From Bacteroidales bacterium (GTDB lineage: Bacteria > Bacteroidota > Bacteroidia > Bacteroidales > WRLA01), in NCBI GenBank assembly GCA_031254805.1, contig JAIRTP010000020.1:1-35759 (forward strand): a stretch of DNA of 35,759 bases. Reading direction: 5' to 3'. Shown piece after piece: positions 1-35,759 of this stretch. The notes beneath the pieces were generated by a model, which saw nothing but the letters and a program-made list of their open reading frames with translations, had not been told where the DNA came from and ran no database searches. Both the position numbers and the translations under genes were made by a program. The stretch's first letter is position 1; the number at the start of each line of letters is the position of its first letter.

Positions 1-2
1 TA

Positions 3-101
3 GTAGAACCAACCTTTGAAGAATTCATGTCGGGAAAGGATATGGATTTGGAAATAGCAATTAAAGAGATAAAAGAGCAAATAAAAAGAAATAAAAAATA
101 A
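3..101 (+). CDS. C-terminal end of an upstream protein (partial)
   Basis: An open frame enters from the left edge and stops at TAA 99-101, giving the last 32 residues of a protein. The visible tail contains PTFEEFMSGKDMDLEIAI followed by a lysine-rich end. A short acidic stretch, then GKD and an amphipathic helix with LE.AI, resembles the C-terminal end of S41-family (tail-specific protease or tricorn-like) peptidases. That resemblance is weak, because only the tail is visible and no catalytic residue is present. The same frame stays open from 102 to 245, but the next gene has its own signal peptide starting at 246, so I treat the two as separate. Confidence 0.45.
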   Translation, partial: VEPTFEEFMSGKDMDLEIAIKEIKEQIKRNKK

Positions 102-245
102 ATCGTAGAAAAATATGGACTTAATGAATCCGTAAATGGATTTGTAATATTCCATGATTTAAGAAACTATTTTATTTCGCAAAAATATGTCTCGGATTAT
201 TTAATAACCATTAGACGTTTTATTTCTTTATTACATAAAATATAC

Positions 246-1649
246 ATGAAAAAAATATTCATTTTACTTTTAATGACATATAATATAGTCATTTTTTCTC
301 AAAATACAGATAAGATACCTTGTAAATTGGAGGTTGAGATTGTCCCTTTTGAGAAGATTGATACGACTCGGATATTTCCTTTTTTCAATAATATCAGTAA
401 GATTAAACAAACGCTTAATCTGAAAAATTATTCAAAAGATACGATTTATCTCCCCTTGGAAAACCCATCGCAATTTAGCTTTATGAATCCATTTCTTTTT
501 CAGCACATAAAAGTAACGGCTGTAAAAAATAAAAAGAAAAGAGAAATCCCCTCTGTTTTTCAGAACAATATGTTGCAATTTTTGCTTTCCGAAAAGGATG
601 AGATTGTTGAAATAGACTACTATTATCAAACTGATTATTTTATGAAAGGACATGAATATATTACATGTTATTTCTGCCCCACTCAGCACTCTTGGTTTTC
701 TTGGTATTTTTCAGTTCCAAATATGATTATCGAAAAAGTATCTTTTTCTGTCCCTGATAATACTTATTTATTGGCAAATCTTCCTCAACAAAAAAAATCT
801 TCTTATGTTGAATTACAATGCGATACCATTCCACCTCATGGAATTTCTTATTTTTTGATGGAGAAACGTCATTATGATAAAATTCCAACTACAATTCATA
901 ATAATCAATATAATCTTTATCTCTTTAAAGATATTATAGCCACTGGAGATTCTTCATCTCTCGAAGCATTTTGTCTTTCCGATAATAAAAATACGCCCGA
1001 AGTCATTGAGAAGAGAATCAGCTCTCTTGAAAGAGGATTAAAAGGAATTCATAAGCTTTTTAATCAACAGATTGATGTTGATATTGTAGATGCATGTCTT
1101 GATTTATCTCAAGGCGGGAATAAAATTTATTGGGGTTCGGCTTTTATGTCGTCAGATAATCATGGTTTGGTTGTAATGGATACAAGTTTTTGGAATACGC
1201 ACAGTTGTACGCATGAATTGGTGCATTTTCATAATAGAATTTTACCGAATAAAGACGATTCTTCCTATTATTTTTTTCATGAGTCGATGACGGAATTCTT
1301 ATCCGTTCAATTTTTTTATTCCGACGTCGTCCTTAAGGATTCTGTTTATCAGGAAAAAATATTGAAATACGTCCATATTGAAAATGACTGCCATTCTATC
1401 TTTGATGTTACTAAAAATGAAGTTGGTCTTGATTTGAGCGGCAGCTACGGCGTAATTTATCTTAAAACTCCTTTTGTACTTCATTGTTTGGAAAAGAAGA
1501 TCGGAGAGGAAAAATTCATGAAGATTTTATCATCTTTTTATCGCCGGGTGAAAGAGAGCGGAAACATTAGCTTTTCATTGATGGAACAAGTATTTAAGGA
1601 AAGCGGCATATCAGACGCCGTTTGGGAATGGTTTTTAGAAAATCTGTAA
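246..1649 (+). CDS. Secreted M1-like (gluzincin) metallopeptidase, divergent
   Basis: This 467-residue protein starts with a clear signal peptide (MKKIFILLLMTYNIVIFSQ, cleavage near residue 19-20, no lipobox), so it should act in the periplasm or outside the cell. The zinc site is complete: HELVH at 323-327, then exactly 18 residues, then E346 in FFHESMTEFLS, the HExxH-x18-E arrangement of family M1. Downstream, YGVIYLKTPFVLHCLEKKIG (401-420) aligns with the M1 stretch carrying the catalytic tyrosine, which would be Y405. The first 220 residues look beta-rich, as expected for the N-terminal domain. I see no GAMEN exopeptidase motif, so substrate type is open. It stands alone: 144 bp from the gene before and 196 bp from the next. 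The start at 246 is supported by the signal peptide. Overall similarity to M1 outside the motifs appears low. Confidence 0.7.
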   Translation: MKKIFILLLMTYNIVIFSQNTDKIPCKLEVEIVPFEKIDTTRIFPFFNNISKIKQTLNLKNYSKDTIYLPLENPSQFSFMNPFLFQHIKVTAVKNKKKREIPSVFQNNMLQFLLSEKDEIVEIDYYYQTDYFMKGHEYITCYFCPTQHSWFSWYFSVPNMIIEKVSFSVPDNTYLLANLPQQKKSSYVELQCDTIPPHGISYFLMEKRHYDKIPTTIHNNQYNLYLFKDIIATGDSSSLEAFCLSDNKNTPEVIEKRISSLERGLKGIHKLFNQQIDVDIVDACLDLSQGGNKIYWGSAFMSSDNHGLVVMDTSFWNTHSCTHELVHFHNRILPNKDDSSYYFFHESMTEFLSVQFFYSDVVLKDSVYQEKILKYVHIENDCHSIFDVTKNEVGLDLSGSYGVIYLKTPFVLHCLEKKIGEEKFMKILSSFYRRVKESGNISFSLMEQVFKESGISDAVWEWFLENL

Positions 1650-1816
1650 ATATAAGTGAAATAATACGTAATGGTCTTTTTCGCCAACTTTTCTCCGATT
1701 TTTTCTTATTTTATCTGCATTCGCTATTTCGCACTTCAACAGAGTCGTTTGTAGCATTGTTGATAATAAAATTTATAAAATACTATAAATTTTTTCGGGC
1801 GTATGTTGTAAATGCC

Positions 1817-1824
1817 TACCTTTA
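1817..1824 (+). promoter_or_regulatory. Possible -7 promoter box (TACCTTTA)
   Basis: TACCTTTA matches the Bacteroidota TAnnTTTG box in seven of eight positions and lies 21 nt before the nuclease ATG. No clear TTTG -33 element is present at 19-21 nt upstream, so the call is tentative. Confidence 0.3.
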
Positions 1825-1845
1825 CGCGTCAAAATTTATTATGAA

Positions 1846-2454
1846 ATGGATTTTGTAGAACTTTCGGTAGTAACGGTTACCACGTATGGCAAAGTGCAAA
1901 ATAGCGCATATATTGTCGTTTTGGAAGATAAGGCCGCCACAAAACGGATTCCTATCATTATCGGCATTTATGAGGGCCATTTTATTGAACTGGCTTTGGT
2001 CAAGGCCGTTCCTCCGCGTCCGCTTACGCACGATCTTTTTGTCGGTTTTATGAAAGCGACCAAATCGACTTTGCAAGATGTTCTGATTTATAAATTCTCG
2101 GAAAGTATTTTCTATTCCAGATTAAATTTTGTGAATGAGAAAAACGAATCGTTTTCTGTCGAAGCGCGTACGTCGGACGCTATTGCCATTGCGTTGCGTT
2201 GCGAAGCGCCGATTTATACTACGGAAGAGATCATGAATACGGTGGGTATTCCCGTTTCGGAACTTGTCGACAATACCGATGAATATGAAAACGACGACGA
2301 AAATTTTTTCGAAGAGGAAGATTCGTTACAAGGATTTAGCGTAGAAGAACTTTCAGAGTTCCTGCAAGAGGCTATCGATCGTGAAGATTATGAAAGAGCG
2401 GCGTTGATTAGGGATAAAATCAATCAATGCAAACGCGAAGAGGGCGAAGGATAG
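1846..2454 (+). CDS. Bifunctional nuclease family protein (DUF151) with UVR motif
   Basis: The N-terminal 130 residues match the DUF151 bifunctional nuclease family: ELSVVTVTTYG, RIPIIIGIYEG, the HDLF segment and the closing SVEARTSDAIAIALR, which is the family hallmark (SDAIALA). A very acidic linker follows at about 143-160. The C-terminal 40 residues, with EELSEFLQEAIDREDYERAA, match the UvrB/UvrC interaction motif (UVR). This two-domain form of about 200 residues is typical of Bacteroidota. Family members are reported to have DNase/RNase activity, but the cellular role is not settled. The ATG at 1846 is preferred because the ATG at 1841 is out of frame and terminates after five codons. 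The gene heads a tight cluster with nupC (24 nt gap), thyA and folA. Confidence 0.88.
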   Translation: MDFVELSVVTVTTYGKVQNSAYIVVLEDKAATKRIPIIIGIYEGHFIELALVKAVPPRPLTHDLFVGFMKATKSTLQDVLIYKFSESIFYSRLNFVNEKNESFSVEARTSDAIAIALRCEAPIYTTEEIMNTVGIPVSELVDNTDEYENDDENFFEEEDSLQGFSVEELSEFLQEAIDREDYERAALIRDKINQCKREEGEG

Positions 2455-2478
2455 AGAAAATTTTTAATAAAATAAATC

Positions 2479-4026
2479 ATGTTCCGATTTTTAAATGATT
2501 TGAAATATGTGCCGTTCAAGAAATTTCTGACTTTTTCCTTGATATTGTTTTCGACGGCTATTATTACGACGGGAATAGTCGTCGCCCAAAATTCTCTCAA
2601 TGAAAAGGAAGAGACGGAAGCGATGATCGAGCAAATCGAACATTATGCCGAACCTTACGAGCCTACGGGAACGGCCGTTCGAGAGGAGACGTTAACTGTA
2701 GACGATTTGAGAGAGCAAATTAAATTTTCTTTCTCAATAACCTCAATTTTACGGGGATTATTGGGAATTGCGGCGTTGCTTTTGATCGCATTTTTATTGA
2801 GCGGCAATAGAAAAGCTATTAATTGGAAAACCGTTATTACCGCTTTGATCATTCAAATAGTCTTGGCTATCTGTATTCTTTATGTTCCTTTTATTCGGAT
2901 TATTTTTGAATACGGCGGCAAGATATTTGTAAAAATATTGGATTTTACGAAAGAAGGAAGCATTTTTCTTTTTGGCGATTTCATGGATTCCTCCAAGTTT
3001 AATTACATATTTGCATTGCAAGTGTTGCCGACGATCATTTTTTTCTCTGCAATAACAAGTTTGCTGTTTTATTTGGGTGTGATTCAGTGGGTTGTGAAAG
3101 GCGTCGCATGGTTGATGACGCGGACGATGAAACTTTCCGGAGTTGAGGGACTGTCATTGGCGGGCAATATATTTCTCGGACAGACGGAAGCTCCGCTTTT
3201 AGTGAAGGCGTACCTTTCTAAAGTAAATGCTTCGGAGCTTTTCATTATTATGAGTGGAGGAATGGCGACGATGGCAGGGGGCGTATTAGCCGCTTATATC
3301 GGACTTTTAGGCGGCGATGATCCTGTGATGCGAACAGAGTTTGCCAAACACTTGCTTTCCGCCTCGGTTATGGCCGCTCCGGGCGTAATTGTCATCTCCA
3401 AAATAATGATGCCGCAAACAGAACCGGTGAGTAAAGATTTGACTGTTTCAAAAGAAAAAGTGGGAGCAAATATATTGGACGCCTTTTCAAACGGAACTTC
3501 CGAAGGGGTGAAACTTGCAGTAAACGTGGCGGGAATGTTGCTTACTTTTATTGCTTTGATTGCTCTTGTTAATTATATTTTGGGCGGATTAATCGGCAAT
3601 TGGACGGGCTTGAACGAATATATCAATATATTGTCGAAAGGACAATTTACGCAACTTTCCTTGCAATTTATCTTGGCATATGCCTGTTCTCCTTTGATGT
3701 GGCTTATCGGAGCTCCTTCGTCCGATATTTTTTATCTCGGCCAGCTTTTGGGCGAAAAAACCATTATTAATGAATTTGTCGGTTATGCAAGCTTGGAGGA
3801 TATGAAAACTAACGGATTGCTTTCCAGTCCGAAATCTATCATCATTGGAACTTATTTGTTGTGCGGTTTTGCTAATTTTTCTTCAATTGGAATTCAAATC
3901 GGAGGAATCGGCTCTTTGGCTTCCAACAAAAGAGGCGATTTGTCGAGATTAGGCCTAAAAGCGTTACTCGCCGCGGCAATGACGGCGTTGTTGTCAACCA
4001 CAATTATTGCAATGATTTTAAACTAA
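2479..4026 (+). CDS. nupC: Concentrative nucleoside transporter (NupC/CNT family)
   Basis: This 515-residue inner membrane protein imports nucleosides with a cation gradient. CNT motifs are clear: [36 protein letters not shown] and a late [16 protein letters not shown]. The first 85 residues form an extra N-terminal region: a signal-like hydrophobic segment (about 17-37), then an acidic, probably periplasmic stretch, before the first core helix ([17 protein letters not shown]). This extension is common in Bacteroidota members. About ten hydrophobic segments follow. It lies 24 nt after the DUF151 gene and 17 nt before thyA, which fits pyrimidine salvage beside dTMP synthesis. Which nucleosides it carries cannot be told from the sequence. 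Confidence 0.92.
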
Positions 4027-4043
4027 AATATCGAATTATTTCA

Positions 4044-4838
4044 ATGAAACAGTATCTTAATTTGCTTGATCATGTGTTGAAAAAAGGCGTTCGTAAGGAC
4101 GACCGCACCGGGACGGGAACGATCAGCGCTTTCGGTTATCAAATGCGATTTGATCTTTCGGAAGGATTTCCGTTATTGACCACGAAAAAATTGCATTTAA
4201 AATCGATAATATACGAACTGTTATGGTTTTTGCGCGGCGATACCAATGTGCAATACCTGCATGATCATAAAGTTTCTATTTGGGATGAATGGGCCGATGA
4301 AAATGGAAATTTGGGAAATATTTATGGATATCAATGGCGTTCATGGCATTCGACGGACGGTAAAGCGGTCGATCAAATTTCGGATGTTGTAAAATCCATC
4401 AAAGAAAATCCCGATTCGAGGCGTCATATCGTTAGCGCATGGAATGTCGGCGATTTGAATAAAATGGCTTTACCTCCGTGTCATATTCTGTTTCAATTCT
4501 GGGTTGCTAACGGCAAACTTTCTATGCAACTTTATCAAAGAAGTTGCGATATTTTTCTTGGCGTCCCTTTTAATATCGCCTCTTATGCGACGCTTTTAAT
4601 GATGATGGCGCAAGTTACCAATTTACAACCGGGGGAATTTATTCACACGCTTGGCGACGCGCATATTTACTCCAATCATTTGGAGCAAGTTAATTTACAA
4701 CTTACGCGCGAACCAAGGAAATTGCCCGTCATGAAACTGAATCCGGAACGCACTTCTATTTTTGACTTTCAATTTGAAGATTTTACTTTAGAAGAATACG
4801 ATCCTCATCCTCATATTAAAGGCGTTGTCGCCGTTTAG
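4044..4838 (+). CDS. thyA: Thymidylate synthase
   Basis: At 264 residues this has the standard ThyA length. It methylates dUMP to dTMP using methylene-tetrahydrofolate, leaving dihydrofolate. The catalytic cysteine is C146 in [11 protein letters not shown], and the phosphate-binding RRHIVSAWN and the [17 protein letters not shown] segment are intact. The N-terminal [10 protein letters not shown] loop and the C-terminal [10 protein letters not shown] are also typical. The protein should be active. The next gene is dihydrofolate reductase, which recycles the folate product; its longest possible start codon begins directly after the TAG of thyA, so the two are probably translated from one transcript. 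Confidence 0.98.
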
Positions 4839-4865
4839 ATGATTAATAACCCTGTTCAGAGATTT

Positions 4866-5357
4866 ATGAGTTTTTCAATTATCGTCGCTATTGCGCAAAA
4901 TATGGCCATCGGAAAAGACAACCAATTGTTGTGGCATCTTTCCGAAGATTTGAAATATTTCAAGAGCATCACTTCCGGCAAAACCGTTATCATGGGATAT
5001 AATACATGGTTGTCGCTTCCTGTGAGACCGCTTCCTAACAGAAAAAATATTGTGCTCACGCTTGAACCAAAGAAGGAAGACGGCCTGTTCATTGCCGCTC
5101 ATAGCATAGAAGATGTCGCCCGGCTTTGCGAAAATGATGGAGAATGTTTTATCATTGGCGGCGGATCGATCTATAAACAATTCTTGCCCATTGCCGATAA
5201 ACTCTATATTACGTGGGTGTATAGAGATTTTGACGCGGACATTTATTTTTCCAAGATAGATTTTTCTCAATGGAAAGAAATCTCGCGCACGCCTCGCAAA
5301 ACGGATGAAAAATCAGGACTCGAATTTGATTTTACGGTATATGAACGGAATGCGTAA
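4866..5357 (+). CDS. folA: Dihydrofolate reductase
   Basis: This enzyme reduces dihydrofolate to tetrahydrofolate with NADPH. Family motifs are present: IIVAIAQNMAIGKDNQLLWH, the catalytic acidic residue in SEDLKYF, GKTVIMGYNTWLSLP, and the nucleotide-binding FIIGGGSIYKQFLP. I chose the ATG at 4866 (163 residues, MSFSIIVAIA) because the first beta strand of DHFR normally starts within a few residues of the N terminus. An in-frame ATG at 4839, right after the thyA stop, would add nine residues and cannot be excluded. The usual LPWHLPEDL reads LLWHLSEDL here. The stop codon abuts the stop of the gene on the other strand. Confidence 0.95.
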   Translation: MSFSIIVAIAQNMAIGKDNQLLWHLSEDLKYFKSITSGKTVIMGYNTWLSLPVRPLPNRKNIVLTLEPKKEDGLFIAAHSIEDVARLCENDGECFIIGGGSIYKQFLPIADKLYITWVYRDFDADIYFSKIDFSQWKEISRTPRKTDEKSGLEFDFTVYERNA

Positions 5358-5792
5358 TTAATCTTCGTTTGCGTCCTGTTCGATAGCAAGTTTCGGAAAT
5401 TCAATAAAATCGGGAACAATAATCGTATTGGAATATATGTTGCTGATTTTGTGCAAGCAGCGTTCCGCTTCCAGTCTCGATCTAAAATTACCGACGCGGA
5501 CTTTATAATTAGGCTCCTCAAAAAATATATAAGCGTCAATATCGGGAAAACGTTTTTCAAACTCCTCTTTTGCATTCAAAGCCGCATTTTTGGAATAATT
5601 GCCCGAATCGGAGAATATTAATATCCGATACCCTTCAATTCCCGGATTTTGAGACATTAACAAAGCGTACGACTCCATAATCTGGTCTATTTTCGAATTA
5701 GCTACGACGGTAACGCTTCCTCTGCTTTGAGCTTGCAACGACGCCGACAAAGAGAATATACATAACAGAATCCATATTAATTTTCGGATCAT
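5358..5792 (-). CDS. Exported SPOR-domain protein
   Basis: This 144-residue protein has a signal peptide (MIRKLIWILLCIFSLSASLQAQ) and a C-terminal domain of about 75 residues with the SPOR pattern: GYRILIFSDSGNYSKNAAL, a middle helix with EEFEKRFP, and YKVRVGNFRSRLEAERCL. SPOR domains bind denuded peptidoglycan, often at the division site. Small SPOR proteins of this layout are widespread in Bacteroidota; a specific partner cannot be named. It is transcribed convergently with folA with no intergenic base between the two stop codons. A TATTTTTG box lies about 20 nt before its start. Confidence 0.85.
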   Translation of the reverse strand: MIRKLIWILLCIFSLSASLQAQSRGSVTVVANSKIDQIMESYALLMSQNPGIEGYRILIFSDSGNYSKNAALNAKEEFEKRFPDIDAYIFFEEPNYKVRVGNFRSRLEAERCLHKISNIYSNTIIVPDFIEFPKLAIEQDANED

Positions 5793-5813
5793 GACAAAAT
5801 GCTTTTATTTCTG

Positions 5814-5821
5814 CAAAAATA
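5814..5821 (-). promoter_or_regulatory. -7 promoter box for the SPOR gene (TATTTTTG on the minus strand)
   Basis: CAAAAATA on the plus strand reads TATTTTTG on the minus strand, a full match to the TAnnTTTG box, 21 nt before the ATG. A -33 TTTG at the expected distance was not found. Confidence 0.45.
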
Positions 5822-6170
5822 CAAAAAAACAGAATCGCGTAATACGAGTTTTAGAACTATCGCAAAGCAACCGCACGAAAATAAAAATTGTAAATAACGC
5901 CTCTAAGAAAATCATATAATATATTAATAATAAACATATTGTAATGAAAAATATTTTTGAATCTCTATTGATAAACGTTTGATAGCGCTATAACTTCCGA
6001 CCAGCAGGGAGTGATTATTTATTGCCCCGCCTGTTTTTCTAAAAAAGCGCGTCGCCTTTTACTCAAAAGCACGCCGCCTTTTGAGGCGTTGCTCGGAAGC
6101 GGATTATTTTGCTTCTCTTTGATCGTTTATTTGGCATGAAAACATTTACTGCGCGATGATTTACAATTCG

Positions 6171-6188
6171 TAATTTTGACTACCTTTG
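6171..6188 (+). promoter_or_regulatory. Promoter boxes for yidC (TAATTTTG and TACCTTTG)
   Basis: Two exact TAnnTTTG matches sit almost back to back at 6171-6178 and 6181-6188, 38-55 nt before the yidC ATG. Neither has an obvious TTTG at 19-21 nt upstream. One is probably the -7 box of the yidC-gcvT transcript. Confidence 0.5.
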
Positions 6189-6225
6189 TACTCTTTTTTA
6201 TTAGGGTATAAGTAAAACGACTTGC

Positions 6226-8214
6226 ATGAATAAGAATACTATTATAGGTTATGTCCTCATTATCTTACTTTTCTTAGGATGGATGTGGTGGATGCAGCCT
6301 TCCGAAGCAGAAAAACAAGCGCAAACGGCAAGACAAGACTCTATCAGGCTTGCCGAAATAGAGAAAAAAGATTCGTTGTTGGCAATCGAACAACGTTTGA
6401 AAGAGATAGAAGGATCGGAGAACGTTGCAGAAGACGCGCTTGATCCTCTTTCATCGGTTTCTGCACGGCAACAATTGTTATCCGGTACGTTCGGCATATT
6501 CAGCAACGCCGCCGACGGCGAACAAGATTTTTTTACGCTTGATAATGGATTGTATTCTATTACGCTCACCAACAAAGGGGGGCGCGTTTACAATGTAGAG
6601 CTTCATGATTACAAACGGTTTGACAGTTTACCATTATATCTATTTGATCCGGCGACGGCCAATTTTGCATTGGGTTTTTTTGCTCATGATAAAATGATCG
6701 CTACCGATAAACTCTTTTTTGAACCGGTTTGGTATGATACGCCCGAAAACTCTTTGATCACGTTAGGAGACGCCGATTCCGTTCGTTTTGGGATGAGACT
6801 TCACGCCAATGACGATTCTTTCTCTGCCGATAAGGATAAATATATCGAATTTCGCTATATCATGCGCAGAGATGAATATATGTTGGGATTTGATATCTCG
6901 TTTCACAACATGCAGCGCGACATATCTTCTCCGTCGGGCAGTATTAACCTGACTTGGAAAGAAGATTTAAACAGGAATGAACAAGATCTTAAAGGCGAGC
7001 GTGAGAAGACGACGATCTATTATAAAATTCATCAAGACGACGTTAATCTTTTATCAGAAACAAAAGAAGCTGTTAGCGAAGATTTAAGAAGTAAATTAGA
7101 TTGGGTTTCGTTTAAGTCAAGGTTTTTCCTTTCCACCATTATTTCCACTAACGTGCCGTTTGAAGAAGCTTTGATCGAGACGGAAGTCGATTCGAGAAGA
7201 GCCGAAAACGGGGCGTACCTGCAAAGCATGAACGCATCCATCTTCTTACCTTGGGAAGCGCAATCACATTACACAATTCCGTTGAAATTTTACTTCGGCC
7301 CGAATAAATATAATACATTGAAAGAATATGATGCAGGCCTCGAAAAACAGGTGCCGCTTGGCGGTTGGCTTATATCATGGATCAACAAAGGCGTAATTTT
7401 GCTTTTTGACTTAATGAGCTCTTGGGGGTGGAACTATGGAATTATTATTTTGATTTTAGCAACTTTGATCAAATTGATTCTTTTCCCAATAGCTATGAAA
7501 ACTTATCGTTCGCAAGCGGTAATGCGTGTTTTGAAACCGGAAATTGATGAAATCAACGAGCGTTACTCGAAATCTGAAGATGCAATGAAAAAGCAACAAG
7601 CTACAATGAATCTTTACAAGCGAGCCGGGATCAATCCGATGGGCGGATGTTTGCCGATGTTATTACAACTGCCGATCTTGATGGCAATGTTCCGCTTTTT
7701 TCCTTCGTCATTGGAGTTGCGTCAACAAAGTTTTTTATGGGCTACCGACCTTTCATCGTACGACAGCATTTTAAATCTTCCTTTCAACATTCCTTTATAT
7801 GGCGACCATGTCAGTCTTTTCTCGCTTTTGATGGCAATTTCTACGCTTATTTATACAAGAATAAGCATGAAAAGTGCGGCGGGAAGTAATCAAATGCCCG
7901 GAATGAAAGTCATGATGTATTTGATGCCGATTATGTTCTTGGGAATATTTAATAATTATGCTTCGGCGTTATCATATTATTATTTGATAATCAACCTGCT
8001 GACATTTGCGCAAATGTGGTTGATGCGCTTGGTAATCAACGAAGATAAGATACATCAAAGAATTCAAGAATCCAAAGGGAAACCCGTCAAAAAATCGAAA
8101 TGGATGCAACGTATGGAAGAAGCTACTAAACAACAACAAAAAGCAGTTCAACAACGTTCTAAACAGCAACCGTATAAAAAAGATCAATCACAAAATACAA
8201 AAAAGAAAAAATAA
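6226..8214 (+). CDS. yidC: Membrane protein insertase YidC
   Basis: The 662-residue protein inserts and folds inner membrane proteins, alone or with SecYEG. It has the gram-negative layout: TM1 at about 7-21 (IGYVLIILLFLGWMWWM), a charged linker, a large periplasmic domain (about 100-360) with LTNKGGRVYNVELHDYKRF, then the conserved five-helix core starting at WGWNYGIIILILATLIKLIL. The groove arginine is in KTYRSQAVMRVLKPEI, and INPMGGCLPMLLQLPILMAM is the classic core motif. The C-terminal tail is long and basic with many Q and K, fitting ribosome contact. gcvT follows after 21 nt. In many Bacteroidales pyrG lies just upstream of yidC; here a 430-bp gap and the SPOR gene occupy that place. 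Confidence 0.97.
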   Translation: MNKNTIIGYVLIILLFLGWMWWMQPSEAEKQAQTARQDSIRLAEIEKKDSLLAIEQRLKEIEGSENVAEDALDPLSSVSARQQLLSGTFGIFSNAADGEQDFFTLDNGLYSITLTNKGGRVYNVELHDYKRFDSLPLYLFDPATANFALGFFAHDKMIATDKLFFEPVWYDTPENSLITLGDADSVRFGMRLHANDDSFSADKDKYIEFRYIMRRDEYMLGFDISFHNMQRDISSPSGSINLTWKEDLNRNEQDLKGEREKTTIYYKIHQDDVNLLSETKEAVSEDLRSKLDWVSFKSRFFLSTIISTNVPFEEALIETEVDSRRAENGAYLQSMNASIFLPWEAQSHYTIPLKFYFGPNKYNTLKEYDAGLEKQVPLGGWLISWINKGVILLFDLMSSWGWNYGIIILILATLIKLILFPIAMKTYRSQAVMRVLKPEIDEINERYSKSEDAMKKQQATMNLYKRAGINPMGGCLPMLLQLPILMAMFRFFPSSLELRQQSFLWATDLSSYDSILNLPFNIPLYGDHVSLFSLLMAISTLIYTRISMKSAAGSNQMPGMKVMMYLMPIMFLGIFNNYASALSYYYLIINLLTFAQMWLMRLVINEDKIHQRIQESKGKPVKKSKWMQRMEEATKQQQKAVQQRSKQQPYKKDQSQNTKKKK

Positions 8215-8235
8215 ATATTTAAAACTTTAAAAATC

Positions 8236-9336
8236 ATGAAAGAGACCCCATTCACCAAATTTCATGTAGCATTAGGAGCAAAAATGATTCCTTTTGCCGG
8301 ATTTATGATGCCTGTTCAATATGAAGGATTAATCGCTGAACATCTTAATGTCAGGGCAAAACTTGGCGTTTTTGATGTTTCACACATGGGAGAAGTTTGG
8401 GTTAAAGGCCCCAAAGCATTTGATTTTGTGCAATATGTTACTACTAACGACGTCGCCGCTTTATACGACGGTAAAGTACAATACAGTTGTTTTCCAAATG
8501 GAAAAGGCGGTATCGTCGACGATCTTTTAGTGTATCGTATCGACGATCAAACTTATTTATTAGTAATCAACGCCGCCAATATCGACAAAGATTGGGCGCA
8601 TCTTACTAAGATAGCAGAAAAGGCGGGATTAGAAATTGGAAAAGAACTTTATAACGCTTCCGATGAAATCGCTCAATTGGCCGTTCAAGGTCCTTTAGCT
8701 TTGAAAGCAATGCAAAAGTACGCCGATACGCCTATAGAAGATATGGAGTACTATACTTTTAAAAAAATGAAATTTGCAGGCTGCGACGTTATTTTATCGA
8801 CGACAGGTTATACGGGAGCGGGAGGTTGTGAAATATATCTTGACAATAAAGACGCCGACGTTATTTGGGATGCCGTCATGAAAGCGGGCGAGGAGTTCGG
8901 ATTGAAACCGGCTGGATTGGGAGCGCGCGACACGTTGCGTTTGGAAATGGGATTTTGTCTCTATGGCCACGAAATAACCGATGAAATATCTCCGATTGAA
9001 GCCGGATTAGGATGGATCACTAAATTTGTCGACGGGAACGACTTTCTTGATCGTTCTCGTTTTGAAGAGCAAAAGAAAAACGGCGCGACCAAGAAAGTAG
9101 TTGGTATTGAGATGATCGATCGCGGAATACCGCGTCAGGATTATGAAATTGTTGACGCCGACGGAAATAAGATTGGTTATGTCTGCTCGGGAACGCAATC
9201 GCCGTCGTTAAATATTGCCATAGGAACGGCTATGGTCGACAAGGATTTTGCTAAGATCGATACGGAAATTTTTGTTGTAATACGCGGGAAAAACATCAAA
9301 GCCAAAGTTGTAAAGATGCCTTTTTATAAGGGATAA
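8236..9336 (+). CDS. gcvT: Aminomethyltransferase (glycine cleavage T protein)
   Basis: This 366-residue protein is the usual GcvT length. It takes the aminomethyl group from lipoylated H protein and, with tetrahydrofolate, releases ammonia and methylene-tetrahydrofolate. Motifs include KMIPFAGFMMPVQYEG near the N terminus, VFDVSHMGE, GGIVDDLLVYRI with the conserved aspartate, STTGYTGAGGCEIY, and GARDTLRLEMGFCLYGHEI. The other glycine cleavage genes (gcvH, gcvP) are not in this window. It lies 21 nt after yidC and is probably cotranscribed. Its end faces the minus-strand SAM hydrolase gene across about 250 bp. Confidence 0.97.
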   Translation: MKETPFTKFHVALGAKMIPFAGFMMPVQYEGLIAEHLNVRAKLGVFDVSHMGEVWVKGPKAFDFVQYVTTNDVAALYDGKVQYSCFPNGKGGIVDDLLVYRIDDQTYLLVINAANIDKDWAHLTKIAEKAGLEIGKELYNASDEIAQLAVQGPLALKAMQKYADTPIEDMEYYTFKKMKFAGCDVILSTTGYTGAGGCEIYLDNKDADVIWDAVMKAGEEFGLKPAGLGARDTLRLEMGFCLYGHEITDEISPIEAGLGWITKFVDGNDFLDRSRFEEQKKNGATKKVVGIEMIDRGIPRQDYEIVDADGNKIGYVCSGTQSPSLNIAIGTAMVDKDFAKIDTEIFVVIRGKNIKAKVVKMPFYKG

Positions 9337-9365
9337 CAAACAATGAATATTATACTTTATCAAAT

Positions 9366-9386
9366 AGGGGGCGTCAAAAGTCCCCT
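9366..9386 (+). terminator. Possible weak terminator after gcvT
   Basis: AGGGG at 9366-9370 pairs with CCCCT at 9382-9386, with one more G-U pair inside. The hairpin lies 30 nt after the gcvT stop and is followed only by a mixed AT stretch (TAGATAATTTTG), so it is at best a weak intrinsic terminator. Confidence 0.3.
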
Positions 9387-9590
9387 TAGATAATTTTGAA
9401 GTTATAAATTATAAGTTCGTTAATGATTTCTAAGGATTAATACGACCTGAAAAACCGTTTAATCTCAAAAAACAGCAATAATGAACTTTTCTGTCGAGAC
9501 AACTTGTAGTAGGTTGCAACTTTTGCAGATTGCAGTTGGATTTTTGACGCGCTCTCATTTTTTATCGAGAATGATTCTATCGTAAACTTC

Positions 9591-10388
9591 TTAAAATTCA
9601 AGCTGGATCTGAACCCATTTATTTTTCTTATCGATCAGTAATCCCGCCGCGTTTCCGTGATTGATAGCAATCATTAAATAATCATTCACAAAAAGAAGCG
9701 CAAAATCGCCCTCGCCCACTTCAGAAAAGGCCGACACAACTTTTTTGATTTCGTAAGAATAATTTCCAATCGTTAAAATAAATGGCTTGGCGGTCATTTT
9801 GCGTTCGACGTCCGCGCGTCGAATATTGGTATAAATGTTTTCGTAATTATCGAAATAGACCGATCTTCCGATAATTTTATTCTCCTGAACTACCGGTTGG
9901 AACATCCTCTTCTCAACGAAGGAATCAACCGGATCGGCTATGTCGGAAATAGATTTTCCATTGAAGATAGCCGCCAAAATCGGAATGTATATATCGCGCG
10001 TCGGGAAAGGAGAAGATTCACAAAAGGGCATTTTCTTGATGCGATAGATCTCTTGCGCCGGATTTCCCTCAAAAATGAGCGAAAAAACGCCATTGTCGCA
10101 GCTAATGAAATAATGGTCGTTATATTGTACGATCAATTGATCCGCTTTCAACGAAGGTTTTGTCTCAACAGCAATGATATGCCAACTATTTTTTGGATAA
10201 TAAAGATAACTGTTTTTCAAAATAAAAGCCGCTTGAAAAGTATCGAACGGAACTACGGAGTGAGAAATATCTATCAATCTGGCTTGCGGGCATAGCGATA
10301 ATAATGCGCCTTTAACAGTCGCCAAATAGTGATCGGCCGTTCCCCAATCGCTGGTAATTGTAGCTATATGATTTCGATCCGCCGCCAT
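9591..10388 (-). CDS. SAM hydrolase (adenosine-forming), DUF62/chlorinase-fluorinase fold
   Basis: This 265-residue protein matches the DUF62 family, which includes SAM hydroxide adenosyltransferases and the rarer fluorinase and chlorinase. Visible motifs are ITSDWGTADHYLATVKGAL (11-29), DISHSVVPFDTFQAAFIL (40-57), and FISCDNGVFSLIF for the SAM-binding region. Most genomic members hydrolyse SAM to adenosine and methionine. Halogenase activity is not suggested, since the loop that sets those enzymes apart cannot be judged here. It is the last gene of a minus-strand group, 62 nt after rsmI. The ATG at 10388 is the only good start close to the first strand. Confidence 0.88.
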   Translation of the reverse strand: MAADRNHIATITSDWGTADHYLATVKGALLSLCPQARLIDISHSVVPFDTFQAAFILKNSYLYYPKNSWHIIAVETKPSLKADQLIVQYNDHYFISCDNGVFSLIFEGNPAQEIYRIKKMPFCESSPFPTRDIYIPILAAIFNGKSISDIADPVDSFVEKRMFQPVVQENKIIGRSVYFDNYENIYTNIRRADVERKMTAKPFILTIGNYSYEIKKVVSAFSEVGEGDFALLFVNDYLMIAINHGNAAGLLIDKKNKWVQIQLEF

Positions 10389-10450
10389 TTCAATGATGCC
10401 GATTTTTTCGTCAAAGTTACTCCTTTTTAAGATATTCTTCGAAATAAATT

Positions 10451-11122
10451 TTATTTCATTCCCTCAATCACTACTACAAATTCTCCTTTTGGGGCATTTT
10501 CACGATAATATCGTAAAAGTTCGTCCAAAGTTCCCCTTCTGTTTTCTTCAAATAATTTTGTCAATTCACGCGATACAGAAGCATGCCGTTCCTCTCCGCA
10601 ATGTTCTATAAGCTGTTCTAAAGTTTTACAGATGCGATGGGGCGATTCATACAAAATAAATGTATACGGCAATTGAGACAAATACGACAAGCGCGTTTGT
10701 CGTCCTTTTTTATGAGGTAAAAATCCTTCAAAGAAGAATTTATCAGATGGCAATCCCGAATTAACCAAAGCAGGCACAAAAGCCGTCGCCCCGGGAAGCG
10801 TTTCAATCGGAATGTCCGCCGCAACGCAATGCGAAACCAACAAAAACCCCGGATCGGAAATTCCGGGCGTTCCGGCATCGGTTACTAAAGCCAATGTTTT
10901 TCCCGATTTTAAATGAGAAATAACGTCCGTGGTTTTTTGATGTTCATTATGTTGATGATAAGCGATTACTTTTTTCTGAATATTATAATGAGAAAGTAAT
11001 TTAGCCGTAACCCGCGTATCTTCAGCCAAAATGGCGTCTACTTCTTTCAAGACTTGCAGAGCGCGTAATGTGATATCTTCAAGATTGCCGATAGGCGTTG
11101 GTATGATGTATAGTTTCGACAT
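10451..11122 (-). CDS. rsmI: 16S rRNA (cytidine-1402-2'-O)-methyltransferase
   Basis: RsmI 2'-O-methylates C1402 in the decoding centre of 16S rRNA using SAM. The 223-residue protein shows the tetrapyrrole-methylase fold motifs: LYIIPTPIGNLEDITLRAL (4-22), ILAEDTR (31-37), LVTDAGTPGISDPG (79-92) and ETLPGATAFVPALVNSGLP (107-125), then FEGFLPHKKGR and YESPHRI. It lacks the extra C-terminal region of the approximately 286-residue E. coli protein; as far as I know the short form is normal in Bacteroidota. It starts 22 nt after the stop of the efflux gene on the same strand. Confidence 0.96.
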   Translation of the reverse strand: MSKLYIIPTPIGNLEDITLRALQVLKEVDAILAEDTRVTAKLLSHYNIQKKVIAYHQHNEHQKTTDVISHLKSGKTLALVTDAGTPGISDPGFLLVSHCVAADIPIETLPGATAFVPALVNSGLPSDKFFFEGFLPHKKGRQTRLSYLSQLPYTFILYESPHRICKTLEQLIEHCGEERHASVSRELTKLFEENRRGTLDELLRYYRENAPKGEFVVVIEGMK

Positions 11123-11144
11123 AAATATTCTGCATTATACTCTT

Positions 11145-12467
11145 TTACTCTTCCAAATAACTAAAAACTTGACCGCTTAACTGCATGAGCGATATTTCGC
11201 ACAATTTGGTATTGTATTCGGCTTGCAACAACCTTTCTTCTGCCGAGAGCAAACTATTTTGCGCTTCCCGCAATTCTATACCGGAAAGATCGCCTAATTT
11301 GTACCTTTCAAGGGCGATTTCGTAATTTTCCTTGGCTACGATCAAATTTTCTCGCTCCAATCCCAATAAATCCAAGTTGTTTTGATATGCCATCCAAATA
11401 TTGGAAAAATCGGCGGAAATGGCAAGTTCTAATTGTGCATATTCTAAAGAGCTATTTTCAATTGCGATCTTTGCGTTTCTCTGTTCTCTCCTTCTATTCA
11501 TTCCGTCAAAGACCGTAAATCCTAAAGTAAGCCCGTAATTCAATCCCAGATTTTGTTGGCTTTGATACGTTCCGATATCGTAATGATTCCATGCGTAACC
11601 GTATCCGGCATTCATTTTTAAATATGGAAAATTGCGGCTTCGGACAGTTTTATAATCTAAATCGCTCAAAGTTTTGTTTTTTTCGGAGATCAACAGTGAA
11701 GAGTTTACCTCCAAAGTTTTTTTCCAACAATCTTCTTCCTGTAAAAACATATTAACTTCAATCGACGTATCGCTTACTACTGTTTTTTGAGCGACATTTT
11801 CCAACGCCATCAATTCGTTTAATCGAATACGCGACGCATTGAGTTCTTCCATTTGTCTGATCAATAAGGAGCTATCTGCATTAAAATCCACTCGCGCCTG
11901 TTGCAGATCAAGTCGCGACATCGATCCGATATTATACCGCGCTTCAACGATCCTCAATCGTTCGCCTGAAAGAGCGACGGCGGCTTTGAGATTTTTTAAC
12001 CGGATATTTTGACGAACATAATTGTAATACTCTGCAACAAGATTTGAGATAAAATTTTCCATAGTTGTTCGCGTTTCCAAAGCGCCCATTTCTTGCAGCT
12101 CTTTCAAACGGCGGTTATTCGTTTGAATTTTCAACCCTTCGAAAATAGTCCATCCAAGATTCAACCCGACATTAGCCGACCGATTGTGCACATTATTATA
12201 TTTGTTCTCCGTCCCGTCGGGAAATTTTTGTGAAGTATTATTGTCCCATGTTCCGGAATAACCTCCGCTTAAATCTAGCGTGGGCAAATATCCGGCATTT
12301 CCCAATGTAGCGTTATTATCGCTTATTTCTTCCAGATTTCGGACAATTCGAATTGCATAATTTTGCTCCAACCCAACTTTCAAGCACTTTTGCAAATCAT
12401 ATGCTTCTTGCGCCCATCCTGCGCCGACTATCAAAAGAAAAATGAATAATCCGATATATTTTTTCAT
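11145..12467 (-). CDS. TolC-type outer membrane efflux protein (first copy)
   Basis: This 440-residue protein has a signal peptide (MKKYIGLFIFLLIVGAGWAQ) and two outer membrane efflux protein repeats. These are heptad-rich helices with the paired pattern RIVEARYNIGSMSRLDLQQA (about 172-191) and the later ALERYKLGDLSGIELREAQN, the same G(x)1-3(S/D).LDL..A turn in each half. It should form a trimeric outer membrane channel with a periplasmic tunnel. No adaptor or inner membrane pump lies next to it; rsmI follows at 22 nt. It is clearly different from the second TolC-type gene at 25057. Its partner pump must be encoded elsewhere or shared. Confidence 0.9.
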   Translation of the reverse strand: MKKYIGLFIFLLIVGAGWAQEAYDLQKCLKVGLEQNYAIRIVRNLEEISDNNATLGNAGYLPTLDLSGGYSGTWDNNTSQKFPDGTENKYNNVHNRSANVGLNLGWTIFEGLKIQTNNRRLKELQEMGALETRTTMENFISNLVAEYYNYVRQNIRLKNLKAAVALSGERLRIVEARYNIGSMSRLDLQQARVDFNADSSLLIRQMEELNASRIRLNELMALENVAQKTVVSDTSIEVNMFLQEEDCWKKTLEVNSSLLISEKNKTLSDLDYKTVRSRNFPYLKMNAGYGYAWNHYDIGTYQSQQNLGLNYGLTLGFTVFDGMNRRREQRNAKIAIENSSLEYAQLELAISADFSNIWMAYQNNLDLLGLERENLIVAKENYEIALERYKLGDLSGIELREAQNSLLSAEERLLQAEYNTKLCEISLMQLSGQVFSYLEE

Positions 12468-12692
12468 CTTTTTCGTATTTATCTTTTAAGGTCAAAACGT
12501 AAAAAGAACATACATATTTTGAGCATTTTATTACTTTCTACAAAGAGAAGAAAATAACGATTTGCCTGAATGATAAGTTTATTAGAAGTCATTAAATATC
12601 ATTGCTAATAAGCATATTGCATTGAACGCTTGTCAATTTGAATATTTTTATAGCAATTATCATGCAAGGAGAGAGGCGTTTTGGAAAAATAA

Positions 12693-12723
12693 TTTTCTCG
12701 AATCGATTGAATCGTCGAGAAAA
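12693..12723. repeat. Inverted repeat TTTTCTCGA / TCGAGAAAA
   Basis: TTTTCTCGA at 12693-12701 faces TCGAGAAAA at 12715-12723, nine perfect pairs around a 13-nt loop. On neither strand is the stem followed by a T tract, so it is not a standard terminator. It lies about 40 bp upstream of the tRNA-Arg -7 box and could be an operator or simply a chance palindrome. Confidence 0.35.
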
Positions 12724-12763
12724 AGAATTAACCAAAAAGGGATTAAGTTTGAATAACTTTTTT

Positions 12764-12771
12764 TAGCTTTG
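12764..12771 (+). promoter_or_regulatory. -7 promoter box of tRNA-Arg (TAGCTTTG)
   Basis: TAGCTTTG is an exact TAnnTTTG match ending 16 nt before the tRNA 5' end, which would place transcription start a few bases before the mature tRNA. The nearest TTTG upstream (12748-12751) is only 12 nt away, too close for a standard -33 element. Confidence 0.55.
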
Positions 12772-12787
12772 CAACCGCGAAAAAAAA

Positions 12788-12859
12788 GGCTCCGTAGTTC
12801 AATGGATAGAACGGAAGTTTCCTAAACTTTAAATACAGGTTCGATTCCTGTCGGGGCTA
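12788..12859 (+). tRNA. tRNA-Arg (anticodon CCU)
   Basis: The 72-nt sequence folds as a standard cloverleaf. The acceptor GGCTCCG pairs with CGGGGCT (two G-U pairs), the D stem is GTTC/GAAC, and the anticodon stem GAAGT/ACTTT holds the loop TTCCTAA with anticodon CCT. The T arm is ACAGG-TTCGATT-CCTGT. It reads AGG codons. CCA is not encoded. It is a single tRNA gene with its own -7 box and terminator. Confidence 0.95.
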
Positions 12860-12899
12860 CTAAATAATTTATAAACAAAGGTTTATTTTGAATAATATT

Positions 12900-12928
12900 G
12901 GAAGTCGCGCTGAGCGACTTCCCTTTTT
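12900..12928 (+). terminator. Intrinsic terminator of tRNA-Arg
   Basis: GGAAGTCGC (12900-12908) and GCGACTTCC (12914-12922) form nine perfect pairs around a 5-nt loop, followed by CTTTTTC. It lies 40 nt after the tRNA. It also overlaps the TTG-initiated upstream extension of the ClC reading frame, which argues that this extension is not translated. Confidence 0.85.
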
Positions 12929-12944
12929 CATAAAAGAGAGGGTA

Positions 12945-14726
12945 ATGAACCGGATCAAAAAAATAGCGTCAAGGATAAATCGTTGGCGATATAAAAAGCT
13001 TAACGACATGTCGTTTATGATCGTTATTAGTATTGTTATCGGCGTTGTATCGGCATTAGTCGCGATTGTTTTAAAATATTTGGTTCATTTTATAACTAAT
13101 CTCCTGTCGAGGATATCTTTTTCCGGATTCGAAAATATCATGTATCTCATTTATCCGATGATCGGGATATTTTTCACAATCATTGTTGTTCGTTATCTTC
13201 TTAAGGAACAGTTGGGAGAAGGCGTTCCGAAAGTTTTATATGCTATTTCTCGTAATAAAGCGATCTTGAAACCGATGAGTATGGTTTCCGCTATGGTTGG
13301 CAGCGCGTTAACCGTAGGATTTGGAGGATCGGTTGGGCTGGAAGGACCTACAATTGCCACCGGCGCATCCGTGGGAAGTAATATCGGGCGGCTTTTGAAA
13401 TTAAATTATCGACAAACGGCGTTACTTTTGGTTTGCGCAAGCGCCGGCGCTATGGCGGCCATTTTCAAATCGCCGATTGCCGCCATGGTTTTTGTGCTGG
13501 AAGTGATGATGCTTGATCTTACCGCGGCGTCTATTGTGCCGTTACTCATCTCTACTGTTACCGCAACTTTGATATCATATCTTTTTCTTGGAACCGACGT
13601 CATCTATTCTATCGATAGCGTCGCTACGTTTTCGATAGGAAATTTTCCTTATTACATTGTTTTAGGGATTTTAGCCGGTTTTGCGAGCCTTATTTTTACC
13701 AGAATTTATAGAATGTCGCACGATTTCTTTGAAAAGCATTTTAAATCATGGGGATATAGTTTGATTTTCGGAGGCTTGGCTTTGGGAGCTTTGATTTTTA
13801 TTATTCCGTCGTTTTATGGAGAAGGGTATAACGCTATAAATAATTGCTTGCACGGCGACGTAACGTCTATGTTTAAAGAGAGCGTTTTTTCTCGTTTTGG
13901 CAGCGGCATGTTCTGGATATTGATCTTTCTCTTGGCCAGCGTCGTATTAAAATGTGTAACTACAAATCTTACTTTCGGAGCAGGCGGCTTGGGAGGTATT
14001 TTTGCTCCAACTTTGTTTATCGGGTCTCATTTGGGAGTTCTTTTTGCGCTCGCTGTCAATTATTACGATTTGGGAGATATCTCGACGGTAAATTTCGCTT
14101 TGGCGGGGATGGGAGGTTGCATCGCGGGGGTTATTCATGCTCCGCTGACGGCTATTTTCCTGATTGCCGAACTGACCGGAGGATATACGATGTTTTTGCC
14201 TTTGATGATCACATCTGTCTTTTCATTTATAACGATCAGACTTTTTGAATCCCATTCGGTGTATACCTATCAATTGGCAAAACAAGGCGATCTGCTTACG
14301 CATAATACCGACGAAAATACGCTCAAGATGCTTAGCATTGATAAATTGATTGAAAAGAATTTTATCACGATCAATTACGACGCTACTCTGGGCGATGTTG
14401 TAAAAGTAATTGCCCGATCTACGCGTAATATTTATCCGGTAGTTGATAACGAAAATACCTTTTATGGAATTGTAACGCTCGACGATGTTCGCCCGATTAT
14501 GTTTGATCAAGATTCTTACGATGAAATCTTTGTAAAGGATATTATGAGGATGCCCTCAGACCAAATTAAATTGCATGATAAAGTAGAAATTGCCGCAGAA
14601 AAATTCAGGCAAAACGATCTATATAATATGGTTGTTTTAAATGAAGATAAATATGTCGGATTTGTTAGTCGCGCTAATTTGTTCAGCGAGTATAGAAAAA
14701 CGCTGAAAGAATTCTCGGAAGAGTAA
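12945..14726 (+). CDS. ClC-family chloride transporter/channel with CBS domains
   Basis: I take the ATG at 12945 (593 residues); the frame is open further upstream to a TTG at 12888, but that part overlaps the tRNA terminator. The ClC core has the anion-site motifs GEGVPKV (GSGIP equivalent), GGSVGLEGPTIATGASVG with the gating glutamate, GGLGGIFAPTLFIGSHLG, and the central tyrosine in ELTGGYTMFLP. About 10-12 hydrophobic segments are followed by two CBS domains (roughly the last 130 residues, TINYDATLGDVVKVIARS and DKVEIAAEKFRQ), which usually bind adenine nucleotides. The proton-glutamate position of E. coli ClC reads V (FVLEVM versus FIIEEM), so it may be a channel or an uncoupled transporter. 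Confidence 0.92.
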   Translation: MNRIKKIASRINRWRYKKLNDMSFMIVISIVIGVVSALVAIVLKYLVHFITNLLSRISFSGFENIMYLIYPMIGIFFTIIVVRYLLKEQLGEGVPKVLYAISRNKAILKPMSMVSAMVGSALTVGFGGSVGLEGPTIATGASVGSNIGRLLKLNYRQTALLLVCASAGAMAAIFKSPIAAMVFVLEVMMLDLTAASIVPLLISTVTATLISYLFLGTDVIYSIDSVATFSIGNFPYYIVLGILAGFASLIFTRIYRMSHDFFEKHFKSWGYSLIFGGLALGALIFIIPSFYGEGYNAINNCLHGDVTSMFKESVFSRFGSGMFWILIFLLASVVLKCVTTNLTFGAGGLGGIFAPTLFIGSHLGVLFALAVNYYDLGDISTVNFALAGMGGCIAGVIHAPLTAIFLIAELTGGYTMFLPLMITSVFSFITIRLFESHSVYTYQLAKQGDLLTHNTDENTLKMLSIDKLIEKNFITINYDATLGDVVKVIARSTRNIYPVVDNENTFYGIVTLDDVRPIMFDQDSYDEIFVKDIMRMPSDQIKLHDKVEIAAEKFRQNDLYNMVVLNEDKYVGFVSRANLFSEYRKTLKEFSEE

Positions 14727-15116
14727 AATAATTTGGAGGTTGGTTATACGGCCTCTATCTTTTAACGCCGTAGTTTAAAATTTCTTCTATATATTCTATC
14801 ATATCTTCTATTGATAAACTTGAAATGAGCATAAAATCATAGATTTAGCCTATAAAATTCTTTGTTTTTTCGTGTATCTAAACCGCATATTTTTTTCATA
14901 TTGATTACTCTTCGCCGTTATTCTTCGATAAGTAACGAAAGTTATGATTTTTTGCAAATCTCGTTCAACCGACGGCCGCACGAAACGAAGCGCTTGGCAA
15001 TTTGACCTTTCAATTTTTATCAGGCTACATATATGTAAGGAGTTTTATGTACATTTGCAAATTGTTTTTTAAAGTTTTTTGACTCAAAATTATATTATTT
15101 AAATCAGGAAGAGAAT
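14727..15116. other. 390-bp intergenic region before the GldH-like gene
   Basis: This AT-rich stretch holds a weak GAGG/CCTC hairpin just after the ClC stop, a 25-codon minus-strand frame at 14755-14832 (MLISSLSIEDMIEYIEEILN...), a 12-bp palindrome at 15026-15037 and a -7 box at 15050-15057. The short frame looks like a plausible protein tail, but a stop codon lies just upstream of its ATG, so it is not supported as a gene. Confidence 0.35.
15026..15057 (+). promoter_or_regulatory. Possible promoter/operator of the GldH-like gene
   Basis: TACATTTG at 15050-15057 is an exact TAnnTTTG box, 59 nt before the ATG at 15117. TACATATATGTA at 15026-15037 is a perfect 12-bp palindrome placed where a -33 element would lie, and ATGTACAT (15047-15054) overlaps the -7 box. 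A repressor could act here, but short AT palindromes also arise by chance. Confidence 0.35.
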
Positions 15117-15608
15117 ATGAAAAAAGTTGTAGGAATTTTGACCGTACTTTTAGTAATCATCGGCGCGGTGGTGATTATAGTACTTGCAAAGAATACTCCT
15201 AAAAATTTTTCAGAAGAATACAGGTTCCCGAGTGCCACTTGGAACAAAATGAATTTTGCAACCTTTGCGTTTGATATTCCCGACAGTTATGTAGGAAAAC
15301 CGTTTGCTATTTACATTGAAATGGTTCATTCTCCGATTATTCAGCGAGATAAAATGCTGGTAAATCTCAATATATACTCTCCGGGAGGGGATACGCGCGT
15401 GTCGGAACATCAAGTCCATTTTAAAAATCCGGAAGGAAAGTTTAAAGGAGATGTTATCGATAATATTTTTACTATGAAACAGATTCTCCGGAGAAACTTT
15501 GTTTTTTCACAATCCGGAAAATGGAAGTTTGAAATAGAACAGCGCAGCGAACTTTACGATTTCACAGGTTTGGAAAGCATGCGCCTTGTTTTTGAAGAGA
15601 TGAGATAA
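15117..15608 (+). CDS. GldH-like membrane-anchored protein
   Basis: This 163-residue protein has one hydrophobic segment at about 5-24 and then a probable periplasmic beta domain. The stretch YRFPSATWNKMNFATFAFDI (35-54), the central LVNLNIYSPGGD, and a later FSQSGKWKFEIEQR resemble the GldH family (FP...W.k.d...F and FP.sG.Y.f...Q). GldH proteins are lipoproteins tied to gliding and type IX secretion in Bacteroidota, and are also found in non-gliding species. This one shows no lipobox cysteine, so it would be anchored by an uncleaved helix. Family assignment is from pattern memory and is moderate at best. It precedes the pseudouridine synthase by 34 nt. Confidence 0.5.
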   Translation: MKKVVGILTVLLVIIGAVVIIVLAKNTPKNFSEEYRFPSATWNKMNFATFAFDIPDSYVGKPFAIYIEMVHSPIIQRDKMLVNLNIYSPGGDTRVSEHQVHFKNPEGKFKGDVIDNIFTMKQILRRNFVFSQSGKWKFEIEQRSELYDFTGLESMRLVFEEMR

Positions 15609-15642
15609 TTTCAAAATAGATTAAGGGGAGAAAAGCGAGAAA

Positions 15643-16539
15643 ATGACGCCGGTAAGAAAAAACAATAGCGAAAAAACGGATCGTTCAAGAAAGCCTTCCA
15701 GCCGTTCCGGAGGCAAAAAACCGTTTGAACAGCGAGAACGTAAGGAATTTAAAAAACCATATTCTGCGACTGGAAAGAGACGCCCTGCCGCAAAGGGAAG
15801 CGCTAATCCGAAAAAGTCTGAGGAATCGGGATTGATTCGCCTCAATAGATATATTGCCCGTTCGGGGATTTGCTCCCGCCGCGAAGCCGACGAACTTATT
15901 ACTACGGGCGAAGTAAAAGTGAACGGAGTAATTGTGACGGAATTGGGAACAAAAGTTTCTAATGTCGACAAAATACATGTCGCCGATCAACTGATTCGTT
16001 TTGAGAAGCCGACATATCTGCTTTTGAACAAGCCAAAGGGATATATCACGACTACCGACGATCCCTATAAACGCCGCACGGTTATGGCCTTGATAGAAAA
16101 TGCCTGTAAAGAAAGCGTTTATCCTGTCGGACGGCTTGATAGAAATACAACCGGATTGTTGCTTTTTACTAATGATGGAGATATGGCTAAGAAATTAACC
16201 CATCCTTCGAGCAATATACGAAAGATATACCACGTTCATTTAGATAAAGCATTGACAAAAGGCGACATGATAAAAATTGCCGAAGGATTGAATTTGGAAG
16301 ACGGTATTGTCAAAGTGGACGAAATCAGTTATGCCGGAACAGGAAATGATAAGAAAGAAATTGGCATAACGTTGCATTCCGGAAAAAACAGAATAGTACG
16401 ACGCATATTTGAATCGCTTGGTTATCAGGTGGTAAAGTTAGACAGGGTTCTTTTTGCAGGACTTACGAAAAAAGATTTGAAAAGAGGTCATTTTCGTTTT
16501 TTGACGCCGCAGGAAGTGAATTTTTTAAAGATGCTATAG
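15643..16539 (+). CDS. rluB: Pseudouridine synthase, RsuA/RluB family
   Basis: Residues 1-62 are a very basic, disordered extension. An S4 RNA-binding domain follows (IRLNRYIARSGICSRREADE, 65-84), then the RsuA/RluB catalytic domain with YLLLNKPKGYITT (125-137) and the catalytic aspartate D166 in YPVGRLDRNTTGLLLFTNDG. The family converts a specific uridine in rRNA to pseudouridine; RluB acts at 23S U2605, RsuA at 16S U516. The basic extension and general length fit the Bacteroidota RluB-like group, but RluB and related RluE/RluF cannot be separated firmly by eye. An AAGGGGAG stretch lies 12 nt before the ATG. atpF follows after 24 nt. Confidence 0.88.
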   Translation: MTPVRKNNSEKTDRSRKPSSRSGGKKPFEQRERKEFKKPYSATGKRRPAAKGSANPKKSEESGLIRLNRYIARSGICSRREADELITTGEVKVNGVIVTELGTKVSNVDKIHVADQLIRFEKPTYLLLNKPKGYITTTDDPYKRRTVMALIENACKESVYPVGRLDRNTTGLLLFTNDGDMAKKLTHPSSNIRKIYHVHLDKALTKGDMIKIAEGLNLEDGIVKVDEISYAGTGNDKKEIGITLHSGKNRIVRRIFESLGYQVVKLDRVLFAGLTKKDLKRGHFRFLTPQEVNFLKML

Positions 16540-16563
16540 AGAACAATCAGAATCGTAAATAAT

Positions 16564-17058
16564 ATGGAACTTGTAACTCCCGGAATCGGATTAATATTTT
16601 GGATGAGCGTTGCTTTTCTCCTGCTTTTGGTTCTATTACGAAAATTTGCATGGAGGCCGATATTGAAGATGTTGAAAGAGCGCGAAACCGCTATTGACAA
16701 CGCTTTGACGGCGGCAGACAAAGCGCGCGAAGAGTTGAAAGTGTTAGAAGAGAAAAACATTGCTATGGCTAAAAGTCAAAAAGAACAACATTTAGCCATG
16801 TTGCAAGAAACCGAAAAGCTTCGCGCCAAAATTCTTGAAGAAGCAAAAGAAGACGCTAAAAATCAGGCCGAAATGTTGATGCAGCAAGCGCGCGATCGAA
16901 TTGAACATGAAAAAAAATTAGCCTTTTTAGAGCTCAAAAGAGATATGGCGAATCTGTCCATCGAAATTGCTTCAAAAGTCTTAAAGGAGCAACTTAAATC
17001 AGATCAAAAAGCAATGGAATTTGCCGAAGGTTTAGTCGATGAAATGCAACTAAATTAG
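16564..17058 (+). CDS. atpF: ATP synthase F0 subunit b
   Basis: Subunit b links the membrane part to F1 as the outer stalk. The 164-residue protein has a single N-terminal membrane helix (GLIFWMSVAFLLLLVLLRKF, about 8-27), the typical WRPILKMLKERE junction, then a long charged coiled coil (about 45-130) and a C-terminal segment ending in FAEGLVDEMQLN. Its start is 24 nt after the pseudouridine synthase stop. Subunits a and c, which normally precede it in the operon, are not found in the window. Confidence 0.94.
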   Translation: MELVTPGIGLIFWMSVAFLLLLVLLRKFAWRPILKMLKERETAIDNALTAADKAREELKVLEEKNIAMAKSQKEQHLAMLQETEKLRAKILEEAKEDAKNQAEMLMQQARDRIEHEKKLAFLELKRDMANLSIEIASKVLKEQLKSDQKAMEFAEGLVDEMQLN

Positions 17059-17064
17059 GAGATT

Positions 17065-17622
17065 ATGCTTTTCAATACGGTATCTTTACGTTACGCGAAA
17101 GCCCTCATCGAACTTTGTAACGAGAAAAATTTAACGGAGAGCGTATATGCAAATATGAAAGAGATGCAATATCTTCTTGCCGAATCGTATGAATTGAGGA
17201 ATTTTTTGAAAACGCCTCAGATCGACGACAAAACCAAATCTTCTTTGGTTAAAAAGATATTTGCACCTTATTTTCAGGAAGTTACCGTTAGTTTTTTGAC
17301 ACTTTTAATACGAAAAGGACGTAGCGATTTGATCATTTATATTGTTTATCAGTTTATTGAATTGTATCGCCAACAAACCGGAATTATTTTGGCGCAAGTA
17401 CGTAGCGCTACGCCGATGAGCGAAACGATGCAACAAAAGATCGTCGAGAAAGTAAAAACGGCGACCGGATCGGATAAAATCGAAATAGATGTACAAATAG
17501 ATAAAACGTTGTTAGGAGGTTATAAACTTTATTTCAACGGTAAAAGTTACGATGCAAGTATTAAGAAAGAGCTGGATGAGATAAAATCTCTTCTTACAAG
17601 CAATAAAACGGCTACCTGCTAA
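17065..17622 (+). CDS. atpH: ATP synthase F1 subunit delta
   Basis: Subunit delta joins the b stalk to the top of the F1 alpha/beta ring. The 185-residue length is normal. The N-terminal helical domain begins with [17 protein letters not shown], and the C-terminal domain carries the family signature [20 protein letters not shown] with a final DEIKSLLTS. The gene starts six bases after the atpF stop; AGGAG (17057-17061) overlaps that stop and lies four bases before the ATG, a rare good ribosome binding site in this window. Confidence 0.95.
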
Positions 17623-17650
17623 ACTATTAGAGAATAAATTTCAAGAATAT

Positions 17651-19249
17651 ATGTCACAAATAAAACCTGCTGAAGTATCGGCAATTTTAAGACAGGAACT
17701 TACCAAATTCAAAGATGACAAAGAATTGGAAGAAGTCGGCACGATCTTGCAAATCGGCGACGGAATTGCGAGGATTTACGGATTGACCAATGTTGAATCG
17801 GGAGAGTTGATCGATTTTGGCGCTGAAGGATTACAGGGAATCGCCCTTAACCTTGAAGAAGATAATGTAGGCGTGGTGCTTTTAGGCAGCGCCGGAGCGT
17901 TAAAAGAAGGCGCGACGGCGAGAAGAGCGCACCGGATCGCTTCCATTCAAGTATCCGAAGGAATGGTCGGACGTATTGTAAATACTTTGGGAGAACCGAT
18001 CGACGGTAAAGGCGATATTCTCGGGGAAAAAATATCGATGCCGTTGGAACGGAAGGCTCCCGGCGTTATTTTCCGTCAGCCTGTGAATGAACCGTTACAG
18101 ACCGGTATTAAAGCTATCGACAGCATGATCCCGATCGGACGCGGACAAAGAGAATTAATCATTGGCGACCGTCAAACAGGAAAATCGGCAATCGTTGCGG
18201 ATATTATCATGAACCAACGCCGTTTTTATGAAATGGGAGAGCCGGTATACTGCATTTACGTAGCAATCGGACAAAAAGGTTCTACTATTGCCAACCTTGT
18301 TCAAACGCTGAGCGATCATGGGGCCATGGATTATACGATCATTGTGGCGGCGACGGCTTCCGACTCGGCGGCAATGCAATATTACGCTCCATTTGCCGGA
18401 GCTTCTATCGGAGAATTTTTCCGCGATACGGGACGCGCCGCTTTGGTTATTTACGACGACCTTTCTAAACAGGCTGTCGCTTATCGCGAGGTTTCTTTGT
18501 TATTGCGCCGTCCTCCGGGAAGAGAAGCTTATCCCGGCGATGTTTTTTATCTCCATTCGCGTTTGTTGGAACGCGCCGCAAAGATCATTCAAGACGACGG
18601 TATTGCAGCTAAAATGAACGATCTCCCCGAATGTTTGGTCGGAAAGGTCAAAGGAGGAGGATCGTTGACGGCGTTGCCGATCATTGAAACGCAAGCGGGA
18701 GACGTTTCCGCATATATTCCGACCAATGTGATCTCTATCACCGACGGACAGATATTTCTTGAAACGGGATTATTCAATAGCGGCATTCGTCCGGCAATTA
18801 ACGTCGGAATATCCGTTTCGCGGGTGGGAGGCAGCGCGCAGATTAAGTCCATGAAAAGCGTATCGGGAATGTTACGTCTCGACCAAGCGCAATACCGTGA
18901 GTTGGAAGCATTTTCGAAGTTTGGTTCCGACCTCGACGCTTCAACGTTGGCGACCATCGAAAAAGGAAAGCGAAATGTTGAAATATTGAAACAACCGCAA
19001 TATTCGCCCATGCCTGTAGAAAAACAGATAGCGATTATTTATTGCGGCGTTAATGATCTGATGAGAGATGTTCCGACCAATAAAATTGTAGATTTCGAAA
19101 AAGAGTTTTTGGCGAATATGGAAAATTTCCATAAAGAGATATTGGAATCTTTGAGAAAAGGAGTTATTAGCGAGAAAGAGACCGAAGTCCTCAAAAAAAT
19201 AGCCGCCGAAGTAGCTGAAAAGTTTTCGGTTGACAAGTACTCTCATTAA
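17651..19249 (+). CDS. atpA: ATP synthase F1 subunit alpha
   Basis: At 532 residues this is a full-length alpha subunit. The Walker A GDRQTGKS lies at 172-179. The arginine-finger region is in the [20 protein letters not shown] to [20 protein letters not shown] segment. The N-terminal beta barrel (about 25-95) and the C-terminal helical bundle are intact. Alpha subunits bind nucleotide non-catalytically and contribute to the catalytic sites on beta. It lies 28 nt after atpH and 17 nt before atpG. The beta subunit gene is not in the window. Confidence 0.98.
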
Positions 19250-19266
19250 AAAGGGCGGAAAAATAG

Positions 19267-20166
19267 ATGGCAAATTTAAAGGAAATACGTACCCGAATCG
19301 AATCGGTCGAATCGACGCAACAAATCACTACGGCCATGCGTATGGTCTCTGCTTCAAAGTTGCGTAAAGCCCAATTGGCTTTTTCTACCATTCAACCTTA
19401 TGCGCAGAATCTTCTTTTTCTCACGAGGAATATTGCGAATCTTTTTAATAAGCCTATCAAAAATAGCGTTGATATAGATTCTCACGAGAAAGAAAAGGCA
19501 TTAGATAATGTTTTGTTATTTGTGTTTTCGAGTAATCGCGGATTATGCGGAGCGTTTAATTCTAATATTGCAAAATATGTTCGCGAGCTTATCCGGACCA
19601 AATATCATGAGCATTTAGAGCAAGGGCGGCTATCTATTATGGCGGCAGGACGCCGTATCGGGGATATTTTGGAAAAAGAATCTTTTCCGATAACGGCCAC
19701 ATATCACGATTTCCTCAACAAAATAGATTATAAAGAAGTATGTCTGTTGTCTAATGAATTACTGGAAAAATTTGAGGAGGGAACTTATCAAAAAATTGTG
19801 TTTATTTATAACAAATTTAAAACCGTTTTAACGCAAGAACTGACAGAAGAGCAGTTTTTGCCTATTCTTCCTCCCGAAATGGACGAAACAAACGCTGTGG
19901 AAGAAGAATATATTATGGAACCGAATAAAGAAGACGTTGCGAGGGCTTTGTACCCGAAAGTATTAAGTATTCATCTTTACCGTACTTTTTTAGGATCGCT
20001 TGCCGCCGAAGAAGGCGCGCGTATGACGGCCATGCAACAAGCGAGCGATAACGCTTCCGTTTTGTTAAAAGAGTTGAAGATAACCTATAACAAAGAACGT
20101 CAAGCGGCGATTACGAATGAATTGATTGAAATTATCAGCGGTTCGGAGACGTTGAAAAATGGATAA
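19267..20166 (+). CDS. atpG: ATP synthase F1 subunit gamma
   Basis: Gamma is the rotating central shaft. The 299-residue protein has the paired terminal coiled-coil helices: KEIRTRIESVESTQQITTAM near the start and EEGARMTAMQQASDNASVLL near the end, with SNRGLCGAFNSNI in the middle, all family signatures. The conserved TNELIEIISGSE closes the protein. It is the last gene of the atpFHAG group; 218 bp separate it from the exporter locus. A short hairpin at 20275-20290 could end the transcript. Confidence 0.97.
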   Translation: MANLKEIRTRIESVESTQQITTAMRMVSASKLRKAQLAFSTIQPYAQNLLFLTRNIANLFNKPIKNSVDIDSHEKEKALDNVLLFVFSSNRGLCGAFNSNIAKYVRELIRTKYHEHLEQGRLSIMAAGRRIGDILEKESFPITATYHDFLNKIDYKEVCLLSNELLEKFEEGTYQKIVFIYNKFKTVLTQELTEEQFLPILPPEMDETNAVEEEYIMEPNKEDVARALYPKVLSIHLYRTFLGSLAAEEGARMTAMQQASDNASVLLKELKITYNKERQAAITNELIEIISGSETLKNG

Positions 20167-20274
20167 AACCGGAACGATTGTAGCGCGATTGCTATATCGT
20201 TCAAAAACCTCGTTTTCACCGAATTGAACGACAAAAACAATCCATACAAAATAAAAATGGGAGAACGTACATTT

Positions 20275-20290
20275 TGTCCGATTTCGGACA
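20275..20290. promoter_or_regulatory. Perfect palindrome TGTCCGATTTCGGACA upstream of the exporter genes
   Basis: TGTCCGA (20275-20281) and TCGGACA (20284-20290) form a perfect 16-bp inverted repeat. Two readings are possible. It may be an upstream activating site for the Fis-type DNA-binding domain of the nearby sigma-54 regulator: its centre is about 55 bp upstream of the -24 element. Or it may be a short intrinsic terminator after atpG, since ATGTTTTTA follows, but the loop would be tiny and the T run is broken. I slightly prefer the first reading because of its position. Confidence 0.45.
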
Positions 20291-20334
20291 TGTTTTTATT
20301 TTGTAACATATTGAAATAAAGCTAACAGCGTGTT

Positions 20335-20350
20335 TTGCACAGCGCTTGTA
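20335..20350 (+). promoter_or_regulatory. Candidate sigma-54 (-24/-12) promoter of the exporter genes
   Basis: TTGCAC at 20335-20340 and TTGTA at 20346-20350 are separated by five bases, the exact spacing of the sigma-54 consensus TGGCAC-N5-TTGCA. Each half has one mismatch, and each mismatch falls in the normally invariant GG or GC pair, so the match is degenerate. Start of transcription would fall near 20360, 25 nt before the adaptor ATG at 20385. No TAnnTTTG box is seen here. The neighbouring sigma-54-dependent regulator makes the call more likely. Confidence 0.4.
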
Positions 20351-20384
20351 TATTGATGAAAAAAATTACAAAATTCATCAATAA

Positions 20385-21629
20385 ATGGACAGGGAAATTT
20401 CCAAAAGCGTTCGCAGAAAAGAGGCTCGAAAACGAGTTTTAAAATATGCCGCAATTTTATTGGCTGTAATTTTGATCATCGCCGTCCTCATGAACCTTTT
20501 GAGGAGCGTTCTCTCCATGAAAAATATTATTGTGGGAACGGTCGACAACGGAACGTTGGAGGTCACGGTCAACGCTTCCGGAAAAGTTACGCCTCTGATA
20601 GAAGAGATCATCGTCTCGCCGATCAATTCGCGTATCGTAGAGGTGTATAAGAATCTCGGCGACGCGCTAAAAACCGGAGAACCGATTTTGCAATTGGAAT
20701 TATCTTCTGTCGAGACCGAATACAAACAAAAATTGGACGAGAGAGAAATAAAAAAGAGTAAACTGGCTCAATTGAGAATCAATTTGGAAAACGCGCTTTC
20801 CGAATTACAGATGCAGCAGAGCGTGAAAGAGATGCAACTCCGCCAACTTTATACCGAACTCCAAAACGAAAAATATTTGGATAGCATCGGCGCCAGCGCT
20901 TTCGACAAAGTGCGCCAGATATCGTTGAATTATGAAGTCGCAAAATTGGAATTAGAACAACTAAAACAACAGATTGAGAATCAGAAAGCCAATGCCGAAG
21001 CGGAACTCAAAGTATGGCAATTGGACTTGAACATTTTTGAAAAATCATTAGCGGAAAGTGAACGTTTGTTAAAGAATGCACGTATTTTATCTCCCCAAAA
21101 TGCTACGTTGACTTTTGTTAATAATCAGCTCGGTTCTCAAGTAGCGGCCGGTTCCCAGGTTGCCATTGTCTCCGACTTGAGCCGTTTTAAGATTGAGGCT
21201 GAAATAGCGGGAAGTTATGCCGATAGAGTACGCGTCGGATCGAAAGTGATCGTTAAGACAGGAATGTTCAAATTAACGGGAACGGCCGTGAATATTACGC
21301 CTTCGGTAAAAAACGGAACAATCTCTTTTATAGTTATTTTGGACGATCCGGAAAATGCTCAATTGAGAAGCGGCCTTAAAACCGACGTACATGTTAATTA
21401 CGGTATTAAAGATAATATTTTGAGAATACCGAACTCCTCTTATTATATTGGAAAAGGGAATTATGAGCTGTGGGTAATCAACGGAAATATGGCGGAAAAA
21501 CGAAAAGTACAATTAGGAGAGAGTAGTTTTGAGTATGTGGAAGTTGTCGGCGGGCTTCAGAAAGGAGAACAAGTGATCCTTTCTGATATGAGCCAGCATA
21601 AAAATAAGCAAAGGATAAAAATCAGATAG
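20385..21629 (+). CDS. Periplasmic adaptor (membrane fusion) subunit, HlyD/MacA type
   Basis: The 414-residue protein has a basic cytoplasmic start, one membrane helix at about 20-41 (YAAILLAVILIIAVLMNLLR) and a periplasmic adaptor. The first half-lipoyl strand region follows (GTLEVTVNASGKVTPL), then a long alpha hairpin of about 125 residues (115-240), the second lipoyl half with SPQNATLTFVNNQLGSQVAA, and a beta-barrel with RVRVGSKVIVKTG and LRSGLKTDVHVNYG. Such adaptors join an inner membrane ABC pump to a TolC-type channel. The order adaptor-ATPase-permeases-channel here supports a complete tripartite exporter. It is the first gene behind the candidate sigma-54 promoter. Confidence 0.92.
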   Translation: MDREISKSVRRKEARKRVLKYAAILLAVILIIAVLMNLLRSVLSMKNIIVGTVDNGTLEVTVNASGKVTPLIEEIIVSPINSRIVEVYKNLGDALKTGEPILQLELSSVETEYKQKLDEREIKKSKLAQLRINLENALSELQMQQSVKEMQLRQLYTELQNEKYLDSIGASAFDKVRQISLNYEVAKLELEQLKQQIENQKANAEAELKVWQLDLNIFEKSLAESERLLKNARILSPQNATLTFVNNQLGSQVAAGSQVAIVSDLSRFKIEAEIAGSYADRVRVGSKVIVKTGMFKLTGTAVNITPSVKNGTISFIVILDDPENAQLRSGLKTDVHVNYGIKDNILRIPNSSYYIGKGNYELWVINGNMAEKRKVQLGESSFEYVEVVGGLQKGEQVILSDMSQHKNKQRIKIR

Positions 21630-21677
21630 AGAGAATATAAGTACGACGAGAAGCAATAATTAAATAATTTTAAAAGT

Positions 21678-22343
21678 ATGTCAATCATTAAATTAGAGGG
21701 CATAGCCAAAATATACCGAACCAAAGAGGTAGAAACATTAGCATTGGAAAATGTAAATCTGGAGGTAGCAAAGGGAGAATTTATTTCCGTTATGGGACCT
21801 TCGGGTTGCGGAAAAAGTACGCTTTTGAATATCATTGGCTTACTTGATGAGCCGACGTCGGGAAAAGTGTGCATTGACGAAACGGAGACCGAAAATATGA
21901 AAGACGCCGAGTTGGCAAATTTCCGCAATAAAACATTAGGATTTGTCTTTCAAAGTTTTCATTTGGTTAATTCTCTGAATGTTTTGGATAACGTAGAATT
22001 GCCGTTGCTCTACCGTAAACATGTAAAAAATCGTACGGAAAAAGCAAAAGCGGTATTAGAACGTGTCGGATTATCGCACAGAATGAAGCATTTTCCGTCG
22101 CAACTTTCCGGCGGACAATGCCAAAGAGTCGCCATCGCAAGGGCCTTGATCGGCAATCCGAAGATCATTCTCGCCGATGAGCCGACCGGTAATCTCGACA
22201 GTAAAATGGGAGCCGAAATCATCGAACTCTTGCATGAGTTAAACAACGAAGGAACGACCATCGTGATGGTAACGCACGACGAGCATATTGCCAAAACAAC
22301 GCGTCGTATCATTCGCTTCTTTGATGGAAGAAGGATTGAGTGA
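21678..22343 (+). CDS. ABC transporter ATPase, LolD/MacB type
   Basis: The 221-residue ATPase has all the motifs: Walker A GPSGCGKS (40-47), Q-loop Q92 in FVFQSFHLVNSLN, signature LSGGQCQR (143-150), Walker B ILADE (164-168) with the following PTGNLDS, and the switch histidine H200 in VMVTHDE. FQSFHLVNSLNVLDNVELPL is the typical LolD/MacB subgroup sequence. The signature has C in place of the more usual Q at its sixth position. It should power the two following FtsX-like permeases. It lies 48 nt after the adaptor and 48 nt before the first permease. Confidence 0.95.
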   Translation: MSIIKLEGIAKIYRTKEVETLALENVNLEVAKGEFISVMGPSGCGKSTLLNIIGLLDEPTSGKVCIDETETENMKDAELANFRNKTLGFVFQSFHLVNSLNVLDNVELPLLYRKHVKNRTEKAKAVLERVGLSHRMKHFPSQLSGGQCQRVAIARALIGNPKIILADEPTGNLDSKMGAEIIELLHELNNEGTTIVMVTHDEHIAKTTRRIIRFFDGRRIE

Positions 22344-22391
22344 GTTGAAAATCAGAAATTGAAGATGAAATAGTTTTGAAATCAAACAATT

Positions 22392-23639
22392 ATGTACAAA
22401 ATATATTTAAAACAAGCCTTTCAAATGTTGAAACAGAATAAGTTCGTTTCGGCAATTTCGATTATCGGAACAGCGTTGGCTATCATGATGGTGATGGTAA
22501 TCATCGTTACCGATCAAATAAAAACCAATAATATTGCGCCTGAGATAAATCGGAATAATAGCTTTTATCTTAAATACCATATTGAGAAATCCAAAGAAGA
22601 GGAAAATAGCTACAGCAGCGGTTGCGTTACTTACAATGTATATAAAAATTACCTTTCGGATGTTAAGTCGTATGATATGGCTACACTTTTCACTCCGGTT
22701 TGGAGCGATGAAAAATATATTATCCATGTCAATGAAAGTAAGATCAGACGTTTCGAACCGGTTCGACTATGCGATGCCGATTACTGGAAAGTTATGTCTT
22801 TCGATTTTGTCGAAGGGCGACCTTTCAATCAAATCGAATTTAACGACGGACTAAATAATGCTGTTCTTTCGGAGCGATTGGCAAAGGAACTGTTTGGAAA
22901 AGAATCTGCTTTGGATAAGACGGTTTATATTTTCAAACAACTGTATAAAGTGATAGGAGTTGTTAAAGATGTTTCCCAAACTTTTGAGTTTGCCTATTCG
23001 GAAGTTTGGGCGCCGTACACTACCGTCCCGAATTTCGAAGAAGAGGGGTACCATGCCATTTATGTTATAGATGATAAAGACAAAAGATCTCTTTTTTACG
23101 AAGAAATGAGAGATGTGGAAAGAAAATACAATGCAAATGAAGATTGGAATTTAACCTTACAAGGTCCATATAATCACCGTTTGCAAATGGGTGCATCATA
23201 CAGCAATGTAAAACCTGAGTTTGTTTTGATTATACTAAAATATGTCTTTATCATCGCTATCTTGCTTGTTATTCCCGCTATTAATTTATCAAGTTTTAGC
23301 ATTTCGGCAGTTAAAAAACGAACGGAAGAGATTGGTATCAGGAAAGCTTTCGGAGCGAGAAATAAAAGTATTTTGTTGCAAGTACTGTACGAAAATCTTT
23401 TTACAGCTATCATCGGCGGGTTTATAGGGCTTATTTTGTCGTATTTTACAGTGATTTGGCTTAAGGAATGGCTTTTCAATGTAACTACCGGCGATTCTAT
23501 TCCGCTCGTAGCTTTTGTGTCGCCGGCCGTATTTTTGTATGTTTTTTTGGTATGCGTTCTGTTAAACTTGATATCATCCATAGTTCCGGCATATAAAGCG
23601 TCAAAAATGAATATTGTATTATCACTTAACCAAAAATAA
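22392..23639 (+). CDS. ABC transporter permease, FtsX/MacB type (first)
   Basis: This 415-residue protein has the MacB-like layout. One helix lies at the N terminus (FVSAISIIGTALAIMMVMVIIV, about 18-39), then a periplasmic MacB-type domain (about 40-275), then three helices. The FtsX core motif is FSISAVKKRTEEIGIRKAFGARNKSILLQ, here given as the stretch around 306-334. The end is ISSIVPAYKASKMNIVLSL. The ATPase is a separate protein, unlike in MacB. It is eight bases from the second permease, and the two are quite different, so they probably form a heterodimer. Such pumps act mechanically on periplasmic substrates; the substrate is unknown. Confidence 0.9.
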   Translation: MYKIYLKQAFQMLKQNKFVSAISIIGTALAIMMVMVIIVTDQIKTNNIAPEINRNNSFYLKYHIEKSKEEENSYSSGCVTYNVYKNYLSDVKSYDMATLFTPVWSDEKYIIHVNESKIRRFEPVRLCDADYWKVMSFDFVEGRPFNQIEFNDGLNNAVLSERLAKELFGKESALDKTVYIFKQLYKVIGVVKDVSQTFEFAYSEVWAPYTTVPNFEEEGYHAIYVIDDKDKRSLFYEEMRDVERKYNANEDWNLTLQGPYNHRLQMGASYSNVKPEFVLIILKYVFIIAILLVIPAINLSSFSISAVKKRTEEIGIRKAFGARNKSILLQVLYENLFTAIIGGFIGLILSYFTVIWLKEWLFNVTTGDSIPLVAFVSPAVFLYVFLVCVLLNLISSIVPAYKASKMNIVLSLNQK

Positions 23640-23647
23640 TTTATAAT

Positions 23648-24961
23648 ATGCTAAAACATCTTTTTAAAATAATATGGACGGAACGCAAGGTAAACGCTTG
23701 GATTCTTGTAGAACTTATCTTAGCGTTCGCAATACTTTGGTTTTGTTGTGATTACTTGCTTTACTCAACGCAAAAATTATTAGAACCAAAAGGTTTTAAT
23801 ACCGAGCATACTTATATAATTGATATTTGGAACGAAGACGAAGGCTTATTTGAAGATATTGATTATGAAGAGATGGAAGAAGAAGAGTTTAATGTTGGGT
23901 ATACAAACGCCCGTACGATAGTCTCAAATTGGAGTGATGCAATATGGGAAATTTATGATAGAATTAAGCGTCATCCGGCTGTAGAACATGCAAGCTTATC
24001 GCTTTATGCAACTCCTTATGCCGGTTCATATGCTGGAAATACCTTTTGGTTTGATTCTATTTCATTCGGCGCTCAAATAAAAAAAGTCACGCCTGAATTT
24101 TTTGATGTTTATCAAATAGACATTTTAAAGGGTCGAAAGTTTAATGAAACGGATGATATTACGGAAAATAATATCATAATAAGCGGCGCCCAAGATAATA
24201 TTTATAAAAAAATAAACTTTTTGCAGATTGACACATTGCTTAGTTATAGAAAAGAAAGTAAATATAATGTAATAGGCGTTGCCGAACCGACAAAACGATT
24301 AGAGTTTGAAAATTATACGCCGGCCGTATATCTTTATTTGAGTAAAAGCGATGAGCAACTCATTGGAGAATTATCTTCTTTCTTTAGGGAATTTAGCGTT
24401 AGAGTAAAACCGGAAGCTGATAAAAATTTTGCCGAGTCATTTTTAAATGACATGCAAAGTCAATTGGAGATTGAACCCTTCTTTCTTGCCTCGGTTATAC
24501 CACTAAAAGACAGACGTTCAGAATATATGCAAATTGGCGAATACAGTAATGGATTTAAAAGTATCTATTCCATTTCAGCGTTTTTAATAATAAACATCGT
24601 TCTTTGCGTGATGGGAACTTTTTGGCTTCGTATACAATCGCGCCGCTCTAATATTGGATTGCGTATGGCTTTAGGCGCGTCAAAAAGGTCTATACAGGTA
24701 TTTTTTCTTGTAGAAACGCTTTTATTGTTGTTTTTGGCAAGCATTGTAGCATTCTTGTTATGTATCAATATCAATGAAATATTATCAGAGATATTAAAAG
24801 AAATAGAATTGCCGATAATTGGCAGAAGCGAATTTGGCGCGTATATCTCCAATTATCTTATAACATTCTTTATCATGGCAATAATTGCAGCGCTTTCCGT
24901 ATGGTATCCTGCGAAGAAAGCGTCCGATATCCAACCGGTTGAAGCGTTGAGGGAGGAATAG
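23648..24961 (+). CDS. ABC transporter permease, FtsX/MacB type (second)
   Basis: The 437-residue protein has the same layout as its neighbour but little sequence likeness. There is a first helix at about 17-38 (WILVELILAFAILWFCCDYL) and a periplasmic domain with an unusually acidic start (DIWNEDEGLFEDIDYEEMEE, residues 59-78). Three C-terminal helices follow around RSNIGLRMALGASKRSIQVF, ending WYPAKKASDIQPVEALREE, which is the classic FtsX-permease end. It should pair with the first permease. A short low-complexity AATTGAGA-like spacer separates it from the channel gene. Confidence 0.9.
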   Translation: MLKHLFKIIWTERKVNAWILVELILAFAILWFCCDYLLYSTQKLLEPKGFNTEHTYIIDIWNEDEGLFEDIDYEEMEEEEFNVGYTNARTIVSNWSDAIWEIYDRIKRHPAVEHASLSLYATPYAGSYAGNTFWFDSISFGAQIKKVTPEFFDVYQIDILKGRKFNETDDITENNIIISGAQDNIYKKINFLQIDTLLSYRKESKYNVIGVAEPTKRLEFENYTPAVYLYLSKSDEQLIGELSSFFREFSVRVKPEADKNFAESFLNDMQSQLEIEPFFLASVIPLKDRRSEYMQIGEYSNGFKSIYSISAFLIINIVLCVMGTFWLRIQSRRSNIGLRMALGASKRSIQVFFLVETLLLLFLASIVAFLLCININEILSEILKEIELPIIGRSEFGAYISNYLITFFIMAIIAALSVWYPAKKASDIQPVEALREE

Positions 24962-25056
24962 AAGAGAATTGAGAATGAGAAATTAAAAATAGGGAATTGG
25001 GTGTGGAAAAAAATCTTGAAATTTTTGAATCGCTTGTAACTTATATTTATAAATCT

Positions 25057-26580
25057 ATGATGCAAATATCTTTTAATCTTTCGTTTTTCATCTTTCGGCT
25101 GTCGCGATGTTATGTTTTTGCATTTTTATGCTTGTCTGTTGTTTTGCTTAACGCTCAGGATACGTTAGTTTTGAATCTGAATGACGCCATACAGCGAAGT
25201 ATTTCCAATTCTGTCGATGCTGTTGTCGCTAAAAATGAATATAAATCGAGTTATTGGAGTTATCGAACATATAAAGCGGAGTTACTTCCCGAATTGGCTT
25301 TTGACGTCATGCTTCCTTATTATTCCAAATCGTACAACTCTTATCAAAATGAAGACGGCAGTTATACTTTTGTCGAGAACGATTACAGCATTTTGGATGC
25401 GGGATTATCCATTTCGCAGAATATTCCCTTTACCGGCGGCGTAATTTCAATAGAAAGCAGTTTGGAACGATTGCAACAATATGGAGAAAACGGGTCGAAG
25501 AATTTTATGGCGGCGCCTTTTTCAATTACTTTGGAGCAGCCGCTCAATGGATATAATCGTATTCGCTGGTTACAGAGAATAGAGCCGGTGAAGTATAAAG
25601 AAGCAGAACAAAAGTTGGTCGCCGACATGGAAGATGTCGCTCATCAGGCTATTCAATATTATTTTAACCTTTTGCTAGGCCAGATTAATTTAGAAATAGC
25701 CGAACAAAACCTGAAAAATTCGGAGAAAATATACGCTATTGCTGAAGCAAAACGGAAAATAGGACAAATATCGGAGAACGATCTGTTGCAACTCGGAGTT
25801 TCTTTATTGAAGGCGGAGTCATATATGACCGATGCGCAAGCTTCGTTTGCAGCAAGAATGTTCCAACTGCGCTCTTTTCTCGGATATGGAGAAGAGACGG
25901 TTTTGAAACCGATCATTCCGGAGCTTTTTGCTGAAGAAATTCCCCGGTTGGATTATTATGAAACGTTGACATTGGCGAATGAAAATAATGCATTTACCCA
26001 AAATATTCAACGGCGATTGTTGGAAACGTCGCACGATGTAAGCCAAGCTAAGGCTGATCGTTGGGAAGCCTCTTTGTTTCTCTCTTTTGGGATGTCAAAT
26101 CAAGATCAACTTTTTACAGAGATTTATCATATTGATAATTGGCGCGATCATCAAATCGTCAATTTAGGCATTCGCGCTCCGATCGTGGATTGGGGCAAAA
26201 AAAAGGGAAAAGTGAAAATTGCCGAAGCCAATCGCGAAGTGGTAACTTCCCGGATCGAAAAAGAGAAAATTGATTTTAATCAGACGATCTTTCTGACGGT
26301 ACAAAATTTCAACAATCAATCCAAGCAACTATTATTGGCTAAAGAAACTGACGAAATCGCTCAAAAACGTTATCAAACCTCGATCGAAGCATTTATTTTA
26401 GGTAAAATAGACGTTTTAAACCTAAACGACGCGCAATCCTCTAAAGATGAAGCAAGGCGCAACTATATTGAGCAAATGTTCTATTTATGGTCTTATTATT
26501 ATCAAATACGGGCGTTAACATTGTATGATTTTGTCAATGGAAAAGAGTTGACCGTCGCGCATGAAGATTATCTGCAATAA
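25057..26580 (+). CDS. TolC-type outer membrane channel of the exporter
   Basis: I take the ATG at 25057 (507 residues); the frame is open back to a TTG at 24997, but MMQISFNLSFFIF to CLSVVLLNAQ gives a good signal peptide from 25057 (25060 is equally possible). The mature protein has the two-repeat outer membrane efflux pattern: IAEAKRKIGQISENDLLQLG and, near the end, RYQTSIEAFILGKIDVLNLN, each with a long coiled coil. A GG turn (IPFTGGVISIESSLERLQQY) and the following beta-rich part fit the barrel. It completes the tripartite pump encoded by the four genes before it. Confidence 0.9.
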   Translation: MMQISFNLSFFIFRLSRCYVFAFLCLSVVLLNAQDTLVLNLNDAIQRSISNSVDAVVAKNEYKSSYWSYRTYKAELLPELAFDVMLPYYSKSYNSYQNEDGSYTFVENDYSILDAGLSISQNIPFTGGVISIESSLERLQQYGENGSKNFMAAPFSITLEQPLNGYNRIRWLQRIEPVKYKEAEQKLVADMEDVAHQAIQYYFNLLLGQINLEIAEQNLKNSEKIYAIAEAKRKIGQISENDLLQLGVSLLKAESYMTDAQASFAARMFQLRSFLGYGEETVLKPIIPELFAEEIPRLDYYETLTLANENNAFTQNIQRRLLETSHDVSQAKADRWEASLFLSFGMSNQDQLFTEIYHIDNWRDHQIVNLGIRAPIVDWGKKKGKVKIAEANREVVTSRIEKEKIDFNQTIFLTVQNFNNQSKQLLLAKETDEIAQKRYQTSIEAFILGKIDVLNLNDAQSSKDEARRNYIEQMFYLWSYYYQIRALTLYDFVNGKELTVAHEDYLQ

Positions 26581-26625
26581 AGCGATAACGTTGTGAAGAG
26601 ATGTCAAGGCGTTTTATTAATTTCT

Positions 26626-26633
26626 TATATTTG
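26626..26633 (+). promoter_or_regulatory. -7 promoter box of the response regulator gene (TATATTTG)
   Basis: TATATTTG is an exact TAnnTTTG match whose last base lies five bases before the ATG at 26639. Transcription would begin at or next to the start codon, so the mRNA could be leaderless. No TTTG is present at the -33 position. Confidence 0.45.
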
Positions 26634-26638
26634 CATGA

Positions 26639-28006
26639 ATGAGTAGAGAGAAAAAATTGATTTTGGTTTGTGATGATGACGCGGCGGTAAGATCTTCATT
26701 GAGTTTGGTATTGCATCGAGCGGATTATGACGTGGCAACAGTTGCTACGCCGACTGAAGCTATTGATTTTGTGAAGAAAACAGAGCCGCACCTCATACTG
26801 ATGGATATGAATTACGGTCAAAGCGCAAGCGGCGAAGAGGGACTTATTTTACTACGTCAAGTGAAAATATTTCGCCCTGATACGCCTGTTATTTTGATTA
26901 CGGCATGGGGTTCTATATCTTTGGCAGTAAAAGGAATACAAGCGGGATCCTTTGATTTTATTACAAAACCGTGGAACAACTTAACGCTATTAAAGTCCAT
27001 TGAAACAGCCATTCAGCTTAACCACGAAAATCGATCGCATAATGTGTTGTCGGATAAAGAGATGCATTACAATAAAATCGTGGGTAAATCGCCTCTTTTA
27101 TTAAATATATTCAACACGATCGAACGGATTGCCAAGACGAATGCTCCGGTATTGATCATAGGAGAAAGCGGAACGGGAAAAGAGTTGATCGCAGAAGCTA
27201 TTCATGAAAACAGTAACCGGCGAAATAAACCTTTTGTAAAGGTCAACTTAGGCGGAATTTCTCAATCGCTCTTTGAAAGCGAGATGTTTGGGCATAAAAA
27301 GGGAGCTTTCACGGATGCGCATTACGACCGGATCGGGCGTTTTGAAATGGCGAATAAAGGAACGATATTTTTGGACGAAATTGGCGATTTGGATTTGTCG
27401 TCGCAGGTAAAATTATTACGTGTTTTACAAGACCAGACTTTTGAATCGTTGGGAGACAGCCGTCCAAAACAAGTTGATGTGCGGGTTATCAGCGCAACCA
27501 ATCGCAATCTTGGCGAGATGGTCATAAAAGGAGCTTTTCGAGAAGATCTGTTTTATCGTATCAATTTGATTACCATTCGCGTTCCGGCATTGCGTGAACG
27601 TTTAGAGGATATTCCGCTTTTGGCAAATTTTTTTGCTAAAAAACAAGCGGATATTAATAAACAGGGAAAGATAGAACTCTCCCCAGACGCTATTTCATTT
27701 CTCAAAAGCCTGCTTTATCCCGGAAATATACGGGAATTGAAAAATCTGATCGACAGAACAATTTTAGTTTCGGGAAAAAATATATTGACGGAAGCTGATT
27801 TTAAGGAACAATATAATAGTATTCCTCACAACTCGGAAATCCTTTCCGATTCTATTTATCCTTTGGAAGAGCTTGAAAAAAGCATGATCGTCAAGGCGAT
27901 GGAGCTATATGGCGGAAATTTGTCAAAAGTGGCGACAGCTTTGGGGTTGACAAGGCAATCGTTGTATCGAAGGTTGGAAAAATATGGAATAACAATAGAA
28001 AATTGA
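26639..28006 (+). CDS. Sigma-54-dependent response regulator (NtrC family)
   Basis: This 455-residue protein has three domains. The receiver (1-125) has the acidic pair D12/D13, phospho-acceptor D56 in LILMDMNYG, T88 and K110. The AAA+ sigma-54 activation domain (about 145-375) has Walker A GESGTGK (175-181), the sigma-54 contact loop GAFTDA (222-227, consensus GAFTGA), and Walker B TIFLDE. The Fis-type helix-turn-helix at the end is GNLSKVATALGLTRQSLYRR. It should bind an upstream site as an oligomer and activate sigma-54 promoters, with the exporter genes just upstream the obvious candidates. The start is fixed because ILVCDDD begins at residue 8. The stop overlaps the start of the kinase gene. 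Confidence 0.95.
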   Translation: MSREKKLILVCDDDAAVRSSLSLVLHRADYDVATVATPTEAIDFVKKTEPHLILMDMNYGQSASGEEGLILLRQVKIFRPDTPVILITAWGSISLAVKGIQAGSFDFITKPWNNLTLLKSIETAIQLNHENRSHNVLSDKEMHYNKIVGKSPLLLNIFNTIERIAKTNAPVLIIGESGTGKELIAEAIHENSNRRNKPFVKVNLGGISQSLFESEMFGHKKGAFTDAHYDRIGRFEMANKGTIFLDEIGDLDLSSQVKLLRVLQDQTFESLGDSRPKQVDVRVISATNRNLGEMVIKGAFREDLFYRINLITIRVPALRERLEDIPLLANFFAKKQADINKQGKIELSPDAISFLKSLLYPGNIRELKNLIDRTILVSGKNILTEADFKEQYNSIPHNSEILSDSIYPLEELEKSMIVKAMELYGGNLSKVATALGLTRQSLYRRLEKYGITIEN

Positions 28007-29337
28007 AAAATTGTTCATTAATTGTGAAATCAAAAATACTTTTCTGGATATTGGCCTTATTGGTGTTTGGTTCGTTGACAGTCGGCGGATTTCTTTTTAT
28101 CAAAACCGATATTTATAAATTTCTTCTTATTGAATGTATTGCCATTCTCGCCATTATATTTTTTGTTGTATTGTATATCAGACTTATAAAGCCGTACCAA
28201 ATTATATCTTCGGGGATGGATTTGATTAAAGAACAAGATTTTTCGAGCCGATTGCGTCTTATCGCTAATAGCGAAGCCAACAAATTGATAGAGATTTTCA
28301 ACAAAATGATGGAGCAATTGCGCGATGAACGATTACAAGTGAGGGAGAAAAATAGATTTTTAGATCTACTTATCAAGGCTTCTCCACAAGGCGTTATTAT
28401 TCTTGATTTTGATAATAATATCTCCGAGATCAATCCCGCGGGGCTTAGGTTGTTAAATATCTCTGATATTAATTTGGTTAAAGGCAAACAAATTCGAGAT
28501 TCGGGAATTCCAATAGCAGAAGCGTTGGCGTCAATACATTCTGACGAAGACGCCATTATCCGAGGAATGGGAATTGTCATGTATCGTTGCTCGCGTTCTT
28601 CATTTTTAGATCGAGGCTTTGCGCATCCTTTTATTCTTATCGAAGAGCTGACTCATGAACTGCTTAAAACGGAAAAAAAATCCTACGAAGGCGTTATACG
28701 AATGATGGCTCACGAAGTGAATAACTCTGTCGCCGCTATTAGCTCCACTTTGAATGTTATTTCCGATATCTTAAAACAAGATGAAGAAAATAAGTTGAAC
28801 GATGTGCTTCCTGCTGTTGACGCTTCTTTTGATCGTTGCCGGCATTTGAGTTCTTTCATCAGCAATTTCTCCGAAGTGGTAAAGATTCCTAAACCTATGC
28901 TTTCGGTCGTCAAAATTAATGACTTGGCGCATTCTGTGGAGGCTTTGACCGTTATAGAACTTCAAAAAAGGAATATACGAATGCATTTAGAACTTTCTCC
29001 CGATCAGCCGGAAGAAAATCTTGACAGAATACAACTTGAGCAAGTTCTTGTCAATATTGTAAAAAACGCATACGAGGCTATTGAAGAGAATGGAGATATT
29101 AAAATTGCGACGCATTCCGCGCCCTTATCAATTTCTATTTCAAATAACGGTCCGGAAATATCCGACGAAGTAATGCAAAAACTTTTCACGCCGTTTTTTA
29201 CTACAAAGTCTTCCGGACAAGGTATCGGTTTGATGTTTGTGCGTGAAGTATTATTGAATCATTCATTTAAGTTCGACTTGAAAACTAAAGACGGATGGAC
29301 GACCTTTAATATCTTTTTTGGAGATAAAAGAAGTTAA
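28003..29337 (+). CDS. Sensor histidine kinase, short-loop (intramembrane-sensing) type
   Basis: No ATG is available before the first helix. A TTG at 28003 overlaps the regulator stop (TTGA), and a GTG at 28024 is an alternative. Two helices (about 12-33 and 40-62) enclose only about six residues outside, so there is no periplasmic sensor domain. A HAMP-like linker, a PAS-like domain (ASPQGVIILDFDNNISEINP, 126-145) and the kinase core follow: H237 in RMMAHEVNNSVAAIS, N box with N351/N355, and G2 GQGIGL. The G1 box reads NNGPE where DxGxG is usual. The kinase pairs with the preceding regulator; signals are likely sensed within the membrane, possibly through the exporter. Confidence 0.92.
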   Translation: MKNCSLIVKSKILFWILALLVFGSLTVGGFLFIKTDIYKFLLIECIAILAIIFFVVLYIRLIKPYQIISSGMDLIKEQDFSSRLRLIANSEANKLIEIFNKMMEQLRDERLQVREKNRFLDLLIKASPQGVIILDFDNNISEINPAGLRLLNISDINLVKGKQIRDSGIPIAEALASIHSDEDAIIRGMGIVMYRCSRSSFLDRGFAHPFILIEELTHELLKTEKKSYEGVIRMMAHEVNNSVAAISSTLNVISDILKQDEENKLNDVLPAVDASFDRCRHLSSFISNFSEVVKIPKPMLSVVKINDLAHSVEALTVIELQKRNIRMHLELSPDQPEENLDRIQLEQVLVNIVKNAYEAIEENGDIKIATHSAPLSISISNNGPEISDEVMQKLFTPFFTTKSSGQGIGLMFVREVLLNHSFKFDLKTKDGWTTFNIFFGDKRS

Positions 29338-29503
29338 GCAACAAGCCGCGCATCTTACAGATATTTCATTTACTAAGTAAGTATGTAATAAGCCAAATTT
29401 ATCAATGTATTTTTTACGTATTTTAGCAAATTAAAAATCTGCGTTCTTATTTATGAGAGCGGAGACTATATTGTGTTTATTTTCAATATTTTAAATACTT
29501 TCT

Positions 29504-32287
29504 ATGGAATACAATTTTCAGGAAATTGAAAAAAAGTGGCAGGCGTTTTGGAAAGAAAATAATGTTTATAGGGTTGATATAGATCTTTCTCGCCCGAAAT
29601 ATTACGTATTGGATATGTTTCCGTATCCTTCGGGAGCGGGATTGCATGTCGGGCATCCGTTGGGATATATTGCATCCGATATTTATGCGCGTTATAAAAC
29701 TTTAAAAGGATACAATGCGCTTCATCCGATGGGCTACGATTCGTTCGGATTGCCGGCAGAACAATACGCCATTCAAACCGGAACGCATCCTGCCGTTACA
29801 ACTGAAAATAATATTGAAAGATATCGTAAACAACTTGACAATATTGGCTTTTCTTTTGATTGGAGTCGTGAAATAAGAACCAGCGACCCGAAATATTATA
29901 AATGGACGCAATGGGCGTTTATAAAAATGTTCCAATCGTATTACTGCTTTGACGTGAATCAAGCGCGTCCGATTGAGGAATTGGTCGATTGTTTCCAACA
30001 ACAAGGGAGCTATGGTTTAAATGTTGCTTGCGAAGAAAAAATGCTGTTCTCTGCCGAAGAGTGGAACGCTAAATCGGAACGAGAGCAACAAGAGATTTTA
30101 ATGAATTATCGGTTAGCTTATTTAGGCGATTCCATGGTGAATTGGTGTCCGCAATTGGGAACGGTTTTAGCTAACGATGAAGTTATTAACGGGCTTTCGG
30201 AGCGCGGCGGATTTCCGGTAGAACGTAAAAAGATGAAACAATGGTCTTTACGTATCACCGCCTATGCGCAACGATTGCTGGACGGGCTGGCCGCCGTCGA
30301 TTGGCCGGAACCGTTAAAAGAGATCCAAACAAACTGGATCGGAAGAAGCGAAGGCGCGTCGATGTTTTTTGAAATAAAAGGATTACAAGAAAAGATTGAA
30401 ATATTCACTACGCGCCCTGATACTATTTTCGGAGCGACATTTATGGTTTTAGCTCCGGAACATGAAGTAGTTGCGACGCTTGCAACTCCGGAATATCAAA
30501 CGCAAGTATGCGAATATGTTACTTGGGCAAAAAACCGTTCGGAAATAGAACGGATGGCTGAAAGAAAAGTCAGCGGACAATTTACGGGCGCTTACGCTAT
30601 CAATCCTTTTACGGGAAACGAGATCCCGATCTATATTGCCGATTATGTATTAATGGGTTACGGAACCGGAGCCATTATGGCTGTTCCCGCTCATGATAGC
30701 CGCGATTTTGCTTTTGCACGTCATTTTTCTCTGCCGATCATTCAGGTTGTACGTCAGCCTAATGAAAAAATCATTCCGGTTGAAGAATGGGAAGAATCTT
30801 ACGATTCAAAAGATGGAGCGATGATCAATTCGGGATTTATTAACGGCATGGAGGTAAAAAAAGCCATTTCCGCTGTTAACGACAAAATAGTTGAATTGGG
30901 TATTGGCGAGAAAAAAATCAACTATAGATTGCGCGACGCTATTTTTAGCCGTCAGCGTTATTGGGGCGAACCGATACCGGTATATTACAAAGATGGGATT
31001 CCTTATGTTTTAGATGAGAAAGAATTGCCTTTGACTTTGCCGGAAGTGGATAAATATCTTCCAACCGAAACGGGCGACCCGCCTTTGGCGCGAGCTAAAC
31101 ATTGGAAAACAAAAGAAGGATATCCGTTGGAAACTTCTACCATGCCCGGTTTTGCAGGTTCATCGGCCTATTATTTGAGATATATGGATCCGAACAATGA
31201 AACTGCGCTTTGCTCGCCTGAATCGGTAAATTATTGGCAAAATGTCGATCTTTATTTAGGAGGAAGAGAACACGCCACCGGTCATTTGATCTATTCCCGT
31301 TTTTGGAATAAATTTTTATTTGATTTGGGATTGACCTTTAATGACGAGCCTTTCAAGAAGTTGATCAACCAGGGAATGATACAGGGGCGTTCTAATTTTG
31401 TATACCGGATTGTCGGCAGCAATAAATTTGTTTCATGCAATTTGAAATCTCCATATGAAACGCAAGAATTGCATGTTGACGTAAATATTGTTTCCAATGA
31501 TATTTTGGATATTGAAAAGTTCAAAAAATGGCGTCCGGAGTTTGAAAAATCGGAATTCATTTTAGAAGACGATGGGAAATATCATTGCGGATGGGGCGTT
31601 GAAAAAATGGGAAAACGTTACCACAATGTCGTTAATCCTGACGATATTGCAGAAAGATACGGAGCAGATACGTTACGTTTGTATGAAATGTTTTTAGGGC
31701 CTTTGGAGCAATCAAAACCTTGGGATACAAATGGGATTGAAGGCGTTTTCAGGTTTTTAAAGAAATTTTGGAGGCTTTTTCACAATGAAAATTACGAATT
31801 CTGCGTTTCTGAAGAGATCGCCGTCAAAGAAGAGTTGAAGGTTTTACATAAAACGATCAAAAAGATTGAAGAAGATATTGAGCGTTTTTCTTTCAATACG
31901 GCGGTTAGCGCATTTATGATCTGCATCAACGAATTGACCGATTTGAAATGTAATAAAAGGGAAATTTTAGAGCCGTTAACGATTTTAATATCTTCCTTTG
32001 CGCCGCATATTGCAGAGGAGTTGTGGAGCCTTTTAGGACATTCGGCTTCCGTAACAAAAGCGGCGTTTCCGAAATTTAATGAAGCGTATCTCGTGGAAAA
32101 TTCTTTTGAATATCCGGTTTCTATTAATGGAAAGACAAGATTTAAACTGTCGCTTCCGATAGACGCGCCCATTTCCGATATTGAAAAAGCGGCATTGGCA
32201 ACAGAAGAGGTAAAAAAATGGATTGAAGGAAAACAGGTGCGAAAAGTAATCGTCGTTCCGAAAAAAATCATTAATATTGTCGTATAA
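29504..32287 (+). CDS. leuS: Leucyl-tRNA synthetase
   Basis: This 927-residue class I synthetase charges tRNA-Leu. The HIGH motif is HVGH (48-51) in [15 protein letters not shown]. The CP1 editing domain has [20 protein letters not shown] and [19 protein letters not shown]. The anticodon-binding and C-terminal parts end with [17 protein letters not shown]. The KMSKS loop is K701-M-G-K-R705, followed by the family stretch [20 protein letters not shown], so the serine before the second lysine is glycine. M702, K701 and K704 remain, and the rest is intact, so it is most likely active. It has its own 166-bp upstream gap and is 51 nt from the next gene. Confidence 0.97.
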
Positions 32288-32338
32288 TCGACGTTACAAT
32301 TTTATCATTAGAGAATATTAAAATATATTTGAAATATT

Positions 32339-35300
32339 ATGGAAAAGAATTATTGCAGACTCAATAACATCATCGGATGGCTGATATTTGCTATTGCCGC
32401 ATTTGTATATCTCTCGACCATGCAACGTACTGTAAGTTGGTGGGATTGCGGCGAGTTTATCTCGACAACCTATAAATTAGAAGTTCCTCATCCGCCGGGA
32501 AATCCGACTTTTCAATTGATCGGGAGAATTTTTACATTATTCGCTTTCGGCGATGCGACAAAGGTCGCCATGATGATCAATACCATGTCGGCGTTGTGCA
32601 GCGCTTTCACGATCTTGTTCCTGTTTTGGTCGATCACATTGCTGGGAAGAAAGATTGTTGAGAAAAACGGCGTCATAACCGAATCTAACAGTTGGATGAT
32701 TTTCGGAGCGGGAATCATTGGCGCTTTAATCTATACGTTTACCGATACTTTTTGGTTCTCAGCCGTAGAAGGAGAGGTTTATGCGATGTCTTCGTTCTTT
32801 ACGGCCTTTGTTTTCTGGGCGATATTGCGTTGGGATAGAGAAGCGGATCAGCCTAATTCTTCGCGATGGTTGATCTTATCGACATTTCTTATCGGGCTTG
32901 CTATTGGAGCGCATTTGCTGAACATTCTGACCGTTCCGACTATGGCTTACGTTGTTTATTACAGAAAATTCAATCGCCGCGACTGGAAAGGATGGTTTCT
33001 TACGGGCGTTATTTCTCTTATATTGGTGGCTTTCATCATGTATATCGTTATTCCTTGGACGGTTCAGTTGGCAGGATATTTTGAATTATTCTTTGTCAAC
33101 ATATTGCGCCTCCCATTTAATATTGGAACGATCGTCTATTTTATCCTGCTTATTGGAGGGATTGTATTCGGCATTTGGTATACGCAGAAAAAAGGGAAAG
33201 CTCTTGCTAATACAATAATGCTTTGCTTTGCTTTCTTATTAATAGGATATTCTTCATTTTTCTCCATTGTGATTCGCGCTAACGAAACGCTCCCGATTAA
33301 TATGAATGAACCGAAAGATGCGTTGAGTATGGTTTCCTATCTGAACCGCGATCAATATGGTACAAGACCTTTAATTTACGGAGAATATTACAACAGCCCC
33401 ATTAGAATTGATTATCAAAAGTTGGATTATGCAAAGAAAGATGGAGCGCCTATTTATTATAAAAACAAAGAGACAAAGAGATATGACATGATAGCGCGCG
33501 GCAATCCGCAATATGAATATGAACCTGATTTTTGCACTGTTTTCCCGCGTATGTATAGCGGTCATTATCCGGGACAGGAGATGCATGTAGAAGCATATAA
33601 AGAGTGGGGAAAGATTAAAGGAAGAAGTATTTCTTATAACGATCCGGTGGAAGGACAACGCCGTATTGTAAAACCTACTTTTGGGGAAAATTTGCGTTTC
33701 TTCTTTAGATATCAGATCAATCATATGTATTGGAGATATTTTATGTGGAATTTCTCCGGAAGGCAAAATGATACGCAAGGACATGGCTCGCCTTTTGATG
33801 GGAATTGGATCACAGGATTTGACGGCTTGGATAAAGGAAAAGTCGGAACGCAAAGAGATCTCCCCGACTCCATGAAAAGTACCTCTAACAATAAATATTA
33901 TTTATTACCTTTTATTTTAGGATTGATCGGATTGTTCTATCATATTCATACGGATAAACGTAATTCTTGGGTGGTATTTTTGCTCTTTTTTATGACCGGA
34001 CTGGCCATTATCATTTACCTGAATCAAGCGCCATATCAGCCGCGGGAACGGGATTATGCTTATGCCGGTTCGTTTTATGCTTTCTGTATTTGGATTGGAT
34101 TTTCGGTCATGTGCATTGCTTCATATTTAGCAAAATATGTTAAAGAAAAACCGGCGGCGTTGATAACTACGATTGTACTGCTAGGCGTTCCTATATTAAT
34201 GGCGCAACAAAATTGGGACGACCACAATCGTTCTAAAAATCATGCTGCCCATGATTACGGCGCGAATTATTTGATGTCATGTCCGCCGAACGCCATATTA
34301 TTTACAAACGGCGATAACGACACCTATCCTTTATGGTATGCGCAAGAGGTGGAAGGCATTCGCACCGACGTAAGAGTTATTAATTACCAATTAAGCGCAG
34401 GAGCTTGGTATGCCAATCAAATGGCTCATAAAATCAATAATTCCGAAAAATTACCTCTTACGCTTTCAACCGATCAATATCGACACGGAGATTATGATCA
34501 AATCTTTTTGTCTAACCGCCCTAATTTGCCGCCTGTGCTGTTGAAAGAAGGAATTGATTTTATCGCTAATCCTAAAAATCAGAAAATGTTATTGTCGCAA
34601 GGCATACCCACAAAAAAATTCTTACTTCCGGTTGATCGAGATAAAATATTACGTTCGGGATTAATTTCCGAGGAAGAATATATTAAAAGCGAACATGTGA
34701 TCCCTTTAACTATTCCCGATTCTAAAAACGGATTATTCAAACATGAATTACTTTTCCTCGATTTCTTATCTACTAATGACTGGGAACGCCCTATCTGTTT
34801 TACCAGTCCCGGAATTATTGCTAATCTTGTTCCTCTTGCTCCTTATTTTCATTTAGTTGGCTCCGTTTATCAACTGCTTCCTTATAAAGGCGATTCGTAT
34901 TCCATTTTTGGCAACTTAGGAAATGTGCGAATTGATTCTGCGTATCAATTCTTTATGGAAGAGTTCAAATCGGGAGATTTAGAAAAATCTGGCGTAGAAA
35001 TAGACGCTGAAAGTAAATTTGCAATTCGTTTTCCAAAACAACAATTAGCGATCTTGGCTGATGCATTGCAAAATAATAAAGATACTGTTCGCACTTTAAA
35101 AGTGGTTGATAAATATTTGGAATTGTTCCCGCTTGATCGTATCTCGTCGTTTTCCTCTAACGACGCTTATATGGGGAAAGCATGTTTGGATGTAGGAGAT
35201 CGAGAAAAAGGAGAGAAATTGATTGTAGACGTCTTTAATCAGCAAAAAGGAGAGATTGATTATATTACGCGACAAAGAAATTGGGGAACAAATGCAAAAC

Positions 35301-35446
35301 AAACGGCGCTATATGATCGATTATATGTGGTCTTTATGATAAATAATATTGCGCGTAATTACGATCTTATCGATTTGCAAATTGAAATAGAAGGCATTCT
35401 AAATCAACATCCTTGGTTTATCAATAGACTAATGCGAGGAGAATAA
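32339..35446 (+). CDS. DUF2723 membrane glycosyltransferase (GT-C fold, GT117-like)
   Basis: The 1035-residue protein has the DUF2723 signature at its start: STMQRTVSWWDCGEFISTTY (26-45) and then LEVPHPPGNPTFQLIGRIF. D36 and E39 lie in the first outside loop, where GT-C enzymes carry the catalytic acid. About 10-12 hydrophobic segments fill the first 300 residues and the 520-630 part, and a large soluble C-terminal region with YQPRERDYAYAGSFYAF and GDNDTYPLWYAQE follows. The family is typical of Bacteroidota and includes protein O-mannosyltransferase-like enzymes (TMEM260 in animals). A role in protein or surface O-glycosylation is inferred only from the family. Length is normal. A strong terminator follows. 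Confidence 0.88.
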   Translation: MEKNYCRLNNIIGWLIFAIAAFVYLSTMQRTVSWWDCGEFISTTYKLEVPHPPGNPTFQLIGRIFTLFAFGDATKVAMMINTMSALCSAFTILFLFWSITLLGRKIVEKNGVITESNSWMIFGAGIIGALIYTFTDTFWFSAVEGEVYAMSSFFTAFVFWAILRWDREADQPNSSRWLILSTFLIGLAIGAHLLNILTVPTMAYVVYYRKFNRRDWKGWFLTGVISLILVAFIMYIVIPWTVQLAGYFELFFVNILRLPFNIGTIVYFILLIGGIVFGIWYTQKKGKALANTIMLCFAFLLIGYSSFFSIVIRANETLPINMNEPKDALSMVSYLNRDQYGTRPLIYGEYYNSPIRIDYQKLDYAKKDGAPIYYKNKETKRYDMIARGNPQYEYEPDFCTVFPRMYSGHYPGQEMHVEAYKEWGKIKGRSISYNDPVEGQRRIVKPTFGENLRFFFRYQINHMYWRYFMWNFSGRQNDTQGHGSPFDGNWITGFDGLDKGKVGTQRDLPDSMKSTSNNKYYLLPFILGLIGLFYHIHTDKRNSWVVFLLFFMTGLAIIIYLNQAPYQPRERDYAYAGSFYAFCIWIGFSVMCIASYLAKYVKEKPAALITTIVLLGVPILMAQQNWDDHNRSKNHAAHDYGANYLMSCPPNAILFTNGDNDTYPLWYAQEVEGIRTDVRVINYQLSAGAWYANQMAHKINNSEKLPLTLSTDQYRHGDYDQIFLSNRPNLPPVLLKEGIDFIANPKNQKMLLSQGIPTKKFLLPVDRDKILRSGLISEEEYIKSEHVIPLTIPDSKNGLFKHELLFLDFLSTNDWERPICFTSPGIIANLVPLAPYFHLVGSVYQLLPYKGDSYSIFGNLGNVRIDSAYQFFMEEFKSGDLEKSGVEIDAESKFAIRFPKQQLAILADALQNNKDTVRTLKVVDKYLELFPLDRISSFSSNDAYMGKACLDVGDREKGEKLIVDVFNQQKGEIDYITRQRNWGTNAKQTALYDRLYVVFMINNIARNYDLIDLQIEIEGILNQHPWFINRLMRGE

Positions 35447-35472
35447 TAGAGGCATCATATATTTTTTGACTA

Positions 35473-35525
35473 AAAATTGCCTCAAAAAACGGATAATGAA
35501 TATCGCGAATTTTTGAGGCAATTTT
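35473..35525. terminator. Strong intrinsic terminator after the DUF2723 gene
   Basis: AAAATTGCCTCAAAAA (35473-35488) pairs perfectly over 16 bases with TTTTTGAGGCAATTTT (35510-35525). The A-rich left arm and T-rich right arm make it look active in both directions. It begins 26 nt after the DUF2723 stop codon. Confidence 0.85.
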
Positions 35526-35578
35526 CAAAATAAGTTTTATGCGCTCTTGCTCTATCAAAAATAAAATGAATTATTTAA

Positions 35579-35608
35579 TTGCCATTTCTGAAAAATGAAT
35601 TAATTTTG
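35579..35608 (+). promoter_or_regulatory. Promoter of tRNA-Val (TTG-N19-TAATTTTG)
   Basis: TTG at 35579-35581 is followed after 19 bases by TAATTTTG at 35601-35608. This is the standard Bacteroidota -33/-7 arrangement, and the -7 box ends 10 nt before the tRNA. It is the best promoter match in the window. Confidence 0.75.
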
Positions 35609-35618
35609 CACCCGCAAA

Positions 35619-35693
35619 GGGCGCTTAGCTCAGTTGGTTTAGAGCATTACCTTGACAGGGTAGGGGTCACTGGTTCGAATCCAGTAGCGCCCA
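35619..35693 (+). tRNA. tRNA-Val (anticodon GAC)
   Basis: The 75-nt cloverleaf has acceptor GGGCGCT/AGCGCCC (seven perfect pairs), D arm GCTC...GAGC, anticodon stem TTACC/GGTAG holding loop TTGACAG with anticodon GAC, and T arm CTGG-TTCGAAT-CCAG. It reads GUC and GUU. CCA is not encoded. Confidence 0.96.
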
Positions 35694-35696
35694 CAA

Positions 35697-35731
35697 AAAA
35701 GAGACTATTCAATTTCTGAATAGTCTCTTTT
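35697..35731 (+). terminator. Intrinsic terminator of tRNA-Val
   Basis: GAGACTATTCA (35701-35711) and TGAATAGTCTC (35717-35727) form eleven perfect pairs around five bases, with AAAA before and TTTT after. It begins a few bases after the tRNA 3' end. Confidence 0.9.
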
Positions 35732-35759
35732 CATTATAAAACAGTTTGATTATTTTCTG

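Follow-up and report, generated by a model that had tools for sequence, protein, structure and literature searches.

The window, i.e., the whole 35,759-nucleotide stretch of Bacteroidales DNA analysed here, encodes close to its start a protein, P0001, that is very probably a zinc peptidase of the M1 fold, as judged from its predicted structure, and that probably helps to mature (or to destroy) a chemically cross-linked peptide. The reading frame, at positions 246..1649 of the + strand with an ATG at 246 and a stop codon ending at 1649, was identified as that of an M1-like secreted zinc peptidase from its translation, its profile match to M1 proteins and the fold of its catalytic domain; the product of 467 amino acids belongs to a distinct clade of ten members, all from Bacteroidales (P0001 itself, L012, L013, L014, L015, L029, L048, L049, L050 and L061). 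In all likelihood, this clade is linked to peptides modified by radical-SAM enzymes (RiPPs). A role in the maturation of such peptides is well supported for the clade; for the P0001 copy we infer it, because the contig starts 245 bases upstream of the gene and the genome yielded no cognate maturase when searched.

Predicted zinc site and fold of P0001

The initial annotation had read a complete M1-type zinc site in this protein, and the motif is present as claimed. HELVH at residues 323-327 (1212..1226, + strand), which contains the predicted zinc ligands H323 and H327 and the predicted general base E324, is followed after 18 residues by E346 (1281..1283, +), the predicted third zinc ligand from sequence and alignment, so that P0001 has the HEXXH-X18-E arrangement typical of M1. 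Sequence, alignment and profile comparison point to Y405 (1458..1460, +) as the catalytic tyrosine; it lies in YLKTPFVLHCLEKKIGEEKF, in the M1 tyrosine region where it had been placed, and the Y-x-K-G signature of M1 is recognizable there, with T in place of G in P0001. All five residues (H323, E324, H327, E346 and Y405) are conserved without exception in a nine-member alignment of P0001 with eight sequences that share 25-31% identity with it. Because the catalytic residues are invariant across such a divergent clade, the motif is beyond chance, and a fortuitous HELVH/E/Y set was ruled out. Altogether, 13 columns are invariant in the nine members, namely, G297, D312, H323, E324, H327, F343, E346, E350, S384, Y405, P409, H413 and F431. 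The tenth member, L061, which is outside this alignment, keeps HEILH-X18-E and YYKTP and carries, as seen by eye, Y where the others have H413. Across the ten members, the spacing between HEXXH and the glutamate is 18 residues in six, including P0001, and 17 in four.

The protein is short and lacks GAMEN, as initially described, and a GAMEN-like motif is missing from all ten clade members, as well as from four short M1-like proteins outside the clade; the longer Bacteroidota M1 proteins recovered by the same searches all carry GGMEN or GGMET (4 of 4). In M1 aminopeptidases, this motif holds the N-terminus of the substrate, its glutamate binding the free N-terminus. Because this glutamate is missing, P0001 is, on sequence grounds, more likely to be an endopeptidase or a specialised trimmer than a general aminopeptidase; the loss of GAMEN does not prove that aminopeptidase activity is lost.

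The Pfam Peptidase_M1 profile (PF01433) alone, the check proposed with the annotation, stays below threshold, with 14.3 bits for P0001 against a gathering cut-off of 27.7; in the rest of the clade it gives 21.9 in L013 and is unlisted for L012, L015, L029:8001-9422 and L061. The comparison of profiles, by contrast, supports M1: hhalign of the nine clade members against eight M1-like proteins yields a probability of 98.8 and an E-value of 1.2e-16 over 383 columns, and pairs HEXXH, the glutamate and the tyrosine. NCBIfam gave no match to P0001, and neither did PADLOC, so a defence-system identity was rejected; Pfam matches of P0001 to an F-box beta-propeller and to UPRTase were below the cut-off and were dismissed.

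With a mean pLDDT of 52, the full-length model is of poor quality; nonetheless, M1 enzymes head both its Foldseek and its VIA-align matches, and the M61 entries 8j9c and 7xyo come after the first M1 entries in the Foldseek ranking. For the M1-like catalytic domain, residues 235-467 (948..1646, +; AlphaFold2 and VIA-align), the AlphaFold2 model built from a five-sequence alignment reached a pLDDT of 78.5 and a pTM of 0.81, with ten-residue blocks at pLDDT 88-94 over domain residues 81 to 140, which contain HEXXH and the glutamate. This model has three matches with E <0.001, all of them to the two-domain M1 enzyme of Deinococcus, and VIA-align gave a Z of 16.1 (rmsd 3.2-3.3, 191 residues) for the Deinococcus entries 6a8z/6koy, followed by leukotriene A4 hydrolase with a Z of 15.8, where Z differences under 1 are ties. 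A match to the designed zinc cage 9k8i (E 0.0016) was set aside, since it covers a short helical stretch of 50 residues and scores 20 bits. Because of the profile comparison (E 1e-16) and the confident catalytic-domain model, we place P0001 in the M1 fold; no unrelated family scores above the cut-off, and the catalytic domain of the predicted model adopts the M1 fold, in agreement with the earlier view of P0001 as a divergent M1-type gluzincin. The two-domain M1 enzyme of Deinococcus radiodurans (6a8z and related entries) resembles P0001 in size (429-436-residue chains), catalytic-domain fold and type of zinc site, but the two are only 12-14% identical, and the RiPP neighbourhood is seen only in the P0001 clade.

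Secretion had also been proposed, and about the first 19 residues (MKKIFILLLMTYNIVIFSQ; 246..302, +) resemble a signal peptide when the translation is read by eye, so that P0001 looks like a protein exported via Sec. Residues 20-234 (303..947, +) form a putative beta-rich N-terminal domain, mostly at low confidence in the full-length model, and a weak full-length alignment of P0001 to the two-domain M1 enzyme begins at residue 49. We claim no fold for this domain, because the full-length model is too poor outside the catalytic domain.

Distribution and gene neighbourhoods of the clade

The search with P0001 alone matched 6 of 393 Bacteroidales genomes at E 1e-6, and a nine-row profile matched 8 of the 393 at 1e-12. 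Since the tree puts G028 and G372 outside the clade, six clade members are left in 393 Bacteroidales genomes, a rare and patchy distribution. Matches were found in 5 of 268 genomes in the family of G213, in 1 of 6 in the family of G214, and in 4 of 395 genomes in a scan of the phylum, three of the four being outside the clade. Proteins that the tree places outside the clade were not counted (L002 of G028, L062 of G372, L025 of G507, L026 of G530 and L027 of G542). A scan of bacteria and archaea (genome_contigs) with one degenerate motif identified three loci, all in Bacteroidales, i.e., Candidatus Colimorpha pelethequi, which was added, a Tidjanibacter MAG (G114) and a Bacteroidales MAG (G362); a scan of genome_contigs with P0001 as the single query found no relative, and viral contigs gave no match to the motif pattern. 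Restriction to Bacteroidota, as first suggested, thus holds within the searched scope, in which the motif scan was the sole productive one across bacteria and archaea.

In a tree of 17 catalytic segments, the split between nine clade members and eight other M1-like proteins has a support of 99/97, and P0001 is paired with L029 with support 90/92; the finer branching order is unsure because several branches are long. L048, nearly the same as L049, was omitted from this tree, and the weak matches L003, L004 and L007, where HEXXH proteins are present, were left out. It should be noted that the frame of L014/L030 (366-1779, a Bacteroidales MAG) is broken, with stops inside the match, which could be due to decay or to an assembly error.

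Intact triads of a precursor, a radical SAM/SPASM maturase and the M1-like gene were found in L013, L015 and L061, with the peptidase starting either 36 bases after the end of the maturase or 20-23 bases inside it. In L013, a GG-leader peptide with 7 Cys in the core and a radical SAM/SPASM gene are followed, 36 bases further, by the M1-like gene, and a truncated lanB (N-terminal fragment) lies upstream. L015 contains a GG-leader peptide (7 Cys), the maturase and an M1-like gene overlapping it by 20 bases, and then a truncated C39 gene and, by eye, transposase-like genes. The smallest cassette is that of L061 (8025-11079), which consists of a GG-leader peptide (5 Cys), the maturase and an M1-like gene overlapping the maturase by 23 bases, with no transporter in the stretch examined. 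In L029, a 73-residue SPASM fragment directly precedes the M1-like gene. The three full maturases share 32-35% identity among themselves and 23-24% with a second maturase of L013, and the L029 fragment has 47, 40 and 28% identity to the three over 54-58 residues; by these identities, the four maturases, including the L029 remnant, are one group. The best NCBIfam model for the maturases (L013 and L015 tested) is PapB, the ranthipeptide maturase, below its cut-off, and no pseudo-rSAM was seen in these triads.

An intact triad is therefore present in 3 of the 10 members and a maturase remnant beside the gene in 1 of the 10, which are raw counts with no random-gene baseline; a maturase or its remnant is adjacent in 4 of the 8 members whose upstream neighbour is on the contig, L048 and L014 beginning at contig edges. 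No maturase was seen near the M1-like gene of L012, which is directly followed by an S41 protein, or beside that of L049, which is directly preceded by a response regulator and a kinase, and no RiPP gene was seen around that of L050.

C39 genes share the locus with the peptidase in L013 and L015, and DUF4932 genes with HEXXH occur near two members, L013 and L029. Beyond the M1-like gene of L013 (10995-14770), a second Cys-rich GG-leader peptide, a DUF4932 protein with HEFCH, another maturase and, at the contig end, the beginning of a C39 transporter make up a neighbouring RiPP unit with a putative metallopeptidase of its own. In L029 (4273-11116), three different HEXXH proteins lie within 7 kb, namely, the DUF4932 protein, the clade member and, after it, a second short M1-like protein.

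The window contig and its genome

The window is one entire contig (C71 of an assembly with 96.8% completeness), and therefore the sequence upstream of base 1 is unreadable; the peptidase gene starts after 245 bases, which have a GC content of 25.3%. The gene itself has a GC content of 31.8%, the lowest among the 27 CDS examined in the window (34.9-46.3% in the others). Upstream of it, positions 3..101 (+) encode the C-terminal tail of a gene (32 aa and a stop codon), the rest of which is off the contig. This tail aligns without gaps to the C-terminus of an S41 protein from its own genome (G000:C54) over 32 residues with a score of 43, which none of 1000 shuffles reached (maximum 42), but it does not match the S41 protein of L012; we keep its assignment to the S41 family of peptidases tentative because only one of the two comparisons supports it.

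No precursor or maturase is present on the window contig, and no cognate, i.e., L013-type, maturase was found in the assembled genome, where the two SPASM hits, on C95 (TIGR04148-like) and C89, are not of this type. Two TIGR04150 pseudo-rSAM genes occur elsewhere in the genome, together with C39 ABC genes, one of which directly follows an S41 tail; at a contig end there is also the C-terminal part of a TIGR04148 maturase. These GG-Bacteroidales RiPP genes are at L037 (G000:C104, 10809-14266), L038 (G000:C95, 9771-11429) and L036 (G000:C54, 1-2522), and several of them are near, or cut by, contig ends.

Neither of the two congeners searched has a match to the peptidase. Both keep the downstream BFN gene, which, as seen by eye, lies beside apparently the same nucleoside transporter, and the genes on the other side differ; in the congener G001 (L063, 2857-4181), a different small gene lies beside the BFN gene, where the window has the peptidase. 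As it was not found in the congeners and the flank is kept on one side, the peptidase gene seems to be accessory and to occupy a variable position. Further along the window, at 20385-29337, genes for HlyD, an ABC ATPase, two MacB/FtsX permeases, an outer-membrane efflux protein, a sigma-54 response regulator and a histidine kinase follow in a row; the regulator and the kinase are related to the pair before the M1-like gene of L049, with 38% and 27% identity, respectively.

Proposed role and competing explanations

The motif, the predicted fold, the clade and the neighbourhoods suggest a pathway in which the activity, substrate and location of the enzyme and the order of the steps are to be read conditionally. 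P0001 would be a zinc peptidase with two domains and an M1 fold, exported via Sec, in which H323, H327 and E346 would hold the zinc ion, E324 would activate the water molecule and Y405 would stabilise the transition state; the recurrent partners of the clade are a PapB-like radical-SAM/SPASM maturase and a Cys-rich precursor with a GG leader. In the cytoplasm, the maturase would introduce cross-links into the Cys-rich core; a C39 transporter would then cut the leader off at GG and export the core, which the M1-like peptidase would finally cut or trim outside the cytoplasm. The annotation had supposed a different substrate, for which this RiPP cassette offers a concrete candidate.

The clade has the M1 fold and a link to RiPP maturation in common with AplP and EryP, the M1 peptidases of class III lanthipeptides, whose hosts belong to a phylum other than that of P0001; EryP is among the Foldseek matches of P0001 (7v9o, E 1.8e-3). 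However, the EryP chain has 860 residues compared to 467 in P0001, the peptide class of AplP/EryP differs, and the P0001 clade, unlike these enzymes, is tied to radical-SAM maturases and GG leaders. In the accessible part of PMC10885120, AplP (M1) removes the leader and then trims, and MfuP (M61) cuts inside the cross-linked core after the C39 transporter acts. To the extent described there, MfuP and the proposed P0001 system follow the same gluzincin and C39 logic, i.e., removal of the GG leader and then a metal-dependent cut in the core, but MfuP belongs to the M61 family and acts on a class II lanthipeptide in Myxococcus; the M61 structure 7xyo from M. fulvus is a moderate Foldseek match to P0001 (E 5.9e-4).

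Stool-metagenome LanB clusters contain radical SAM, S41 peptidase and DUF4932 genes (PMC5410138, accessible part), and of these genes L013 carries radical SAM and DUF4932 together with a fragment of lanB, L029 carries DUF4932 and L012 carries S41; that part of the source names no M1-like component. The GG-Bacteroidales system (TIGR04148/TIGR04150), genes of which occur elsewhere in the window genome, has the GG leader, radical SAM and C39 in common with the clade cassettes, but the clade maturases (L013 and L015 tested) are closest to PapB, below every listed cut-off, and the triads show no pseudo-rSAM. C39 transporters are linked to GG-leader precursors in Bacteroidales RiPPs in the portion of PMC10352776 that was available, a paper in which "M1 family", "metallo" and "DUF4932" each occur 0 times, and PMC8939145 mentions, for some graspetide loci, metallopeptidase clusters of unspecified kind. 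In the open-licence PMC literature, as far as its accessible text goes, we found no description of M1-like genes adjacent to radical-SAM RiPP genes of Bacteroidales.

As a whole, the best explanation is that P0001 acts in the maturation of a radical-SAM-modified peptide, to which we assign about an even chance. Biosynthesis is favoured mainly by the genetic coupling of the peptidase to a single maturase group, and the pairing of P0001 in the tree with L029, whose upstream neighbour is a SPASM fragment, also speaks for this role; the S41-like tail in place of a maturase upstream of P0001 and the maturase-free L012, L049 and L050 speak against it, as does the failure to find a precursor or maturase on the contig, or an L013-type maturase in a genome assembled to 96.8% completeness. 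The two-component neighbours of L049 and the maturase-free members leave room for self-protection or general proteolysis. P0001 could be a general secreted peptidase for nutrient or envelope proteolysis, with the RiPP link confined to a sub-branch that excludes it: general aminopeptidases are frequent among M1 enzymes, neither the contig nor the genome assembly shows a maturase of the appropriate type, and L012, L048 (as far as its contig shows), L049 and L050 have no visible maturase. Against this reading, P0001 groups with the bearer of a maturase remnant, the clade is rare and patchy and was not found in either congener, and the GC content of the gene is the lowest among the window CDS examined; we consider it unlikely, yet a serious contender. 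Self-protection, in which the secreted peptidase would degrade a modified peptide (its own or that of a competitor) outside the cytoplasm, is equally compatible with the location and the neighbours; the relatedness of the L049 regulator/kinase to the window pair that follows a MacAB-like efflux operon would agree with it, and the maturase-free members would fit a resistance gene travelling alone. That the peptidase is closely coupled, in three loci, to a single group of maturases points to biosynthesis instead; we rate self-protection as unlikely.

Decay is visible among the relatives, in the broken frame of L014, the SPASM fragment of L029, the truncated C39 gene and transposase-like genes of L015 and the truncated lanB of L013, and the contig ends on the upstream side of the peptidase gene. 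P0001 might accordingly be what is left of a cassette that decayed or was transferred in part, catalytically competent but without a substrate, which seems improbable with its frame intact and all invariant residues kept. Even less credible is an M1-fold protein with a non-peptidase activity, for which the missing substrate-binding motif GAMEN could be cited, since all catalytic residues are invariant.

The preferred reading, i.e., maturation of a radical-SAM-modified peptide that the P0001 copy may still serve, can be taken tentatively one step further: the clade might mark an unnamed class of Bacteroidales RiPPs, defined by a Cys-rich precursor with a GG leader, a dedicated group of PapB-like radical-SAM/SPASM maturases and a co-inherited, secreted M1-like peptidase of two domains, lacking GAMEN, that would cut the cross-linked core endoproteolytically after C39 export. 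Bacteroidales RiPPs are common in genomes, and few products are known. A secreted peptidase linked to a maturase marks a specific, testable cassette, and it may supply the missing final step for such peptides in a heterologous host. The clade would thereby extend the M1 fold, best known from aminopeptidases, towards the processing of cross-linked peptides.
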